Positions 1-64,000 of a stretch of DNA of 64,000 nucleotides are shown here, piece after piece. The stretch spans positions 1,798,001-1,862,000 of the forward strand of contig CP051228.1 in assembly GCA_017792345.1 (NCBI GenBank), in the 5' to 3' direction. Position 1 is the first letter of the stretch. The number at the start of each line of letters is the position of its first letter. Source of the DNA: Mesoflavibacter sp. (GTDB lineage: Bacteria > Pseudomonadota > Alphaproteobacteria > UBA8366 > Aestuariispiraceae). The notes beneath the pieces are model-generated. The model had not been told where the DNA came from, searched no databases, and saw only the letters and a list, made by a program, of their open reading frames with translations. The position numbers and the translations under genes are program-made.

Positions 1-352
1 ACATCAGGGTCGAGGTTTCCTCCAGCATCTGGGTGACCGACCGGCCGGCCGTCGCGCATTGCCGCTCGATCATGGCGCGGTCGTCGCTGCTCAACTGGCC
101 GCTTTGCAGCAAGCCGTCGACGAACAGCCTGACCCCCATATCGGTGGGCAGACGCCCAGCCGAGGTATGCGGTGCATAGAGCAGCCCGGCCTCTTCCAGA
201 TCCGCCATGACATTGCGGATCGTGGCCGGCGACAGGCCCATATCCAGACGCCGCGACAGCGTGCGCGAGCCGACGGGTTCGCCGGTTTCGACGAAGGCCT
301 CCACGACCAGGCGCAGGATGTCTCGGGATCGATCGTTCAGCTCGGTTATCAT
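1..352 (-). CDS. hrcA: Heat-inducible transcription repressor HrcA (N-terminal part)
   Basis: The minus-strand frame from the ATG at 352 runs off the left edge, giving about 117 residues that begin [20 protein letters not shown]. It holds the HrcA winged helix: [11 protein letters not shown], then [18 protein letters not shown], then the [10 protein letters not shown] motif typical of the family. HrcA normally represses groESL and dnaK-type heat-shock genes by binding the CIRCE palindrome. The gene is divergent from rph, a common alphaproteobacterial arrangement in which grpE often follows hrcA; that part lies outside the window. I see no CIRCE element in the 153-base gap before rph. The C-terminal GAF-like part is missing only because of the window edge. 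Confidence 0.93.
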
Positions 353-505
353 GGCAGCGCAAATGTAGGTAGGGCCCGGCGGAGCGTCAATTGCCCCGCG
401 GCGAAGCGGCATTTGCCCCGCACTGGACGGAACCCGTGGGAAAGGCTAAAGCGTAAAGCACTTAACCATAGTCAGAACCGTTGCAATTTGTCCCAGGGAG
501 AAACG

Positions 506-1219
506 ATGCGCCCGTCCGGCCGTGCCGCAGATCAGCTTAGAGAAATCGTCCTCGAACCGGAGGTCGCGCGTTATGCCGAAGGGTCGTGTCTGGCGAAATT
601 CGGTCATACGCATGTCCTGTGCACCGCGTCGGTCGAGGATGGCGTCCCGCCGTTTCTGCGCAATACGGGCAAGGGCTGGGTGACGGCGGAATACGGCATG
701 CTGCCGCGCTCCACCCACAGCCGGATGGACCGCCGCCGCACCGCCGACAGCGGCCGGTCGCAGGAAATCTCGCGGCTGATCGGGCGGTCCCTGCGGGCCG
801 TTACGGATACGAAACTATTGGGCGAGCGCCAGATCCGGGTCGATTGCGACGTGATCCAGGCCGATGGCGGCACCCGCACGGCGGCCACGACCGGCGGCTT
901 TGTCGCCCTGGCGCTGGCAATCCAGCATATGGTCAAGCTGGGCGCGGTTCAGAAATCGCCGCTGACCGGCTCCATCGCCGCGATCTCCTGCGGCCTCTAC
1001 AAGGGCGAGGCGGTGCTGGATCTCGATTACGACGAGGATTCCTCGGCCCAGGCGGATGCGAATTTCGTGCTGACCGGCACCGGCGGCCTGGTCGAGATTC
1101 AGGGCACGGCGGAAGGCGAGCCGTTCAGCGAGAATCAGTTCCTGGCGCTCCTGCGCCTGGCGCGTAAGGGCTGCGCGGAACTGACGGCAGCGCAAAACGC
1201 CGTTCTGGCCAACGGCTGA
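506..1219 (+). CDS. rph: Ribonuclease PH
   Basis: This 237-residue protein matches the normal RNase PH length. The enzyme is a phosphorolytic 3'-5' exoribonuclease that trims tRNA 3' ends. Visible signatures include [14 protein letters not shown] at the N terminus, [20 protein letters not shown] around the phosphate-binding region, and the [17 protein letters not shown] segment carrying the catalytic aspartates. The open frame extends much further upstream. I chose the ATG at 506 because an AGGGAGAAAC ribosome site precedes it and homologues begin with exactly this RPSGR segment. It is the first gene of rph-rdgB-hemW; rdgB follows after 22 bases. Confidence 0.97.
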
Positions 1220-1241
1220 GCGGGGCGGGGACAGGAACCGA

Positions 1242-1841
1242 ATGGCGCGGCATTTCGACGGGGACAAGCTGGTCATCGCCAGCCATAACGAAGGCAAGGT
1301 CCGCGAAATCGCAGATCTGCTGAAACCCTTCGACGTAAAGGTCTTCTCCGCCGCCATGCTCGACCTGCCGGAGCCGGAAGAGACCGGCTACACCTTCCTG
1401 GCCAATGCCGAATTGAAGGCCCGTGCCGCCGCGACGGCCGCGAACATGCCGGCGCTGGCCGACGATTCCGGTCTGGCGGTGGCGGCGCTGGACGGCGCGC
1501 CCGGCATCTATTCGGCGCGCTGGGGCGGCAAGACCAAAAATTTCGACCTGGCCATGAACCGCGTGCACCGCGCCCTGATCGACCAGGAAGATAAATCCGC
1601 CGCCTTCATCTGTGCGCTGGCGCTGGTCTGGCCCGACGGCCATCTGGAAGCCTTCGAGGGCCGGGTCGAAGGATCGATCGTGGAGCCGGGACGGGGCAGT
1701 CAGGGTTTCGGCTATGACCCGATCTTCGTTCCGGAAGGGGATCGCCGGACCTTCGGGGAGATGAATCCGGACGAAAAGCACGCGATCAGCCACCGCGCCG
1801 ACGCCTTCAACCAGTTGGTCGCGGCCTGCTTCTCGAAATGA
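1242..1841 (+). CDS. rdgB: dITP/XTP pyrophosphatase (RdgB/HAM1 family)
   Basis: The protein is 199 residues, standard for RdgB. It hydrolyses non-canonical purine triphosphates (dITP, ITP, XTP) to monophosphates and so keeps deaminated bases out of DNA and RNA. The N-terminal [12 protein letters not shown] segment is the family substrate-binding signature. [13 protein letters not shown] and [10 protein letters not shown] are the conserved metal and nucleotide loops, and [12 protein letters not shown] and [16 protein letters not shown] form the conserved C-terminal half. The gene sits between rph and hemW in one transcription unit; its stop overlaps the hemW start by four bases (ATGA), which suggests translational coupling. 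Confidence 0.97.
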
Positions 1842-3019
1842 GCCCGCAGCCCGAAAGAGCGGAAACGGCGGCGCGCGCGCCGCTGGCGCTCTATATCCAT
1901 TGGCCCTTCTGCAAGGCCAAATGCCCCTATTGCGATTTCAACAGCCATGTCCGGGACGGCATCGACCAGGCGCGCTGGCGCAAGGCGCTGCTGACGGAAC
2001 TGGACGGCGCGCTGGACGGTTTCGCGGACCGGCGGCTGACCTCGATCTTTTTCGGCGGCGGCACGCCTTCGCTGATGGACCCGGAAACGACGGGCGCCCT
2101 GATCGCGGCGGCGCGGGCGAAGGTGCCGCCCGCCGACGATATCGAAATCACGTTGGAAGCAAACCCGACCTCCGTCGAGGCCGGCAAATTCGCGGCCTAT
2201 GCCGATGCCGGGGTCAATCGGGTATCGCTGGGAATCCAGGCGCTGGACGACGAATCGTTGAAATTCCTGGGCCGGGAGCATTCGGCGGCGGAAGCGCGCG
2301 GCGCCATCGATCTGGCCCACAGGCATTTCCCGCGCCGCTCCTTCGACCTGATCTATGCCCGGGCCGGTCAGGCGCCCGACGCCTGGGCCGCGGAACTGGG
2401 GCAGGCGATCGATCTCGCCGCCGACCATCTGTCGCTCTATCAGCTGACCATCGAGGAAGGGACGCATTTCCACACGCTGGCGCGCCTAGGACAGCCCCTG
2501 ACGGCGGAGGAAGAGGTCGCCGCCGCGCTCTACGAGGCGACGCAGGCGCGTCTCGACGCGCTCGGCCTGCCCGCTTACGAGGTCTCGAACCATGCCCGTC
2601 CCGGCGCGGAAAGCCGTCACAACCTGGCCTATTGGCGCTATTGGGACTATGTCGGCATCGGCCCCGGCGCCCATGGCCGCGAGACCCGCGCCGGGGTCAA
2701 ACGCGCGACCACCCGCGAACGCCTGCCCGAACGCTGGTTGGAGGCGGTGGAACGCCAGGGCCATGCGCTGAAGGAGGCGGAGGATATCGACCCCGACCGC
2801 CGTCTGCAGGAACTGCTGCTTATGGGCCTGCGCCTGTCGGAAGGCGTCCCGGAAAGCCGCCTGATCGCCGAGACGGGACAGGGTTTCGACGCGCTGGACG
2901 CCGAACGTCTGGCGGCCTTGCTGGACGAAGGCTATCTGGACCGCCGGGACAATGTGCTGCGCGCCACACCCGAAGGCCGCCTGCGCCTGAACACCGTGCT
3001 GGGCTACCTGCTGTCCTAA
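1838..3019 (+). CDS. hemW: Radical SAM heme chaperone HemW
   Basis: This 393-residue protein carries the radical-SAM cluster motif C25-x3-C29-x2-C32 in [15 protein letters not shown]. The residue two after the third cysteine is F rather than C, which fits HemW and not the true coproporphyrinogen dehydrogenase HemN. GGGTPSLM and the SLGIQALDD segment are further family marks. HemW binds heme and delivers it to respiratory enzymes. The start at 1838 overlaps rdgB by four bases. A short segment near residue 170 ([13 protein letters not shown]) differs from the more usual DLIYGLPGQ form, but the rest of the protein is intact. Confidence 0.94.
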
Positions 3020-3028
3020 TCGAAACCC

Positions 3029-3107
3029 GTGTTCCTGCGAAAGCAGGAACCTTGGTCGGCCTGACACCCTGAAGCGTCCATCGAAGGCTCCTGCTTTCGC
3101 AGGAGCA
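3029..3107. repeat. Dispersed twin-hairpin repeat, copy 1
   Basis: Two perfect hairpins lie about 37 bases apart: GTTCCTGCGAAAGCAGGAAC at 3031-3050 and GCTCCTGCTTTCGCAGGAGC at 3087-3106. The same pair in the same order recurs at 15997-16072. This is a REP-like dispersed palindromic element just downstream of hemW. It could also act as a weak transcript end or mRNA stabiliser, but no T-run follows either stem. Confidence 0.85.
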
Positions 3108-3216
3108 CGGCATTAGGGGGACAGAACCGACACGGTCTGCGATCCTGGGAAGTAGTCGGCAATCGCAGGTTACAGTCCGATTGCGGACGGGCGCGGTTCC
3201 CGGTTATCTGCTGGGC

Positions 3217-3930
3217 ATGACGGAAGAACGGAACCCTCCCTATCCAGACCCAGACCGCGAAGGTTGGAAGGCCGCGATCAGCGGCGGCGCGCTGCCGTCC
3301 TGGGTTGGGCCGTTGCGGCAGGACGAACGCGTGGTTTGGACCGGCCGCCCCAGCATCTGGTGCTTTAAGCTGAACGGGCTGTGGATGACGGTCTTCTTCT
3401 TCGTGTTTCTTATTATTCTCAGTCCAACTTTGTTGGTAGTTTTTCTGATCGCCATCCCGGAACTCATGAAGGTGGCAATCCTGGAGCCGTTCGTTTGGTT
3501 CTTCATTTCGGGCTTTGGCCTAGCCTTCCTGTTCGTTGTTTATGACAGCTTCGTGCGGCCGGTTCGCCTTATGGTGCGGATCGCGGGTATGCGCTACGCC
3601 GTCACGTCGGATCGCGCGTTGATCGTCTGGCAGAAGGGCAAGGATCGCCAGTTCATCGAACCGGGTGAAATGCTGTGGGACATCGAGATGCGGCGGTCCC
3701 TATTGACTGGGCGCGGCACGATCCGGCTGACCGAATGGATGGAGACCCGAAACCATTGGAAGAACCAGGGGCTGCGGGAGGCGGGTGCCTTTTGGCGGAT
3801 CAAGGATCCCGAGGGCGCGCTGCAGGCGCTGCAGGCCATTCGGCACAAACCGCTGACGCCTGAAGAGATCGGCATCTGGCAGCCCCGTTTCGATGCGCCG
3901 TTGGGTAAAAAATGGGACAAGCCGACGTGA
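3217..3930 (+). CDS. Two-TM membrane protein with bacterial PH-like domain, paralogue A
   Basis: I do not recognise a named gene. The 237-residue protein has a short cytosolic start, a DERVVWTGRPSIW motif near residue 40, two strongly hydrophobic segments (about 60-90 and 98-118), then a soluble domain beginning MRYAVTSDRALIV. That layout, with the YAVTxDRxL strand, resembles bPH2/YdbS-type membrane PH-like proteins. I chose the ATG at 3217 over the in-frame TTG at 3181 because the extra residues look non-coding. The next gene overlaps by 19 bases and encodes a clear paralogue. Base composition is lower in GC than the neighbours, notably around 3390-3500, which hints at a different origin. 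Function unknown. Confidence 0.72.
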   Translation: MTEERNPPYPDPDREGWKAAISGGALPSWVGPLRQDERVVWTGRPSIWCFKLNGLWMTVFFFVFLIILSPTLLVVFLIAIPELMKVAILEPFVWFFISGFGLAFLFVVYDSFVRPVRLMVRIAGMRYAVTSDRALIVWQKGKDRQFIEPGEMLWDIEMRRSLLTGRGTIRLTEWMETRNHWKNQGLREAGAFWRIKDPEGALQALQAIRHKPLTPEEIGIWQPRFDAPLGKKWDKPT

Positions 3931-4544
3931 CGGTTGCTGCACCGGATCATCCGGAACTCACGCCCTGGAATCCAGCGTTGCGGGCGGGCGAGAGATTGCT
4001 CTGGACCGGAAGGCCGTCATCGGGCTGTGCCTCCCTCAACGGGATTCGGCTCCTTCTGGCTTCTATAGCGTTTTCGATTGGGTTGATGATGGCCGGGTTA
4101 CTGCTGTTCTCGGACATCCCGGGCGGCGGTAGGGCCGCTTGGCCGTTTCACTTTCGTGTCTACTTCGTCTGGGTATCGATTGTGCCGGTCTTGTACGGGG
4201 CCGGGTTCTATCTCTTGCGGCGTCGGCGGATTGATCGGACACGCTATGCGATCACCACGGATAGAGTCCTGATCGCCCGGAATCTTGGCGAGGAAGTGGC
4301 CGCGATCGAATCGCAGGATATCGATGCGGTCCCGACGGCACCGCGGGCCAATGCGAAAAGGGCCACCATCCGGCTGCGCAATTGGGTCGACACTCCGTTC
4401 GAGTTCCGGACCCTGCCGCGGCGCGAAACCGGGGCTTTGTGGGACGTCGAAAACCCCGCCGCAGCTTATGCCGCTCTGGAACCGTTGATCCGGAAAGGGG
4501 CTGCGCTACGCCTCGCCCAAGGCCTGCCGCTGACTCGGACCTGA
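3912..4544 (+). CDS. Two-TM membrane protein with bacterial PH-like domain, paralogue B
   Basis: This 210-residue protein repeats the layout of the preceding gene: GERLLWTGRPSSG near residue 27, two hydrophobic segments (about 45-68 and 85-105), then TRYAITTDRVLIAR and a C-terminal WDVENPAAAYAALEPLI tail that matches WRIKDPEGALQALQAI in paralogue A. The pair therefore looks like a tandem duplication, translated with a 19-base overlap. The repeated WTGRPS motif is shared with many DUF-type PH-like membrane proteins of alphaproteobacteria. Nothing in the neighbourhood suggests a pathway; the next gene starts a separate TRAP operon about 190 bases on. Confidence 0.72.
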   Translation: MGQADVTVAAPDHPELTPWNPALRAGERLLWTGRPSSGCASLNGIRLLLASIAFSIGLMMAGLLLFSDIPGGGRAAWPFHFRVYFVWVSIVPVLYGAGFYLLRRRRIDRTRYAITTDRVLIARNLGEEVAAIESQDIDAVPTAPRANAKRATIRLRNWVDTPFEFRTLPRRETGALWDVENPAAAYAALEPLIRKGAALRLAQGLPLTRT

Positions 4545-4693
4545 CCCTGCGAAGGGTATCGCCTCTGCTCCCGTCCGGTACTGGGATCCAGACCACCGCT
4601 TGTCCGAATAGCGAACAGATCGACTGTTTCCAGTTCGCGGCATAATGCATTCGGCGAATTGGCAATTGTGCCGGTGCGCGGTTTCCGTAATCT

Positions 4694-4706
4694 TTGGTCC
4701 TACCAA
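4694..4706. promoter_or_regulatory. GntR/FadR-type operator candidate before the TRAP operon
   Basis: A perfect inverted repeat TTGGT-CCT-ACCAA lies 28 bases upstream of the dctP start. Operators of FadR-subfamily GntR regulators (for example the PdhR and LldR type) have the form TTGGT-N3-ACCAA. No GntR gene is in the window, so the regulator would act from elsewhere. Confidence 0.5.
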
Positions 4707-4733
4707 TAAGAAAGCCTTCAGGGAGGACCTGAC

Positions 4734-5726
4734 ATGAAGCGTATCCTTTGCGCGGCCGGCCTGGCCGCGACCCTGGCCCTTGGGGCCGTCCCGGCCCAAG
4801 CGGCCGATGTCACCATGCGTATCTCGCTGCAGCTGCCGCTGAAAAGCCATCTCGGCCAGAACCTTCTGATGTTCAAGGAAGAGGTCGAGAAGACGACGAA
4901 TGGCGAAGTTGCGGTCGAAATCTATGACAGCGCGCAGCTTTACAAGGACAAGGAAGTGCCCGCCGCCGTCGGCTCCGGCGCGATCGAGGCCGGTGTTGCC
5001 TCGCTGACCCGCTATGTCGGCGACATTCCGGCGGTCGATATCTTCTATCAGCCCTTCGTCTTCGACAGCGAGGAGAAGGTCCGCGCGGCCGTCGCCAAGG
5101 GATCGCCGATCCGCGGCCCGATCGACGAGGCGATCGCCGGAACCGGCGCGACCGTGCTGTGGTGGCAAGCCTATGGCGGCGCGATCATGCTGTCCAAGGG
5201 CGGGCCGCTGAAAACCCCGGCCGATATGGAAGGCAAGAAGGTCCGCGTCTTCGGCAAGACGCTGGGCGATTTCGTGACCGCCGCCGGTGGCGCGCCGACC
5301 TTGATCTCGGGTTCGGAACAGTATCTGGCCTATCAGCGCGGCACGGTGGATATCGGCATGACCGGCGTGTCCGGCGTCAAATCCCGCAAGCTGTGGGAAG
5401 TGATGGACACGATCACGATCACCAATCACGCCGATATCGAGTTCATCGTCGTGATGAATACCGAGTTCTGGAACGGCCTGTCCGATGCCCATAAGTCGGC
5501 GATCGAGGCGGCGGCGATGAAGGCGGAAGCCCATGTCCGCAACAAGATGTCGGAAATCGAAGCCGAAGCCTATGCCGCGGCCGAGGAAAACGGCATGACG
5601 GTCTATACGCCGAATGCCGAGGAATTGGCGGCCTGGCGGGCGGTCGCGCAGCCGGTCTATGACGAGTACAAGGAGAAGGCCGGCGAACTCGGCCAGACCC
5701 TGTTCTCCGTCGCGACCGGAATGTAA
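4734..5726 (+). CDS. dctP: TRAP transporter substrate-binding protein DctP
   Basis: The protein has 330 residues. A typical Sec signal peptide, MKRILCAAGLAATLALGAVP then AQA, ends near residue 23. The mature part is a DctP-type periplasmic receptor: QLPLKSHLGQNLLMFKEEVEK, the conserved YDSAQLYKDKEVPAAVGSGAIEAG region, and TPADMEGKKVRVFGKTLGDF. It captures a carboxylated substrate and hands it to the DctQM membrane pair encoded next. A GGGAGGACC ribosome site precedes the ATG. The ligand cannot be read from the sequence; the enzyme gene at the end of the operon suggests a C4 to C7 di- or tricarboxylate. Confidence 0.93.
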   Translation: MKRILCAAGLAATLALGAVPAQAADVTMRISLQLPLKSHLGQNLLMFKEEVEKTTNGEVAVEIYDSAQLYKDKEVPAAVGSGAIEAGVASLTRYVGDIPAVDIFYQPFVFDSEEKVRAAVAKGSPIRGPIDEAIAGTGATVLWWQAYGGAIMLSKGGPLKTPADMEGKKVRVFGKTLGDFVTAAGGAPTLISGSEQYLAYQRGTVDIGMTGVSGVKSRKLWEVMDTITITNHADIEFIVVMNTEFWNGLSDAHKSAIEAAAMKAEAHVRNKMSEIEAEAYAAAEENGMTVYTPNAEELAAWRAVAQPVYDEYKEKAGELGQTLFSVATGM

Positions 5727-5793
5727 TCGGCTGGAACGCAAATCGGGGCCGCGCCGGGATGTCCGGGCGGCCCCTCCCGCGTGGAAAAAGACC

Positions 5794-6288
5794 ATGATCG
5801 ACCGGTTCGTCACGGCACTGGCCTGGCTGGCCGCAGCCCTGTTCACGATATCAGGCTGCATGCTGACCTATGAGGTCGTCGCCCGCTATTTCTTCGTCAA
5901 GCCGACGGTCTGGGCGGCGGAACTCAGTCAGCTTTGCCTGATCTGGGGATCGCTTATCGCCATGGCCTGGGCGCTGCGCTTCCATCGCCACATCGTCGTC
6001 GACGCCCTGGCGGCACAATTGCCGGCCCGGATCCTGCGCTGGACGGATACCGGCGCGATGGTCGTCGTCGCGGTGTTCAGTGCCGCGCTGGTCTGGAAGG
6101 GCTGGCCGATTTTCTGGGATTCCTTCGAACGCGGCCGGACCACCGGGTCCATGCTGGACCTGCCGGCCTGGGTCGCCGAATTGGCGGTGCCGTTCGGCTT
6201 TGCGGTCCTGTTCGCGCAGGCGGTGATCGAGGCGATTGAGACATTCAGGGGCAATCGGCCCGGCCACTGGGAGGCGCCCCACGAATGA
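5794..6288 (+). CDS. dctQ: TRAP transporter small permease DctQ
   Basis: The protein has 164 residues with four hydrophobic helices. MIDRFVTALAWLAAALFTIS opens the first; the second follows TVWAAELSQLCLIWGSLIAMAW, a DctQ-family signature (xWAxExSxxxxxW). The frame is open further upstream, but the ATG at 5794 gives the expected length, so I placed the start there. It forms the small membrane subunit that pairs with DctM in sodium-driven uptake. The stop overlaps the dctM start by four bases. Confidence 0.9.
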   Translation: MIDRFVTALAWLAAALFTISGCMLTYEVVARYFFVKPTVWAAELSQLCLIWGSLIAMAWALRFHRHIVVDALAAQLPARILRWTDTGAMVVVAVFSAALVWKGWPIFWDSFERGRTTGSMLDLPAWVAELAVPFGFAVLFAQAVIEAIETFRGNRPGHWEAPHE

Positions 6289-7559
6289 CCGTAATTCTGA
6301 TCCTGGCGGCCCTGTTCGGGCTGTTGCTGTTGCGGGTGCCGGTCGCCTTTGCGCTGGGCGGGCTGGGCCTTGCGCTGTTGCTGATCGGCGGGTTCTCGCC
6401 GCTGATGGCGCCGCAGGCGGTGCTGTCCACGCTGGACGGGTTCATCCTGCTGGCCGTGCCCCTGTTCCTCCTGATGTCGAATGTGCTGCTGAAGGGCGGG
6501 GTCGGGCGCGACCTCTTTGCCGCCGTCCATGCCTGGGTCGGCCATTGGCCGGGCGGGCTGGCCGTGGCGACCATCCTGTCCTGCGGCATCTTTGCGGCGA
6601 TTTCCGGCTCGTCGGTCGCAACCGCCGCGACGATCGGCACGGTCGCCATTCCGGAGATGATCAAGCGCGGGTACGAAAAGCGCTTCGTTTACGGCCTGCT
6701 GGCGGCAGGCGGGACGCTGGGCATCCTGATCCCGCCGTCGATCCCGATGATCGTCTATGGCTTCGTGACGGAGGAATCCGTCATCTCGCTGTTCCTCGCC
6801 GGGATCGGTCCCGGCATAGCGCTGCTGACGCTGTTCATCGTTCTGGCGATGATCCAGGCGCGGTTTTTCGGCGGCTACACGCCGGAAAAGCCGGTGTCCT
6901 GGCCGGAGCGCTGGCGCGCGACCCTGCGCGCCGTGCCCAGCCTGGCCCTGGCGGCGCTGATCATCCTGGGGATCTATACCGGCGCCTTCACCCCGACGGA
7001 GGCCGCTGCCGTCGGGTTTGCCGCCGCCGTCGTGATCACCGCCGGCGTGCTGCGCACCCTGACCTGGAAGGCGTTCGGTGAGGCGGCCTTCGAGGCGATG
7101 GCGACGACCGTCGCGATCCTTTTGATCATCGCCGGGGCTAAGATTTTCGGGAAGGCGATCACGCTCTATCGCCTGCCGCAGGATATCTCGCTGTTCATCA
7201 GCCAGAACCTGGATACGGCGCTGTTGTTCATCATCGTCGTCAGCGCGGTGCTGCTGCTGATGGGCCTGGTGTTCGAAGCGCTGTCCATGGTGTTGATCAT
7301 GACGCCGGTCCTGTTGCCCTCGGCCATCCAGATGGGGTTCGACCCGATCTGGTTCGGGGTCTTCATGGTGGTCATGGTCGAATGCGCGCTGATCACCCCA
7401 CCGGTCGGATTGAATCTCTATGTGATACAATCCGTGGCCAGGGCGCCGCTATCGGATGTGGCGCGCGGCGTGCTGCCCTTCCTGGTGCTGATGTTGGCCG
7501 TGGCGGCACTGCTCTACGTCTGGACCGATCTGGCGCTCTATATACCGTTCAAACTGTGA
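6285..7559 (+). CDS. dctM: TRAP transporter large permease DctM
   Basis: This 424-residue, roughly 12-helix protein is the transport subunit of the TRAP system. It shows the family's conserved stretches: PLFLLMSNVLLKGGVGRDLF, GISGSSVAT-like ISGSSVATAATIG, the GTLGILIPPSIPMIVYG motif, and the internally repeated TPPVGLNLYV near the end. The start overlaps dctQ by four bases and the next gene begins eight bases after the stop, so the four genes form one operon. Confidence 0.95.
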   Translation: MTVILILAALFGLLLLRVPVAFALGGLGLALLLIGGFSPLMAPQAVLSTLDGFILLAVPLFLLMSNVLLKGGVGRDLFAAVHAWVGHWPGGLAVATILSCGIFAAISGSSVATAATIGTVAIPEMIKRGYEKRFVYGLLAAGGTLGILIPPSIPMIVYGFVTEESVISLFLAGIGPGIALLTLFIVLAMIQARFFGGYTPEKPVSWPERWRATLRAVPSLALAALIILGIYTGAFTPTEAAAVGFAAAVVITAGVLRTLTWKAFGEAAFEAMATTVAILLIIAGAKIFGKAITLYRLPQDISLFISQNLDTALLFIIVVSAVLLLMGLVFEALSMVLIMTPVLLPSAIQMGFDPIWFGVFMVVMVECALITPPVGLNLYVIQSVARAPLSDVARGVLPFLVLMLAVAALLYVWTDLALYIPFKL

Positions 7560-7567
7560 GGTGACCC

Positions 7568-8437
7568 ATGTCCGCCCCCGATAAGCTGCGCGCGCTCCTC
7601 AATCGCGGCGGGCTCTCCGTCATGCCCTGCTGCTTCGACGCCCTGTCGGCGAAGCTGATCGAACAGGAAGGCTTTCCGCTGACCTTCATGTCCGGTTTCG
7701 CCGCCTCCGCCTCGCGGATCGGGGAGCCGGATCTGGGCCTGATGAGCTATGGCGAAGTCGTCGATCAGGCCCGCAACATCTGCGACACGGTCACGATCCC
7801 GGTCATCGGCGACGGCGACACCGGCTATGGCAACGCGATGAACGTGATCCGCACGGTCCAGGGTTTCGCCAAGGCCGGCTGCGGCGCGGTGATGATCGAA
7901 GACCAGGTCGCGCCGAAACGCTGCGGCCATACGCCGGGCAAGGCCGTGGTCGGGCGCGAGGAGGCCTTCGACCGCATCCGCGCCGCCGCCGATGCGCGGG
8001 CCGACAGCGACATCCTGATCCTGGCGCGGACCGACGCGCGTCACGAGCATGGGCTGGGCGAGGCGATTGACCGGGCCGCGAAATTCCACGAACTGGGCGC
8101 CGACATCCTGTTCGTGGAGGCACCGAAGACGGTCGAGGAAATGCGCCGGGTCTGCGACGAGCTGCCCGGTCCGAAAATGGCCAATATCGTGGAAGGCGGC
8201 GAAACCCCGGATCTCAGCCATAAGGAACTGGCGGATATCGGCTATGCCATCGCCGCCTATCCGCTGACCCTGATGGCGGCGGCGATGCAGGCGATGGTCG
8301 GCACGCTGCAGGCGATGAAACAGGACGCGCCGCGCGACGGCATCATGGATTTCAAGGAATTGCGCCGCCGCATCGGTTTCGATTCCTACTATGAGGCCTC
8401 GTCCGTCTATACCTCATCCCAGCGCAAGATGGACTGA
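7568..8437 (+). CDS. Isocitrate lyase/PEP mutase superfamily enzyme (oxaloacetate decarboxylase or lyase)
   Basis: The 289-residue protein is a PEP mutase/isocitrate lyase superfamily barrel. It has the metal-binding GDGDTGYG loop (D82, D84), ED111-112, and the K117-R-C-G-H121 catalytic motif, whose cysteine marks members that cleave C-C bonds. It resembles methylisocitrate lyase, 2,3-dimethylmalate lyase and oxaloacetate decarboxylase subfamilies; the sequence alone does not separate them. It lies eight bases after dctM with a GAGGTGACCC ribosome site, so its substrate is probably what the TRAP system imports. A true isocitrate lyase (aceA) is encoded separately at 43312. Confidence 0.85.
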   Translation: MSAPDKLRALLNRGGLSVMPCCFDALSAKLIEQEGFPLTFMSGFAASASRIGEPDLGLMSYGEVVDQARNICDTVTIPVIGDGDTGYGNAMNVIRTVQGFAKAGCGAVMIEDQVAPKRCGHTPGKAVVGREEAFDRIRAAADARADSDILILARTDARHEHGLGEAIDRAAKFHELGADILFVEAPKTVEEMRRVCDELPGPKMANIVEGGETPDLSHKELADIGYAIAAYPLTLMAAAMQAMVGTLQAMKQDAPRDGIMDFKELRRRIGFDSYYEASSVYTSSQRKMD

Positions 8438-8475
8438 GCCGGGCGCGTCGCCGAAACCACGTCGTCGCAGGAGGG

Positions 8476-8491
8476 TCCCGCTGCCGCGGGA
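8476..8491. repeat. Hairpin, possible diverged half of the dispersed repeat
   Basis: TCCCGCTGCCGCGGGA forms a six-base-pair stem with a four-base loop. Aligned to GCTCCTGCTTTCGCAGGAGC of the dispersed repeat, it shows a paired T-A to C-G change in the stem, as expected when structure is kept. It lies between the convergent ends of the lyase gene and gpt. No T-run follows, so terminator function is doubtful. Confidence 0.4.
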
Positions 8492-8516
8492 GCCCGCTTC
8501 TTGGATCGGAAGGAAC

Positions 8517-9014
8517 TCAGCCGCGTCCGCGGGTGCGGATGGGTTCGGCATAGGCCATTTCGACATCCCAGGGGAACAGGATCCAGGTGTCCTGCGAGAC
8601 CTCGGTGACGAAAGTGTCGACCATCGGGCGGCCGGCCGGTTTGGCGTAAACGGTGGCGAAATGGGCCTTGGGCAGCATGTCGCGCACGATTTTCGCGGTC
8701 TTTCCGGTATCGACCAGATCGTCGACGATCAGCCAGCCCGAGCCGTCCCCGGCATCGGCGGGCTTCAAAGTCGAGGCGGCGCCCTGCGTCTTGTGGTCAT
8801 AGGACGCGATGCAGACCGTATCGATCAGGCGCACTTCCAACTCGCGCGCGACGATGGCGGCCGGAACCAGGCCGCCGCGTGTCACGGCGACGATGCCGTC
8901 CAGCGGCTGCAGATTGGCCAGGCGCCAGGCCAGGGCGCGGGCGTTGCGGTGCAGTTCTTCCCAGGAGACCGGATAGTCCCGGATGCGCGGCTCGTTCATC
9001 GACCGATAGTCCAT
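8517..9014 (-). CDS. gpt: Xanthine(-guanine) phosphoribosyltransferase
   Basis: The protein has 165 residues, near the usual length of Gpt. It salvages xanthine and guanine, and less well hypoxanthine, using [21 protein letters not shown] is the PRPP-binding loop of type I phosphoribosyltransferases, [21 protein letters not shown] is the conserved dipeptide-loop region, and WILFPWDVE is the Gpt-specific C-terminal motif. The start is uncertain between M1 and M6 ([18 protein letters not shown]); both give a complete domain. It stands alone, convergent with the TRAP operon. Confidence 0.92.
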
Positions 9015-9073
9015 TTTCGGTGAGTTGGAATGGCGATCTGACTACCCGATGGGCGCGTGGCGGGCAAGAAAAA

Positions 9074-9105
9074 CCCCCGGCGAACGGGTCGCCGGGGGTC
9101 TTTTT
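9074..9105 (-). terminator. Rho-independent terminator after degP, bidirectional
   Basis: A ten-base-pair stem, CCCCCGGCGA with TCGCCGGGGG, has a five-base loop. On the minus strand it is followed by GTTTTTC, just past the degP stop at 9126. On the plus strand TCTTTTT follows too, so it can stop transcripts in both directions. Confidence 0.9.
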
Positions 9106-9125
9106 CGGGGTCGAGGCGTTCGTCC

Positions 9126-10649
9126 CTACCGGGCGAAACGGACCGCGATGAACTTCTTGCTGTCGCCGCGCAGCACTTTCAGCAGGACCGAGGACCGGCC
9201 GGCATCAAGCGCCGTCTTGACCTCGGTTTCGACTTCGCCCGGCGTGCCGACCTTGTTCTGGTTGACCTCCAGGATGACGTCGCCGCGGCGCAGATCCTTC
9301 TCTTCGGCGTCGGAGCCTTTGGCGACATCGGTGATGATGACGCCGCCGCCCTCGCCGCGGTCCACGCCGAATTCCTCGGCCAGAACGTCGCTCAGCGAGG
9401 CAATTTCCAGACCCAGGGAGTCGAGTTTCTTGACCTGATCGGACTCGCTGCTCTGCGATTCCTGCTCGCCGGTCAGGGAGGCCAGATCGATTTTCTCGCG
9501 CTGGCCCAGCGTCGGGGTCAGGTCGACCTCCTTGCCGTTCCGCCAGACGACCACGTCCACCGGCTCGTCGACGGCGGCATTGGCCACCAAACGCAGCAAT
9601 TCGCGGGTATCGGAAACCGGCTTGCCGTCGAAGCTGACGATGATGTCGCCGGCCTGGAACCCGGCATCCGCCGCCGGGCCGCCGTCATGCACGGTCGAGA
9701 TCAGCGCGCCCTTGGCCGTTTCCATGCCCAGGGAGTCGGCAATGTCGTCGGTCACTTCCTGGATCGAAACGCCCAGCCAGCCGCGCCGGGTCGAGCCATA
9801 GGTCAGGATCTGGCTGACGACATTCGCCGCCTGGTTCGACGGGATCGAGAAGCCGATGCCGATCGACCCGCCGGTCTGCGAGAAGATCGCCGTGTTGATA
9901 CCGATCACCTTGCCGTCCATGTTGAACAGCGGACCGCCGGAATTGCCCCGGTTGATCGACGCGTCGGTCTGGATGTAGTCGTCATAGGGACCGCTTTGGA
10001 TGTTGCGGCCGCGCGCCGAGATGATCCCCGCCGTCACCGTACCGCCGAGACCGAGCGGATTGCCGATCGCGACGACCCAGTCGCCGACCCGCGCGGCATC
10101 GGAATCGCCCCAGGGCACTTCCGGAAGGGTCTTGCCTTCGGTGTTGATGCGCAAGACCGCGACATCGGTCGCCGGGTCGGAGCCGACGACTTCCGCGGTA
10201 TATTCGGAATCGTCCTGCAGGATGACTTTCACTTCATCCGCGCCGTCGATGACGTGGTTGTTGGTGATGACGATCCCCGCCGTGCCGTCGATGACGAAGC
10301 CGGACCCCAGGCTCTGCGCCCGGCGCGGCTCTTCGTTCTTATCGCCGCGGCCGAACCGTTCCAGGAACTCTTCCGGGAACGGGCCGGACCGCTGAACCGC
10401 GGTTTCGGACGAGATGTTGACCACCGCCGGCAGCAGCTTTTCCGCCAGATCGGCGAAGCTTTCCGGCGCGCCCCTGGCGAAACCGGGCCGCGCGGCCAGG
10501 AACAAAACCGCCAGGCAGACCGTCATAAGGGTGATCAGGCGAAGCAGGCGGACCTGGTGGGCAGCGGTGTCCGCCGCCAGCGCCCGGGCGCGAGGCTGCG
10601 TCCGGTCCGAGCCGCTGCGATAGCTTTCGGGGTGTCGAAGATGCGTCAT
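9126..10649 (-). CDS. degP: Periplasmic serine protease of the HtrA/DegP (Do) family
   Basis: This 507-residue protease has a hydrophobic export segment at about 37-53 (a long N-terminal cytosolic stretch precedes it), a trypsin-like domain with the triad H132 (NNHVI), D162 (ATDVAVLRI) and S237 in RGNSGGP, and two PDZ domains (about 290-390 and 425-507). The family degrades or refolds misfolded envelope proteins. The 60-residue N-terminal lead with a single hydrophobic segment leaves open whether it is cleaved or stays as a membrane anchor. It is transcribed alone and ends at a strong terminator. Confidence 0.94.
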   Translation of the reverse strand: MTHLRHPESYRSGSDRTQPRARALAADTAAHQVRLLRLITLMTVCLAVLFLAARPGFARGAPESFADLAEKLLPAVVNISSETAVQRSGPFPEEFLERFGRGDKNEEPRRAQSLGSGFVIDGTAGIVITNNHVIDGADEVKVILQDDSEYTAEVVGSDPATDVAVLRINTEGKTLPEVPWGDSDAARVGDWVVAIGNPLGLGGTVTAGIISARGRNIQSGPYDDYIQTDASINRGNSGGPLFNMDGKVIGINTAIFSQTGGSIGIGFSIPSNQAANVVSQILTYGSTRRGWLGVSIQEVTDDIADSLGMETAKGALISTVHDGGPAADAGFQAGDIIVSFDGKPVSDTRELLRLVANAAVDEPVDVVVWRNGKEVDLTPTLGQREKIDLASLTGEQESQSSESDQVKKLDSLGLEIASLSDVLAEEFGVDRGEGGGVIITDVAKGSDAEEKDLRRGDVILEVNQNKVGTPGEVETEVKTALDAGRSSVLLKVLRGDSKKFIAVRFAR

Positions 10650-10870
10650 GGGTTTCCTCTATAGTCTCGCGCGGTGTTGCCGCCGCGTCTCGGGTCGCGG
10701 GTCACGATAGCATGGCCCGTCGGACGTGCATCCGGTTTTCCCGCCGTTCCGTCCCGGACCGGCCAGGCTTGGTCGCGTGTCGGGAATTCTGCGCATTTGC
10801 GATTTGGTGCGCAGGCAGGGGCCCGTCAATAAGCGGCGGGAGCGGAAGACCGCAATGCCACAGTTTCGCC

Positions 10871-12076
10871 TCAATTTCCGGCGGCGCGGGCCAGTTTTCC
10901 GCGCCAAAGCAGCATGGCGAAACACGCGAAAGTGATGACGCCGGACAGGGCGATGGCCCAGGCCATGGGCAGGGCCGACCCGTCGAACCCATGTCCGACC
11001 AGCAACCCGACGCCCGAAGCGATGGCGTATTGGAAGGTGCCGTAGAGGGCCGAGGCCGTCCCCGCCTTCTCCGGATAGGGCGCGACCGCGCCGGCCTGTG
11101 CGTGCGGCAGGACGATGCCCATGCCGATGGCAAACACGACCATCGGGGCCAGGACCGTCACAACGCTTTCCACCCCGGCCAGCAGGAAGAGCAGCATCGC
11201 GAGGCCGCCTAGGGCGTTCAGCGACGCGCCGATGCCGACCGCGCGGCGGCGGTCGTTCATCCTGGATGCCGTCCGTGCGCCGACGATGAATCCCAGCACG
11301 GCGGCCGAAAAGCAGTAGCTGAATTCTGTCGGCTCCAGGCCCAGCACGGTGATGAAGACGAAGCTGGAGCCGGAGATGAAGGCGAACAGGCCGGAATAGC
11401 TGCCCGCCGCGCAGAGCGAATAGCTGATGAAGCGCGGATCGACGGTCAGGCTTGCGATGTTGCGCAGGATGCGCCCCGGTGCCGTCGCGGCGGGATCGCG
11501 CATCCGGTTTGTTTCGGTCAGCATCAACGCGCCACCCAGCAGTGCCAGTCCGCCCGCCGCCGACAGCGCGACGAAACAGGCCTGCCAGCCGAAAGCGTCT
11601 GTCAGATAGCCGCCAAGGACCGGTCCGATCAGCGGCGCGATCCCCATCGCGGCGGCGATCTTGGCCAGGACCTTGCCGGCCCCGTCCGGGCCGTGCACGT
11701 CGCGCACGATGGCGCGCACGATGACCTGACCCGCGCAGCCGCCGACCGCCTGCAGGAAGCGGGCGCCGATCAGGACCTCCACGGTCGGTGCCAGGATGCA
11801 GAGGACGGAAGCGACGAAGTAAAGCGCCAGCCCGGCCAGGATCACCGGCCGCCGCCCGAACCGATCCGACAGCGGCCCGTAGATCAACTGCGAGAAGGCG
11901 AAGGCGATCAGATAGACGGATAGGGTGAGCTGGACCGTGGCCACATCGGTGCCGAAGGCGGCCTGGATGCCGGGCAGGGCGGGCAGATACAGATCCGTTG
12001 AAATTGGCCCGACGGCGACGATCAGGACAAGCAGGGCGGTCGCGGCGCCGCCGGCGGGATCGGCGAGGGGTCTCAT
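10871..12076 (-). CDS. Bcr/CflA-family drug-resistance MFS transporter, second of a pair
   Basis: The protein has 401 residues and about 12 helices. Bcr/CflA signatures are clear: the DLYLPALPGIQAAFG segment after helix 1, the GPLSDRFGRRPVILAG loop 2-3 motif A, and the RFLQAVGGCAGQVIVRAIVRD motif in helices 4-5. The family exports drugs, some peptides or sulfonamides by proton antiport. Its start overlaps the stop of the upstream paralogue by four bases (ATGA). The two proteins share the family motifs but are well diverged, so the duplication is not recent. About 220 bases with no recognisable gene separate it from degP. Confidence 0.88.
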   Translation of the reverse strand: MRPLADPAGGAATALLVLIVAVGPISTDLYLPALPGIQAAFGTDVATVQLTLSVYLIAFAFSQLIYGPLSDRFGRRPVILAGLALYFVASVLCILAPTVEVLIGARFLQAVGGCAGQVIVRAIVRDVHGPDGAGKVLAKIAAAMGIAPLIGPVLGGYLTDAFGWQACFVALSAAGGLALLGGALMLTETNRMRDPAATAPGRILRNIASLTVDPRFISYSLCAAGSYSGLFAFISGSSFVFITVLGLEPTEFSYCFSAAVLGFIVGARTASRMNDRRRAVGIGASLNALGGLAMLLFLLAGVESVVTVLAPMVVFAIGMGIVLPHAQAGAVAPYPEKAGTASALYGTFQYAIASGVGLLVGHGFDGSALPMAWAIALSGVITFACFAMLLWRGKLARAAGN

Positions 12077-13260
12077 GTCTTGGGCGGTCCGTTGCGGGTC
12101 AGGAACAGGAACTGGCAGAGCGCGGAAACCGCGACCAGGAGAATGACGACGGACAGAAGCCGCGCCGTCCCGTCATAAAGCGGCTGGACGATCAGGCTGG
12201 TACTGGCGGCGCAGAAGAATTGGAAGAAACCCAGCACCGCCGATGCACTGCCCGCGACGCGCGGGAAGGGGCGCAGGGCTTCCGCCATGCTGCCCGGAAT
12301 GACCATCCCGAAACCGATCGTATAGACGCTCATCGGCGCGATGACGCGCGTCAGGGTCAATTCCCCGGACAAGGCCAGCAGCAACCCGGATCCGGCCAGC
12401 AGAAACCCGCAGCCGAACAGCACGACCTTGCGCGGCCCCCAGCGCGGCACCAGTCGCCCGGCCAGGAAGCTGCCCGTCGCATAGCCCGATACGGTGAAGA
12501 TCATCAGATAGCCGAACGTGTCGGCCCCGATGCCCAACTCGCCGATGAACAGGAAGGGCGCTTCGGTGAAATAGGCGAAGAACCCGGCGAAGGCGAGGCC
12601 GGAAACCAGGACCTGCCCCATGAAGAACGGCGTGCGCAGCAGATGTGCATAGATCCCGAGCAGCCGTCCGGGGCGCAGCGCCTCCGGATTGCGCGTCTCG
12701 TTGGTTTCCTTCAATCGGAAGACGCAGACCGTCAGCAGCCCGATCGCCAAGACGGTCAGCAGGACGAAACTGGCGCGCCAGCCGATATGGGTCTGGATCA
12801 GCCCGCCCAGCATCGGGGCCAGCGCCGGAACCACGGCCAGGGCCGTGCCCAGGATCGCGAAAGCCCCCGCCGCCGACGGGCCGTCGAACATGTCGCGGAC
12901 CACGGCGCGGCCGACCACCGGGCCGACGCAGGCGACGAAGCCCTGCAGAAAACGGCCGGTCTGCAGCGCCTCGATCCCCCAGGCAAAGGCGCAGGCCAGG
13001 CTGACGATTGCATAGAGCACAAGGCCGACCATCAGGACCGGCTTTCGGCCATACCGGTCGGAGAGCGGTCCGAACAGCAATTGCGCGCCGGAAAAGCCCA
13101 GGAAAAACAGCGTCAGCGTCAGTTGGGTTTCGCTGGGCGCGACGGCAAATTCCGCCTGAATTGCGGGCAGGGACGGGACATAGAGCGCCATCGAGGCGAC
13201 GCCCATCGCGACCAGGGCCGTGATCAGCGCAAGGAATCCCGGCGCGATGCGTGTCGCCAT
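12073..13260 (-). CDS. Bcr/CflA-family drug-resistance MFS transporter, first of a pair
   Basis: This 395-residue, 12-helix transporter has MALYVPSLPAIQAEFAVAPS after helix 1, GPLSDRYGRKPVLMVG (motif A) and RFLQGFVACVGPVVGRAVVRD in helices 4-5, all typical of Bcr/CflA. It is the first gene of a two-gene operon with the paralogue at 10871-12076. The substrate cannot be told from the sequence. Two different efflux pumps translated as a coupled pair suggest either two substrates handled together or a hetero-oligomer; neither is shown here. Confidence 0.88.
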   Translation of the reverse strand: MATRIAPGFLALITALVAMGVASMALYVPSLPAIQAEFAVAPSETQLTLTLFFLGFSGAQLLFGPLSDRYGRKPVLMVGLVLYAIVSLACAFAWGIEALQTGRFLQGFVACVGPVVGRAVVRDMFDGPSAAGAFAILGTALAVVPALAPMLGGLIQTHIGWRASFVLLTVLAIGLLTVCVFRLKETNETRNPEALRPGRLLGIYAHLLRTPFFMGQVLVSGLAFAGFFAYFTEAPFLFIGELGIGADTFGYLMIFTVSGYATGSFLAGRLVPRWGPRKVVLFGCGFLLAGSGLLLALSGELTLTRVIAPMSVYTIGFGMVIPGSMAEALRPFPRVAGSASAVLGFFQFFCAASTSLIVQPLYDGTARLLSVVILLVAVSALCQFLFLTRNGPPKT

Positions 13261-13308
13261 GCGGCGCGTCCTTTCCTGTCGTACGAACCGCCGACAGGGG
13301 ACAGTCGG

Positions 13309-14049
13309 TCAGCCGATCCGGTGCAGCCGCGCGCCTTCGGTGCCCAGCCAGTCCCGCGCCGCGCGATACTCCGGATAAACGGAGGCGACGGCGCGCCAGA
13401 AGGCCGGGGAATGATCCATATGGACGAGATGCGCAACCTCGTGGCTAACCACGTAGTCCAGGATCTCCGGCGGCGCAAGGATCAGCCGCCAACTGAAGGA
13501 CAGATCGCCATTGGCGGCGCAGGACCCCCATCGGGTACGCTGGTCACGGATGCTGATCCGGCCCGGCTTGCGGCCCAGCGCCGCCGCCCGTTCCAGCGCC
13601 AGCGGTCGGATTTCCGCGCGCGCCTGCTTCTTCAGGAAATCGGTCAGGCGGCGCGCAAGATGTTCCGCCCCGCCGGTGACGATCAGCGCTCCGTCCTCCG
13701 CCCGAACCAGGCCGCGCGCATCGGGACTATGGACGATGCGATGGTCCTCGCCGCGATAGGGCACGATCCCGTCCGGTGCGAAATCCAGCCTGTCCGGCAG
13801 GCGGTCCAGCGCCTTCAGCGTCCAGCCCGCGTTCCGGTCCAGGAAGCGCAAGGCCTCGCGTTCCGGCACGCCCGGCGGCAGGGTCAGGACCGGCCGTCCC
13901 TGGCTGGCATCGACCGTCAGCTTGATCCGCCGCGCCCGGGGATGGCGGCGCAGCACAATATCGACGCGCCGCCCGTTCAGGTCGACGGTTCGTTCCGTTT
14001 CCTGCGGCCCCTCCGGGGCGCGGTTGGCGATGCTGCGGAAAAAGCCCAT
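13309..14049 (-). CDS. YgjP-like zinc metallopeptidase (DUF45/M48-like)
   Basis: The protein has 246 residues. Its C-terminal half carries ISIRDQRTRWGSCAANGDLSFSWRLILAPPEILDYVVSHEVAHLVHMDHSPAFW. This is the full YgjP/WLM-type signature: RWGSC, then the HEVAH zinc motif and a downstream H-S-x-x-F-W. The N-terminal half contains VDIVLRRHPRARRIKLTVD, also family-typical. The role of these proteins is poorly known; a metal-dependent peptidase or nucleic-acid-linked function has been proposed for relatives. It is followed by the Bcr/CflA pair on the same strand after 48 bases, but a shared job is not evident. Confidence 0.87.
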   Translation of the reverse strand: MGFFRSIANRAPEGPQETERTVDLNGRRVDIVLRRHPRARRIKLTVDASQGRPVLTLPPGVPEREALRFLDRNAGWTLKALDRLPDRLDFAPDGIVPYRGEDHRIVHSPDARGLVRAEDGALIVTGGAEHLARRLTDFLKKQARAEIRPLALERAAALGRKPGRISIRDQRTRWGSCAANGDLSFSWRLILAPPEILDYVVSHEVAHLVHMDHSPAFWRAVASVYPEYRAARDWLGTEGARLHRIG

Positions 14050-14111
14050 GGACGCTGTCTAGCCTGAATCGTGCTTGTCCGGGAAGCGGTTCCGGGATTT
14101 CGGCCGGGCTG

Positions 14112-14585
14112 CTACGCCATGGCGGCCAGTTTTTCGATCGCCTGCGCCCATCCCCCGGCACCGCCGGACTCCGCGGGAACGCCGATATGGGTCATTTTCA
14201 TCCGGGTTTTGCCGCCGACATCCGTCAGTTCGACAATGACTTCGGTGACCGACGGGTGCCCTTCCGGCATTCCCATGCTTTCCGGCGGCACGATGTTCCC
14301 CGCCTCATCGCACAGGCTTTCCGAATAGACGAGGCGGTATGGCCGGTCGACCTCCTTGTATTCGCCGGTGAACCACATCGTCATGGTCCGGTCCGGCATC
14401 TCCATTTTCATACAGATTTTACGACGCCCGCCGACAACCACGTCCATTTCGGCGACCGGGATCGTCATGCCGTTCGGACCGTACCATTGCGCGAACAGGG
14501 CCGGGTCCGTCCACATGTCCCAAACCCGCTCAATCGGTGCCTCCAGCACGCGTTCTATCCGAACCCAATCCATCTCAGCTTTCAT
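14112..14585 (-). CDS. SRPBCC/AHSA1-domain protein partnered with ArsR regulator
   Basis: The 157-residue protein is a single AHSA1 (START-like) domain: MDWVRIERVLEAPIERVWDMWTDP, FAQWYGPNGM, and the FTGEYKEVDRPYRLVYSE and W-A-Q-A-I-E-K-L end. Such domains bind hydrophobic ligands. The frame is open upstream to 14693, but I chose the ATG at 14585 because a GGGGGA ribosome site stands eight bases before it and it overlaps the ArsR gene by only 11 bases. ArsR plus AHSA1 is a recurring bacterial pair, in which the AHSA1 protein is co-transcribed with its regulator. Starts at 14594 or 14573 are also possible. Confidence 0.85.
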   Translation of the reverse strand: MKAEMDWVRIERVLEAPIERVWDMWTDPALFAQWYGPNGMTIPVAEMDVVVGGRRKICMKMEMPDRTMTMWFTGEYKEVDRPYRLVYSESLCDEAGNIVPPESMGMPEGHPSVTEVIVELTDVGGKTRMKMTHIGVPAESGGAGGWAQAIEKLAAMA

Positions 14586-14928
14586 GCTCGTCATCCCCCG
14601 CGTGGGTTTCCTTGTGTTGCAGAACGCTTTCCAACCGGTCGAACCTCGCCTCCCAGATCGATCGATATGCGTCGGCCCAAGACGCCACCGCATTCAGCGG
14701 CTCCGCGTTCAGTTTGCAGGGTCTGTATTGTGCGTTCCGGCCCCTTACGATCAGGCCGGCCCGCTCCAGAACCTTGATATGCCTCGACACGGCGGGAAGG
14801 CTCATGTCGAACGGCGCGGCCAGTTCGTTGACCGTTGCGTCCCCTGCCGCGAGACGCGCCAGCATGGCGCGCCGCGCCGGATGGGCGAGGGCGGCAAAGG
14901 TCTTATCAAGGATACCCGTGTCGGACAT
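14575..14928 (-). CDS. ArsR-family transcriptional regulator
   Basis: The 117-residue winged-helix protein has ALAHPARRAMLARLAAGDATVNELAAPFDMSLPAVSRHIKVLERAGLIVRGRNAQYRPCKL, a standard ArsR DNA-binding domain. It lacks the metal-binding CxC motif of ArsR/SmtB metal sensors, so it belongs to the metal-independent group that usually accompanies AHSA1 genes. A perfect palindrome ten bases upstream of its ATG (14938-14955) is the likely autoregulatory operator. The stop codon lies inside the next gene, so the two are translationally coupled. Confidence 0.92.
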   Translation of the reverse strand: MSDTGILDKTFAALAHPARRAMLARLAAGDATVNELAAPFDMSLPAVSRHIKVLERAGLIVRGRNAQYRPCKLNAEPLNAVASWADAYRSIWEARFDRLESVLQHKETHAGDDEHES

Positions 14929-14937
14929 GCGATGATG

Positions 14938-14955
14938 ATTAACACATTTGTTAAT
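14938..14955. promoter_or_regulatory. ArsR operator candidate (perfect palindrome)
   Basis: ATTAACA-CATT-TGTTAAT is an 18-base perfect inverted repeat in an AT-rich island, ten bases before the ArsR start codon. Its size and symmetry suit a dimeric ArsR protein. Being so close to the start it would cover the promoter or the transcription start of the ArsR-AHSA1 unit. The divergent EamA gene starts 79 bases away and may also be affected. Confidence 0.6.
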
Positions 14956-15033
14956 TAGAAGATACGTTAAATAAGACTTCTATCGATTATCCCGTCGAGA
15001 CAATCCCCGGTTACGGCTATAGGATGCCGCGCC

Positions 15034-15984
15034 ATGACCGTTTCGAGCTCGCGTTCCCCGACATCATCCGGCCTATCGCCGCGTATCGCGCCCCTTGTGC
15101 TGCTGATCCTGGGCAGCCTGTGGGGGCTGAACACGTCGTTGATCAAGCTGGCGGGACTGGAAGGCGTGCCGCCGATCGGCCTGTCGACGCTGCAAATGAG
15201 CGGCGCCGCCGTGATCGTGGTTCTGTTCTGCCGTTGGCGTGGCATCGGTCTGCATTTCGACCGGGCGCATCTGTCCTACTACCTGCATGTCGGTGTTCTC
15301 GGTACGGCCGTGCCCAGCGTCAATCTTGTCAATACGCTGCGCGAATTGCCTGCCGGGGTCATGGTCCTGGCCATCGCCACGGTGCCGCTGCTGACCTATC
15401 TGGGCAGCCTGGCCTTTCGGATGGAACGGTTCGATCTGGGCCGGTTCGCGGGGGTCGTCCTGGGCCTGGCCGGTGTCGCCATGATCGTCCTGCCCAGCAC
15501 CAGCCTGCCGGAGGCGGACGATACAATGTGGTTCCTGATCGGCATGATCACGCCGGTCATGTATTCCTATTCCGCCATCGCGGCCGCCCGGCTGCGCCCG
15601 GAAAACGGCAGTTCGGTCGGCTTGGCGGGCGGCATGCTGATCTGTATCGCGGCCCTGCTCTGGCCCATCGCGGGATTGGCCGGTCAGGTCTACATCCCGA
15701 ATGTGGCGGCTCCGGATCTCGCGGCCTTATGCATCGCTATCGTGACTCTGGTGACGGCGCTGGCCTATTTCCTCTATTTCGAACTGATCCGCGCCATCGG
15801 ACCGGTCAGCATCAGTGTCGTCGGCTATGTCGTCACCCTGACCGGCATGATTTTCGGCATGATCTTCTTCGGCGAAAGCCATTCCGCCTGGGTCTGGGCC
15901 GCCGCGGGCCTGATCTTCGCCGGCCTCGCCCTCGTCAATGGCCGCCAGGCCGCCGGTGCACTGATGAATTCGGTGCGGGGATAG
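15034..15984 (+). CDS. EamA-family (DMT) permease
   Basis: The protein has 316 residues and ten predicted helices arranged as two EamA repeats; the first begins IAPLVLLILGSLWGLNTSLIKLA, the second MITPVMYSYSAIAAARL. The drug/metabolite transporter superfamily mostly exports amino acids, nucleotides or drugs; no substrate can be named. It is divergent from the ArsR-AHSA1 pair and ends in front of a dispersed repeat. Its relation to ArsR control is only positional. Confidence 0.87.
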   Translation: MTVSSSRSPTSSGLSPRIAPLVLLILGSLWGLNTSLIKLAGLEGVPPIGLSTLQMSGAAVIVVLFCRWRGIGLHFDRAHLSYYLHVGVLGTAVPSVNLVNTLRELPAGVMVLAIATVPLLTYLGSLAFRMERFDLGRFAGVVLGLAGVAMIVLPSTSLPEADDTMWFLIGMITPVMYSYSAIAAARLRPENGSSVGLAGGMLICIAALLWPIAGLAGQVYIPNVAAPDLAALCIAIVTLVTALAYFLYFELIRAIGPVSISVVGYVVTLTGMIFGMIFFGESHSAWVWAAAGLIFAGLALVNGRQAAGALMNSVRG

Positions 15985-15994
15985 GCCACCATCC

Positions 15995-16073
15995 GTGTTC
16001 CTGCGAAAGCAGGAACCTTCGCGACAGCTTGCGTGGTGTCGGCCCATAGAAGGCTCCTGCTTCCGCAGGAGCG
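15995..16073. repeat. Dispersed twin-hairpin repeat, copy 2
   Basis: GTTCCTGCGAAAGCAGGAAC at 15997-16016 and GCTCCTGCTTCCGCAGGAGC at 16053-16072 repeat the order, orientation and spacing of the copy at 3029-3107. The first hairpin is identical to copy 1; the second differs at one loop base. The stretch between hairpins differs. It sits between the convergent ends of the EamA gene and the enolase-superfamily gene. Confidence 0.85.
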
Positions 16074-16083
16074 CCGTGGCGGG

Positions 16084-17187
16084 TCATTCGTAAACCGCGA
16101 CAGGGTCGCCCAGGGCGGCCATCACCGGTTCGATCCCCAGGCCCGGCCGGTCGGAAACGATCAGGCATCCGTCGGCAACGGTCGGCGCGCCGGTGGCGAT
16201 TTCGCCGTCATTGTAGTTCTGCAGGTCGGTCGTGTTCAGCAGCATGTCCGGCGGGGTCGAGGCCGCCAGATGGGCGACGGCCGCCGACGCGATCTCGCCG
16301 CCCCAGACATCCTCCACCGTCATCGGCAGGCCGCGCGCGGCGCAGATATCGCGGATCAAGCGCGCCTTGGTCAGCCCGCCCTGCTTGGCGATCTTCACGC
16401 AGACCGTGTCGCAGGCATCGTCGGCAATGGCGCGGAACAAGTCGTCGGCGGTCTTGATCGCCTCATCCAGTTTCAGCACATGGGACGTCCGGCGGCGCAC
16501 CGACAGGCAATCGTCATAGCTGTCGCAAGGCTGTTCGAAGGTCAGGGACAGCTCTCTCGTTTCGTGGGCGAAACGAAGGGCCTGGTCCCGGCGCCACCCG
16601 CGATTGGCATCCGCGATCAGGGATTCCCCGGGCCGCAGCAGCGCGGCGACCGAGTGGACCCGCGCGGCTTCCGCCGACGGATCGCCGCCGACTTTCATCT
16701 GGAAGTACCGGAAGCCCTGGGCCCGAAAATCGGCCAGCCGCGCGTCCAGATCGTCATGGGGCGGCTGCGGGATGGTCCGGAAAATCGGCATTGCGTCTGA
16801 TCGACGTCCGCCCAGCAGCAAATGGCAGGGCACGCCCAGCGCCCATCCGGCCAGATCCCAGCAGGCGACGTCGATGGCGGATTTGGCATAGGCATGACCG
16901 TGCAGCCAGCGGTCCATCTCGGCATCCACCGCCGCCGGATTGCGCGGATCGAGCCCCAGCAGATGCGGTGCCAGTTCCGCGACGACCGCCGGGATGCCCT
17001 TGTCATGGGCGGGCAGGTAGAAGGCGACCATCGGCGCGCTCTCGCCCCAGCCGGTCAGGCCGCTGTCGCTGTCCAGCGCCACGACATGGGCTGTCCCGGC
17101 ATGCATCTCGAACCCCTTGCCCCAACGCCAGGGCCCGCCCTTGATGGGCAGCGGCGCGGCAAAAAGGCGGATGCGGGCGATTTTCAT
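16084..17187 (-). CDS. Mandelate racemase/muconate lactonizing enzyme-family protein
   Basis: This is a 367-residue enolase-superfamily enzyme. It has the capping domain, then YFQMKVGG with the catalytic lysine on strand 2, three metal ligands in IADANRGW, FEQPC and KLDEAI, and the opposite lysine in VCVKIAKQGGLTKA. Two lysines facing each other suit racemases/epimerases or dehydratases acting on amino-acid-like or sugar acids. The ring around the active site resembles the hydroxyproline (betaine) epimerase group, but I cannot fix the substrate. The frame is open upstream to 17268; I chose ATG 17187 (MKIARIRLFAAPLPIKGG) because a GAAGG site precedes it and the family starts this way. Confidence 0.87.
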   Translation of the reverse strand: MKIARIRLFAAPLPIKGGPWRWGKGFEMHAGTAHVVALDSDSGLTGWGESAPMVAFYLPAHDKGIPAVVAELAPHLLGLDPRNPAAVDAEMDRWLHGHAYAKSAIDVACWDLAGWALGVPCHLLLGGRRSDAMPIFRTIPQPPHDDLDARLADFRAQGFRYFQMKVGGDPSAEAARVHSVAALLRPGESLIADANRGWRRDQALRFAHETRELSLTFEQPCDSYDDCLSVRRRTSHVLKLDEAIKTADDLFRAIADDACDTVCVKIAKQGGLTKARLIRDICAARGLPMTVEDVWGGEIASAAVAHLAASTPPDMLLNTTDLQNYNDGEIATGAPTVADGCLIVSDRPGLGIEPVMAALGDPVAVYE

Positions 17188-17295
17188 GGCGAACCTTCGC
17201 GTCTGAAACGAATGCCCGACCTTAGCCGTCCGGTTGCAGTGTTGAAAAGCATGCGGATCGACTACCATCCCGGCAATTCAAGGAGGGTATGCGCC

Positions 17296-17850
17296 ATGCT
17301 GCTGAAACGCGACGAGTTGGAGGCGATCCGCGACGGTCGGCTAACTTCCGTTCATCGGGTCTGGCGCCGGCCGACGGTGAAGGCCGGCGGAACGCTGAAC
17401 ACGCGGATCGGGCAATTGGCCATCGACGCCGTGACGCCGGTGGACCCGGCCTCCCTGCCCGAGGCGGTTCAGGCGCCACTGGCCGGGCGCGCGGGGCAGG
17501 CCTATCGCATCGACCTGCACCTCGCCGGGCCGGATCCGCGCGTCGCTCTGCGGGAGGATTCCGACCTGACGGCAGAGGATATCGCAGCAATCCGGGCAAA
17601 ACTGGCGCGGCTGGACGGGGCCTCGGCCCGCGGTCCCTGGACGATGGACGCGCTGTCCCGCATCGCGCGGCAGCCGGGCGTGGTCGCCAAGCAACTGGCG
17701 ACGGAGGCGGGGGTCGAACGCGACCGGTTCAAGACCGATATCCGCAAGCTGAAGGCGATGGGCCTGACCGTCAGCCTGGAGGTCGGCTACCGCCTGTCGC
17801 CGCGCGGCGCGGCCTTTCTGGCGGCTTCCCTTTCCGGGAATGAGGACTAG
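17296..17850 (+). CDS. ASCH-like domain protein with C-terminal helical/winged-helix part
   Basis: The 184-residue protein begins MLLKRDELEAIRDGRLTSVHRVWRRPTVKAGGTLNTRIGQLAI, the start of a small family usually annotated as ASCH (PUA-like, RNA-binding) proteins, and continues AYRIDLHLAGPDPRVALRE. The second half (about 120-184) looks like a helix-turn-helix: ARQPGVVAKQLATEAGVERDRFKTDIRKLKAMGLT. AAGGAGG precedes the ATG by nine bases. An in-frame extension upstream exists but is antisense to the neighbouring gene. It lies 29 bases before the exonuclease-ligase genes, so it may belong to the same repair unit. Exact role unknown. Confidence 0.75.
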   Translation: MLLKRDELEAIRDGRLTSVHRVWRRPTVKAGGTLNTRIGQLAIDAVTPVDPASLPEAVQAPLAGRAGQAYRIDLHLAGPDPRVALREDSDLTAEDIAAIRAKLARLDGASARGPWTMDALSRIARQPGVVAKQLATEAGVERDRFKTDIRKLKAMGLTVSLEVGYRLSPRGAAFLAASLSGNED

Positions 17851-17879
17851 CTTCCCGCCGATGGAAGCGTGGAGTTGTG

Positions 17880-18890
17880 ATGTCCAAGGATCCGAGACGC
17901 TGGCTGACCGTGAAGCCGCAGGGACTGTACTGCGCGGCGGGCGATTTCTATGTCGACCCGACAAGGCCGGTGGCGCGGGCCGTCATCACCCATGGCCATG
18001 CCGACCATGCCCGCGCCGGGCATGGCAAGGTGCTGGCGACGGCGGAAACCCTGGCGATCATGCAAAGCCGGTTCGGCGAAGACTGCTGGGGTTCCGCGCA
18101 GGCGGTGGGCTTCGGCGAGCGGATCGAAATCGGCGGTGCATCGGTCTCCCTCGCCCCTGCCGGGCATGTCCTGGGCAGCGCCCAGGCGGTGCTGGACCAT
18201 GACGGCGGCCGGGTTGTCGTCTCCGGCGATTACAAGCGGCGGCGCGACCCGACCTGCGCGGGATTCGAGCCGGTGCCCTGCGACGTCTTCGTGACCGAGG
18301 CGACCTTTGCCTTGCCGGTCTTCCGCCATCCGGACGATGCGGGCGAGATCGCGAAACTGTTGGACTCCCTGCGCCTGTTCCCGAACCGCACGCATCTGGT
18401 CGGCGCCTATGCGCTGGGCAAGGCGCAGCGGGTCATCCGCCTGCTGAGAGAGGCGGGATACGACCGCACGATCTTTCTGCACGGGGCGCTGGAGGCGTTG
18501 TGCACGCTTTATGAAGGACTGGGCGTGGCGCTGGGGCCGCTGGAACCGGTCGCGGGAAGCAAGAAGGACAAGGCAGGCGAGATCGTGATGTGCCCGCCGG
18601 GCGCGCTAAACGACCGCTGGGCCGCAGGGTTTCCCGATCCGGTCACCGCCATGGCGTCGGGCTGGATGCGGGTTCGCCAGCGGGCGCGGCAGCGCGGCGT
18701 CGAATTGCCGCTGATCCTATCCGACCATGCCGATTGGGATGAGCTGACCCGGACGCTGCACGATGTCGGCGCGCCGCAGGTCTGGATCACCCATGGCCGG
18801 GAGGAGGCGCTGGCCCATTACGCGCAACAGGCGGGGTTCCAGGCCGAGGCCCTGTCGCTGGTCGGGTTCGAGGAAGGCGAGGACGGATGA
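17880..18890 (+). CDS. Ligase-associated MBL-fold exonuclease (DNA damage response)
   Basis: The protein has 336 residues of metallo-beta-lactamase and beta-CASP type. The H38-G-H-A-D-H43 motif is complete, followed by GHVLGSAQ and VVSGDYKRRRDPTC. The C-terminal half has LSDHADWDELTRTLHDVGAPQVWITHG, the beta-CASP H motif. This is the TIGR04122-type exonuclease that is encoded beside an ATP-dependent DNA ligase in many bacteria and linked to repair of DNA damage. The ATG at 17880 has a GGAG site five bases before it; the GTG at 17877 is the alternative. The stop overlaps the ligase start by four bases. Confidence 0.93.
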   Translation: MSKDPRRWLTVKPQGLYCAAGDFYVDPTRPVARAVITHGHADHARAGHGKVLATAETLAIMQSRFGEDCWGSAQAVGFGERIEIGGASVSLAPAGHVLGSAQAVLDHDGGRVVVSGDYKRRRDPTCAGFEPVPCDVFVTEATFALPVFRHPDDAGEIAKLLDSLRLFPNRTHLVGAYALGKAQRVIRLLREAGYDRTIFLHGALEALCTLYEGLGVALGPLEPVAGSKKDKAGEIVMCPPGALNDRWAAGFPDPVTAMASGWMRVRQRARQRGVELPLILSDHADWDELTRTLHDVGAPQVWITHGREEALAHYAQQAGFQAEALSLVGFEEGEDG

Positions 18891-20473
18891 AACGCTTCGC
18901 CGATCTGATGGAGCGGCTGGTCTATACCGGCGGGCGCAATGCCAAGCTGGCGATCCTGGCGGAATATTTCCGCACCACGCCCGACCCGGACCGGGGCTGG
19001 GCACTGGCGGCGCTGACCGACGGCTACGAGACCCGCCTTCTAACCCCGGCGGCGGTCCGAAAACTGGCCGAGGCGCGAACCGATCCGGTGCTGTTTCGCC
19101 TGTCCTACGATTATGTCGGCGATCTGGCGGAGACGACGGCGCTGATCTGGCCGGAGGCGGAGGCGCTTCCCGGTGAAGCGCCGCGCCTGGGCGAGATCGT
19201 CGACACGCTTGCCAGGACCAGCCGCGCCCGCGCGCCGCAGCATGTCGAAGGCTGGCTGGATCGGCTCGACGGGTCCGGCCGCTATGCCCTGCTGAAACTG
19301 TTGATGGGCGGGTTGCGGGTCGGCGTTTCGGCCCGGCTGGCCAAGACCGCCCTGGCGCAGTACGGCGGCAAGCCGATCGAGGAAATCGAGGAATTGTGGT
19401 TCGGCCTGACGCCGCCCTATGGCGATCTGTTCGCCTGGCTGGACGGCAGAACCTCCGCGCCGCAGGTCGATACCAGCACGCTGTTCCGCCCGGTCATGCT
19501 GGCCAATCCCTTGGAGGATGGCGAGTTGGACCGGCTCGCCCCGACGGATTTCCGGGCCGAATGGAAATGGGACGGCATCCGCGTCCAATTGGCCGCCAGG
19601 GACGGGGAGGCGCGCCTGTTCACCCGCACCGGCGACGAGATCGGCCCGGCCTTCCCCGATATCGCCGGCCGGGCGGATTTTGACGCGGTGCTGGATGGCG
19701 AATTGCTGGTCCGGCGGGAGGGCGAGATCCGGCCCTTCAACGATCTGCAGCAGCGCCTGGGCCGCAAGTCGGTGACGGCGGCGATGCTGCGCGACTATCC
19801 GGCGCATCTGCGGGTCTATGACATCCTGTTCCGGGGCGACCGCGATCTGCGCCCCGACCCGTTCGAGACACGGCGCGCGGAACTGGAAGCCTTCGTCACC
19901 GGCTTGAACCGGGACTGGCTGGACCTGTCGCCGCTGGTGCCTTTCGACGATTGGGATGCCTTGCGCGCGATTTGGGACGGGACGCGGGAGGCCGGGATCG
20001 AGGGGCTGATGCTGAAACGGGTCGATGCGTCCTATACCGCCGGTCGCCCGAAAGGCCCCTGGTTCAAATGGAAGCGCGCACCGCTGACCGCCGATTGCGT
20101 GCTGATGTATGCCCAGCGCGGTCACGGCAAGCGGTCGTCCCTCTATTCCGATTTCACCTTCGGCTGCTGGCGCGACGGGCCGGACGGCGCGCCGGAACTG
20201 GTGCCGGTCGGCAAGGCCTATTCCGGCTATACCGATGCCGAGTTGAAGGAAATCGACCGCTGGATCCGCCGCAACACGGTGGAGAAATTCGGTCCCGTCC
20301 GGTCCGTGATCCCCGAAATCGTCTTGGAGGTGGCCTTCGATTCCGTCCACCCGTCGAAACGCCACAAGTCGGGCATCGCCATGCGCTTCCCGCGCATCCA
20401 CCGCCTGCGCACCGACAAGCCCGCCGAGGAGGCCGACCGGGTCGAGACCCTGGCGGCGATGATCGAGGGCTAG
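18887..20473 (+). CDS. Cisplatin damage response ATP-dependent DNA ligase
   Basis: This 528-residue ligase has an N-terminal DNA-binding domain (about 1-200), an adenylation domain with the lysine nucleophile K227 in EWKWDGIRVQL, followed by FTRTGDEIGPAFP, LDGELLV and EGLMLKRVDASYTAGR, and an OB-fold ending FDSVHPSKRHKSGIAMRFPRIHRLR. It corresponds to the TIGR04120-type ligase. In many genomes its neighbours are an Lhr-like helicase and a PdeM phosphoesterase as well as the exonuclease. Here only the exonuclease and the ASCH-like gene are present; on the other side lie a repeat and an ion channel. Confidence 0.93.
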   Translation: MKRFADLMERLVYTGGRNAKLAILAEYFRTTPDPDRGWALAALTDGYETRLLTPAAVRKLAEARTDPVLFRLSYDYVGDLAETTALIWPEAEALPGEAPRLGEIVDTLARTSRARAPQHVEGWLDRLDGSGRYALLKLLMGGLRVGVSARLAKTALAQYGGKPIEEIEELWFGLTPPYGDLFAWLDGRTSAPQVDTSTLFRPVMLANPLEDGELDRLAPTDFRAEWKWDGIRVQLAARDGEARLFTRTGDEIGPAFPDIAGRADFDAVLDGELLVRREGEIRPFNDLQQRLGRKSVTAAMLRDYPAHLRVYDILFRGDRDLRPDPFETRRAELEAFVTGLNRDWLDLSPLVPFDDWDALRAIWDGTREAGIEGLMLKRVDASYTAGRPKGPWFKWKRAPLTADCVLMYAQRGHGKRSSLYSDFTFGCWRDGPDGAPELVPVGKAYSGYTDAELKEIDRWIRRNTVEKFGPVRSVIPEIVLEVAFDSVHPSKRHKSGIAMRFPRIHRLRTDKPAEEADRVETLAAMIEG

Positions 20474-20565
20474 CCCCTCACCCGGCCCTTCGGGCCACCC
20501 TCTCCCATGGGGCGAGGGTACCTTCCAAAGCCCCTCTCCCTCGGGGAGAGGGGTTGGGGTGAGGG
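20474..20565. repeat. Compound inverted repeat of the CCCTCACCC type
   Basis: The outer arms CCCTCACCC (20475-20483) and GGGTGAGGG (20557-20565) enclose GGCCCTTCGGGCC (20484-20496) and a strong hairpin CCCCTCTCCC-TCG-GGGAGAGGGG (20531-20553). This nested element is a well-known dispersed intergenic repeat of many proteobacteria. It fills the gap between the convergent ligase and ion-channel genes and may end both transcripts. Confidence 0.85.
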
Positions 20566-20571
20566 AAATTG

Positions 20572-21357
20572 CTATCCCTGCTCGCCGCGCATTTCCCGGA
20601 TTTCCGCGCGCAGCGCCTTCAGCTCGGCCATGATTTCCTCATGCTCGCTGCCCAGCTCGCCGCGGGTTTCGGCTTCGGCGGCCTTGTGCTCCTGGCTCAT
20701 GCTGTCGACGATGATGGCGATGAACAGGTTCAGGACGGCGAAGGTGGTCAGCAGGATGAAGACCACGAAGAACAGCCAAGCCTGGGGATAGACCTCCATC
20801 ACCGGCCGGACGATGCCCATGGACCAGCTTTCCAAGGTCATGATCTGGAACAGCGAATAGACGGATTCCCCGATGGTCCCGAACCAGTCCGGAAAGGCCT
20901 CGCCGAACAGTTTCGTCGCCATGACCGAGGCGATGTAGAAGACCAGCGACAGCAGCATGATGACCGATCCCATGCCCGGGATGGCACGCAGCAGGGCCTG
21001 CACCACCAGCCGCATGGACGGCACCAGCGAGATCAGCCGCAGGGCGCGCAGGATACGCAGCGCGCGCAGCACCGACACGCCGTCGCCCGCCGGGGCCAGG
21101 GTGACGCCGACGATCACGAAATCGAAGACGTTCCAGGCGCTTTTGAAGAAGGCCAGGCGGTAGACCGCGAGCTTCAGCAGGATTTCGACGACGAAGATCG
21201 CCAGCGCGATCTTGTCGAGCGTCATCAGCAACCCGCCGGCATGGGCCATCGCCGTTTCCGACGTTTCCAACCCCAAAATCAGGGCGTTGGCCACGATCAC
21301 TCCGGTAATGGTGTTCTGAAAGATCCTGGATTCGATCAGTGCCTTGATACGGTCCAT
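20572..21357 (-). CDS. Bacterial voltage-gated sodium channel (NaChBac/NavAb family)
   Basis: The protein has 261 residues in the single-domain six-helix layout that assembles as a tetramer. S4 carries regularly spaced arginines R98, R101, R104 and R107 in VLRALRILRALRL. The pore has the sodium selectivity filter TLESWSM at 174-180, identical to that of NavAb-type channels. S6 ends NLFIAIIVDSMSQEH, and residues about 227-261 form a glutamate-rich coiled coil, the usual cytosolic tetramer bundle. Members occur in marine and alkaliphilic bacteria and are linked to motility, chemotaxis or pH balance. No sodium-motor genes are in the window. Confidence 0.95.
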   Translation of the reverse strand: MDRIKALIESRIFQNTITGVIVANALILGLETSETAMAHAGGLLMTLDKIALAIFVVEILLKLAVYRLAFFKSAWNVFDFVIVGVTLAPAGDGVSVLRALRILRALRLISLVPSMRLVVQALLRAIPGMGSVIMLLSLVFYIASVMATKLFGEAFPDWFGTIGESVYSLFQIMTLESWSMGIVRPVMEVYPQAWLFFVVFILLTTFAVLNLFIAIIVDSMSQEHKAAEAETRGELGSEHEEIMAELKALRAEIREMRGEQG

Positions 21358-21421
21358 GGCAACGCGGCCTCCTCACGCCCAAAATGCTGCGCCGCATATG
21401 AAGGGCGGAACGGCCGGAAAA

Positions 21422-22231
21422 TCAAGCGGTGGCGGCGCCCGCGATGGCGGGATTGGTCGCGGCCCAGGCACAGAGCTGCGGATAGCTTGGCTCTTCCAGC
21501 CCGATCAGGGGCAGGCCGGTCTCTTCGCAGAAGGCACGGAAAGTGTCGGCGGTGAAGGCGTCCACCGGAATGCCTTTGGCGACGGCCCAGTCGACGGCCT
21601 CGATCTCCTGACCCCAATAACCGACGCGCGGGGCCGGGACATGGGCGTGGATCGTCTGCATGTGGGCGACCTTGGGGTCGTTGCGGTAGGTCCGCCAGAT
21701 GTCGACATACAGGAAATCGACCGGCACAGCCGCCGGATCGTGCCGATAGGTCAGCAGATCGTGTTCGACGATGTCGACTTTGTCGCGTGTCGGCCAGTCG
21801 TCCATCCCGGCGAAATCCCGGGCCAGGGCGATCACCTCCGCGTCGCGTTCGACCACCGTGACCTTGGTGACCTCCGGCTTGGCGGCGACGGCATAGGCCA
21901 TGATCGCCATGCCCAGACCGCCGATAAGCACATGACCCGACGCGGCTTCCAGATGCGGCCACTGGCTTTCGATTTCCATCGGATTGACGGTCATCCAGGC
22001 CTCGTTGTTGCGCATCAGCCCGAATTGCATATGCCGGATCTGGCGATGTCCCAGGAAATAGCCCGCGCCCGCCGGAAAATAGGCCTGCCACAATTTCCAG
22101 TTCGCGCCCTGGGCCTTGCGGAATTTCGGGATCGGGAAGGGCGCATAGGGCAGGGCAGGCCGGTCGCCGACCGGTTCTGGTACATAGGATTCCACATTCG
22201 GCACCATCTCGCCCAGCATCGCCGCCCCCAT
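21422..22231 (-). CDS. SAM-dependent methyltransferase-like / spermidine synthase-like protein
   Basis: This 269-residue protein is not one I can name. It has a Rossmann signature GHVLIGGLGMAIMAYAVA followed by KVTVVERDAEVIALAR, where the acidic end of strand 2 would bind the ribose of SAM, and VDFLYVDIWRTY at strand 4. This pattern is shared with spermidine-synthase-like folds, but the N-terminal aminopropyltransferase parts are not obvious. The first methionine or M5 could be the start; no strong ribosome site is visible. It lies between the sodium channel and a LysR gene on the same strand with no evident link. Confidence 0.6.
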   Translation of the reverse strand: MGAAMLGEMVPNVESYVPEPVGDRPALPYAPFPIPKFRKAQGANWKLWQAYFPAGAGYFLGHRQIRHMQFGLMRNNEAWMTVNPMEIESQWPHLEAASGHVLIGGLGMAIMAYAVAAKPEVTKVTVVERDAEVIALARDFAGMDDWPTRDKVDIVEHDLLTYRHDPAAVPVDFLYVDIWRTYRNDPKVAHMQTIHAHVPAPRVGYWGQEIEAVDWAVAKGIPVDAFTADTFRAFCEETGLPLIGLEEPSYPQLCAWAATNPAIAGAATA

Positions 22232-22277
22232 CGTTTGTCCGTTACCGGCACGACCTTAGGGTGCGCGGTTTTCGGCG

Positions 22278-23177
22278 TCACGTCTTTTCCGGCACGCGAT
22301 CTTCCCCGGCCAATGCCTGCCACAGGGCCTGCCCCACCAGACCGCCGCGCCGGTCGCGTCGGCGCATGATCATCAGGCGCGAATGCCGCACCGGATAGCC
22401 CGCCAGGTCGAGCCGGACCAGCGTGCCGCTTTCCAATTCCGCGCGGATCATGTGTTCCGGCATGCCGCCCCAGCCCATGCCCGCCAGCAGGATTTCCTTC
22501 TTCGCCGCGAAATCGGTGACGGTCCAGCGCAGCCCGTCCGGCAGCACGTCGCGGGTCTGGTCATAGGCGCCCCGCCCGGTCCCGGCGACGACGACCTGAA
22601 CAAAGGCGCGCATCGCCGCATTTTCGATCGGCCCTGCGTCGGTTTCCGGTCCGTATCCAGGCCGGGCGACCGGGATGATATCCAGTTCCAGGAAGGGGAT
22701 GCTTTCCACCTCGTCCAGCGGCGCGCTGTTGTCCGGGGCGACGATGATATCAGCCTCGCCGCGCATCAGCCGGTCGGCCGCCCCGCCCAGCACGTCGGTC
22801 GCCAGCTTGATATGGGTCTGCGGATAGGCGCGGCCGACCGCCCCGACGATCGCCAGCACCGGTGCCATCGGACAGGTGGCGGAAACGGACAGCGCGACCT
22901 CCGGTTCCTGCCGTGCCGCCAGTCGGTCGGCGAGATTCCGCAACTCCCGCATCTGGCTGAGGACGATGCAGGCCTGGCGGTGAAAGGCCCGGCCCTCTGG
23001 CGTCAGCACGGGCCGATAGCCGTCGCGGGACAGCAGGGTCACGCCCGCCGCCGTCTCCAACTGCTTGATCATATGGCTGACCGCCGGCTGGGTCTTGTGC
23101 AGCTTTTCCGCCGCCGCGCGGAAGGTGCCTTCGCCGACGACGGCGTCCAGCACGCGCAATTGTTCGTGGGTGATCAA
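22278..23177 (-). CDS. LysR-family transcriptional regulator
   Basis: The protein has 299 residues, normal for LysR. The N-terminal winged helix reads LRVLDAVVGEGTFRAAAEKLHKTQPAVSHMIKQLETAAGVTLLSRDGYRPVLTPEGRAF. An effector-binding domain follows from about residue 90. It is divergent from the GST-led operon at 23322 with a 144-base AT-rich gap, so it most likely controls that operon. The ligand cannot be told; the target enzymes suggest an electrophilic or nitro/nitronate compound. Confidence 0.92.
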   Translation of the reverse strand: MITHEQLRVLDAVVGEGTFRAAAEKLHKTQPAVSHMIKQLETAAGVTLLSRDGYRPVLTPEGRAFHRQACIVLSQMRELRNLADRLAARQEPEVALSVSATCPMAPVLAIVGAVGRAYPQTHIKLATDVLGGAADRLMRGEADIIVAPDNSAPLDEVESIPFLELDIIPVARPGYGPETDAGPIENAAMRAFVQVVVAGTGRGAYDQTRDVLPDGLRWTVTDFAAKKEILLAGMGWGGMPEHMIRAELESGTLVRLDLAGYPVRHSRLMIMRRRDRRGGLVGQALWQALAGEDRVPEKT

Positions 23178-23202
23178 GACCTTCGCCCTAGATGATTAGT
23201 AC

Positions 23203-23226
23203 AGTTTATCGAGTTTATCAGAAACT
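23203..23226. promoter_or_regulatory. LysR operator candidate in the divergent promoter region
   Basis: The eight-base word AGTTTATC occurs at 23203-23210 and again at 23212-23219. The second copy is part of a perfect inverted repeat AGTTT-ATCAG-AAACT (23212-23226). The site lies 26 bases before the LysR start and about 100 bases before the GST start, inside an AT-rich stretch. Position and symmetry suit a LysR regulator, though the T-N11-A core is not clear. Confidence 0.4.
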
Positions 23227-23321
23227 ATCATTATCTTTCTATCGTTTGTCGCCACAGATAGGGGCGGTCGGGCCGCGTTAGGGCCCGCACCGGAAGCCTC
23301 AACTCTGAAAGGGTGACGATC

Positions 23322-23930
23322 ATGAAGCTTTATATGAAACCGGGTGCCTGCTCGCTGGCGTCCCATATCGCGCTGCGCGAAGTCGGCGCTTCCTTCGATC
23401 TGGACCAGGTCGATACGGACAAGAAAATCACCGCGTCCGGCGGCGATTACCGCCGCGTCAACGCCAAGGGTTATGTCCCGGCGCTGGAACTGGACAGCGG
23501 CGAGGTCCTGACCGAGGGCGCGTCGATCCTGCAATACATCGCCGACACCAATCCGGGCAGCGGCCTGGCTCCGGCGGCAGGGTCGGTCGAGCGCGCGCGT
23601 CTGCAGGAACATCTGAACTATACCGCGTCGGAACTGCACAAGGCCTTCGGCCCGTTCTTCCATGCCGGCGCCAGCGACGCGGACAAGCAGTCGGCGGGCA
23701 AATCCGTGGCCCATAAATTCGACTATATCGAAACCCTGCTGGCAGACGGCCGTGCGCATCTGCTGGGCAGTGCCTTCACCGTCGCGGACGCCTATCTGTT
23801 CGTCGTGTCCAACTGGGCGAATTTCGTCGGCATCGATCTGGGCAACTGGCCGAAGCTGAAGGCCTTCGTCGAACGGGTCGCGGCCCGACCGACGACCCAG
23901 GCGGCGCTGCGGGCGGAAGGCTTGGCCTGA
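23322..23930 (+). CDS. Glutathione S-transferase (beta-class, GstA-like)
   Basis: The protein has 202 residues. It begins MKLYMKPGACSLASHIALREVG, with the cysteine near position 10 typical of bacterial beta-class GSTs. The thioredoxin-like half ends YVPALELDSGEVLTEGASILQYIAD, giving the cis-proline and the SxxI glutathione-binding motif. The helical C-terminal domain has LLGSAFTVADAYLFVVSNW. It conjugates glutathione to electrophiles. The ATG at 23322 has an AAAGGG site nine bases upstream; a GTG at 23313 is less likely. It leads a five-gene operon to 25903 with small gaps of 3 to 42 bases. Confidence 0.92.
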   Translation: MKLYMKPGACSLASHIALREVGASFDLDQVDTDKKITASGGDYRRVNAKGYVPALELDSGEVLTEGASILQYIADTNPGSGLAPAAGSVERARLQEHLNYTASELHKAFGPFFHAGASDADKQSAGKSVAHKFDYIETLLADGRAHLLGSAFTVADAYLFVVSNWANFVGIDLGNWPKLKAFVERVAARPTTQAALRAEGLA

Positions 23931-23933
23931 CCC

Positions 23934-24314
23934 ATGGATACGGACACGGCCCATCGCGCCATTCTCGGCCTGCTGCAGACCTATTTCGACGGCCTGTACC
24001 ACGCCGACACCGCCCGACTGGGCGAGATCTTCCACCCGGACGCCCGGTATGTGAACACGGTCGACGGGCATCGCACCAACCTGTCGGTGCCGGAGTATTT
24101 CGCCCTGGTTGACGCCCGCACCCCGCCGTCGCAGGAAGGCCAGGATCGGCGGGACAAAGTCCTCGCGGTTCAGATCGGCGGACCCAATATGGCCTTTGCC
24201 AGGGTCGAAATGGCGATGATGGGCCGGGTCTATACCGACTTCCTGACGCTGGTTTTCGACCAGGACCGCTGGTGGATTCTGGCGAAGGTATTTCATTTCG
24301 AACTCGAAACGTGA
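23934..24314 (+). CDS. NTF2-like fold protein (putative lumazine-binding type)
   Basis: The 126-residue protein has an NTF2-like cone fold: an N-terminal helix pair (AILGLLQTYFDGLYHADTARLGEIFHPDARYV), then EYFALVDARTPPS, and the strands AFARVEMAMMGRVYTDFLTLVFDQDRWWILAKVFHFE. This matches the Lumazine_bd_2/SnoaL-like group, small proteins that bind ligands or act as hydratases or isomerases. It starts three bases after the GST stop. Its place in a catabolic operon suggests a small-molecule substrate, not known. Confidence 0.8.
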   Translation: MDTDTAHRAILGLLQTYFDGLYHADTARLGEIFHPDARYVNTVDGHRTNLSVPEYFALVDARTPPSQEGQDRRDKVLAVQIGGPNMAFARVEMAMMGRVYTDFLTLVFDQDRWWILAKVFHFELET

Positions 24315-24324
24315 AGGACATCCC

Positions 24325-24549
24325 ATGCCCTATGTGAATATCAAGGTAACCCGTGAAGGCGGCCCGAACGGGACCGGACCCTCGGCGGAACAGAAGAAGG
24401 AACTGATCGCCGGGGTCACCGACCTGCTGGTCCGCGTCCTTGACAAGGACCCGGCCACGACCTTTGTGATCATCGACGAGGTCGACCTGGACAACTGGGG
24501 TCTGAACAGCATGTCGACGCGGGACTACCGGGCCCGGCAATCCGGCTAG
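24325..24549 (+). CDS. 4-oxalocrotonate tautomerase-family protein
   Basis: This 74-residue protein begins MPYVNIKVTREGG; removal of the methionine exposes the catalytic proline common to the tautomerase superfamily. The middle, SAEQKKELIAGVTDLLVRVLDKDPATTFVIIDEVDLDNWG, matches the family helix and second strand, including the typical V-x-I-x-E-V-D ending. Such enzymes interconvert enol and keto acids, or dehalogenate. It is co-transcribed with GST and a nitronate monooxygenase. Confidence 0.9.
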   Translation: MPYVNIKVTREGGPNGTGPSAEQKKELIAGVTDLLVRVLDKDPATTFVIIDEVDLDNWGLNSMSTRDYRARQSG

Positions 24550-24591
24550 AGCGCGCCCGTAACGGCGCCGGAAACAGAGGGTGGAAATGCC

Positions 24592-25557
24592 ATGTTGAAA
24601 ACCGGACTGACCGATCTTCTCGGGATCGAACACCCTGTGCTTCTGGCGCCGATGGCCGGCGTCAGCGGCGCCGAACTGGCGGCATCCGTCTCCGCCGCCG
24701 GGGGCCTCGGCCTGCTGGGCGGCGGCTATTGCGACAGCGCCTGGATCCGTCAGGAACTGGACGCCCTGCGCGGCAAGCGTTTCGGTTTTGGCGCCATCAC
24801 CTGGGCGCTGGACCAGGATCCCAACGTCCTGGATATCGCCATGTCCTATGGGCCGGAGGCGGTCTTTCTGTCCTTCGGCGATATTGCGCCCTATGCCGGG
24901 AAAGTCCGGGATTCGGGCGTCAAACTGATCGCCCAGGTCCAGACGGTGGATGGCGCGAAATACGCGGCCGACCAGGGCGCGGACATCATCGTCGCCCAGG
25001 GGACGGAAGCCGGCGGCCATGGCGGGGCGCGGGCAACGCTGCCCCTGGTTGCGGCCGTGGTCGATGCCGTGCCGGACCGTCCGGTTGTGGCGGCGGGCGG
25101 TATCGCCGACGGGCGTGGCCTGGCGGCCGCCCTGATGCTGGGCGCCCAGGGCGTGCTGGTCGGCACCGCCTTCTGCGCGGCGGAGGAATCCCTGGCCAAG
25201 CCCGGCGCGAAGAAAATCATGAAAACCGCCAGCGGCGACCGCACGATCCGCAGCACGGTATTCGACATCGCCCGCGACAAGGACTGGCCGAAGGATTGGA
25301 ACCTGCGCACCCTGCGCAATGATTTCACCGACCGTTGGCATGACGATCCGGCAGCCATGCTGCCCGACGTCGATGCGATCCGCGCCGCCTATACCAGCGC
25401 GATGGACAAGGGTGAATTCAACGAAGCCGCCATCATTGTCGGGGAGGCAATCGATCTGGTCCATGCCGTCGAACCTGCCGCCGATATCCTGCAGCGCATT
25501 GTCCGTCAGGCCGAAGACCGCCTCGCCGGCGCGCTGACCTTTCTGCGCACGCCCTGA
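24592..25557 (+). CDS. Nitronate monooxygenase (2-nitropropane dioxygenase family)
   Basis: The protein has 321 residues with an FMN-binding TIM barrel. IEHPVLLAPMAGVSGAELAASVSAAGGLGLLGG is the family N terminus. GADIIVAQGTEAGGHGG contains the conserved histidine of the active site, and AAGGIADGRGLAAALMLGAQGVLVGTAF is the phosphate-binding loop for FMN. The family oxidises alkyl nitronates, and some members reduce quinones or act on enoyl-CoAs. The gene is fourth in the GST operon. Confidence 0.9.
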   Translation: MLKTGLTDLLGIEHPVLLAPMAGVSGAELAASVSAAGGLGLLGGGYCDSAWIRQELDALRGKRFGFGAITWALDQDPNVLDIAMSYGPEAVFLSFGDIAPYAGKVRDSGVKLIAQVQTVDGAKYAADQGADIIVAQGTEAGGHGGARATLPLVAAVVDAVPDRPVVAAGGIADGRGLAAALMLGAQGVLVGTAFCAAEESLAKPGAKKIMKTASGDRTIRSTVFDIARDKDWPKDWNLRTLRNDFTDRWHDDPAAMLPDVDAIRAAYTSAMDKGEFNEAAIIVGEAIDLVHAVEPAADILQRIVRQAEDRLAGALTFLRTP

Positions 25558-25576
25558 CCCCGGTCCCGGAGAACAG

Positions 25577-25903
25577 ATGATCCGCCATATTGTCTTTTTC
25601 ACCGCCAAGGACGGGATCGACGCCGAACGCCTGCGCGACGGGCTGTCGATCCTGACCGGCATTCCCCATGCCCGCCATCTGGAAATCGGCCTGAACCAGA
25701 AGACCGACCCGTTGAGCCGCGAGGTCGATATCGTGGTCTATGGCGAGTTCGACGACGAAGCGGCCTTGGCCGCCTACAAGGCACATCCGGTTTATCAGCG
25801 CTCTATCGACCGGGTTCGCCCGCTGCGCGAGATGCGGTTGGCCGCGAATTTCGACACGCAGACCGCCGTCACCGCGCCGCGGATCGCCCGGCAGGCGGGC
25901 TGA
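25577..25903 (+). CDS. Dabb (stress-responsive A/B barrel) domain protein
   Basis: The 108-residue protein is one Dabb ferredoxin-like domain: MIRHIVFFTAKDG, then RHLEIGLNQKTDPLSREVDIVVYGEFDDEAALAAYKAHPVYQR. The HP-x-Y/H motif in AAYKAHPVYQ is the family hallmark. Related proteins act as small cyclases or decarboxylases on polyketides, or as dimeric stress proteins. A CGGAGAACAG ribosome site precedes it. It is the last gene of the GST operon and ends eight bases before the convergent ExoD gene. Confidence 0.88.
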   Translation: MIRHIVFFTAKDGIDAERLRDGLSILTGIPHARHLEIGLNQKTDPLSREVDIVVYGEFDDEAALAAYKAHPVYQRSIDRVRPLREMRLAANFDTQTAVTAPRIARQAG

Positions 25904-25910
25904 CCGCGGA

Positions 25911-26546
25911 TCACAACGGAATCGCCTGCGCCGCCAGGATCGCCAATACCAGCATCGCGATCCCCAGGGCGATGGCCAGCATGGCCACGACCAGCCCGGC
26001 GGCGATCAGAACGCCGTCCTTCTCGAACAGGCCGATCGCCAGCGCGAACAAGGCCACGGCCGGGGGCAGATTGCTGAAGGGCAGCGGCAGGGCCACCACC
26101 AAACCCAGAAGCCCCGCCGTCACCCCGATCAGCGCGATGGCAGGCGCTGTCGTCAGAAACAGCCAGCGCGGCCGGACATAGCGTTCGATCCACCGCAGCG
26201 CGGGCCGAAGACGCTGCGCCGCCGCTACGACGGTCTCCGTCCGCAGGCGCCGCCGCCGGATAAAGCGCGGCAGCACCGGCGATCGGAACCCCAGCGCCAT
26301 CTGATAGGCCGGAATCAGCATCGCCAGTCCTGCGAAACTCGAAATCCCGGGCATCAGGCCCAGGATCGCGAGCAGAAACAGCAACCCGCCGAAGGACCGT
26401 CGGCGCAGCAAATAGGCGACCTGGCCGATGGTCGTCTCCGGCTTGCCGATCGCCGGGCCGAGCCGGCCGAGCAGGTCCGATGTCCGTTCGTCCGGTCGGG
26501 GCGCAAGCTCTGGCGGCGTCGCGCCCGGCGCCTGGTCGGTTGTCAT
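25911..26546 (-). CDS. exoD: Exopolysaccharide synthesis protein ExoD
   Basis: The protein has 211 residues. A soluble N-terminal part (SDLLGRLGPAIGKPETTIGQVAYLLRRRSFGGLLFLLAILGLMPGISSFAGL) carries the conserved ExoD G-x-x-G-L segment. It is followed by three to four hydrophobic helices, ending with two strongly hydrophobic ones at about 155-205. ExoD of rhizobia affects exopolysaccharide and alkali sensitivity; its biochemical role is unknown. I placed the start at 26546, where ATGA overlaps the stop of the MFS gene. The frame is open further upstream, but that stretch codes for the MFS C terminus in another frame. Confidence 0.85.
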   Translation of the reverse strand: MTTDQAPGATPPELAPRPDERTSDLLGRLGPAIGKPETTIGQVAYLLRRRSFGGLLFLLAILGLMPGISSFAGLAMLIPAYQMALGFRSPVLPRFIRRRRLRTETVVAAAQRLRPALRWIERYVRPRWLFLTTAPAIALIGVTAGLLGLVVALPLPFSNLPPAVALFALAIGLFEKDGVLIAAGLVVAMLAIALGIAMLVLAILAAQAIPL

Positions 26547-27841
26547 GGCCGTGTACCGGCATCCTTGGTGCGGCCGATCGATTCCGCCGCAACGGTGCCG
26601 GTCTCGGACAGGGTCTGGGCCGCAACGGCGGATCGGGTGAAGGTCACCCGGTCTTCGCGCGCCACCGGTCCGCGCCGCAGCAGGCGCCACAGGACGAACC
26701 CGACCAGCGCGCCATGGATCAGCGCGGTATAGGTGAACAGCGCCGGGAAGGGCAGGGTGGATTGCAACAGCGACGCCAGGACCGGCCCCATCGCCGCCCC
26801 GGCCCCGAAGACCAGCAGCAGGCCGCTCGACACCTCGACCATCTGGTCGGGCTTCGCATGGTCATTGGCATGGGCGACGGACAGCGCATAGACCGGCATC
26901 GCGCCCGCGCCCAGCAGCGCGCCTATGCCCAAAAGTGCCCACAGGTCGCCGCCGGCCAGGAAGGTCAGGGTCAATCCGGCCAGGCAGGCCAGGGCGGAGG
27001 CCGCGATGACGACATAGCGCCGGTCGACCCGGTCCGACAGCGCCCCGAACGGCCATTGCGCCAGGGCCCCGCCCAGCACGATCGCGCTCATGAACAGGCC
27101 GACGCCCGACGGGTCCAGACCGTTCGCCTGGGCGAAAAGCGGTGCCAGCGCCCAGAAGGCCCCATTCGCGAATCCGACCGCCGCGCAGCCGACGAAACCG
27201 ACCGGCGAGATCTTGTAGAGCCGCTTCAGATTGGCGCGGATCGGCGCGGCCGGCTTGGGCGAGGTCGAGGTCGTGAAGGCCAGCGGCAGGGCCGAGACCG
27301 AAATCAGGATGGAGGTCACCGCGAAGAGCAGGAAGGACGTGGGCGAGGCCATGCCGACCATCAATTGGCCGATCGTCACCACCGTCAGGTTCACGATCGT
27401 ATAGACCGAAAACACCGTACCCCGGTTGGCATTGGTCGATTTCTCGTTCAGCCAGCTTTCGATGACGATATACAGGACCGCGAAACACAGGCCGGTAATG
27501 CCCCGCAACGCCGCCCACAGATAGGGTTCCGGCATCATCGCGTGCAGCAGCGCGGTGACGGAGGTCAGGGACGCCATCGCCATGAAGGTGCGGATATGCC
27601 CGCCCCGGCTCAACAGATAGGGCCCGGAAATACAGCCGACGGTGAAGCCCAGGAAATAGAAGGTCCCCTGCAGGCCGATCTGCAGATTGGAGAAGGATTC
27701 CGCCACGCCCCGGATCGGCAACAGCGTCCCTTGCAGCCCATTGCCCATCAGCAACAGCGCCACACTGACCAGCAATGCCGCCACCGGCGCCAAAGCCCCC
27801 CGTAACGCCGTCCCGCCGGTCTGGCCGTCTGCCTGATTCAT
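26543..27841 (-). CDS. MFS transporter (YcaD-like)
   Basis: The protein has 432 residues and twelve helices. Features are LLLMGNGLQGTLLPIRGV after helix 1, FYFLGFTVGCISGPYLLSRGGHIRTF at loop 2-3, and WLNEKSTNANRGTVFSVYTIVNL after helix 5, a typical stretch of the YcaD/UMF2 group. The second half repeats GALSDRVDRRYVVIAAS. The substrate is unknown. I chose the ATG at 27841, preceded by GGGGT; the open frame upstream (to 27913) adds a polar extension not expected in the family. The last four bases overlap exoD. Confidence 0.87.
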   Translation of the reverse strand: MNQADGQTGGTALRGALAPVAALLVSVALLLMGNGLQGTLLPIRGVAESFSNLQIGLQGTFYFLGFTVGCISGPYLLSRGGHIRTFMAMASLTSVTALLHAMMPEPYLWAALRGITGLCFAVLYIVIESWLNEKSTNANRGTVFSVYTIVNLTVVTIGQLMVGMASPTSFLLFAVTSILISVSALPLAFTTSTSPKPAAPIRANLKRLYKISPVGFVGCAAVGFANGAFWALAPLFAQANGLDPSGVGLFMSAIVLGGALAQWPFGALSDRVDRRYVVIAASALACLAGLTLTFLAGGDLWALLGIGALLGAGAMPVYALSVAHANDHAKPDQMVEVSSGLLLVFGAGAAMGPVLASLLQSTLPFPALFTYTALIHGALVGFVLWRLLRRGPVAREDRVTFTRSAVAAQTLSETGTVAAESIGRTKDAGTRP

Positions 27842-27945
27842 GCAACCCCCAACCTGTCGCCGCTTTGCTGCCCCGCAGACGGTCAGGGTGTTCGGATTTC
27901 CCGAAGGATGCAACAGGGCTGGATCGCGGCGCGGGAACCGGCCGC

Positions 27946-29466
27946 CTACCCCCGCACCGGCACCCGCCGATAGCTCAGCGCCTCCGCGACATGGACCCGG
28001 CGGACCGTGTCTTCGTCGCGCAGGTCCGCCAGGGTGCGGGCGACACGGAGGACTCGGTGGTAGGCGCGGGCGGAGAGTTTGAGGCGGTCGGCGGCTTCGG
28101 TGAGAAGCTTGCGGCCCTCGGCATCCGGGGTGGCGATGTCCTGCAGGATCTGGCCGTCGGCCTGGGCGTTGGTGCGCGGGCGGCCTTCGGCGGGATAGGC
28201 GGCGAAACGGCGGGTCTGGCGCAGGCGGGCGGCGGCGACGCGGGCTGCGACCTCGCGCGAGCCCTCGGCCGGCGGCGGGCGGTCGAGATCGCTGGCGCGG
28301 ACGGCGGGCACGTCGACGGTCAGGTCGATGCGGTCGAACAGCGGCCCGGAAATCTTCGCCTGATAATCGGCGGCGCAGCGCGGCGCGCGGCTGCAGGCCA
28401 GGTCGGGATCGTCCAGATGGCCGCAGCGGCAGGGATTCATCGCGGCCACAAGCTGAACCCGCGCCGGATAGGTGACATGGGCGTTGACCCGCGCCACCAC
28501 GGCCCGCCCCGTCTCCAGCGGCTGACGCAGGGATTCCAGCGCACCGCGCTGAAATTCCGGCAATTCGTCGAGGAACAGGACGCCGTTATGGGCCAGCGAG
28601 ACCTCGCCCGGCCGGGCCCGCTGCCCGCCGCCGACCAGGGCGGGGGTGGAGCTGGAATGATGCGGGTCGCGGAAGGGCCTTGTATGGGACAGGCCGTTGT
28701 CGATCATCAGTCCGGCGACCGAATGGATCATCGAGACTTCCAGCGCCTCGGTCGGCGTCATCGGCGGCAGGATGCCGGGCAGGCGCGCGGCCAGCATGCT
28801 CTTGCCAGATCCGGGCGGGCCGATCATCAACAGGTTGTGGCCGCCCGCCGCCGCGATCTCCAGCACGCGCTTGGCCGTTTCCTGGCCCTTGATATCGGCC
28901 AGATCGGGCGGGTCCTGTACCGGTGGGGCCAGTTTCGGCTGCGGCACCGGCATGACCTGGCTGCCGTTCAGATGGTTGATCAGGGCGATCAGATCCGGTG
29001 CGGCGGCGATCTCCATCTCGCCGGCCCAGGCGGCCTCTCCGCCCTGGCTGGCCGGGCAGATCAGCGCCTTGTCCATGCCGACCGCCGCCATGGCCGCTGG
29101 CAGCACCCCGGCGACCGGTGCAATGCGTCCGTCCAACCCCAACTCGCCCAGCGCCAGATGCCCGTCCAGCGCATCGCTGGGGATCGCCTCCATCGCCAGC
29201 AGCAGGCCCAGCGCGATGGGCAGGTCGTAATGGCTGCCCTCTTTCAGGACATCGGCGGGGGACAGATTGACGGTGATCCGTTTCGGCGGCTGGGCCAGAC
29301 CGATGGCGGCCAGCGCGCCGCGCACCCGCTCCCGGCTTTCCGCCACCGCCTTGTCGGGCAGGCCGACGACGTTGAAAGCCGGCAGGCCCGAGGTCAATTG
29401 GACCTGGACGTCGATCGGCATCGTCTCGACGCCCTGAAACGCGACGGTTGTGACATGGGCTACCAT
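27946..29466 (-). CDS. yifB: YifB/ComM-family Mg-chelatase-like AAA+ ATPase
   Basis: This 506-residue protein has an N-terminal Lon-protease-like fold (MVAHVTTVAFQGVE... LPAFNVVGLPDKAVAESRERVRGAL), a Walker A GPPGSGKSMLAARLPGILPP, Walker B GVLFLDELPEF, and a C-terminal winged region with RAYHRVLRVARTLADL. ComM relatives act as a helicase on branched DNA during natural transformation. The cysteines in MNPCRCGHLDDPDLACSRAPRCAADYQ form the conserved zinc site. I set the start at ATG 29466; the open frame to 29784 would add about 106 residues not found in the family. Confidence 0.94.
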   Translation of the reverse strand: MVAHVTTVAFQGVETMPIDVQVQLTSGLPAFNVVGLPDKAVAESRERVRGALAAIGLAQPPKRITVNLSPADVLKEGSHYDLPIALGLLLAMEAIPSDALDGHLALGELGLDGRIAPVAGVLPAAMAAVGMDKALICPASQGGEAAWAGEMEIAAAPDLIALINHLNGSQVMPVPQPKLAPPVQDPPDLADIKGQETAKRVLEIAAAGGHNLLMIGPPGSGKSMLAARLPGILPPMTPTEALEVSMIHSVAGLMIDNGLSHTRPFRDPHHSSSTPALVGGGQRARPGEVSLAHNGVLFLDELPEFQRGALESLRQPLETGRAVVARVNAHVTYPARVQLVAAMNPCRCGHLDDPDLACSRAPRCAADYQAKISGPLFDRIDLTVDVPAVRASDLDRPPPAEGSREVAARVAAARLRQTRRFAAYPAEGRPRTNAQADGQILQDIATPDAEGRKLLTEAADRLKLSARAYHRVLRVARTLADLRDEDTVRRVHVAEALSYRRVPVRG

Positions 29467-29620
29467 AGGTCGGTTATGCCTCAACCCCCGGACGCTGTCA
29501 GCGGGAAAAATCCCGGATACGCGGTGCAGCGGCGCGTGGGCGGTTATGCCCGTCCATGAGTCCTTGCCTGGAACCCGGTTCGACGCCATCCTCCTGTCGG
29601 GAACGCGTTTTGGATGACAC

Positions 29621-30115
29621 GTGGATACGACTGAACAGGATCGCCTGCAGGCGCTGCGGGACCTAAACGTTCTGGATACGGAGCGGTTGCCGGAACTCGA
29701 CCGGATCACGGGGCTGGCGTCGCGCATTTTCGGCGCTTCCATTGCCTTGGTATCCCTGGTCGATGAGAACCGCCAATGGTTCAAATCCCGGTGCGGGTTG
29801 GACGCGACGGAGACGCCGCGCGAATGGGCGTTCTGCGATTACGCGATCCGCAGCACCGATGTCATGGAAGTCTTGGACGCGCGGGAGGATTCCCGGTTTC
29901 GGGACAATCCGCTGGTCACCGGCCCGCCGCATATCCGCTATTACTGTGGGGCACCGCTGGTCACGCGGTCGGGATATCGGGTCGGCACGCTGTGCATCAT
30001 CGACGGCGCGCCGCGCGCCGAATCCATGTCCCAAGGCAAGCGGCTTCTTCTGGCCGAACTCGCCGGTCAGTCGATCCGCGAGATCGAGCGCATGTCCCCC
30101 GCAGCGTCCCAATAG
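29621..30115 (+). CDS. GAF domain-containing protein
   Basis: The 164-residue protein is a single GAF domain. It begins DRLQALRDLNVLDTERLPELDRITGLASRIFGASIALVSLVDENRQWFKSRCGLDATETPREWAFCDYAI, a pattern often seen as the N-terminal sensor of two-component and cyclic-di-GMP proteins, and ends GYRVGTLCIIDGAPR. Here no output domain follows, so it stands alone. The start is the GTG at 29621; no ATG is available before the conserved region. It is divergent from yifB, and arsI follows after 84 bases. Confidence 0.85.
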   Translation: MDTTEQDRLQALRDLNVLDTERLPELDRITGLASRIFGASIALVSLVDENRQWFKSRCGLDATETPREWAFCDYAIRSTDVMEVLDAREDSRFRDNPLVTGPPHIRYYCGAPLVTRSGYRVGTLCIIDGAPRAESMSQGKRLLLAELAGQSIREIERMSPAASQ

Positions 30116-30199
30116 GGCGGTCCCGTCAATAATTTTGCGTCCATTTCGGAACAGCCGCGTCTTACAGGGTAGATCGAACCCGGGACAAGGAGACCCGAA

Positions 30200-30646
30200 A
30201 TGAGACTGCAATTGGCCTTGAACGTATCGGATATCGACGCGGCGGTCGCGTATTACAGCCGACTGTTCGCGACGGCACCCCACAAGCGGCGGCCCAGCTA
30301 CGCCAATTTCGCCATCGACGACCCGGCGCTGAAGCTGGTCCTGTTCGAGGTGCCCGGCGCACGGGAACATCTCAACCATATCGGCGTCGAAGTGCTGGAT
30401 CCGGGACAGATGCCAGGCATCCAGAAGCGGCTGGCGGACAACGACATCCTGGCGCGCGTCGTCGATCAATCCACCTGCTGCCATGCGACCCAGGACAAGC
30501 TGTGGTCCGACGGGCCGGACGGGCTGAACTGGGAATGGTATACGATCACCGACGATGCGCCGCAGGCCCGGCCAAATGACGCCACCTGCTGTGCCCCGGA
30601 TGCCGAACCCAACCGGCAAACGCGCGGCGACGTATGCTGTACCTGA
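30200..30646 (+). CDS. arsI: ArsI/CadI-family VOC protein (C-As lyase type)
   Basis: The protein has 148 residues of vicinal-oxygen-chelate fold: LNVSDIDAAVAYYSRLFATAPHKRRPSYANFAIDDPALKLVLFE, then HLNHIGVEV with H60, and WEWY with E112, both expected iron ligands. The vicinal pair C93-C94 in STCCHATQDKLW is the hallmark that binds trivalent organoarsenicals in ArsI lyases. Further pairs C130-C131 and C146-C147 sit in the tail. The enzyme breaks the carbon-arsenic bond of methylarsenite-type compounds. GACAAGGAGA precedes the ATG. No other ars gene is near; a sigma factor follows after 57 bases. Confidence 0.9.
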   Translation: MRLQLALNVSDIDAAVAYYSRLFATAPHKRRPSYANFAIDDPALKLVLFEVPGAREHLNHIGVEVLDPGQMPGIQKRLADNDILARVVDQSTCCHATQDKLWSDGPDGLNWEWYTITDDAPQARPNDATCCAPDAEPNRQTRGDVCCT

Positions 30647-30703
30647 TTTGGCCGGACAGGAGATTCAGGTGCGGACCCTGTGTGGGGACGGTAGGATGAG
30701 ACC

Positions 30704-31324
30704 ATGACCGACCCCGCTATCCGCCAACTCGACCGGCACGACATGGATCGGGACGAACTGGATTGGGACGCGTTCAAGGCGCGCCTGCTCCGGTTCGTGC
30801 GCCGATATGTCGGACCTTCCGACGCCGAAGAGGTGACGGGCGAGGTCCTGCTGCGCCTGGTACGACATCGGGACGCGCTGTCCAATGCGCGCGATCCGCT
30901 GGCCTATATGCATGGTGTCGCCCGCAATGCGATTACCGATCTGCACCGCCGGCGCGCGGCGGAGCGCCGGACGATGGAGGGTGCGGCGATCCTGGATGCA
31001 GGGGGTGACCCAGACCTTGGCCCCGATGCCGATCCCGAATTCCCCCCGGCGCAGACCCTCGCACCCTGCCTGCTACCGCTGATCCGGGACCTGCCGATAC
31101 GCTATGCGGAGGCGTTGATGCTGACGGATATCGAAGGGCTGACCCGGGAAGCGGCGGCCCGGCGGCTCGGCTTGTCCTATTCCGGCCTCAGATCCCGCGT
31201 CCAGCGCGGCCGGTCGTTGCTGAAACACGCCTTGTTGCGCTGCTGTCAGATTGAAACCAACCGGCGCGGCGACATTCTCGACTATCGTCCTGTCGAAACC
31301 GGCCGCTGCGGCTGCGGCGCCTAG
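30704..31324 (+). CDS. SigZ-like ECF RNA polymerase sigma factor with cysteine-rich tail
   Basis: The 206-residue protein has sigma region 2 (FVRRYVGPSDAEEVTGEVLLRLVRHRD... DPLAYMHGVARNAITDLHRRR) and region 4 (LPIRYAEALMLTDIEGLTREAAARRLGLSYSGLRSRVQRGRSLLK). The end, LLRCCQIETNRRGDILDYRP and then CGCG, has cysteines C180, C181, C202 and C204, as in SigZ-type sigma factors. No anti-sigma gene is beside it. It follows arsI on the same strand after 57 bases. The cysteines could sense thiol-reactive metals or oxidants; that is inference. Its stop overlaps the convergent alkB stop by four bases. Confidence 0.87.
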   Translation: MTDPAIRQLDRHDMDRDELDWDAFKARLLRFVRRYVGPSDAEEVTGEVLLRLVRHRDALSNARDPLAYMHGVARNAITDLHRRRAAERRTMEGAAILDAGGDPDLGPDADPEFPPAQTLAPCLLPLIRDLPIRYAEALMLTDIEGLTREAAARRLGLSYSGLRSRVQRGRSLLKHALLRCCQIETNRRGDILDYRPVETGRCGCGA

Positions 31325-31926
31325 GGAACCGTGACCCGGCGCAGGGTCAGGTTGATCCGTCCCGGCGCGTCCAGCAGCGTCGACGTGCCCGGCAGGATGC
31401 GGTCGACGCCATGACGGCTCTCCCGCGCGGCGCCGTCGAGGATCGCCACATCGCCGGAATTCAGGCGCAGGGAGCCGGTCTTCGCGCCCTTTTCCGCGCC
31501 GCCAATGCGAAACACCGCCGTGTCGCCCAGCGAGACCGACAGGACCGGCGCGTCGCGCGCCTGTTCGTCGCTGTCCCGGTGCAGACCCATGCGCGCGCCC
31601 GGCCCGTACCAGTTGATCAGGCAGGCCTCGGGCGGGGCGCGATAGCCGGACAGCGCCTCCCAGGCCTGCAACAGAAGCTCGGGGATCGGCGGCCAGGGCC
31701 GGCCGGTCGCCGGATGATGCGGCTGATAGCGGTAACCGCCTTCCCGGTCGGAGACCCAGCCCAGCGGACCGGCATTCGACATCCGCACGCTGAATTCCTT
31801 GCCGCTGCGCGGCATGGCCGGGGTGTATAGCGGGGCGTCGCGCAGGCATAAGCGGACCGCGCCGACCAGCGTTTCCTGGGCCGTGCGGTCGAAAAATCCC
31901 GCATGCAGTTTGAACCCGTCGACCAT
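31321..31926 (-). CDS. alkB: DNA oxidative demethylase AlkB
   Basis: This 201-residue dioxygenase has the iron-binding H116-x-D118 (GLHRDSDE) and H172 (SRHGVDRI), and R190-x-N192-x-T-x-R196 (GRINLTLRR) for 2-oxoglutarate. These are all the AlkB catalytic elements. It removes methyl groups from 1-methyladenine and 3-methylcytosine in DNA or RNA. The start at 31926 (MVDGFKLHAGFFD) gives the normal size; the frame is open to 32043. It is divergent from the TerB-like gene. A second alkylation repair gene, tag, lies at 48792. Confidence 0.93.
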   Translation of the reverse strand: MVDGFKLHAGFFDRTAQETLVGAVRLCLRDAPLYTPAMPRSGKEFSVRMSNAGPLGWVSDREGGYRYQPHHPATGRPWPPIPELLLQAWEALSGYRAPPEACLINWYGPGARMGLHRDSDEQARDAPVLSVSLGDTAVFRIGGAEKGAKTGSLRLNSGDVAILDGAARESRHGVDRILPGTSTLLDAPGRINLTLRRVTVP

Positions 31927-32014
31927 CCTGCCTACTATTGAAAGGGTGAAACCGAATGCCGGTATCCGGCGCGCACGCGTCGAAAAACAAGAACCCGAGC
32001 GAACGACGGCGGAT

Positions 32015-32518
32015 ATGCTGAACAAGATAGTCGACTTTTTCAAATCCGAGGCGGACTCCCAGAAGAGCGGTCCCCATGAGGAACGCGAACTGCATATCGC
32101 GGCGGCGGCGATGCTGATCGAAGCGGCAATGACCGACGGTCAGGTGGATTCCGTCGAACGCGCCCGGATCGGTGTCCTGATCGAACGCCATTTCGGCGTG
32201 CCGCGCGGCGATGTCGCCCAGATCCTGGATGAAAGCGAAGCCAAGGCCCAGGCCGCCGTGGACATCTATTCCTTCCTGAGGGTCGTCAACGAGCATTTCG
32301 ACCACGACGAGCGGATCACGCTGGTGGAAATGCTGTGGGACGTGGTCTACGCGGATGGCGACCTGCACGATAACGAGGCGAACCTGATCCGCCGCGTATC
32401 CAGCATGCTGGGCCTGACCGATGTGGAAAGCGGCCAGGCGCGGAAACGCGTGCTGGCGCGGCGCGAGGCGGGCGTCGAAGATTCGGACGCCCTGCATCCC
32501 GTCGGCGGCCGCGGCTGA
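32015..32518 (+). CDS. TerB-like (TerB/DjlA N-domain) protein
   Basis: The 167-residue protein is an all-helical TerB-type domain: ELHIAAAAMLIEAAMTDGQVDSVERARIGVLIERHFGV and the repeat LVEMLWDVVYADGDLHDNEANLIRRVSSMLGL. Each half contains an acidic loop (TDGQVDSVE, ADGDLHDNE) thought to bind metal. These domains are found with tellurite resistance and J-domain proteins, but their exact job is unclear. The ATG at 32015 follows a weak ribosome site; the frame is open upstream into the alkB promoter. A cyclic-nucleotide-binding gene follows after 28 bases. Confidence 0.85.
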   Translation: MLNKIVDFFKSEADSQKSGPHEERELHIAAAAMLIEAAMTDGQVDSVERARIGVLIERHFGVPRGDVAQILDESEAKAQAAVDIYSFLRVVNEHFDHDERITLVEMLWDVVYADGDLHDNEANLIRRVSSMLGLTDVESGQARKRVLARREAGVEDSDALHPVGGRG

Positions 32519-32546
32519 CGGCGCGGCGATCCGGGGGAGGGCGGAT

Positions 32547-32936
32547 ATGACGGACACGGCGAAATCCCCCTTCGAGCGCCGCGTCTTCGGCACCGGATCG
32601 ATCCTGTTCAAGGAAGGGGCCGACGGCGACGAGGCCTTTCTGATCGAGAACGGCAAGGTCGAAATCGCCATGCGCGGCCGGAACGAACGGCGGGTCGCGC
32701 TTGGGGTTCTGGGCCGGGGCGAACTGGTCGGCGAGATGGCGCTGATTTCCGGCGCCCCGCGCATCGCATCGGCCGTCGCGCTGACCGATGTGTCTGTCAT
32801 CGTCATCCCGCGCAGTGATTTTGAGGGCCGGATCGCCGCCATGGACCCGGTCATGTCCCGTGTTCTGCAAACCCTGACCCGCAAATTGCAGGTTCTTTCC
32901 GAACAGCATGTGGACGAGGTGGTCAAAATCCGTTGA
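32547..32936 (+). CDS. Stand-alone cyclic nucleotide-binding domain protein
   Basis: The 129-residue protein is one CNB domain: RRVFGTGSILFKEGADGDEAFLIENGKVEIAMRGRNERRVALGVLGRGELVGEMALISGAPRIASAVAL. In place of the classic GExAL-x-R-A-A cassette it has VGEMALISGAPRIAS, with the glutamate and arginine kept, so cAMP or cGMP binding is plausible. It has no DNA-binding or kinase part. GGGGGAGGG precedes the ATG. A class III cyclase is encoded two genes downstream, on the same strand. Confidence 0.87.
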   Translation: MTDTAKSPFERRVFGTGSILFKEGADGDEAFLIENGKVEIAMRGRNERRVALGVLGRGELVGEMALISGAPRIASAVALTDVSVIVIPRSDFEGRIAAMDPVMSRVLQTLTRKLQVLSEQHVDEVVKIR

Positions 32937-33010
32937 TCGCGCTGGAAAGCTTTTGACCGGACGGGCAAACTCACGACCCTGACCAGACCAATAACAGGGG
33001 GAGTGAGCGC

Positions 33011-34558
33011 ATGGCACGGGCGATGGGGTGTGTCGGCGAGGCAATCGATGCGGCGGCGCAACGCGATCCGGCGGCGCCGGCAGTCGGCGCGCCGGACCGG
33101 AAGGATCTGTCCTTCGCGGCATTGCAGGACCTGACCGCGCGCAGCGGCGCGGCCTTGGCCGGGGCCGGGATCGGCCCGGGCGACCGGGTCGCCATCGTGC
33201 TGCCCAACGGTCCGGCCATGGCGACCTGTTTTCTGGCGGTCGCGGCGCATGCCTGCGCGGCCCCGCTGAATCCGGCCTATCGCGAGGACGAATTCGACTT
33301 CTACATTTCCGATCTGGGCGCCAAGGCACTGATCGTCGCGGAAGGGTCCGACACGCCGGCGATCGCGGTCGCACGGCGCCACGGCGCGACAATCATCACC
33401 TTGTCGGAATCGGAGGAAAGTCCCGCCGGTGACTTCGCCCTGACCACCGGCACGCCGGACGGAACGGCGCGGCGGGCGGGGCCCGGTGACGCGGCCCTGG
33501 TGCTGCACACATCCGGCACGACGTCGCGGCCCAAGATCGTGCCGTTGAGCGGTGCGAATATCTGCGCCTCCGCCGCGCATATCGGCGCGATCCTGGCGCT
33601 GGGACCGGCCGACCGCTGTCTGAACATCATGCCGCTGTTCCATATTCACGGACTGATCGCGGCGGTGCTGAGCTCTATCGCGGCCGGTGGATCGGTGCAT
33701 TGCGCGCCCGGCTTCAATGCCCTGAAAGTCTTCCAATGGCTGGAGCAGGTGGATCCGACCTGGTACACCGCCGTGCCGACCATGCATCAGGCCATTCTGG
33801 GCCGCGCTGCGCGTAATCCGGACATCGTTTCGAAGCTGAAGCTGCGCTTCATCCGGTCGTCCAGCTCCTCCCTGCCGCCGCAGGTCATGACGGATCTGGA
33901 AGCCGCCTTCGGCTGCCCGGTGATCGAAAGCTACGGCATGACCGAAGCGGCGCACCAGATGGCGTCCAGCCCGCTGCCGCCCGGGGCGCGCAAGCCGGGC
34001 TGTGTCGGCCTGCCGGCCGGGCCGGAAGTGCGGATCATGGATCTGGAGGGCCGGTTCGTGGTCCAGGGCGGCGAAGGCGAGATCGTGATCCGCGGCCCGA
34101 ATGTCACCGCCGGCTATGAGAATAATCCCAAGGCCAACGCGGAAAGCTTCCCCCCCGATCCGGACGGAAAGGGCGGGGTCTGGTTCCGAACCGGCGATCA
34201 GGGGCGGCTGGACGAAGACGGCTATCTGTGGATCACCGGGCGCCTGAAGGAGATCATCAACCGGGGCGGCGAAAAAATCGCCCCGCGCGAGGTCGATGAG
34301 GTTCTGATGGACCACCCCGCCGTTGCCCAGGCCGTGACCTTCGCCCTGCCGCACGACAAGCTGGGTGAAGAAGTCGCCTGTGCCATCGTGCTGAAAGAGG
34401 GCGAAACGGCGGCGGATCAGGAATTGAAGGATTTTGCCGCCCGGCGTCTGGCCGATTTCAAGGTGCCGCGCCGCATCGTGATCGTGGAGGAGATTCCCAA
34501 AGGGGCGACCGGCAAGCTGCAGCGCATCGGGCTGGCCGAGAAGCTGGGTCTGGCGTAA
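33011..34558 (+). CDS. Acyl-CoA synthetase, probably oxalate-CoA ligase-like (Pcs60/AAE3 type)
   Basis: This is a 515-residue AMP-forming ligase. LVLHTSGTTSRPKIVPLSG is the P-loop, ESYGMTEAAHQMASSPLPPGARKPGCVGLP is A5, and YLWITGRLKEIINRGGEKIAPREVDEVLMDHP is the A8 hinge, followed by the A10 lysine in GATGKLQR. The MPLFHIHGL, TEAAHQM and PPGxRKPG stretches match Pcs60/AAE3 proteins, of which several are oxalyl-CoA synthetases. No oxalyl-CoA decarboxylase or formyl-CoA transferase is nearby, so another acid is possible. A GGGGGAGTG site precedes the ATG. Confidence 0.82.
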   Translation: MARAMGCVGEAIDAAAQRDPAAPAVGAPDRKDLSFAALQDLTARSGAALAGAGIGPGDRVAIVLPNGPAMATCFLAVAAHACAAPLNPAYREDEFDFYISDLGAKALIVAEGSDTPAIAVARRHGATIITLSESEESPAGDFALTTGTPDGTARRAGPGDAALVLHTSGTTSRPKIVPLSGANICASAAHIGAILALGPADRCLNIMPLFHIHGLIAAVLSSIAAGGSVHCAPGFNALKVFQWLEQVDPTWYTAVPTMHQAILGRAARNPDIVSKLKLRFIRSSSSSLPPQVMTDLEAAFGCPVIESYGMTEAAHQMASSPLPPGARKPGCVGLPAGPEVRIMDLEGRFVVQGGEGEIVIRGPNVTAGYENNPKANAESFPPDPDGKGGVWFRTGDQGRLDEDGYLWITGRLKEIINRGGEKIAPREVDEVLMDHPAVAQAVTFALPHDKLGEEVACAIVLKEGETAADQELKDFAARRLADFKVPRRIVIVEEIPKGATGKLQRIGLAEKLGLA

Positions 34559-34565
34559 CCCGTTC

Positions 34566-36251
34566 ATGCTGCGCCGCATCCGCCTGATCACCGGACTGAC
34601 GCTGTTCGTCTATATCGCGACGCATACCCTGCCGTTGATCCTGGGCAACCATTCGCTGGCGGTGATGGAGGCGGTGCGGCCCTATTGGCACGCGCCCTGG
34701 GAAACCTGGCTGGGCCAATTGACGCTGTACGGCGCGATCCTGACCCATATGTCGCTGGGCCTTTACGCGGTCTATCGCCGGCGGCGCTGGCGCGGCATCA
34801 CACGGGGCGAGGCGGTGCAGCTTGTCTTCGGCCTGTCGGTCCCGGCGCTTCTGGCCCTGCATCTGGTCAGCACCCGCATCGCGGCCCTGCGCTATGGGAT
34901 AGAGCCGACCTATCCCTGGATCATGGCGATCTATCTGAAATACGACCCGGTGGCCGGATGGCGGCAGGCGACCGTCTTCCTGGTCGCCTGGACCCATGGC
35001 TGCATGGGCCTCTACTACTGGCTGCGGCTGAAACCGTCCTGGCCGAAGATGCGTTTCGGGCTATACGCGGCAGCCCTGCTTTGGCCGGCCCTGGCCATGA
35101 CCGGATTCTACAAAGCGGGCAGCGAGGCGGCGGAACTGACCGTCGATCCGGGATGGGTCGATATGGTGTTGCGCTATGTCGGCAATCTCAACCGCGCGGC
35201 CCAGGCCGATCTGTACCGGATCGAGGATTGGATTCTGATCGGCCTCGGTTCGCTATTGCTCGGCGCCGTCGCGGCCCGACTGATCCGCCAGCAAATCGAA
35301 AAGCGGCGCGGCCTGGTCACGCTGCGCTACGAGGACGGCCGTGAATACCGGTTCAATCAGGGTCTCACGATCCTGGAGGCCAGCCGCGAATGCAATTACC
35401 CCCATGCCAGCGTCTGCGGCGGGCGCGGCCGGTGTTCGACCTGCCGCATTCGGGTGCGGCACGGCGCGGAGCTGCTGCCCCCGGCGAGCGAGGCCGAAAA
35501 GCGCGTTCTGCGCCGGATTCGGGCGGCCGAGGATGTCCGCCTTGCCTGCCAGTCCATCCCCGCGCCCGGCCGGATCGAGGTCACGCCGCTGCTGCCGCCG
35601 AACGCGTCGGCAAAACAGGGGCACGCCCGATCCGACATGCTGCAGGGCAAGGAGGCGACCATCGCGGTGATGTTCTGCGACTTGCGCGGATTCACCCGGC
35701 TCAGCGAAGACCGCCTGCCCTATGACACGGTGTTCCTATTGAACCGGTATTTCGACGCGATGGGCCGCGCCATCGAAGAAAGCGGCGGTCATCTGGACAA
35801 GTTCATCGGCGATGGGATCATGGCGCTGTTCGGCATTGAACAGGGTCAGGAAGCCGGGTGCCGCGATGCCCTGAAGGCGGCACAGCGGATGGCCGAACGA
35901 TTGGCGGCGCTGAATGACGGCCTGTCGCAGGATCTCGACGAACCGCTGCGGATCGGGATCGGCATTCATGTCGGAACGGTGATCGTGGGGGAGATGGGCT
36001 ATGGCCGCGCGACGCAGTTGACGGCGATCGGCGACGCGGTGAACACGGCCAGCCGTCTGGAAGCGACGACCAAGGAACTGGCCGCGCAGTTGGTCGCCTC
36101 GCGCGCGGTGTTCCGGGCTGCCGGTATCGACTATCGCGCCCGTGACTGGGGCGAGCACGAGATTGAGATTCGCGGCCGGGTACGGCCGATCCACGTCGTC
36201 GCCGTGCCGGACGCAATGGCACTGGCGGACAGCGAGGCAGCGGAGGTCTGA
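34566..36251 (+). CDS. Membrane-bound [2Fe-2S]-class III adenylate/guanylate cyclase fusion
   Basis: The 561-residue protein has three parts. Residues 1-240 hold about six hydrophobic helices with helix-embedded histidines H20, H61, H99 and H144, resembling a succinate-dehydrogenase-type cytochrome b. Residues 250-345 form a ferredoxin with C284-x5-C290-x2-C293 and C328. Residues 362-550 are a class III cyclase with metal aspartates D372 (CDLRGF) and D416 (GDG), K412, and N493/R497 in IGDAVNTASRLE. It probably makes cAMP in response to membrane redox state; substrate specificity is not certain since the usual D/T next to K412's partner is Q484. The gene starts eight bases after the ligase stop. 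Confidence 0.9.
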   Translation: MLRRIRLITGLTLFVYIATHTLPLILGNHSLAVMEAVRPYWHAPWETWLGQLTLYGAILTHMSLGLYAVYRRRRWRGITRGEAVQLVFGLSVPALLALHLVSTRIAALRYGIEPTYPWIMAIYLKYDPVAGWRQATVFLVAWTHGCMGLYYWLRLKPSWPKMRFGLYAAALLWPALAMTGFYKAGSEAAELTVDPGWVDMVLRYVGNLNRAAQADLYRIEDWILIGLGSLLLGAVAARLIRQQIEKRRGLVTLRYEDGREYRFNQGLTILEASRECNYPHASVCGGRGRCSTCRIRVRHGAELLPPASEAEKRVLRRIRAAEDVRLACQSIPAPGRIEVTPLLPPNASAKQGHARSDMLQGKEATIAVMFCDLRGFTRLSEDRLPYDTVFLLNRYFDAMGRAIEESGGHLDKFIGDGIMALFGIEQGQEAGCRDALKAAQRMAERLAALNDGLSQDLDEPLRIGIGIHVGTVIVGEMGYGRATQLTAIGDAVNTASRLEATTKELAAQLVASRAVFRAAGIDYRARDWGEHEIEIRGRVRPIHVVAVPDAMALADSEAAEV

Positions 36252-36258
36252 GGGGCCG

Positions 36259-36834
36259 TTACTGGGCGCCGGCGTCCATAAGGACCTGCTCCATGCCCGG
36301 CGCGCGACTGTCCCGCGCCCAATCGAGCGCGCCGCGGCCGGTATAGTCGCGGACGTTCAGATCGGCGTTGTTGTCGATATACAGTTCGACCATGTCGCGA
36401 TAGCCGCTGCGGGCCGCGACCATGGTGGGCGTCAGACCCCGGCGGTTCCGGACATTCACATCCGCACCGTTCTTGATCAGAAACTGCGCCATGTCGACAT
36501 CGCCGTCCTCTGTCGCCCACAGCAACGCGCTGTTGCCGATCTCGTCCTGCGCGTTGATCGGCACCTCGACGGTCAGCAGATACTCGATCATCGCGTAGTC
36601 GCCGTTGCGTGCGGCGATGGCGATGCCGTTCAGGCCGTCGGTATCCGCGGTGGACGGGTTCGACCCCTGAATTACCATCGACTTGACGCGGGGCAGGTCG
36701 CCGGCGCGGATCGCCCGGACGATATCGGATTCGACGCCGATCACCGTCTGCGCGGCGAGGTCGGGCCCCCGACCCAGTCCGAGGATCGCGAATGTCACCG
36801 CCGCGACGATGGCTAGGCAGGATAGGCGCGTCAT
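36259..36834 (-). CDS. Secreted ankyrin-repeat protein
   Basis: The 191-residue protein has an N-terminal signal peptide or anchor (MTRLSCLAIVAAVTFAILGLG, possible cleavage near residue 28) and four to five ankyrin repeats from about residue 38. Clear ones are DGLNGIAIAARNGDYAMIEYLL, IGNSALLWATEDGDVDMAQFLI and RGLTPTMVAARSGYRDMVELYI. Periplasmic ankyrin proteins mediate protein contacts, in a few cases with catalase. It is convergent with the cyclase and lies five bases upstream of nothing evident; cobK begins on the same strand four bases away upstream. Confidence 0.87.
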   Translation of the reverse strand: MTRLSCLAIVAAVTFAILGLGRGPDLAAQTVIGVESDIVRAIRAGDLPRVKSMVIQGSNPSTADTDGLNGIAIAARNGDYAMIEYLLTVEVPINAQDEIGNSALLWATEDGDVDMAQFLIKNGADVNVRNRRGLTPTMVAARSGYRDMVELYIDNNADLNVRDYTGRGALDWARDSRAPGMEQVLMDAGAQ

Positions 36835-36838
36835 TCCG

Positions 36839-37591
36839 TCATTCTCCCTCGATCGGTGCGGCGTCCTCTATCCAACGCAGCACAGCCTCCATTTCCGTCG
36901 CGCTGGCCGTCGCCGGGCGGGCGGGCCGTCGCAGCAGGGCGACCGGAACCCCGAGGTCGCGCGCCGCATCCAGCTTGGCCCGCGTCGCCTGTCCGCCAGC
37001 ATTGCGGGAGACCAGCACGTCGATCCCGCGCTGGGACAGTAAGGCGCGCTCCCCCGCCAAGTCAAACGGTCCCCGGTCCAAAATCACGTCCAAATCCGGA
37101 TGGTCCGGCAGCTGTGCGGGCGGGTCAATTGCACGGAGGGTCAGGCGCATGCCGCGGGCGCCCGACAAGGCGGACAGATCGGCCCCGCCCAATGTGACCA
37201 AGGCATGCCGTCCCAGGTCCGGCAGCGCTGCGGCGAGGGCGGTCAGGTCGTCATATTCCACCCACTTGTCGCCGGGCTTCGGCTGCCAGGCGGGCCTCTC
37301 GTAACGCAGCAACGGCGTTCCACAATCCAGGGCCGCCGCCGCCGCATTGGTCGCCATCCGCGCCGCATAGGGGTGGGTTGCGTCGACCAGCGCCGCGACC
37401 CGGTGGGACCGCAGATATGCCGCCAGCCCGGCTGCCCCACCGAAACCGCCGATGCGCGTTTCGCCCGGCAGCGCCGTTGGCGCGCCGGTCCGGCCGGCCA
37501 GGGACGTGATGACCCGCCGCGCGGGCGCCAAGCGCTCGGCAAGGCGCCGTGCCTCCGTCGTGCCCCCCAGAATCAGGATCGGTCCCGTCAT
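36839..37591 (-). CDS. cobK: Precorrin-6A reductase (CobK/CbiJ)
   Basis: The protein has 250 residues, normal for CobK. It reduces precorrin-6A to dihydro-precorrin-6 with NADPH in the aerobic corrin route. GPILILGGTTEARRLAERLA is the N-terminal nucleotide-binding loop, VDATHPYAARMATNA a strongly conserved CobK motif, and VLVSRNAGGQATRAKLDAARDLGVPV the C-terminal one. It is divergent from cobA-cobB and is the first gene on its strand before the ankyrin gene. The other cob genes are not in the window. Confidence 0.93.
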   Translation of the reverse strand: MTGPILILGGTTEARRLAERLAPARRVITSLAGRTGAPTALPGETRIGGFGGAAGLAAYLRSHRVAALVDATHPYAARMATNAAAAALDCGTPLLRYERPAWQPKPGDKWVEYDDLTALAAALPDLGRHALVTLGGADLSALSGARGMRLTLRAIDPPAQLPDHPDLDVILDRGPFDLAGERALLSQRGIDVLVSRNAGGQATRAKLDAARDLGVPVALLRRPARPATASATEMEAVLRWIEDAAPIEGE

Positions 37592-37688
37592 GCCGCCGCC
37601 CCGTCAGTTTGTACGTCGATCCCCCCGGACCGGAACCGGGAATGGTTTGGCTTGCGTGACATTGCGCCAAGACCTTATTAGGCTTTGT

Positions 37689-37724
37689 CTTTTCCGTCAT
37701 GCATCCATGTCGCATTCGGAAAAG
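37689..37724. promoter_or_regulatory. Hairpin in the cobK-cobA divergent region
   Basis: CTTTTCCG (37689-37696) and CGGAAAAG (37717-37724) are perfect eight-base arms with a 20-base loop, 28 bases before the cobA start. It may be an operator or an RNA hairpin. The cobalamin riboswitch core GCCACTG is absent, so this is not a B12 riboswitch. A possible promoter TTGCGT-N17-TTATTA lies just upstream. Confidence 0.35.
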
Positions 37725-37751
37725 GCATTTGGGCATGGAACAGCGTAGATA

Positions 37752-38609
37752 ATGGCCATGACACGCGACAGCGCAACACGGGATCTGCTGAACGGCCTGC
37801 CGGAATTCGAACCGGGCTGGGTTTGGCTGGTCGGTGCCGGGCCGGGCGATCCCGGCCTGCTGACCCTGCATGGCGTCAACGCACTGCGCCAGGCCGACGC
37901 GATCGTCTATGACGCGCTGGTCGATCAGCGCATTCTGGACCATGCGCCGGATACGGCGGAACTGATCTATGCCGGCAAGCGCGGCGGCAAGCCGAGCCCG
38001 ACCCAACGGTCGATCTCGCTGCGCCTGATCGAGCTGGCCCGCGCGGGAAAGCGGGTTCTGCGCCTGAAAGGCGGCGATCCGTTCGTTTTCGGGCGCGGCG
38101 GGGAAGAGGCGCTGGAACTGACCGGCGCGGGCATTCCTTTCCGCGTTGTGCCCGGCGTCACCGCCGGGATCGGCGGATTGGCCTATGCCGGGATCCCGGC
38201 GACCCATCGCGACACCAATTCCTCCGTCACCTTCATCACCGGCCATTCCGTGACCGGCGAGGTGCCGGACAATCTCAACTGGAATGCCCTGGCGACCGGC
38301 GCGCCGGTCATCGTCCTCTATATGGCCGTCAAACACATGCCGCGCATCGCCCAGCGCCTGATCGACGGCGGCCGCGACCCGCAGGATGCGGTCGCCTTCG
38401 TATCCAATGCCGCGACCGAGAAAATGACCGTCGTGGAATGCACGCTGGCCGAGGCCGGGTCGGTGGCCGCATCGGTCGAGCCGCCGGCGGTCATCGCCAT
38501 CGGTCCGGTCGTGAAACTGCGGTCCGCCCTGGATTGGGTCGGCCGGATGGAGGGGCGCGTGCTGGACCCGAACCCTTTCGGCCAGGCTGACCGGGACGTG
38601 GCCAGTTGA
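37752..38609 (+). CDS. cobA: Uroporphyrinogen-III C-methyltransferase
   Basis: The protein has 285 residues, single-domain size, without the siroheme-synthase N-terminal part. It methylates uroporphyrinogen III twice with SAM to give precorrin-2 for B12 and siroheme. WLVGAGPGDPGLLTLHGVNALRQADAIVYDALVD is the SAM-binding start. RLKGGDPFVFGRGGEEALEL and VPGVTAGIGGLAYAGIPATHRD are the diagnostic stretches. Two in-frame ATGs (37752 and 37758) are possible. cobB follows after ten bases. Confidence 0.96.
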   Translation: MAMTRDSATRDLLNGLPEFEPGWVWLVGAGPGDPGLLTLHGVNALRQADAIVYDALVDQRILDHAPDTAELIYAGKRGGKPSPTQRSISLRLIELARAGKRVLRLKGGDPFVFGRGGEEALELTGAGIPFRVVPGVTAGIGGLAYAGIPATHRDTNSSVTFITGHSVTGEVPDNLNWNALATGAPVIVLYMAVKHMPRIAQRLIDGGRDPQDAVAFVSNAATEKMTVVECTLAEAGSVAASVEPPAVIAIGPVVKLRSALDWVGRMEGRVLDPNPFGQADRDVAS

Positions 38610-38619
38610 GCGCCCTCAA

Positions 38620-39954
38620 TTGAACGATCCGTCCCGCCCCGTCCCCGGCCTGATCATCGCCGCCCCGTCCTCCGGCAGCGGCAAGACGACGATTTCGCTC
38701 GCCCTGATGCGTGCCTTGCGCCGGTCGGGCCTGCGCATCGCGCCCGCCAAGATCGGCCCGGATTACATCGATCCCGGCTTTCACGCGGCGGCCTGCGGGC
38801 ATCCGTCCCTCAACCTCGATCTTTGGGGCATGCGGGCGGAAACCCGCGCGGCCCTGATCGATCAGCTTCATTTCGAAAGCGATCTGATCCTAGCCGAGGG
38901 GGTCATGGGCCTGTATGACGGCGCCGCTGATGGCCGCGGGTCCAGCGCCGATCTGGCGGAAGAAACGGGCTGGCCGATCCTGCTGGTCGTCGATGTGAAA
39001 GGACAGGCCGCGACCGCCGCCGCCGTGGTGCGCGGTCTGGTGACCCATCGCGACGACCTGCGCTTCGCCGGCATTCTGTTCAACCGGGTCGGCGGGCGGC
39101 GGCATGCCGACATGCTGCGCCGCGCGGTGGCGGAAACCGGATTGGGCGTGCCGGTCCTGGGCTGCCTGCCGCGGATGGAAGGGCTGACCCTGGAAAGCCG
39201 CCATCTGGGCCTGGTGCAGGCGCGGGAAAGGGCCGATCTGGAGGTTCTGCTGGAACGTGCCGCCGACTGGATGGTGGACAATGCCGATCTGGACGCGATT
39301 CTGACCGCCGCTGCCGCCGGAAGCCGGGTCGAATTCGACGCGCCCGTACCGATCCCGCCGCTGGGCCAGCGGATTGCGGTCGCCCGCGATGCGGCCTTCG
39401 ATTTCGTCTACCCGCATATCCTTCAGGGCTGGCGCACGGCAGGGTCGGAAATCCTGCCCTTCAGTCCGCTGGCGGACGAGGCGCCGTCGGACATCGCCGA
39501 CGCCGTCTATCTGCCCGGCGGTTATCCGGAGCTTCATGCCGGGCGGATCGCGGCAAACGGCACATTCCTGACCGGTTTGCGGCGCAAGGCGCGGGGCGGA
39601 TCGGCGATTTTCGCGGAATGCGGCGGCTATATGGTGCTGGGCCGCACCCTGCGCGATGCCGACGGGACGACCCATGCCATGGCGGGCCTGCTGCCGGTGG
39701 AGACGGATTTTTCCCTGCGCCGCCTGCATCTGGGCTATCGCCGCGCGGAAACCGTGGCCGACGGCGCGCCATGGCCCAAGGGGACCCGGCTGTCGGCCCA
39801 TGAATTTCACTATGCGACGACATTGCACGAAGATCCGGACGCCCCGCCGCTGTTCCACGCCCATGACGCGCTGGGCGAGGATAAGGGCCGTCAGGGCCTG
39901 TCGATCGGACGGGTTTCCGGGTCCTTCCTGCATCTGATAGACCGGGGCCGATAA
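38620..39954 (+). CDS. cobB: Cobyrinate a,c-diamide synthase (hydrogenobyrinate type)
   Basis: This 444-residue amidotransferase has a P-loop LIIAAPSSGSGKTTISLALMRALRRSG, the IGPDYIDPGFH motif, and a C-terminal type-1 glutaminase domain with VYLPGGYPELHA and the catalytic cysteine in IFAECGGYMVLGR. It amidates the a and c carboxyls of the corrin ring with glutamine and ATP. The start is the TTG at 38620: the first ATG lies after the P-loop, so it must begin at a non-ATG codon. Together with cobA it forms a small B12 operon, possibly with ycgN seven bases on. Confidence 0.95.
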   Translation: MNDPSRPVPGLIIAAPSSGSGKTTISLALMRALRRSGLRIAPAKIGPDYIDPGFHAAACGHPSLNLDLWGMRAETRAALIDQLHFESDLILAEGVMGLYDGAADGRGSSADLAEETGWPILLVVDVKGQAATAAAVVRGLVTHRDDLRFAGILFNRVGGRRHADMLRRAVAETGLGVPVLGCLPRMEGLTLESRHLGLVQARERADLEVLLERAADWMVDNADLDAILTAAAAGSRVEFDAPVPIPPLGQRIAVARDAAFDFVYPHILQGWRTAGSEILPFSPLADEAPSDIADAVYLPGGYPELHAGRIAANGTFLTGLRRKARGGSAIFAECGGYMVLGRTLRDADGTTHAMAGLLPVETDFSLRRLHLGYRRAETVADGAPWPKGTRLSAHEFHYATTLHEDPDAPPLFHAHDALGEDKGRQGLSIGRVSGSFLHLIDRGR

Positions 39955-39960
39955 CCCCGA

Positions 39961-40434
39961 ATGAATGCGCGGACGATGGACATACCCTTCTGGGAACGCA
40001 AAACCCTGGCGCAGATGACCCGCACGGAATGGGAAAGCCTGTGCGACGGCTGCGGCCAATGCTGCCTGCACAAGCTGCAGGACTATGATACCGGCGACTA
40101 TTACGTCACCGACATCGCTTGCCAGCTTCTCGACTGCCGGTCCTGTCGGTGCAGCGACTATGCCGACCGTTTCGCGACCATCCCCGACTGCGTCCAGCTG
40201 ACTCCGAAAAAGGTCTATGAGACCGACTGGCTGCCGGAAACCTGCGCCTATCGCAAACTGGCCGACGGCAAGCCGCTCGACTGGTGGCACCCGCTCGTCT
40301 CCGGCGACCCGAACACGGTGCATGAGGCGGGGATTTCGGTACAGGACAAGGCCGTCGCCGGCGACCCCACCGTCGACGAAATGGCCCAGCGCATCCAGCG
40401 CACCCTCGCGGCGATCCTGCCGGGCAAGGGGTAA
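39961..40434 (+). CDS. YcgN-family cysteine-cluster protein
   Basis: The 157-residue protein (UPF0260) begins [32 protein letters not shown], with the CxxCxxCC-type cluster, followed by [30 protein letters not shown] and [14 protein letters not shown]. The nine conserved cysteines suggest a metal or Fe-S site. Function is unknown. It starts six bases after cobB and ends 18 bases before the convergent nucleotidyltransferase gene. The genus-wide link to B12 genes is not established. Confidence 0.92.
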
Positions 40435-40452
40435 GGGCCGCCTCGGTCCGGA

Positions 40453-41478
40453 TCAGGCCAGCCCGTCCAGGATCGCCTTCTCCTCCGGCATGCGCGCCAG
40501 GGAGGCGTCCAGGCGGTCGCGCCATTTCGGGCCTGCCGCGCGGGCGGTGTCCCAGGCGTCTTTCAGCTCATAGGGCCGGTCCTCCGCCAGAACGCGGATC
40601 AGGAAGGCGGCCTGGGCGCGGTCCTTGCGGGATTTCAGCGCGTCCGGACCGGCCTGGCGGCGGTCGGCGACAATCAGCTTGTGGATCGCGAACCGTTCCG
40701 GCCGGGGAATGCGGACCAGCACCCCGTCGCGATACAGCGCCACTGCCTGAATAGGCTCCGCGATCAGGAAATTCAGGTGATGCAGCGCGCGGGCATGCAC
40801 ATTCAGCGATTTCAGCGGCCGGATGCCCTCATCCTCCTCGAAGGACGGGGTCAGGAATTCAACGCTGGCGTTGCTCGTGCTCTGTTGCCAGCGCCATACC
40901 GAGCGCCGGTCCAGTTCCGGCACCGGATCGAAATTGAAATCCGCCAACACCCCGCCCAGCGACTGGTCGACTTCATCCCCGATGGCCAGTGCGAGGCGCT
41001 CGAACGCGGCAATATCCATGTCGTCTGTCGACACATACTGTCCGGCGGGCAATCGGAACCCAAGCTCGCCTTCATACAGCCTGAAAGCATGGGTTCCGAC
41101 CAGAACCCCGCCGACGCGGAATACGCCCGCCCCTTCAAACGCGCGCAAGAGGGGGCCGGTTGATTGGTCGACTCCCAGCATGTTCTCCGCGCGCAGCAGC
41201 CGCACGAGCCGGGAGCGCTCTTTCTGTCGGGCTTTGCGGTTCGCGCCTTCATGGGTCGCCCGTTCCAGGCGCTGGCGCAGATCGGGTGTATCCTCGCCGA
41301 GATACCGGCCCTTGACCTGATTTCCCAACCGGTAATGATCGTACCAATAGTGCCTGCCGCTGACCTCTCGCCGAACCGGCGTACCGCGCAGATCACGGAT
41401 CTGTTCATCCAGCATCAATGACTTGAGGTCGTGATAAGTCGTATGGGCGGCCAGTGAGAGCGGTTTAAGATCGGTCAT
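40453..41478 (-). CDS. GSU2403-family nucleotidyltransferase-fold protein
   Basis: The 341-residue protein matches the GSU2403 (NTP_transf_8) family: WYDHYRLGNQVKGRYLGED near the start, FRVGGVLVGTHAFRLYEGELGF as the nucleotidyltransferase GG-x-H core, STDDMDIAAFE as the D-x-D metal site, and PERFAIHKLIVADRR in the C-terminal half. The function is unknown, though nucleotidyltransferase toxins and AbiEii share the fold. The ATG at 41478 has no ribosome site, but TATAAA lies six bases before it, which suits a leaderless transcript. An AT-rich array of TACCACACAAA repeats covers its promoter. Confidence 0.82.
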   Translation of the reverse strand: MTDLKPLSLAAHTTYHDLKSLMLDEQIRDLRGTPVRREVSGRHYWYDHYRLGNQVKGRYLGEDTPDLRQRLERATHEGANRKARQKERSRLVRLLRAENMLGVDQSTGPLLRAFEGAGVFRVGGVLVGTHAFRLYEGELGFRLPAGQYVSTDDMDIAAFERLALAIGDEVDQSLGGVLADFNFDPVPELDRRSVWRWQQSTSNASVEFLTPSFEEDEGIRPLKSLNVHARALHHLNFLIAEPIQAVALYRDGVLVRIPRPERFAIHKLIVADRRQAGPDALKSRKDRAQAAFLIRVLAEDRPYELKDAWDTARAAGPKWRDRLDASLARMPEEKAILDGLA

Positions 41479-41488
41479 AGGAGTTTTA

Positions 41489-41574
41489 TAACACAAAAAT
41501 TAGTTTGTGGTATAAATCTTACCACACAAACTTTTTTCTGTGGGGTAAATGCCGGTCTCGTCATACCACACAAA
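41489..41574. promoter_or_regulatory. AT-rich array of alternating TACCACACAAA motifs
   Basis: The word TACCACACAAA occurs at 41520-41530 and 41564-41574. Inverted relatives lie at 41504-41512 (TTTGTGGTA) and 41534-41546 (TTTCTGTGGGGTA), and a weak direct one at 41490. Motif starts fall near 15-base steps, in alternating orientation. The array lies in the promoter region of the nucleotidyltransferase gene (minus strand), in a patch far richer in AT than its surroundings. It may be an operator array or form RNA hairpins. Confidence 0.6.
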
Positions 41575-41595
41575 AGAAACTGCCATGGGATAACC

Positions 41596-43122
41596 CTACC
41601 GCGTCCCACCCGGCCTCTCATGGTGGTGGGGCCAGCCGGGGGCGGTGTAGGGGCTGGGGCCGCGGATGTTTTCTTCGATCTTGTAGCGCAGGTGGACCGG
41701 CGGGAAGGCGCGCTGGGTGCAGTCCATGCGCTCGCAGATGCGGCAGGCGACGCCGATTTCGGCGAAGCGCTCCGGATTGCCGGTTTCCAGCCCGTCGGCA
41801 TAGACCATTTCCCGGGCATAGCGCACATCGCAGCCCAGGCCGATGGACAAGACATTGCGCTGAGCACCGAAACCGATGCCGCCCTTCACCACCGTCCGCG
41901 CGATGCAGAAATAGGCGGTCCCGTCCGGCAGTTTGGAGACCTGGGCCTGGATCTGGTTCGGGTTCAGGAAGGCCGAATAGATGTTCCAGCGGCTGCAGGC
42001 CCCGCCATGGCGCGGGATCGGCAGGCCGGACAGCGTGAACCGCTTGGAGATATTGCCGGCCAGATCGACCCGCAGCATATGCAGCGGGATACCCCGGTTT
42101 TCCGGCCGGTTCAGCGTGGTCAGCCGGTGGCAGATCTGTTCGAACCCGGCGCGCCAGCGGTGCTGCAGCAATTCGATGTCATAGCGGCTTTCGCGCGCAC
42201 TTCTCAGGAATTCGTCATAGGGCAGCAGCAGTGCGGCGGCGAAGTAATTCGCAAGCGCGACCCGGCCCAGAGCCCGGGCCTGCCCATCCTTCAGCCCTTT
42301 TTCCATCAACAGCATGTCGATCACCGACCCCGCCGACAGCAAGGCGATCTGATAGGCGAGCTGGAAGGACCGGCTGGCCCCGGTCAGGCGCTGCGAGACC
42401 TCCAGCAGGCGTTGCTGCGGGTGGAAGCGGCGGATCATGGGCAGATCGCCTTTCCCGCCGTCGCGCGGCTCGACGAAATTGACCCGGACCTCATGGGCCT
42501 GGTGCAGATATTCGCTCAATGCATCGAGAGACCGAACGGTGCCGCCGACGGTGCCGATTTCCCGGCGGACCCGGTCGGCCTCGTCCTCCAGGTCGCCGAA
42601 ATAATTGCTGTTGGCCTGGACCATGTCGGAGACGACATCGGCCGCCGATTGGGCGCTGGCGCCGAGCCCGCCGATCAGCCCGCCCAGACTGCCGCGCCCG
42701 TCCGGATCGTCGGCGGCCGACGCGGCCAGGCTGCGCGCGTCGGTCAGGGTCGTGTGATAGGCGTCGCAGACATGCAGCAGCGCGCGGGCGGATTCCGGGC
42801 TGACCTCCACCAGATCGCGGACATCGGTGTTGCGAACGTCGAATTCCTCGAAGATCGGATCGGCCAGTGCCTCCATGACGTCGGAATAGAGGCGGCTCTC
42901 CTCCTCCTCGGCCAATTGATCGACCGGCACCGCGAACAATTCGGACAGTTTGAGCAAAAGCGGCACGGTCAGCTTGCGCCGGTTATGCTCGATCAGGTTC
43001 AGATAGCTGGCGCTGACCTCCAGCTTTTCGGCCAGGGCGGCCTGGCTGAGACTGTGCTCTCGGCGCAGGCGGCGGATCTTCGGGCCGATTTTCGGCGCGT
43101 CTTTGGCGGGTTTGCGGGCCAT
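41596..43122 (-). CDS. Short-chain fatty acyl regulator-type XRE protein (RamB/ScfR family)
   Basis: The 508-residue protein starts with an XRE helix-turn-helix (IRRLRREHSLSQAALAEKLEVSASYLNLIEHNRRKLT, residues 14-50), followed by an ImmA/IrrE-like domain around 285-345 (ANYFAAALLLPYDEFL, without a full HExxH) and the C-terminal DUF2083 domain ending RICERMDCTQRAFPP. Relatives such as RamB of corynebacteria and PccR of Rhodobacter control acetate, glyoxylate or propionate genes in response to acyl-CoA. It is divergent from isocitrate lyase with palindromic TTTAC...GTAAA sites between, so it most likely regulates aceA. Confidence 0.9.
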   Translation of the reverse strand: MARKPAKDAPKIGPKIRRLRREHSLSQAALAEKLEVSASYLNLIEHNRRKLTVPLLLKLSELFAVPVDQLAEEEESRLYSDVMEALADPIFEEFDVRNTDVRDLVEVSPESARALLHVCDAYHTTLTDARSLAASAADDPDGRGSLGGLIGGLGASAQSAADVVSDMVQANSNYFGDLEDEADRVRREIGTVGGTVRSLDALSEYLHQAHEVRVNFVEPRDGGKGDLPMIRRFHPQQRLLEVSQRLTGASRSFQLAYQIALLSAGSVIDMLLMEKGLKDGQARALGRVALANYFAAALLLPYDEFLRSARESRYDIELLQHRWRAGFEQICHRLTTLNRPENRGIPLHMLRVDLAGNISKRFTLSGLPIPRHGGACSRWNIYSAFLNPNQIQAQVSKLPDGTAYFCIARTVVKGGIGFGAQRNVLSIGLGCDVRYAREMVYADGLETGNPERFAEIGVACRICERMDCTQRAFPPVHLRYKIEENIRGPSPYTAPGWPHHHERPGGTR

Positions 43123-43262
43123 GCTTTACTCCATTTACATATAGTAAAGCATTTTCTGGAAATCTTTACAATAAGTCATGTCGGTTAGCATTGTGCGCCG
43201 CATCATTTCCCAGTATCCCGGTTGTCAGCGGCGATCACGTCGGCTTTACATCAGTTGTAAAG
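43123..43262. promoter_or_regulatory. Palindromic TTTAC/GTAAA sites between XRE regulator and aceA
   Basis: TTTAC-ATATA-GTAAA lies at 43134-43148 beside the regulator start. It is enclosed by an inverted pair GCTTTACT (43123-43130) and AGTAAAGC (43143-43150). A second palindrome CTTTAC-ATCAGTT-GTAAAG is at 43244-43262 before aceA, and a half-site CTTTACA at 43164-43170. The arrangement suits one dimeric regulator acting on both divergent genes. Confidence 0.6.
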
Positions 43263-43311
43263 ACATTGACAGCGCCGATCGATCAACGGATTTGAACGAG
43301 AGGACAGACCA

Positions 43312-44631
43312 ATGGATAGCCTGGGACCGAACGATAACTGGGGCTGGGACGACGGTAAGGGCGAAGAGTGGGACGCGCCGGACTACGCGCCGGACCGCTG
43401 GGCCACGACGCGCCGCGATTTCACCAAGGAAGACGTCGCCAAATTGCGCGGCTCGATCCAGATCCGCCACACGCTGGCCGAAATGGGCGCCAAGAAGCTG
43501 TGGAAGCTGATCAATGAAGAGCCCTATGTGAACACGCTGGGCGCCTTCACCGGCTGTCAGGCGACGCAGCATGTCCGTGCCGGCCTGCAGGCGATCTATC
43601 TGTCCGGTTGGCAGGTCGCGGCCGACGCCAACAATGCCGGTCAGATGTATCCCGACCAGTCGCTGTACCCGGTGTCCTCCGTCCCGCAGGTGGTGGAGCG
43701 GATCAACAACGCCTTCATCCGCCAGGACCAGATCCAGACCATGGAACGCCTGTCCGGGGAAGACACGACCGACATCGACTGGTTCGCGCCGATCGTGGCC
43801 GATGCCGAGGCCGGTTTCGGCGGCCCGCTGAACGTCTTCGAACTGATGAAGGCGATGATCAAGGCCGGCGCCGCGGGCGTCCATTTCGAAGATCAGCTGT
43901 CGTCGGAAAAGAAATGCGGCCATCTGGGCGGCAAGGTTCTGCTGCCGACGCAGCAGGCGGTGCGCAACCTCAGCTCGGCCCGTCTGGCGGCCGACGTGAT
44001 GGGCGTGCCGACGATCATCATGGCCCGCACGGATGCCGAGGCGGCCCGCCTGATCACCAGCGACATCGATCCGGCCGACCAACCCTTCCTGACCGGCGAA
44101 CGCACATCCGAAGGCTTCTACCGGATCACCGGCGGCATGGATATGTGCATCAGCCGCGGCCTGTCCTTCGCGCCCTATGCCGACCTGCTGTGGATGGAAA
44201 CCTCCACCCCCAGCCTGGAACAGGCGAAGCAGTTCGCGGATGCGATCCATGCCGAATTCCCGAACCAGATGCTGGCCTATAACTGCTCGCCGTCCTTCAA
44301 CTGGGCGAAGCATCTGGGCCCGACGGAATGCGAAGCCTTCCAGCGCGAGCTGGGCAAGATGGGCTATAAGTTCCAGTTCATCACGCTGGCCGGGTTCCAC
44401 AGCCTGAACTACGCCACGTTCGAACTGGCGCGGGCTTACAAGGATCGCGGCATGGCCGGATACTCCGAGCTGCAGCAGGCGGAATTCGCGGCCGAAGCCA
44501 ACGGCTTCTCCGCCACCCGCCACCAGCACGAAGTCGGCGTCAGCTACTTCGACGCGGTCAACACGGCGACGGCCAAGGAAAGCGCCACCACGGCGATGGC
44601 CGAATCGACCGAAACCGCGCAGTTCCACTAA
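43312..44631 (+). CDS. aceA: Isocitrate lyase
   Basis: This 439-residue enzyme splits isocitrate to glyoxylate and succinate, opening the glyoxylate shunt. Strong signatures are [33 protein letters not shown] at the N-terminal half, ADAEAGFGG, the catalytic KKCGH in [14 protein letters not shown], and [13 protein letters not shown] and [13 protein letters not shown]. The C-terminal segment 400-439 is an alanine/threonine-rich tail. A GAGAGGAC site precedes the ATG. It stands alone, ahead of a terminator, divergent from the XRE regulator. Malate synthase is not in the window. Confidence 0.97.
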
Positions 44632-44685
44632 GGTCGAGAACTCTCCCTTAAGGGAGGCCGGCCCGGTTTAGCGGGGAAACCGAAG

Positions 44686-44722
44686 ACCGCCCGTCGGAGC
44701 AATCCGGCGGGCGGTTTCGTTT
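44686..44722 (+). terminator. Rho-independent terminator after aceA
   Basis: The arms ACCGCCCGTCGG (44686-44697) and CCGGCGGGCGGT (44704-44715) pair over twelve positions with one G-T wobble, with a six-base loop, followed by TTCGTTTT. It lies 55 bases past the aceA stop. A small 14-base palindrome CTCCCTTAAGGGAG (44643-44656) lies between the two. Confidence 0.85.
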
Positions 44723-44804
44723 TGGGTGCGCGATCCGGCGGAGGATGGTTGCCGCCCACCGTCCCCGCGCTACAATCGGGGCTAGAAACCGGGGAGGATA
44801 TTCT

Positions 44805-45551
44805 GTGCATCGATCGGGGATGGGAAAGGGCTGCGTGGCGGCCCTGTTGGGTTTTCTGCTTTTCGCGTCGGCCGCAGATGCACAGGACGATACCTATATT
44901 GCCGGCGAGATTCACGGCATCACCGTCTTTGCCTTCCATCCCGAGGCGGAGCGGATCGGCAATGTCCGCACGACCGACGCCGAAACCGCGATGCAGACGA
45001 TCGGGGCGGCCATCGACCGGGCCTATCGCGGCTCCGAATTCACCCGCAAACGGATCGACGCCCTGAAGAAGAAGGGCGATATCGAATTCTATTACGACGC
45101 CAACCATCCGAAGAATGTGATGTCGGAGGTCAATATCGCGCTGTATCTGCCGGAATATTACGCGCCGTCCAAGGGCAAGCGGACCTTCCTGATCCTGATC
45201 GGCCGCACCGGCATTCAATGGACCAATGACGAGCTGGCCGCCGCCGTCGCCCATGAGTTGGCCGGACACGCCTATCAGCGCATGCAGGGTCGATTGCGCG
45301 ACATGCGCATCCTGGACGCCGAATGCGAGGCCTATCTGGTCCATGAGCAGGCGAACCAGGATATCGGCGCCGACAAAACGACGGACGAAGCCATCAGCCT
45401 GCGCCAGGCGACCGATTATCACTGGTGCGACGATTTCCGGCGCTGGACCTTGGCCGAGGGGCTGGCCGTCGCGGACGAATGGGACGAATTGAACCCCGAC
45501 GTGCCGGCGCTGCTGAAGGCGTTCAAAACCTACATCGCGGATCAAGGCTGA
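44805..45551 (+). CDS. Secreted protein with HExxxH-like motif
   Basis: The 248-residue protein is not recognised. It starts with GTG at 44805, six bases after GGGGAGGA; an ATG at 44820 is the alternative. A signal peptide follows (CVAALLGFLLFASAADA, cleavage near residue 25). The rest is mostly soluble. AAAVAHELAGHAYQRMQGR recalls a metallopeptidase helix, but has three residues between HE and H instead of two. An acidic residue follows (ILDAECEAY, E of a possible third ligand). Whether it is an enzyme is open. It has no obvious operon partner. Confidence 0.6.
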   Translation: MHRSGMGKGCVAALLGFLLFASAADAQDDTYIAGEIHGITVFAFHPEAERIGNVRTTDAETAMQTIGAAIDRAYRGSEFTRKRIDALKKKGDIEFYYDANHPKNVMSEVNIALYLPEYYAPSKGKRTFLILIGRTGIQWTNDELAAAVAHELAGHAYQRMQGRLRDMRILDAECEAYLVHEQANQDIGADKTTDEAISLRQATDYHWCDDFRRWTLAEGLAVADEWDELNPDVPALLKAFKTYIADQG

Positions 45552-45603
45552 CGGGGGCGGCCTGTTCTTTACAGGCAACGGCGCGGTGATATTCTGAGCC
45601 TAC

Positions 45604-45727
45604 CTATCCATGTGCGGCTAGGGTTCCGCCGTCCCCGGAAATCGTTTGCGGGAACGGGCCTGGACCGAGCGCCGTTATGAGCCGTGTACGGCAGACACCC
45701 GAGGACTAAAAACCCGGAGGGGATGGA
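45604..45727 (+). promoter_or_regulatory. ykkC-class riboswitch, most likely guanidine-I
   Basis: The 124-base leader carries the ykkC landmarks in order: GCGGCTAGGGTTCCGC at 45614, CTGGACCGAGCGCCG at 45660 (consensus CUGGUCCGAGAG), an inverted GCC...GGC hairpin, then GACACCC, GGACTAAAAACCCGG and GAGGGGA. The 5' TCCAT (45607-45611) and 3' ATGGA (45723-45727) pair to close helix P1. The class senses guanidine (subtype 1), ppGpp or PRPP (subtype 2). The EamA permease starts 46 bases downstream. Translation control is likely since no intrinsic terminator is visible. Confidence 0.8.
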
Positions 45728-45772
45728 AAGGGCGTGGTTACGCACGTCTTCATTCCAACCCGCGAGGTCGTC

Positions 45773-46630
45773 ATGTCCCTTTTCGGTCTGTTTCTGGTCC
45801 TGCTGGCCGCAATCTGTCACGCCACCTGGAACTTCTTCGTCAAACGCATCAATGCCGGGCCGGAACTGGTCTGGCTGTTCTCCCTGATCGCCGCCGTCCT
45901 GTATCTGCCGCTCGCCGTTTGGATCTACCTTTCGGAGGCTCCGTCCTTCGGGGCGGTGGATTATCTCTTCATCGTCGGCAGCGCCCTGCTGCACCTCGCC
46001 TATTTCCTGTTGCTGCAGACCGGATACCGGCATGGCGACCTGTCCCTGGTCTATCCGACGGCGCGGGCGACCGGGCCGGTAATCTCCACCGGCCTGGCGG
46101 TTCTGATCCTGGGCGAAACGGTTTCGCCCCAGATCGTCGTCGGCGCGGCGGTCGTGATCTTCGGCGTTCTGAACCTGACCGGTGGTTTTCGTCGCGGCGG
46201 CGGATCGATGGGAATTTCGTTGGCCTTCGGTCTGGGCGCGGGATTGCTGATCGGCAGCTACACCGCCTGGGACGCCTACACGGTTTCACTGCTGGCCGTG
46301 CCGCCGCTGTTGCTGGATTACGCGTCCAGCATCGCGCGGTCGACCGTCCTGGCCCCGATTGCCTGGCGCCGCCGCGCGCGGGTGGCGCAGATTTGGCGCA
46401 ATCACCGCGCCGGTGTCCTGGTGATCGCGGTGTGCAATCCGCTGGCCTATATCCTGGTGCTCTACGCCCTGACATTCACCCCGGTGGTCTATGTCGCACC
46501 GCTGCGCGAGACCAGCGTCCTTCTGACCGTGCTGGCCGGCAGCCTGTTCCTCGGTGAGGGGAACTTGAAGACCCGGCTGACCTGGTCGGCAGTCATTCTG
46601 GCGGGCGTCTCGATCCTGGCGACGGGTTAA
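45773..46630 (+). CDS. EamA-family (DMT) permease behind a ykkC-class riboswitch
   Basis: The protein has 285 residues and ten helices in two EamA repeats. It begins MSLFGLFLVLLAAICHATWNFFVKR, a start shared by EamA permeases of the RhaT-like branch, and ends LFLGEGNLKTRLTWSAVILAGVSILATG. The ATG at 45773 has GAGG seven bases upstream; the GTG at 45734 is an alternative inside the leader. The riboswitch at 45604-45727 directly precedes it, which makes guanidine or a related compound a candidate substrate. The known guanidine exporter Gdx is a four-helix DMT protein; this would be a ten-helix relative. Confidence 0.88.
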   Translation: MSLFGLFLVLLAAICHATWNFFVKRINAGPELVWLFSLIAAVLYLPLAVWIYLSEAPSFGAVDYLFIVGSALLHLAYFLLLQTGYRHGDLSLVYPTARATGPVISTGLAVLILGETVSPQIVVGAAVVIFGVLNLTGGFRRGGGSMGISLAFGLGAGLLIGSYTAWDAYTVSLLAVPPLLLDYASSIARSTVLAPIAWRRRARVAQIWRNHRAGVLVIAVCNPLAYILVLYALTFTPVVYVAPLRETSVLLTVLAGSLFLGEGNLKTRLTWSAVILAGVSILATG

Positions 46631-46647
46631 GAGAGAAATCCAGCCTC

Positions 46648-46700
46648 TTGACCGTTTAGGACAAGTGTCCTATATCCGTGTTTAGGACAAACGTCCTAAA
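46648..46700 (+). promoter_or_regulatory. TetR promoter with two tandem operators
   Basis: A strong promoter, TTGACC (46648-46653), 17 bases, TATATC (46671-46676), precedes the TetR gene. Operator 1, TAGGAC-AAGT-GTCCTA (46657-46672), lies between the -35 and -10 boxes. Operator 2, TTTAGGAC-AAAC-GTCCTAAA (46681-46700), covers the transcription start. Their centres are 26 bases apart. Two near-identical palindromes over one promoter are typical of strict TetR autorepression. Confidence 0.85.
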
Positions 46701-46719
46701 CACGGTAAGGAGGCGCGGC

Positions 46720-47286
46720 ATGGCGCAGGATACGAAGCGGGCGCAGATCGTGGAGGAGGCGGACCGGCTGTTCTATCAGCAGGGGTTCGACCATACATCC
46801 TTCGCGGATATCGCCGATGCCGTCGGCATATCCCGGGGCAATTTCTATTATCATTTCAAGACCAAGGACGAGATCCTGGACGCCGTGATCGAACGGCGCA
46901 TCGTCAATACGCAGGCCATGCTGGACCGTTGGGAAATCGAAGGCGAGACGCCGGAGGCGCGTATTCGCGGCTTCATCGATATCCTGGTGGTGAATGCCGA
47001 CAAGATCCGTCAGTTCGGTTGCCCGGTCGGCACGCTGACATCCGAACTGACCAAGCTGGGCCATCCGTCCCTGTCCGGCGCCAAGGAGTTGTTCACCCTG
47101 TTCCGCCAATGGCTGAAACGCCAATTCGAAGCCATGGGCGTGACGGAAAAGGCCGATGAGCTGGCGATGCATCTGCTGATGCGCAGCCAGGGCGTCGCCA
47201 CCCTGTCCGCCGCCTTCAAGGATGACAGTTTCGTCCGCCATGAGGTGGACCAGATGTACCGTTGGGTGCGTGATCAGGCCGCCTGA
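46720..47286 (+). CDS. TetR/AcrR-family transcriptional regulator
   Basis: The 188-residue protein has a TetR DNA-binding domain: AQIVEEADRLFYQQGFDHTSFADIADAVGISRGNFYYHFKTKDEILDAVIERR, residues 8-60. The C-terminal ligand-binding domain has one cysteine in RQFGCPVGTLTSEL. The ATG at 46720 follows AAGGAGGCGCGGC. Two palindromes over its promoter (46657-46700) are the likely autorepression sites. YciI and a cyclase-family gene follow on the same strand, 49 and 123 bases apart, so this may control their expression as well. Confidence 0.93.
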   Translation: MAQDTKRAQIVEEADRLFYQQGFDHTSFADIADAVGISRGNFYYHFKTKDEILDAVIERRIVNTQAMLDRWEIEGETPEARIRGFIDILVVNADKIRQFGCPVGTLTSELTKLGHPSLSGAKELFTLFRQWLKRQFEAMGVTEKADELAMHLLMRSQGVATLSAAFKDDSFVRHEVDQMYRWVRDQAA

Positions 47287-47335
47287 TCCCGCCCCGCCAG
47301 ACCGACAATCGAATAGCCGGAAAGGACGAGAACCG

Positions 47336-47623
47336 ATGTTCGTCGTACAGTTGAGGTTTGCCGAAAACAAGGCCCTGGCAGGCCAGTTCATGGAGGGTCA
47401 CAAGGCCTGGATTCAGCAGGGATTCGACGATGGAATCTTCCTGCTGGTCGGCAGCCTGTCCCCCAATCTGGGCGGGGCCGTCCTGGCCCATGGCATCGAC
47501 CGCGACGCCCTGTCCGCGCGCGTGGATCAGGACCCCTTCGTCGCGGAAGGCGTGGTGACCGCCGATATCGTGGAAATCACGCCGAACCGGACCGATGACC
47601 GGCTGGGCTTTCTGTTGAGCTGA
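47336..47623 (+). CDS. YciI-family protein
   Basis: The 95-residue protein is a YciI-type ferredoxin-like fold: MFVVQLRFAENKALAGQFMEGHKAWIQQGFDDGIFLLVGSLSPNLGGAVLAHG, with the conserved H20 (GHKAWI) and the L-V-G-S/P loop. D93? The family includes small dimeric proteins with putative catalytic His-Asp pairs; functions are mostly unknown, though a few act on chlorinated or aromatic acids. The open frame extends upstream, but the ATG at 47336 lies after AAAGGACGAG. It follows the TetR gene after 49 bases. Confidence 0.87.
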   Translation: MFVVQLRFAENKALAGQFMEGHKAWIQQGFDDGIFLLVGSLSPNLGGAVLAHGIDRDALSARVDQDPFVAEGVVTADIVEITPNRTDDRLGFLLS

Positions 47624-47746
47624 TCCCGGCGGTCGACAGGGCCGCTTCCGACTTTCCGATACGACCGTTCCCGACTTGCGCGCAATCGCGTGCAAGAACC
47701 GGGTGGCGCGCGCCGCCACCTTCGGGTTCCAACCACTCAGGAGATT

Positions 47747-48730
47747 ATGATGACATCAAGAATTTTGACTTTGGCCCAGGCGGCCGTCGCCGCCGGTATG
47801 CTACTTACCTCGGCCGCGCAGGCCCAGGACACGGGCAGTTCCGCCGGGACCAGTCCCTGGGGACCGGCGGACGAGATCGGCACCCTGAACATGATGACGG
47901 ACGATAGCCGCACCGACATTCTGGGCCGGATCGCCGGAGGCAAGATCTACGATCTGGCGGTCGAAATGTTCGTCGGCATGCCGAATTGCTGTGCCGATTT
48001 CGGCGACCCGAACTATCAGTCCTGGATGACGCATTCCCCGTCCCGCGGCGAGACGCATGAGCACCTGTCCTATTCCGGCGATGGGGTCTCCATGTATACC
48101 CATACCGGCACCCATATCGACGCCCTGAACCATTTCGGCCTGCATGGCGAGATCTGGAACAAGGTCAAGGCGGAAGACGCTCTGCAAACCCGGGGCTGGA
48201 CCAAATCCGGCGTCGACAAATATCCGCCGATCGTGGCGCGGGGCGTGATGATCGATGTCGCGGCGTCGAAAGGGGTCGACGTGCTGCCGCCCTCCTATGC
48301 GGTCACGGTGGACGATCTGAAGCTGGCGCTGGAACGCCAGGGTTCCGATCTGCGGCCGGGCGATGTCGTCCTGGTCCGGACCGGGTTGATGACCCTGTGG
48401 CCCGACAAAGAAAAGTTCCGTCTGTGGGACCAGCCGGGGCTGAGCCTGGACGCGGCGCGCTGGCTGGTCGAAGACCGGGAGGCCATGCTGCTGGGCGCCG
48501 ACAATTTCGGGGTCGAGGCCTTCCCGTCGACCGATCCGGACAATTTCGTGCCGGTGCATTCCTATCTTCTGGCGGAACGTGGTGTGTCCATGCTGGAACT
48601 GGTCTGGCTGGAGGATCTTTCGGCGGAAGCCGTCTATGAATTCCTGTTCATCGCCTCGCCGCTGAAAATGCGTGGCGCCACCGCGTCACCCCTGCGTCCG
48701 ATCGCCATTCCGGTTCGGACCGTGAACTGA
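47747..48730 (+). CDS. Periplasmic cyclase-family hydrolase (kynurenine formamidase-like)
   Basis: The 327-residue protein has a signal peptide (AQAAVAAGMLLTSAAQAQ, cleavage near residue 26), then a cyclase-fold domain. MYTHTGTHIDALNHFG contains the H-x-G-T-H-x-D metal motif of the kynurenine-formamidase/cyclase family, and PPIVARGVMIDVA, GDVVLVRTGL follow the fold. Related proteins hydrolyse amides or lactones of aromatic or isatin-type substrates. The signal peptide places it outside the cytoplasm, which is unusual for the family. A CAGGAGATT site precedes the ATG pair at 47747/47750. Confidence 0.88.
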   Translation: MMTSRILTLAQAAVAAGMLLTSAAQAQDTGSSAGTSPWGPADEIGTLNMMTDDSRTDILGRIAGGKIYDLAVEMFVGMPNCCADFGDPNYQSWMTHSPSRGETHEHLSYSGDGVSMYTHTGTHIDALNHFGLHGEIWNKVKAEDALQTRGWTKSGVDKYPPIVARGVMIDVAASKGVDVLPPSYAVTVDDLKLALERQGSDLRPGDVVLVRTGLMTLWPDKEKFRLWDQPGLSLDAARWLVEDREAMLLGADNFGVEAFPSTDPDNFVPVHSYLLAERGVSMLELVWLEDLSAEAVYEFLFIASPLKMRGATASPLRPIAIPVRTVN

Positions 48731-48791
48731 ATTGCGCTATTCTCCCCGCCGGGATTTCCGGCGGGGATTTTCCAACAGGAGACTTAAGGCT

Positions 48792-49406
48792 GTGACCGAC
48801 AAGACCATTCCCGGCCCGGACGGGCTGCCACGCTGCCGCTGGGCCGGGTCCGCGCCGGACTTTTTCCAGTATCATGATACCGAATGGGGTTTTCCGGTCG
48901 GCGACGATATCCGCCTGTTCGAGAAGATCTGCCTGGAAGGGTTTCAATCCGGCCTGTCCTGGCGGACCATTTTGGACAAGCGGGAGAACTTCCGCGCGGC
49001 CTTTCAGGGCTTCGACTTCCGCAAAGTGGCCGAATTCGGCGAAGCCGATGTCGAGCGGTTGCTGCAAGACGCCGGCATCATCCGTCATCGCGGCAAGATC
49101 GAGGCGACGATCAACAACGCCAAGCGCGCCTGCGAAATGGTGGAGAAGGAAGGCTCCATCGCGGCCTTTTTCTGGCGCTACGAACCCGATCCCGCCACCC
49201 TTCCAGAACCGCAAAGCCAGACCACATCGCCGGAATCGATCGCGATCTCCAAGGAGCTGAAGAAGCGCGGCTGGAAATTCGTCGGGCCGACCACCGTCTT
49301 CGCCTTCCTGCAGGCCATGGGGCTGATCAACGATCATGCCGAAGGCTGCGTGACGCGGCAGAAAGTGGAAGAGGCGCGGCGCGCCTTTACCCGCCCCACC
49401 GGATGA
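48792..49406 (+). CDS. tag: DNA-3-methyladenine glycosylase I
   Basis: This 204-residue glycosylase removes 3-methyladenine from DNA. LPRCRWAGSAPDFFQYHDTEWGFPVGDD is the Tag start with the catalytic region's H and W residues, and FEKICLEGFQSGLSWRTILDKRENFRAAFQGF the substrate pocket. KFVGPTTVFAFLQAMGLINDH is the conserved C-terminal part with zinc-binding H near ND-H and C in EGC. The start is the GTG at 48792; a GGAG site lies ten bases upstream. It lies 61 bases after the periplasmic cyclase gene. The window also has alkB. Confidence 0.95.
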   Translation: MTDKTIPGPDGLPRCRWAGSAPDFFQYHDTEWGFPVGDDIRLFEKICLEGFQSGLSWRTILDKRENFRAAFQGFDFRKVAEFGEADVERLLQDAGIIRHRGKIEATINNAKRACEMVEKEGSIAAFFWRYEPDPATLPEPQSQTTSPESIAISKELKKRGWKFVGPTTVFAFLQAMGLINDHAEGCVTRQKVEEARRAFTRPTG

Positions 49407-49492
49407 CGGGGCTTCAGATGCGTGTTGAACTTCCGACGGGCGACACGGCATAGTTGACGCCTGTCCGTTCGGTCCGGAGTTCGCGTCCCCCC

Positions 49493-50680
49493 ATGCTCGA
49501 TCCCGCCACGCTGGTCTTCACCTTCTTCACGGCGCAATGTGCCGGGACCGTGGCCCTGATCGCGGTCTGGTTCATCAACCGCGGTGTGCCCGGAATCGGC
49601 CTGTGGGTCATGGCGCGGGTCACGTTGGGGCTGGGGCTGCTGCTGTTTCTGCTACGCTTCGACATCCCGTTGGTCGCCTCGGCCCTGATCAGCACCACCC
49701 TCATCCTGTTCGGGCATGTCCTGGCGATTGCCGGCTCGCGGCGTTTCATGGACCGCGCGCCGATCCCGTGGATCTGGGTCGCGGCCTTCTTCGCCGTCTA
49801 TTGGCCCCTACTGGGCTATCTGGCGTCCATGGCGCCGGACGCGCCCTACCGGCATATCGTCGTATCCGCGGCTCTGACGATCCTGTCTTTCGTGAATGTC
49901 TGGTCGCTCTGGCCGCGCCGGTCCAATCTGGTGCAGTTCTCCCCCCGTGTCATGGCGGGTATATACGGCGTTACCGGCCTGTTCTTTCTGGTGCGCGCCG
50001 GGCGCTATGGCGCGGCCGCGCTGGGCCTCGCGCCGCCCCCCGATCCGGTCGGCGACATCGTTCTGGTCATGCTGGAAGGCACCGCCGCGTCGGTCCTGAT
50101 CGCGTCGACCTATATCACCATGGTCACCGAACATCTGCAGGCCGATCTGCGCCAGCAGGCGGAAACGGACCCGCTGACTGGCCTTCTGAACCGCCGCGCC
50201 TTCGACCGCCAGGCCAAGCGCGCGATCCAGGCTGCCGAACGGCATGGCGATCCGACCTACCTTCTGTTTCTAGACCTCGATCATTTCAAATCGGTCAATG
50301 ACCGCTTCGGACATGCGGCCGGCGACCGGGTGATCCAGGGGCTGGCGGTCACAATCCTGGCGACCGTGCGGGAGACTGATCTGTCGGCCAGGCTGGGCGG
50401 TGAGGAATTCGCGGTCCTTCTGACGCGCACCGACGCGGCCACAGCCCAGGCCGTTGCCGACCGCATCCGGCGGCGGATCGAGGGTCAGACGTTCCAAGAC
50501 GGCGTCGACCGTCCCTTCAATGTCAGCCTCAGCGTCGGAATAGCGGAGCTGGATCGCGGCGACACGCTGGACGCCCTGATGCACCGGGCCGACGGGGCGC
50601 TCTATCTGGCGAAGAAAATGGGCCGGAACCGGGTCGTCGCCGACATCGCCGAACCGATCCGCGCCGTCGCGGCGGGATAG
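49493..50680 (+). CDS. Membrane diguanylate cyclase (GGDEF)
   Basis: The 395-residue protein has seven hydrophobic helices (about 8-28, 35-55, 58-80, 92-112, 120-140, 155-170, 187-208) and a GGDEF domain from about 222. The active site is GGEEF (302-306), in ARLGGEEFAVLL, with the inhibitory I-site R293-x-x-D296 exactly five residues ahead. It should make cyclic-di-GMP with product feedback. The N-terminal helices may sense a membrane signal. The ATG at 49493 is the first methionine next to the first helix. It ends 14 bases before the convergent permease gene. Confidence 0.93.
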   Translation: MLDPATLVFTFFTAQCAGTVALIAVWFINRGVPGIGLWVMARVTLGLGLLLFLLRFDIPLVASALISTTLILFGHVLAIAGSRRFMDRAPIPWIWVAAFFAVYWPLLGYLASMAPDAPYRHIVVSAALTILSFVNVWSLWPRRSNLVQFSPRVMAGIYGVTGLFFLVRAGRYGAAALGLAPPPDPVGDIVLVMLEGTAASVLIASTYITMVTEHLQADLRQQAETDPLTGLLNRRAFDRQAKRAIQAAERHGDPTYLLFLDLDHFKSVNDRFGHAAGDRVIQGLAVTILATVRETDLSARLGGEEFAVLLTRTDAATAQAVADRIRRRIEGQTFQDGVDRPFNVSLSVGIAELDRGDTLDALMHRADGALYLAKKMGRNRVVADIAEPIRAVAAG

Positions 50681-50694
50681 CGCCTTTCGGCGTT

Positions 50695-51522
50695 TCAGAC
50701 CGCCCGGATCTTCCGCAGGCGCGGATCCAGGAAATCGCGCAGCCCATCGCCCAGCAGATTGAGGCCCAGCACGGCCCAGAGAATGGCAAGTCCGGGGAAG
50801 ATTGCCTGGCGCGGATCGACATAGAGCAGGGTTTGCGCATCGGCCAGCATCTTGCCCCAGCTTGGATTGGGCGGTTTGACGCCGAGGCCGAGATAGCTCA
50901 ACCCCGCCTCCGCCAGGATCGCGACGGCGAATTGGATCGTCGCCTGGACGGCGATGACGCCGGCGATATTGGGCAGCAGATGCTTCACCGCCACCGACGG
51001 CCAGGGCCGGCCCATGGCCAGTGCAGCGCGCAGGAAGGGCCGCGCCATGACCGACAGGGCGGCGCCGCGCACCACGCGGGCGAAGACGGCGATGTTGAAG
51101 ATGCCGACCGCGACCACGACATTGATCGCGCCCGGCCCGTGTACGGCGGCGATCAGGACGGCGGACAGAAGCGCCGGGAAGGCGAAGATCAGATCGGCGC
51201 CCCGCGCGATCAGCATGTCGGCCGGCCCGTCCCGGTTCATCGCCGCCGCCAGGCCCAGCGGCAGCCCGCCCGCCAGGCCCAGCGCGATCGCCGCCAGCCC
51301 CACGGTCAGCGCGGTTCCGGCCCCGCCCAGAATGCGCGACAGGATATCGCGCCCGAACATGTCCGTGCCCAGCCAATGCCCGGCGCTGGGCCCCTGCAGC
51401 CGGTCCGCGATGGATTGCTGATCGATGCCGTAGGGCGTCCAGAACAGCGACAAGATGGCCGCCAGCAGGATCACGCCGGTCAGGGCGCCGCCGATCCATA
51501 ATTGCGGGACGCGCGCCTTCAT
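50695..51522 (-). CDS. Peptide/oligopeptide ABC transporter permease (DppC-like)
   Basis: The protein has 275 residues and six helices. YGIDQQSIADRLQGPSAGHWLGTDMFGRDILSRILGGAGTAL is the diagnostic DppC start. The EAA loop is ALAMGRPWPSVAVKHLLPNIAGVIAVQ. It ends LGLNLLGDGLRDFLDPRLRK, as in DppC/OppC. Its start overlaps the stop of the DppB-like gene by four bases. No ATPase gene (dppD/dppF) follows on this side; the diguanylate cyclase is convergent. The ATPases must be encoded elsewhere. Confidence 0.93.
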   Translation of the reverse strand: MKARVPQLWIGGALTGVILLAAILSLFWTPYGIDQQSIADRLQGPSAGHWLGTDMFGRDILSRILGGAGTALTVGLAAIALGLAGGLPLGLAAAMNRDGPADMLIARGADLIFAFPALLSAVLIAAVHGPGAINVVVAVGIFNIAVFARVVRGAALSVMARPFLRAALAMGRPWPSVAVKHLLPNIAGVIAVQATIQFAVAILAEAGLSYLGLGVKPPNPSWGKMLADAQTLLYVDPRQAIFPGLAILWAVLGLNLLGDGLRDFLDPRLRKIRAV

Positions 51523-52469
51523 CCGCCGCTCCTCCGCAGCCTCGGGTCGATGACGCCATAGGCGATGTCGACCAGGAAACTCAGCAAGACGACGAAGCCG
51601 GACAGCAACAGGACCAGATCGCGCACCAGGATCAGGTCGCGCTCGAATATCGCCTGCAGCAGCAGGCGGCCCAGACCGGGCAGATAGAAGACGTTCTCGA
51701 CGATCACCGCCCCCGCCACCAGAAAGGCGAATTGCAGGCCCATCAGCGTGGCGATCGGGATCATCGCATTGCCCAAGGCATGGCCGACCACGATGCGCCG
51801 GGTGCTCAATCCCTTGGCGCGGGCGGTGCGGACATAATCCTCGCCCAGGGTTTCCAGCATCGATGCGCGGACCATGCGCGACAGGATCGCGGCCTCAGAC
51901 AAGGCGAGTGCCAGGGCGGGCAGGATCAAGGCCTGCAAGCCTGGCCGGAGCCCGTCCTGCCAGCCGGGGAAACCGCCGGCCCCGACCCAGCCGAGCTGAA
52001 CCGCGAACAGCAGGATCAACAGGATGCCGAACCAGAAATTCGGGATGGCGAGACCGATCTGGGCGAAGCCCATGACCAGGACGTCGGTGACCCGGCCGCG
52101 CCGGATCGCCGCGGCGATGCCGAAGGGCAGGGCGATCAGGGTCGACAGTACGAAGGCCAGAACCGCCAGCGGCAGGGATACCGCAAGCCGGTCGCGCACC
52201 ATCTCCCAGATCGGCACGCGATAGACCTGACTGATGCCCAGATCCCCGACCGCCAGCCCGCCGATCCATTCCAGGTAACGTACCGGCGCAGGACGGTCGA
52301 GGCCGAGCTGACTGCGCAGCGCGGCCAAGGTATCCGGCCGCACTTCCGTCCCCAGCAGCAATTGCGCCGCGTCGCCGGGCAACAGCTCCAGGGCCAGAAA
52401 CACGACAATGGAGGCGGCCAGCAGGGTCAGGACCAGCGCGGCCAGCCGGCGGATCGCGAAACCGATCAT
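51519..52469 (-). CDS. Peptide/oligopeptide ABC transporter permease (DppB-like)
   Basis: This 316-residue, six-helix permease shows the DppB signature MIGFAIRRLAALVLTLLAASIVVFLALELLPGDAAQLLLG at the start and LGIAIPNFW-type AQIGLAIPNFWFGILLIL in the middle. The EAA loop is VRTARAKGLSTRRIVVGHALGNAMIPIATLMG, and VENVFYLPGLGRLLLQAI follows. It forms the channel with the DppC-like partner. It is second in the operon after the binding protein, with a 51-base gap. Confidence 0.94.
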   Translation of the reverse strand: MIGFAIRRLAALVLTLLAASIVVFLALELLPGDAAQLLLGTEVRPDTLAALRSQLGLDRPAPVRYLEWIGGLAVGDLGISQVYRVPIWEMVRDRLAVSLPLAVLAFVLSTLIALPFGIAAAIRRGRVTDVLVMGFAQIGLAIPNFWFGILLILLFAVQLGWVGAGGFPGWQDGLRPGLQALILPALALALSEAAILSRMVRASMLETLGEDYVRTARAKGLSTRRIVVGHALGNAMIPIATLMGLQFAFLVAGAVIVENVFYLPGLGRLLLQAIFERDLILVRDLVLLLSGFVVLLSFLVDIAYGVIDPRLRRSGG

Positions 52470-52520
52470 CCGGCGGCCGTCACGGGCAGGTGCGGGGCAC
52501 GAGCCCCGCCGTCGGCTGGA

Positions 52521-54005
52521 TTATTCCCAACGCGCCGCCGTCAGATCGTTCGCCTGGATCGGCGCGTTGGTCCACAGGCCCTTCAGTTCCTTGCGGATCA
52601 CCGCGACCTTGGCGAGCTGGAACAGGAAGCCATTGACCGCGTCGTCGGCCAGAATGCGCTGGGCCTCCTTATACAGCGTGTTGCGCTGCGCCGGATCGGA
52701 AACGCCGTCGATCTTGGCCATCAATTCCTTGAAGGCCGGATTCTCATAGCCGAAATAGTACTCGTCGCGGGCATAGATGCCGATATCCAGCGGTTCCGTA
52801 TGGGACACGATGGTCAGGTCGAAATCATGTTCGCCCTTGAAGACTTCCGACACCCACTGGCCCCAATCGACCGGGATCTGTTCGACCTCGAACCCGACTT
52901 CGGCCAGTTGCGCGGCGACGATTTCCCCGCCGCGACGGGCATAGGTCGGCGGCGGCAGTTTCAGGACCAGTTTCGTGCCTTCCGCGACGCCTGCTTCCTG
53001 CAGCAGCGCCTTGGCCTTGGCCGGATCATAGGGCGTCACGCCGGTCAGGTCGGTATAGGCCGGGCTGTGCGGCGCGAAATGCGATCCGATCGGCGTGCCG
53101 AAACCGAACATGGCCCCGTCGACGATGGCCTTGCGGTCGATCGCGTGCTGGATCGCCTTGCGCACCCGGACATCCTGCAGCAGGGGGCGGCGATGGTTCA
53201 TCGACAGGATGGTCTCGCCCTCGGTCGTTCCCTTCAGGACGGCGAAGCGGGGATCGGCCTCGAACTGGGCGACCGTTTCCGGCGCGCCGATATTCGGGAT
53301 CGCATCCACGTCGCCGGCCAGCAGGGCCGCGACCTGGGCCGCGGCATCGTCGATCACCTTGAAGGTGACGCGTTCCAGCGACGAAGCCTTGCCCCAATAG
53401 CCGGGATTGCGGACCAGCTTGATCGAATCCCCGCGTGCCCAGTCCTCGAATTTGAACGGGCCGGTGCCGACCGGGTTGGTCTTGTTGGTCTCGGCCGAAG
53501 CCGGATCGACGATCACCGCGTCGCCCCAGCCCAGATTCCACAACAGCAGGCCTTCCTTGCGGTTCAGCTTCAGGATGACGGTGCGGTCATCCGGCGCTTC
53601 GACCGAATCAATCGCGGAGAACAGACCTTTCTGCGCATTTTCGGAGGCTTCGGCGACGGCGCGTTCGAACGAGAATTTGACGTCGGATGCTTCCAGGGTC
53701 GCCCCGTCATGGAAGGTGACACCCTCGCGCAGGATGAAGCGATAGGTCAGGCCGTCATTCTCGATCACCCAGCGTTCGGCCAGGCCCGGCTTCACCAGAC
53801 CCTGGGAATCGATCCGGGTCAGGCCCTCGAAGACATTGGCATAGACGATCTCGTCGATCGCGGCGGGCGCGCCGGCGGTCGGGTCCAGATGCGGCGGTTC
53901 CAAGGTGATCGCAAGCGTCGCGCCGGTCTTCGCATGGGCGGCCCCGGACAAAGCGGTCAAACCAAGTGCGGCCCCGATCAGGCACGCGCCGAACATCTTT
54001 TTCAT
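52521..54005 (-). CDS. ABC transporter substrate-binding protein (peptide/nickel family 5)
   Basis: The 494-residue protein has a signal peptide (MKKMFGACLIGAALGLTALS then GAAHA, cleavage near residue 25). It is a cluster C/SBP_bac_5 receptor: LAITLEPPHLDPTAGAPAAIDEIVYANVFEGLTRID, then HDGATLEASDVKFSFERA and NPVGTGPFKFEDW. The class binds peptides, opines or nickel complexes. The neighbouring P1 and M81 peptidases point to peptides or amides. The start is at 54005; the frame is open to 54074. It leads the transport operon, 108 bases from the peptidase genes on the same strand. Confidence 0.93.
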   Translation of the reverse strand: MKKMFGACLIGAALGLTALSGAAHAKTGATLAITLEPPHLDPTAGAPAAIDEIVYANVFEGLTRIDSQGLVKPGLAERWVIENDGLTYRFILREGVTFHDGATLEASDVKFSFERAVAEASENAQKGLFSAIDSVEAPDDRTVILKLNRKEGLLLWNLGWGDAVIVDPASAETNKTNPVGTGPFKFEDWARGDSIKLVRNPGYWGKASSLERVTFKVIDDAAAQVAALLAGDVDAIPNIGAPETVAQFEADPRFAVLKGTTEGETILSMNHRRPLLQDVRVRKAIQHAIDRKAIVDGAMFGFGTPIGSHFAPHSPAYTDLTGVTPYDPAKAKALLQEAGVAEGTKLVLKLPPPTYARRGGEIVAAQLAEVGFEVEQIPVDWGQWVSEVFKGEHDFDLTIVSHTEPLDIGIYARDEYYFGYENPAFKELMAKIDGVSDPAQRNTLYKEAQRILADDAVNGFLFQLAKVAVIRKELKGLWTNAPIQANDLTAARWE

Positions 54006-54113
54006 GGCAGAATCCCCATTATCATCCGCGCCGCGATGGCCCCGCCGACGCTCTTGTTGCCGGGACAGTATCAAGGCTTCCCCGCGGATTGAAGCGTCTT
54101 TCCGTTCGCAGAC

Positions 54114-55169
54114 CTATGAACCGGCCATCAAATTCGGGCCGAACCGGTCGCGCCAGCCGGGCGCGCCGCCGGGATGGGCGGCGGCACGGTAGACTCCGCG
54201 CGCCACGGCCCGGGCAAGGCAGTCCGCCGCAATCGCCCCGATCCGCGCCAGACCGACCAGATCGACCACCGGACCCGTGCCGGTTGCCAGGCCGAAAACC
54301 GTGTCGCCGTCGAAAGGCGTATAGACCGGCCGCACGGCCCGCCCCAGTCCCGCCTGGGCCATGACCGTCATGCGCTGAACATTGGTGTGGCCCAGGATTG
54401 CATCGGTGGCGACGACGGCAATGGTGGTGTTTTGGCGCGCCGGTGCCGCGCCTCGCCCCCCGCCTCGCCCTTTGCCCGCCAGTTTGGGAAAGGCCGGTTC
54501 CGGGTCGGCCGGGCCGCCGGACGCGCCCAATCCGCCGAACTCGTCTAGCTGTTCGAAGGGTGCGGCGAAGAAACGACCGTCCGGAAAGACGACCTCTCCG
54601 AAACAATTCACGGCGGCCAGGGCGGCGACGGTCGCGCCGGTCGCCGGATCGACGGCCGATGCCGTACCCAGCCCGCCGGCAAGCGATCCGGCCCGCGCGC
54701 CATAGCCCGCACCGACCCGGCCCAGGGCGAAATCGGCCGACGCAGCCTCCGCCGCCGCGCGGCCCAGCGCCCGGTAGGGCGGTTCCTCGCCCCAGTTCTT
54801 TTCGCCGCCATTGGCCAGGTCATAGAGGATCGCCGCCGGTACGATCGGCACATGGGTGTCGCCGGTATCGAAGCCCCGCCGCCGCGCGCCCAGCCAGGCA
54901 GCAACCGCTCCCGCCGCGTCCAGGCCATAGGCCGATCCGCCGGAAAGGACCACGGCATCGACGCCGTCGACCAGCCGGGCCGGGGCCAGGGCGTCCGTCT
55001 CCCGCGTGCCGGGTCCGCCGCCCCGCACATCGGCGGCGGCGACGGCGCGGATTCCGTCGCACAGCACGACCGTGGTGCCGCTCAACGCCGCTTTGTCTTC
55101 GGCATTGCCGACCAGCAGACCGCCGACATCGGTCAGGCTGTTGCGCGGGCCGGGCCGAATGCCGCTCAT
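54114..55169 (-). CDS. P1-family peptidase (DmpA-type aminopeptidase)
   Basis: The 351-residue enzyme belongs to the self-cleaving N-terminal-nucleophile group of DmpA. GNSLTDVGGLLVG-type PRNSLTDVGGLLVG, VDAVVLSGGSAYGLDAAGAVAAWL and GVGAGYGARAGSLAGGLGTAS match. The processing and nucleophile site, usually G/N-S, is N247-T248-T249 in RQNTTIAVVATDA; threonine as nucleophile is common in this branch. It removes N-terminal amino acids from small peptides or amides. The start overlaps the M81 gene stop by four bases. Confidence 0.9.
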   Translation of the reverse strand: MSGIRPGPRNSLTDVGGLLVGNAEDKAALSGTTVVLCDGIRAVAAADVRGGGPGTRETDALAPARLVDGVDAVVLSGGSAYGLDAAGAVAAWLGARRRGFDTGDTHVPIVPAAILYDLANGGEKNWGEEPPYRALGRAAAEAASADFALGRVGAGYGARAGSLAGGLGTASAVDPATGATVAALAAVNCFGEVVFPDGRFFAAPFEQLDEFGGLGASGGPADPEPAFPKLAGKGRGGGRGAAPARQNTTIAVVATDAILGHTNVQRMTVMAQAGLGRAVRPVYTPFDGDTVFGLATGTGPVVDLVGLARIGAIAADCLARAVARGVYRAAAHPGGAPGWRDRFGPNLMAGS

Positions 55170-56653
55170 GTTCCGGGACTCCAGATCGTTTCCGGGTCCA
55201 GCGGATAGATCGGCCGCCGCACATTCCGGTAGGTCAGGCGGGTATTGTCCGATGTGGTGACGCCGGACCCGTCCAGGGTCAGCGTGTGTTTTGGCAGGGC
55301 GCCGAACCCGGCGCGGTAATGGATGCGCGATTTCAGCAGCAGATAGCGGGTCCGCGCCGGATCGATCCCCATCATGGTGAATATGCCCGTGTCCCAGGGT
55401 TCATGATGCAGGGAGGTGACGATGATCCGTACCCCGCGCACGCGCAGCAGCGCCGTCGTCCCGCAGCGGACGGTGACCCCGGTATACATCGGGCCCTCGA
55501 CGGTGAAGCTGCCGTCGGACAGGCCTTCGACCGTGCCGGTGACCCGCAGGGGCCGGCCGGCCTCACCTATGCTGGGCATATCCGTCTTGCCGCCCAGATC
55601 GAGCGTGACCGTCGCCCCGATACCGGCGTTGGTCATCTCCGCGACGGCGGCCGGGTCCCAGACGGTCGCGACCGCGACGCCGTCCAGATCCTGGCGCAGC
55701 ACTTCCGCGATCGCGGTCATCACGTCCTGGGTCGCACCCGATCCGCAATTGTCGGCATGGTCCAACAGGATGACCGGTCCGTCATTATAGCCCTTGGCGG
55801 TTTCGACCGCGCCGGCCAGATCGCGGTGACGATAGACGAATTCCTCCCGCGACGCCCAGGTCCGGGCCAGAAGATCGTCCCGGGCCGTGCGCGCCAGATC
55901 GGCGCTGTCGGCGATGACGACGGCGCTGTTGCCCGCGTCTTCGATGTCGGCCAGGGCGAACCCGCCGAAGACCGTCGCGGCCAGAATGCCATCGCGGTTT
56001 TCCCAGTCGCGGCAGGCTGCGATCAGGCCGCGCATCGGCTCGTCGTCGGTGCCCTGGCGCAGGGTCTGGGACAGAAGTGGCGCCTGACCCCAGACCATGA
56101 CGGGATCGGCCTCGCCCTTCGCGGCGGCCAGGACGATGCGGCCGACCTGTTCCGCGACCTCGTACATGTCGACATGGGGATAGGTCTTATAGCCGATCAG
56201 CGCCGTGCAATTGTCGACCATCGCGGCGGTCAGATTGCAATGCAGGTCGCAGGTCACGGCAATCGGCAGGTCCGGCGCGATCTCGCGAATCCGGCGCAGC
56301 AGCGCCCCTTCGCCATCGGGCTCTGTTTCCGACACCATCGCGCCGTGCAGATCCAAAAGCGCGACGTCGCAGCCGCGCGCGACCTCCGCCAGGATGGCGC
56401 CGTTCAGGCGCGCGAATGCGTCGGCCGTCACCGGCCCGGCGGGCATCGCCTCCGCCGCGACCGGGGTGACGATCTCCGCGCCCTCGACCTCGGCCAGCTT
56501 GATATAGGCTGCCAGCGGCATGGCCGTATCGCGATAGGCCGCCGCCGCATCCGGCCCGAAATGCAGGCCCCAATCCCGGAACCGCGCCATATCCGTGCGG
56601 ATCGGAGAAAAGGTGTTGGTTTCGTGTTTAAGCATCGCGCAGAGAACGCGCAT
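55166..56653 (-). CDS. M81-family metallopeptidase (MlrC-like)
   Basis: The 495-residue protein is an MlrC-type metallopeptidase: MRVLCAMLKHETNTFSPIRTD with the zinc-binding H10, VALLDLHGAMVSETEPDGEGALLRRIREI, and VTCDLHCNLT. LDHADNCGSGATQDVMTAI and VRCGTTALLRVRGVRIIVTS complete the two domains. MlrC of microcystin degraders breaks the linear tetrapeptide; most relatives have other unknown substrates. It is co-transcribed with the P1 peptidase and lies ahead of the peptide ABC genes. It follows the FNR gene by 38 bases on the same strand. Confidence 0.92.
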   Translation of the reverse strand: MRVLCAMLKHETNTFSPIRTDMARFRDWGLHFGPDAAAAYRDTAMPLAAYIKLAEVEGAEIVTPVAAEAMPAGPVTADAFARLNGAILAEVARGCDVALLDLHGAMVSETEPDGEGALLRRIREIAPDLPIAVTCDLHCNLTAAMVDNCTALIGYKTYPHVDMYEVAEQVGRIVLAAAKGEADPVMVWGQAPLLSQTLRQGTDDEPMRGLIAACRDWENRDGILAATVFGGFALADIEDAGNSAVVIADSADLARTARDDLLARTWASREEFVYRHRDLAGAVETAKGYNDGPVILLDHADNCGSGATQDVMTAIAEVLRQDLDGVAVATVWDPAAVAEMTNAGIGATVTLDLGGKTDMPSIGEAGRPLRVTGTVEGLSDGSFTVEGPMYTGVTVRCGTTALLRVRGVRIIVTSLHHEPWDTGIFTMMGIDPARTRYLLLKSRIHYRAGFGALPKHTLTLDGSGVTTSDNTRLTYRNVRRPIYPLDPETIWSPGT

Positions 56654-56691
56654 GAACCGACCTCTCTTGCGCCGATCAACCGCCCACCGGA

Positions 56692-57456
56692 TCAGGCCCC
56701 TTCGGCCATATCCTGCAGCTGATCGATATCGTTGATCTGGACCCGACCGCCTTCCAGCAGGCGGATCACCCCATCGCGTTTGAGGTTGGTAAAGGTGCGG
56801 CTGACGGTTTCCGTCGTCAGGCCCAGGAAGTCACCGATGTCGTTCCGGCTCATCGGCAGATGCAGGATCGACGGGTCATATCCCCGGGATTCGGCGCGCC
56901 GCGACAGGCTCAGCAGGAAACTGCACAGCTTCTCCTGCGCCGTCTTGCGGCCCAGCAGCAGCATCTGGTCCTGCGCCTGGGCCAGTTCGTTCGATGCCAT
57001 GGACAACAGCCGGCGTTCCAGTTTCGGGAACGTGTCCAGCAGTCCTTCCAGCTTGCGCCGGTTGAAACGGCACAGCGACACATCGCCGACGGCCTCCGCC
57101 GAATAGGAATAGACGTCGTTCATCGCCATGCCCAGAAAATCGCCCTCATACAGGAAGCCTGTGATCTGCCGCCGTCCGTCGGGCAACAGTTTGAACAGCT
57201 TCACGGCGCCGCCGGTGACGTTGAATACGAAATCGGCCGATTCCCCCTCGTCGATGATGGGGTCGTGGGTTTCGAAGGTCTGCCGGGTCAGAATCTTGAT
57301 AAGTGCGTCCAACTCCTCGCAATCCAGAACGCCGCAAATCGACATCTCGCGGATTTCGCAGGCGGCGCAGGGATTCTCGACGGAATAGGGCAGGGCCCTC
57401 GGCGATCCGAGGATGTCGAGATCGCCCTGCGATTCCGACGGGTTAGAACGGCTCAT
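56692..57456 (-). CDS. fnr: FNR-type Crp/Fnr regulator with N-terminal cysteine cluster
   Basis: The 254-residue protein has four cysteines that fit an oxygen-sensing [4Fe-4S] cluster: C30-x2-C33-x7-C41 in NPCAACEIREMSICG, and C129 in SLCRFN. A cyclic-nucleotide-fold domain follows, then a Crp HTH with E216, S219, R220 in TTETVSRTFTNLKRDG, the FNR recognition residues for TTGAT-N4-ATCAA. The start is ATG 57456. An FNR box (57545-57558) lies 89 bases upstream, so it probably controls itself. C46 is an extra cysteine. Confidence 0.93.
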   Translation of the reverse strand: MSRSNPSESQGDLDILGSPRALPYSVENPCAACEIREMSICGVLDCEELDALIKILTRQTFETHDPIIDEGESADFVFNVTGGAVKLFKLLPDGRRQITGFLYEGDFLGMAMNDVYSYSAEAVGDVSLCRFNRRKLEGLLDTFPKLERRLLSMASNELAQAQDQMLLLGRKTAQEKLCSFLLSLSRRAESRGYDPSILHLPMSRNDIGDFLGLTTETVSRTFTNLKRDGVIRLLEGGRVQINDIDQLQDMAEGA

Positions 57457-57544
57457 ATCGTCCCATCCAAGGCTGTTTCCACGATCATGCCAAATGCGCG
57501 GGGAAATGCAACCGACCGGCATCGGCGCACGGATCTGCGACAGG

Positions 57545-57558
57545 TTGACCTAAATCAA
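57545..57558. promoter_or_regulatory. FNR box between fnr and the GNAT gene
   Basis: TTGAC-CTAA-ATCAA differs from the FNR consensus TTGAT-N4-ATCAA at one position. It lies 89 bases before fnr and 76 bases before the divergent GNAT gene, so it can serve either. The upstream regulator has the FNR recognition residues. Confidence 0.75.
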
Positions 57559-57633
57559 CGTGTGCAGGCCGGTGTCTCGCCATCCTAGTCGGGCCGGGTT
57601 GCCGGCACAGCGTTTCACCACGGGGCCGCCGTT

Positions 57634-58131
57634 ATGCCTAAGATCGACCTATCGCCAGCACTTGTTCATCTGAAAGTGTCGCCCTTGGCGGCAGATTGGG
57701 TGGACCGGGCATTGCCACTGGTGCGCGGACTGCGCAGCGATCTCAGCCTGCGGGAATGGCGTTCCTACTGCGCCCCGTTCCTGGATGGGGCGGACGGCGC
57801 GTGCGGTCTGGAATGTGTTGTCGACGAGAAGGACTATCTGATCGGATTGGCGGGCTACAAGGCCCGCCCAGACATCCGCCACGGCCGCGTTCTGGTGGTC
57901 GATCCTTTCGTGGCGGCCGATCTCTATGGCCGGAATCTCGCGGCCCGGATGCTGCTGGCCCGTTTGGACGCGCTGGCCGACCGGAACCAGTGTGACGCCA
58001 TCCATATCTCCTATGAGGCCGTCGACGGGACGCTGCCGCTCCGGCCGGGCAATACATACGACCGGATGTCCGACATGGGATACCGGGTCGACTCCTTGCG
58101 GCTTTGCAAGCAATTGCGCCTCGCGGTCTGA
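57634..58131 (+). CDS. GNAT-family N-acetyltransferase
   Basis: The 165-residue protein has a GNAT-like fold: DRALPLVRGLRSDLSLREWRSYCAPF as the first helices, then DYLIGLAGYKARPDIRHGRVLVVDPFVAADLYGRNLAARMLLARLDALADRNQCDAIHISY, with the acetyl-CoA loop around YGRNLAARML and a C-terminal Y-D-R-M-S-D-M-G-Y-R. The A motif (Q/RxxGxG/A) is degenerate (DLYGRNLA). The substrate is unknown. Being divergent from fnr over an FNR box, it could be oxygen-controlled. Confidence 0.65.
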   Translation: MPKIDLSPALVHLKVSPLAADWVDRALPLVRGLRSDLSLREWRSYCAPFLDGADGACGLECVVDEKDYLIGLAGYKARPDIRHGRVLVVDPFVAADLYGRNLAARMLLARLDALADRNQCDAIHISYEAVDGTLPLRPGNTYDRMSDMGYRVDSLRLCKQLRLAV

Positions 58132-58306
58132 CGCCCCCGCGGCCTTCCAAGATAGGGGGGCGGGGGTGGACGGCCGCCGGTTGATGGGGGGCATGACCCG
58201 GCGGCCGTCCCGGCCGATAGGGAAAAGCCGATAGGATCAAGATGGGGCCGCCTCGCCGTGGCGGAAGGGGCGATCACCAGAAGGTGAAGGGCGCCGCTGC
58301 GCCGGA

Positions 58307-59668
58307 TCAGAGGTCTTCCTGGGTCGGGCGGTCCGGCAGGCGTAGGGCGAAGACGGTGCCATTGGCCCCGGTGCTGCGCAGGGCCAGTTCCCCGCCATGG
58401 TCGCGCGCCAGTTCCCGCGCGATCGACAGGCCAAGACCGGTGCCGCCCGCCCGGGCCGACCCCTCGAAGGGTTTGAACAGGTTCTGCTGGGCCCGGGGCG
58501 GCAGTCCGGGGCCATTGTCGGACACGGTGATTTCCGCCGCCCCATCCCGGCATTGGGCATCGACGGCAATTTCCGTCGCCCCCGCCTCTGCGGCGTTCCG
58601 CAGCAGGTTGCCGAAGACCCGGTAGAGCTGCGCCCGGTCGCCATGGACGGTCACGGAAGGTTCGACCCGGCATTTCAGCCGCGCCTCATTGGGCAGGCCG
58701 AACCCGGCATCCGCGATCAGATCGGCCAGCGGCACCGGTTCGAAACGCAACGCGCTGCCTTCTTGGCCGGCATAGTTCAGCGTCCGGCCGCACAGCGCCG
58801 CCGCCCGTTCGATGGCGTCCAGAATGCCGGGCGCGATCCGCCGCACTTCCGGATCCTCGGAATTCTCCAGCCGGTCGGACACGACGAGAGCGCTGGACAG
58901 GATGCCGCGCAGATCGTGATTGATCTTGGCCACCGCCGTGCCCAGGGCCGCCAGATGCTTCCGCTGGGTCAGGGCGTCGCGGATCGTCGTCTGCATGGCG
59001 GCCAGTTCGCGCTCCGCCACGCCGACTTCGTCACGGCGGCCGCTGGGCCGGATCACGGTGTTCTGGTTCTCGGGATGGGCCCGGAACCGCGCCATGTTGC
59101 GGATCAGCCGCTTCAACGGCCGGACCAATTGCCGCCGCAGGACCAGGAACACCAGCAAGGCGGTGATCAGCGAGATGGCGAGGCTGAGCCAGAAAACCCG
59201 GAAGGCAAAGGCCAGGATCGCCTCGCAAAGCGGCCCGTCCTCCATCACGATTTCCAGCTCCACCGCAGGGTTGCGCGGCGACGGGCCGACGATGCGCAGG
59301 ACACGGCTTTCGTCCTGGGTCAGCGCGGCGAAGGCCTCCGCCACCATCGTCATCGGGCCTTCCGAATCCGGGCGAACCGTCGCGTCGACGTCCGGCGGCG
59401 ATTCCAGCATCAAGGACAGTTTCAGATCACCGCGCCGGGCCGCGACGGAATAGGCCTCAACGAAACCCAGCAGTTCCTGGGTCAGTTCCTCCGACACCAT
59501 GCCGTCCGGCGTGGCGTCCAGGACCAGAACGGACAAATGGGCGGCGACCATGCGGTCGCGAATATAGGTTTCGCGGAAACGCGCGACGGAGGGAACGAAA
59601 ATCAGCACTTCCGCCGCCATCACGAAGATGATGGTCAGCAACAGAAGACGCGCCGAAAGGCTTTTCAT
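58307..59668 (-). CDS. Orphan sensor histidine kinase
   Basis: The 453-residue protein has two membrane helices (about 8-27 and 152-178) enclosing a periplasmic loop of 125 residues. A HAMP-like segment around 179-235 ([24 protein letters not shown]) follows. The HisKA has H251 in [15 protein letters not shown], then N ([11 protein letters not shown]), [10 protein letters not shown] and [19 protein letters not shown]. The phospho-accepting H-D-L-R is typical. No response regulator is adjacent; the partner must lie elsewhere. It is convergent with the GNAT gene over 175 bases with no visible gene. Confidence 0.93.
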
Positions 59669-59733
59669 TCAACTCCCCGTCCTGTCCCCAAACAATACTT
59701 GCCGGCCCCATGCGCAGAATCGCGCGGATCGCG

Positions 59734-59762
59734 TTGACTTGCGTGGTTCACCCCACTATACA
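59734..59762 (+). promoter_or_regulatory. Housekeeping promoter of rpmH
   Basis: TTGACT (59734-59739), 17 bases, TATACA (59757-59762) is a near-consensus sigma-70 promoter, 49 bases before the rpmH GTG start. It drives rpmH and probably rnpA. Confidence 0.85.
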
Positions 59763-59811
59763 GCGGCGTCGAATTCCGGGGTGCAACCCCAAAAGACGTC
59801 GGAGACGAACC

Positions 59812-59946
59812 GTGAAACGCACTTATCAACCCAGCCGCCTTGTCCGCAAGCGTCGCCACGGCTTCCGTGCGCGCATGGCCACGAAGGCCGGCCGCCGGGT
59901 GCTGGCCAACCGCCGCGCCAAGGGCCGCGCGAAGCTGACCGCCTAA
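59812..59946 (+). CDS. rpmH: Ribosomal protein L34
   Basis: The 44-residue protein [20 protein letters not shown]... is intact L34, very basic, of normal length, ending GRAKLTA. It starts with GTG at 59812, preceded by CGGAGACGAACC. The promoter at 59734-59762 supports this. rnpA follows after 44 bases, the standard rpmH-rnpA order. Confidence 0.97.
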
Positions 59947-59990
59947 TCGGGAACGGCCCGCCCGGCTGTTCCGAAACGCCGCCGATCGCC

Positions 59991-60410
59991 ATGACTGACC
60001 GGACGATCACCCTGGCGCGCATGAAGAAACGGGCGGAGTTCCTGCGGGTGACGCGGGCGCGGACCAGCGCGGGCATGCCCGGACTGGTTCTGCAGGCATG
60101 CCCCTGGGGCGACACGATGTCACCCCGCCAGGCGGCGACCGTCAGCGAAAAGATGTACCAGGATGCGGGCGGCGGCGACGGCGCCCGCATCGGTTTTACC
60201 GCCAGCAAGAAGGTCGGCAACGCCGTGACCCGCAACCGGGCCAAGCGGCGCCTTCGGGCCCTGAGCGCGGAAGTGATGACCCGGCATGCGGAACCGGGTC
60301 TTGACTATGTCCTGATCGCCCGGCAGAGCACTGCCACCCGTTCTTACGCCGCGCTTCGCGGGGACCTGGAACGGGCGCTTAAGCGACTCAAGCTCTGGCG
60401 GGACGTCTGA
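59991..60410 (+). CDS. rnpA: Ribonuclease P protein component
   Basis: This 139-residue basic protein is the protein subunit of RNase P. MKKRAEFLRVTRARTSAGMPGLVLQA is the start of the fold, and RIGFTASKKVGNAVTRNRAKRRLRAL is the RNR signature that binds the RNA subunit, followed by DYVLIARQST and LERALKRL. The segment CPWGDTMSPRQAATVSEKMYQDAGGGDGA is a short insertion typical of some alphaproteobacteria. ATG 59991 gives the best length; M19 is an alternative. yidC follows after 38 bases; yidD is absent. Confidence 0.94.
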   Translation: MTDRTITLARMKKRAEFLRVTRARTSAGMPGLVLQACPWGDTMSPRQAATVSEKMYQDAGGGDGARIGFTASKKVGNAVTRNRAKRRLRALSAEVMTRHAEPGLDYVLIARQSTATRSYAALRGDLERALKRLKLWRDV

Positions 60411-60448
60411 AACCGGGCGGGACCGGCCCCGGAAAGAGGCAAGGCGGA

Positions 60449-62506
60449 ATGAACGATTCAAAAAACCTGATTGTGGCGATCGGCCTGTCGGCCCTGATCC
60501 TGTTTGGCTGGCCGTATATTCAGGAAGCGCTGTTCCCCTCGCCGCCCGCGCCGCCGCAGGTGGCCCAGAACACGCAAGGCGTTCAGCAACCGACCGCCGG
60601 CAGTCAGACCGGGACCGTGACGCCGGGCGTCGATGACGGTGTTCCGACCGGGGCCGCCGATATGGCCGCGCCGGTCCTAGATTCCGTCACGCGCGAACAG
60701 GCGCTGGAACAGGCCCCGCGTATCGCCATCGAAACGCCGCGCCTGACCGGATCGATCAATCTGCGTGGCGCCCGCGTCGACGATCTGACCCTGAAGGGCT
60801 ATCGCCAGACGATCGACGAGGATTCCGCGCTGATCGACCTGCTGGAGCCGAGCGGCAGCCCGAAACCTTATCTGGTGCAGTTCGGCTGGGTTCCGGCCGA
60901 GGGCCTGGAAGTGCCCAATGGCGACACGCTGTGGACGGCCGACGGCGAGACCCTGACGCCCGATACGCCGGTGACGCTGCGCTGGACCAACGATGCGGGC
61001 GTGACCTTCGAACAGGTCTTCGCCATCGACCGCAATTACATGGTGACGGTCACCCAGCGCCTGACCAACGGGACGGATACCGCGCTGTCGCCGCAGACCT
61101 TCGGTCGTATCTTCCGGTCCGGTGTGCCGAAGCTGGAAAATTTCTACATCCTGCATGAAGGGCTGATCGGCGTGTTCGACGGCGTCCTGGAAGAGCGGGA
61201 TTACGACGAGATGGCCGACAGGGCCAACGGCACCGAACGGTTCACCACGACCGGCGGCTGGATGGGCATCACCGACAAGTACTGGCTGGTCGCCCTGGTC
61301 CCGGATCAGGCCAATGCCGTGCAGGCGACCTTCCGCCGGACGCCGCGCACCGCCGAGGGCCAGTATCACGTCAATTTCGTGAACGACCCGCAGAGCGTCG
61401 CGCCGGGGACCAGCGCCGAGACCACCGGCCGCTTCTTCGCCGGGGCCAAGGAAACCACACTTCTGGACAAGTACGGCGAGGATCTGGGTATCACCAATTT
61501 CGACCTGGCGGTCGATTTCGGCTGGTTCTATTTCCTGACCAAGCCGATCTTCTACGCCATTCATCTGCTGAACGAATTCCTGGGTAATTTCGGTCTGGCG
61601 ATCCTGGCCCTGACCGTGGCGATCAAGCTGGCCTTCTTCCCGCTGGCCAACAAATCCTACAAGTCGATGAGCAAGATGAAGCTGCTGCAGCCGAAAATCG
61701 TCGAGATGCGCGAGCGTCTGGGCGACGACAAGCAGAAGCTGCAGCAGGAGATGATGGAACTGTACAAGAAGGAAAAGGTGAACCCGCTGTCGGGCTGTTT
61801 GCCGATCCTGGTGCAGATTCCGGTCTTCTTCGCGCTCTACAAGGTGTTGTTCGTCACCATCGAAATGCGCCACGCGCCCTTCTATGGCTGGATCGAAGAT
61901 TTGTCGGCGCCGGATCCGCTGGGCCTGTTGACCGGGTTCGGCCTGATCGACTGGCAGGTTCCGGCCTGGCTGATCCTGTTCAACATCGGGCTGTGGCCGA
62001 TCATCATGGGCTTCACCATGTGGTTCCAGCAGAAGCTGAACCCGCCGCCCGCCGACCCGATTCAGCAGCGCATCTTTGCGCTGATGCCGATCTTCTTCAC
62101 CTTCATCCTGGGCGGGTTCCCGGCCGGTCTGGTGATCTACTGGGCCTGGAACAACTCGCTGTCGATCCTGCAGCAATACGTGATCATGCGCCGCATGGGC
62201 GTCGCGATCGGCGGCGGGCGCATCGAGGATGCGGACAAGAAGTCGGAAGAGAGCAAGCCCGCCGAAACGAAGGTCGACGGCAAGAAAGACGCCGCCAAGA
62301 AAACCTCCGGTAAAAAGGCCGAGGGCAAGAAGGCGGAAGGCAAGAAGGCTGGAGGCAAAAAGGCTGCCGGCAAGAAGGCCAAAGGCAAAAAAGCCGAAGC
62401 CGAGGCGCCTGAACCCGTGACCACCGAAGACGCCGATACCGGCGACGCGGCAACCGGGGACAACACGGGCGGCGACGGGAAAGCCGACGAGACGAAGTCG
62501 AGCTGA
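60449..62506 (+). CDS. yidC: Membrane protein insertase YidC with lysine-rich C-terminal tail
   Basis: The 685-residue insertase has a first helix (LIVAIGLSALILFGWPYIQEALF), a large periplasmic domain (about 30-360), and the conserved five-helix core with LLQPKIVEMRERLGDDKQKLQQEMMELYKKEKVNPLSGCLPILVQIPVFFALYKVLF and IFALMPIFFTFILGGFPAGLVIYWAWNN. A cytosolic tail of about 94 residues follows (592-685), with six GKKAx pentapeptide repeats and an acidic end. Basic YidC/Oxa1 tails can bind ribosomes. It is followed by engB four bases later. Confidence 0.96.
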   Translation: MNDSKNLIVAIGLSALILFGWPYIQEALFPSPPAPPQVAQNTQGVQQPTAGSQTGTVTPGVDDGVPTGAADMAAPVLDSVTREQALEQAPRIAIETPRLTGSINLRGARVDDLTLKGYRQTIDEDSALIDLLEPSGSPKPYLVQFGWVPAEGLEVPNGDTLWTADGETLTPDTPVTLRWTNDAGVTFEQVFAIDRNYMVTVTQRLTNGTDTALSPQTFGRIFRSGVPKLENFYILHEGLIGVFDGVLEERDYDEMADRANGTERFTTTGGWMGITDKYWLVALVPDQANAVQATFRRTPRTAEGQYHVNFVNDPQSVAPGTSAETTGRFFAGAKETTLLDKYGEDLGITNFDLAVDFGWFYFLTKPIFYAIHLLNEFLGNFGLAILALTVAIKLAFFPLANKSYKSMSKMKLLQPKIVEMRERLGDDKQKLQQEMMELYKKEKVNPLSGCLPILVQIPVFFALYKVLFVTIEMRHAPFYGWIEDLSAPDPLGLLTGFGLIDWQVPAWLILFNIGLWPIIMGFTMWFQQKLNPPPADPIQQRIFALMPIFFTFILGGFPAGLVIYWAWNNSLSILQQYVIMRRMGVAIGGGRIEDADKKSEESKPAETKVDGKKDAAKKTSGKKAEGKKAEGKKAGGKKAAGKKAKGKKAEAEAPEPVTTEDADTGDAATGDNTGGDGKADETKSS
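62312..62400 (+). repeat. In-gene 15-base tandem repeat coding KKAxG in yidC
   Basis: Six successive copies of a 15-base unit of the form AAG AAG GCN xxx GGC encode KKAEG, KKAEG, KKAGG, KKAAG, KKAKG and KKAE. Third-position differences show that the copies are not freshly duplicated. The length is probably variable between strains. Confidence 0.8.
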
Positions 62507-62510
62507 AATC

Positions 62511-63164
62511 ATGCCTGACTTCGAGGAGACCGGGCCGGATCCCGAACAGCGTGAGGCGGGCCGCAAGCTTTTCGCGGGCGAATGCCGCTTCATGCTGGGC
62601 TGCGTTGCGATGGAGCAGCTTCCGGTCCCCGGCCTGCCCGAAATCGCCTTCGCCGGCCGGTCGAATGTCGGCAAGTCCAGCCTGATCAACGCCTTGACCG
62701 GCCGCAAGACGCTGGCCCGCACGTCCAACACGCCGGGCCGCACGCGCGAGATCAATTTCTTCGAATTCGAAAACCGGCTGCGGCTGGTCGACATGCCCGG
62801 TTACGGCTTCGCCAAGGTCCCGAAACCGATGGTCGAGGGCTGGACGCAGTTGATCCACGACTATCTGCGCGGCCGCGCGGTGCTGCGCCGGCTTTGCGTT
62901 CTGGTCGACAGCCGCCACGGCCTGAAACCCAACGACGAGCAGTTGATGACCTTGCTGGACAAGGCGGCGGTCAATTACCGCGTCATCCTGACCAAGACGG
63001 ACAAGCTGGGCGGCGGCGGAATCCGCAAGGTCGAGGCGGCGGTGACGGAGGCCCTGAAGAAGCATCCGGCGGCCGTACCGGTCCCGCTGAGCACCAGTTC
63101 CGAAAAAGGCCTGGGCATCGAAGACTTGCGCGCCGAACTGGCAAGCTTCGCGGAGCCGGGGTAA
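62511..63164 (+). CDS. engB: Ribosome biogenesis GTPase YihA/YsxC
   Basis: The 217-residue GTPase has G1 [18 protein letters not shown] (49-66), the G2 loop [12 protein letters not shown]3 [13 protein letters not shown]4 LTKTDKLG, and [15 protein letters not shown]. It is essential in many bacteria for large-subunit assembly. It begins with ATG 62511, four bases after yidC, a usual order (yidC-engB-argB). The ending FAEPG is normal. Confidence 0.96.
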
Positions 63165-63216
63165 GGTCCGGGCAAAACCGGACCGGCGACAAGCAACAAG
63201 GGAGCAGGATGGGACG

Positions 63217-64000
63217 ATGACGACGGGTGACAGCGGCCACGTGGCGGCGGACAAGGCGCGGCGGCGCGTCGAATGGCTGGCGCAGGCCGGCATCCTGACC
63301 GAGGCGCTTCCCTTCATGCGCCGGTACAACGACAAGACCCTGGTCGTGAAATACGGCGGTCACGCCATGGGCGACGCCCATCTGGCGCGGCTCTTTGCCC
63401 GGGACATCGTGCTGCTGAAACAGGTCGGCGTGGACCCGATCGTCGTGCATGGCGGCGGGCCGCAGATCGGCCAGATGCTGAACCGGATGTCGAAGGAAAG
63501 CGTCTTCGTCGACGGGCTGCGCGTCACCGACCAGGAAACGGTCGACATCGTCGAAATGGTCCTGGCGGGTTCGATCAACAAACAGATCGTCGCCTCGCTG
63601 CAATCCGAAGGCGGTCAGGCGATCGGCCTGTCCGGCAAGGATGGCGGGCTGATCAAGGCGCGCAAGCTGCAGCGCACGACCAAGGACCCGGAAAGCAATA
63701 TCGAGAAGGTGCTGGATCTCGGCTTCGTCGGCGAGCCCTATGATTGCGACACGACGATCCTGGAAATCCTGCGCAAGAGCGATTTCATCCCCGTCATCGC
63801 GCCCATCGGTATGGGTGAAGGGGGCGAGACCTATAACATCAACGCCGATACGGCGGCGGGTGCCATCGCCGGCGCCGCGGGCGCCAAACGCCTGCTGCTG
63901 CTGACCGATGTCGCGGGCGTGCTGGACAAGGAAGGCCATCTGATTCCGGAACTGACCGTCTCCGAGGCCGAGAAGCTGCAGGAGAAGGGCATCATTTCCG
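63217..64000 (+). CDS. argB: Acetylglutamate kinase (partial, runs off window)
   Basis: The frame from ATG 63217 is open to the right edge, giving 261 residues of the usual near-300. [12 protein letters not shown] holds the phosphate loop, [16 protein letters not shown] the substrate loop, and [32 protein letters not shown] the C-terminal ATP site. The enzyme phosphorylates N-acetylglutamate in arginine synthesis and is usually inhibited by arginine; the N-terminal extension (about 25 residues before [23 protein letters not shown]) is typical of arginine-sensitive forms. The gene is incomplete only because of the window end. Confidence 0.96.

Follow-up and report, generated by a model that had tools for sequence, protein, structure and literature searches.

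Which compound does a ykkC-class RNA sense when it stands directly ahead of a ten-helix EamA permease, and does that permease export guanidine? The question is posed by a leader and gene within the window, the stretch of 64,000 nt of DNA analysed here. The first-pass annotation had named the gene a candidate guanidine exporter under riboswitch control, with the proviso that the subtype must be fixed first, and with this proviso we agree. The RNA has C, not A, at the position that in print separates guanidine-I from subtype 2. The leader is likely a ykkC riboswitch of the 2d type that senses a small metabolite other than guanidine and turns on translation of an EamA exporter. Observed here were an aptamer with covarying helices, a changed base at the discriminator and an EamA gene behind each variant RNA inspected; riboswitch function we infer.

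Transporters of the EamA (originally phn_DUF6) and TauE families are the published targets of subtype 2d RNAs, which were described as an orphan ykkC riboswitch in 2018 (PMC5912903) and again in 2020, when a review gave their ligand as undetermined and named them a remaining orphan among the ykkC riboswitches (PMC7266159). The pairing of RNA and EamA gene to which the earlier annotation drew attention is real, but it was already in print as this orphan subtype, to which the window leader adds a new member. The open-licence literature, as far as it was accessible, yielded no 2d ligand, and the sections seen of two reviews (PMC10043782, PMC12186494) name none; one may be in print elsewhere. Compared by published description only, the window locus resembles 2d in its ykkC aptamer, its changed pocket position and the EamA (phn_DUF6-like) gene behind it, and no difference from that description was found, with TauE-linked variant RNAs absent among the loci examined. 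New here are a 47-sequence alignment with covarying helices that include P0, the division of these RNAs into two sub-groups, and evidence in many relatives for pairing between P3 and the Shine-Dalgarno (SD) region. The window itself holds a clean and complete member of the 2d type, in which a promoter-like site and the aptamer precede just one target gene (Table 1).

The variant aptamer and its helices

All of the landmarks by which the leader had been recognised as ykkC-class were found in order at its place: CTAGGGTTCCG (45618-45628), CTGGACCGAG (45660-45669), GACACC and GGACTAAAAACCCGG (45703-45717). The pair TCCAT/ATGGA had been taken for the closing helix P1; it is instead the add-on helix known as P0 from subtype 2 aptamers, and P1 is formed by GCGGC/GCCGT. 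In the suggested comparison with Rfam, Guanidine-I (RF00442) was the sole match up to E=10 between 45500 and 45850, over its full length and with E=1.4e-5, but its 38.4 bits fall 24.6 bits short of the gathering score of 63. No Rfam family reached its cut-off anywhere in the whole 64,000 nt, and a search of the window's own genome (4.9 Mb, one contig) with RF00442 gave one match. Folded by itself, the window leader has an unremarkable minimum free energy (z -0.83), which counts against a structured RNA.

Table 1. Features of the leader and gene, in window coordinates
Feature	Position	Strand	Basis
Promoter-like TTTACA-16-TATTCT, TG before second hexamer	45568..45595	+	Consensus scan
ykkC-variant (subtype 2d-type) aptamer	45604..45729	+	R1 98.3 bits, R2 106.5 bits (partly by construction, as the window RNA is in the training sets of both); RF00442 38.4 bits
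P0 helix, 5' strand TCCAT, partner 45723-45727	45607..45611	+	4/5 pairs covary on both sides
P1 helix, 5' strand, partner 45671-45675 (GCGGC/GCCGT)	45614..45618	+	3/5 pairs covary on both sides
C at the subtype discriminator (A in guanidine-I)	45670	+	Mapped by alignment
P2 hairpin GCCGT/ACGGC	45681..45692	+	3/5 pairs covary on both sides
GACACC, replacing CACGG of guanidine-I	45694..45699	+	CACC in 59/59 variants, CACGG in 42/42 canonical RNAs
P3 core, GG 45703-45704 with CC 45714-45715	45703..45715	+	Column pair 154-168
Linker hairpin directly 3' of P0	45729..45750	+	Folding against shuffles
Shine-Dalgarno GAGG	45764..45767	+	Read from sequence
Gene for an EamA/DMT transporter of 285 aa, with ten transmembrane helices read from the model	45773..46630	+	PF00892 1.2e-19

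The variant alignment comprises 47 sequences, and covariation was calculated on the 45 distinct ones. Across these relatives 95.9% of helix cells are paired and 12 of the 22 modelled pairs have changed on both sides, an extent of covariation that none of 500 shuffles reached. The P3 column pair 154-168 is GC in 20 RNAs, AU in 17, GU in 3 and unpaired in the other 5. Three leaders (L113, L114 and L142) form a second sub-group with a P0 of UCGAC/GUCGA and with GCACCC, and the transporter of L113 is 33-39% identical to those of the window type. In the same three leaders a GAGAUC over the end of P0 could, by eye, pair with a GGUCUC at the SD. In another relative (L010, genome G034) the 3' part of the variant aptamer is interrupted at 1276-1542, after P3 and ahead of the 3' strand of P0, by an element some 265 bases long whose ends are inverted repeats.

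Upstream of the aptamer, the consensus scan of 45450-46760 returned one promoter-like site against 0.3 expected. This site is a candidate only; a transcript started from it would begin just 5' of the aptamer.

The discriminator base and the gene behind the RNA

Residue A46 of guanidine-I is a pyrimidine in subtypes 2a and 2b, and sorting on this position alone parted guanidine gene contexts from others (PMC6031431); by alignment it maps to 45670 in the window. We scanned for a CTAGGG-like core together with GGWCCRAGNG, counting identical RNAs once and only loci that bear the pattern. The discriminator is C in all 59 distinct CACC-type RNAs, and among 42 distinct CACGG-type (canonical) RNAs it is A in 41 and G in one. 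CACC and CACGG were the sorting criteria of the scan; of the features compared, the base at 45670 is independent of that sorting. The genes divide in the same way. An EamA-like gene lies within 1.6 kb on the same strand, by tblastn, for every one of the 59, and for none of the 42 canonical RNAs in the scan, 31 of which precede an ABC-transporter binding protein of the guanidine-linked type and 11 neither that nor EamA. EamA had priority in the labelling of genes, so a second gene further on is possible behind the C-type RNAs.

Most of the 59 come from an EamA-based search, and searches with RNA models, in which the protein was not used, therefore give the less biased figure. RF00442 had matched in 11 of 114 related genomes, seven times above its cut-off and four below, under strict filters that missed at least the variant RNAs of genomes G011 and G013. 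The four RNAs below the cut-off, the window's among them, have GGACCGAGCGCC, GACACC, a P0 helix and an EamA gene behind. From these four we built a model, R1, which was run on 385 genomes; a second model, R2, was built from 47 RNAs and run on 398 and 249 genomes, the sets for the two models overlapping. The variant RNA was recognised in 26 genomes, and an EamA-like gene comes next in all 26, a count that includes one gene behind an insert (L010) and one frame that ends early (L011). The remaining R1 and R2 matches that were inspected are canonical guanidine-I RNAs or noise; weak R2 matches in G952 (its second), G879, G868, G896, G939 and G979 were left out of the inspection. In the 47 leaders, too, the gene read behind the aptamer is EamA without exception. 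In the assembly of genome G022, the EamA frame behind the variant RNA (L011, 1635-2220) ends early, at about 195 aa.

Seen from the protein, the association is looser. A protein search confirmed at least 92 EamA loci, mostly in alphaproteobacteria, and of the best 80, which were kept, 42 have the RNA just upstream on the strand of the gene by R1, including two (L062, L079) on contigs that apparently match those of model members and one (L046) whose RNA is that of L014. The other 38 have no R1 match, which indicates that the EamA gene can do without the RNA, and a more permissive R2 search of these loci, in a set that also included L113 and L114, gave only chance-level matches in the 38 (E 2 or worse). 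One locus without an R1 match, L037, has a folD-like neighbour (by eye) as do the RNA-bearing L056 and L057, but a gap of only 96 bases; here the riboswitch seems to have been lost in situ. None of the five other genomes of the genus (G001-G005) has an EamA relative at E <= 1e-30; the pair is thus patchy in the genus and has perhaps been gained or lost by transfer. One of the five, G001, carries a guanidine-I RNA.

Five genomes hold both kinds of RNA (G011, G013, G836, G961 and G980), some in imperfect assemblies (7% contamination in G013, 74% completeness in G961). Two of them, G011 and G013, belong to the window's own family and have a guanidine-I RNA above the cut-off plus a variant with EamA. 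In a genome with both kinds, the two RNAs probably serve different ligands.

That the leader is a divergent guanidine-I riboswitch, with a permease that exports guanidinium, is very improbable, even though Guanidine-I is the only Rfam family matched, the core CTAGGGTTCCG...GG.CCGAG and the layout of P1, P2 and P3 are common to both, guanidine-I is what the 2d consensus resembles most, and the protein belongs to the superfamily of the guanidine transporters (PMC5912903). Against these likenesses stand the discriminator C in 59 of 59 relatives, GACACC in place of CACGG, the EamA gene, the shortfall in score and a covarying P0, which guanidine-I lacks and which in PRPP riboswitches extends the pocket (PMC6031431). 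Five genomes, moreover, retain a separate guanidine-I RNA. The protein also departs from the four-helix Gdx/SMR guanidinium exporters in being an EamA protein with ten predicted helices, and in an alignment by eye His16, not Glu, occupies what we take to be the place of the key Glu in TM1 of Gdx. The discriminator base, the score, the partition of EamA genes and the co-occurrence of both RNAs in five genomes led us to discard the guanidine exporter as a candidate. The EamA protein behind the window leader is probably not one, and annotation as a guanidine exporter should be avoided for any EamA gene that follows such a leader.

P0 and a pyrimidine at the discriminator are features common to the window RNA and subtypes 2a and 2b (PMC6031431), as would suit a riboswitch for ppGpp, PRPP or nucleoside diphosphates (ykkC 2a, 2b or 2c) ahead of a transporter. 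We consider this very improbable: behind 47 of 47 leaders stands EamA and no purine, amino-acid or NUDIX gene, unlike the gene context of the PRPP and ppGpp riboswitches, and the pocket changes of 2d are more prominent than the differences between 2a and 2b (PMC5912903). A degenerate or relic aptamer without function in this genome would fit the patchy occurrence of the pair in the genus and a coupling to the SD that is not evident in the window leader (see below), but all 22 modelled base pairs are intact in the window RNA, a promoter-like site lies directly upstream and the 285-aa frame is unbroken, which makes decay highly improbable. The preferred reading is thus a working 2d-type riboswitch.

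Proposed coupling of the aptamer to the Shine-Dalgarno region

A search of the stretch from aptamer to gene turned up no terminator-like site, and a terminator read-out was rejected. For the variant class the best model is a translational ON switch, in which the bound ligand would favour formation of P0, P1, P2 and P3 and leave the SD free, whereas without ligand a P3 strand would pair with the SD region; the freed SD would turn on translation of EamA, and the protein would export the sensed compound. The proposal thereby reasons beyond the observed elements to the ON direction, to export and to the ligand being the exported compound.

The pairing at the centre of this model is suggested by many relatives, and not by leaders of the window's type. 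In 22 of 42 leaders the P3 5' strand is complementary to the SD region over 11-15 pairs, at -14.3 kcal/mol or lower, and from one species to another changes in one partner are compensated in the other. In 52 leaders the P3 5' strand and its own SD give a mean of -13.7 kcal/mol, compared with -11.2 for swapped partners, and none of 10000 permutations is as low, a value that is optimistic because permutation ignores relatedness; own pairs that reach -15 kcal/mol number only 24 of 52, compared with 21% of swapped ones. The test was run with L010, L036, L064, L112, L135, L139 and identical leaders dropped, as well as L127, which has no recognised start. Within a P3 type, and with the same optimism, the observed value was reached in 0 of 5000 permutations for one type (28 leaders) and in 29 of 5000 for another (8 leaders). 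In the window's type (CGAG, 16 leaders) the helix between P3 5' strand and SD does not outdo swapped partners (720 of 5000), and there modest support (56 of 5000) goes to pairing of linker plus SD with the 3' strands of P3 and P0.

Folding gives a similar picture. Forcing the aptamer raises the predicted accessibility of the SD in 32 of 43 leaders, from a mean of 0.23 to 0.36; the window leader does the opposite, its accessibility falling from 0.49 to 0.21, which speaks against the ON model, and for this copy we infer the mechanism from its class. The linker hairpin has a mean of -11.7 kcal/mol, compared with -5.7 for mononucleotide shuffles, and in 25 of 44 leaders it lies below every one of 50 shuffles. 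As the alignment shows how these RNAs differ from guanidine-I and suggests a translational read-out, screening for the ligand with a simple reporter would become practical.

The transporter and its possible substrate

Directly downstream, as first annotated, lies a ten-helix EamA permease, with a PF00892 score of 71.4 bits that exceeds the gathering score of 28.2 and a DMT fold in the predicted model. The best NCBIfam family is TIGR03340 (phn_DUF6), matched over nearly its full length; scoring 120.4 bits where the curated cut-off is 288, the protein is like this family in its ten-helix fold and is not a TIGR03340 equivalog. Relatives score 96-160 in all eight scanned. The structure predicted by AF2 with 49 relatives has a mean pLDDT of 91.5 and 13 helical stretches, which may be read as ten transmembrane helices. 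A sequence search of the PDB gave no match up to E=1, and a fold search of it returned DMT proteins: the triose-phosphate translocator 5y78, the choline importer LicB (7paf), 5i20 and SLC35 proteins, with the phosphate translocator first by E-value and LicB second with the higher TM-score.

Invariant in 49 of 49 transporter relatives are H16, W19, N20, H74, Y77, Y85, Y94, P95, R98, Y163, D167, Y226, P237, R245, E246 and E262, as well as A12, L81 and L260. A narrower proposal, to which we give rather less than even credence, is that the 2d RNA senses a metabolite new to riboswitches that bears a negative group, that EamA exports this metabolite, and that either P3 strand may pair with the SD. 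A phosphonate, phosphate or carboxylate, rather than a guanidine-like cation, is named because P0 is common to the PRPP and ppGpp classes, because of the invariant His16, Asn20, His74, Arg98, Tyr163, Asp167, Arg245 and Glu246, and because the phosphate translocator came first in the fold search. With two arginines and two histidines among these residues, the substrate may be anionic or zwitterionic; D167, E246 and E262, invariant as well, point the other way, as does how well LicB fits. Were the ligand new, it would bring to light a toxic or waste metabolite so far overlooked in bacteria that, by their record titles, are mostly alphaproteobacteria.

Gene neighbours were rejected as a guide to the ligand, as no consistent partner surrounds the variant RNAs: among 444 reading frames around 43 of them, no neighbour besides EamA (and overlapping frames) recurs in more than 7 of the 43 loci, and the larger clusters trace to a single group of loci (L058, L061, L063, L067, L068, L072 and L096). 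The neighbours of RNA-less EamA genes, named by eye, are mixed (GNAT-like, PNPOx-like, dienelactone-hydrolase-like and cysteine-desulfhydrase-like).

Beyond the EamA gene, two palindromes, TAGGACA-AG-TGTCCTA (46657-46672) and TTTAGGAC-AAAC-GTCCTAAA (46681-46700), lie just 5' of a TetR-family gene (46720-47286). They are likely the operator of that gene itself, which is probably controlled separately from EamA.
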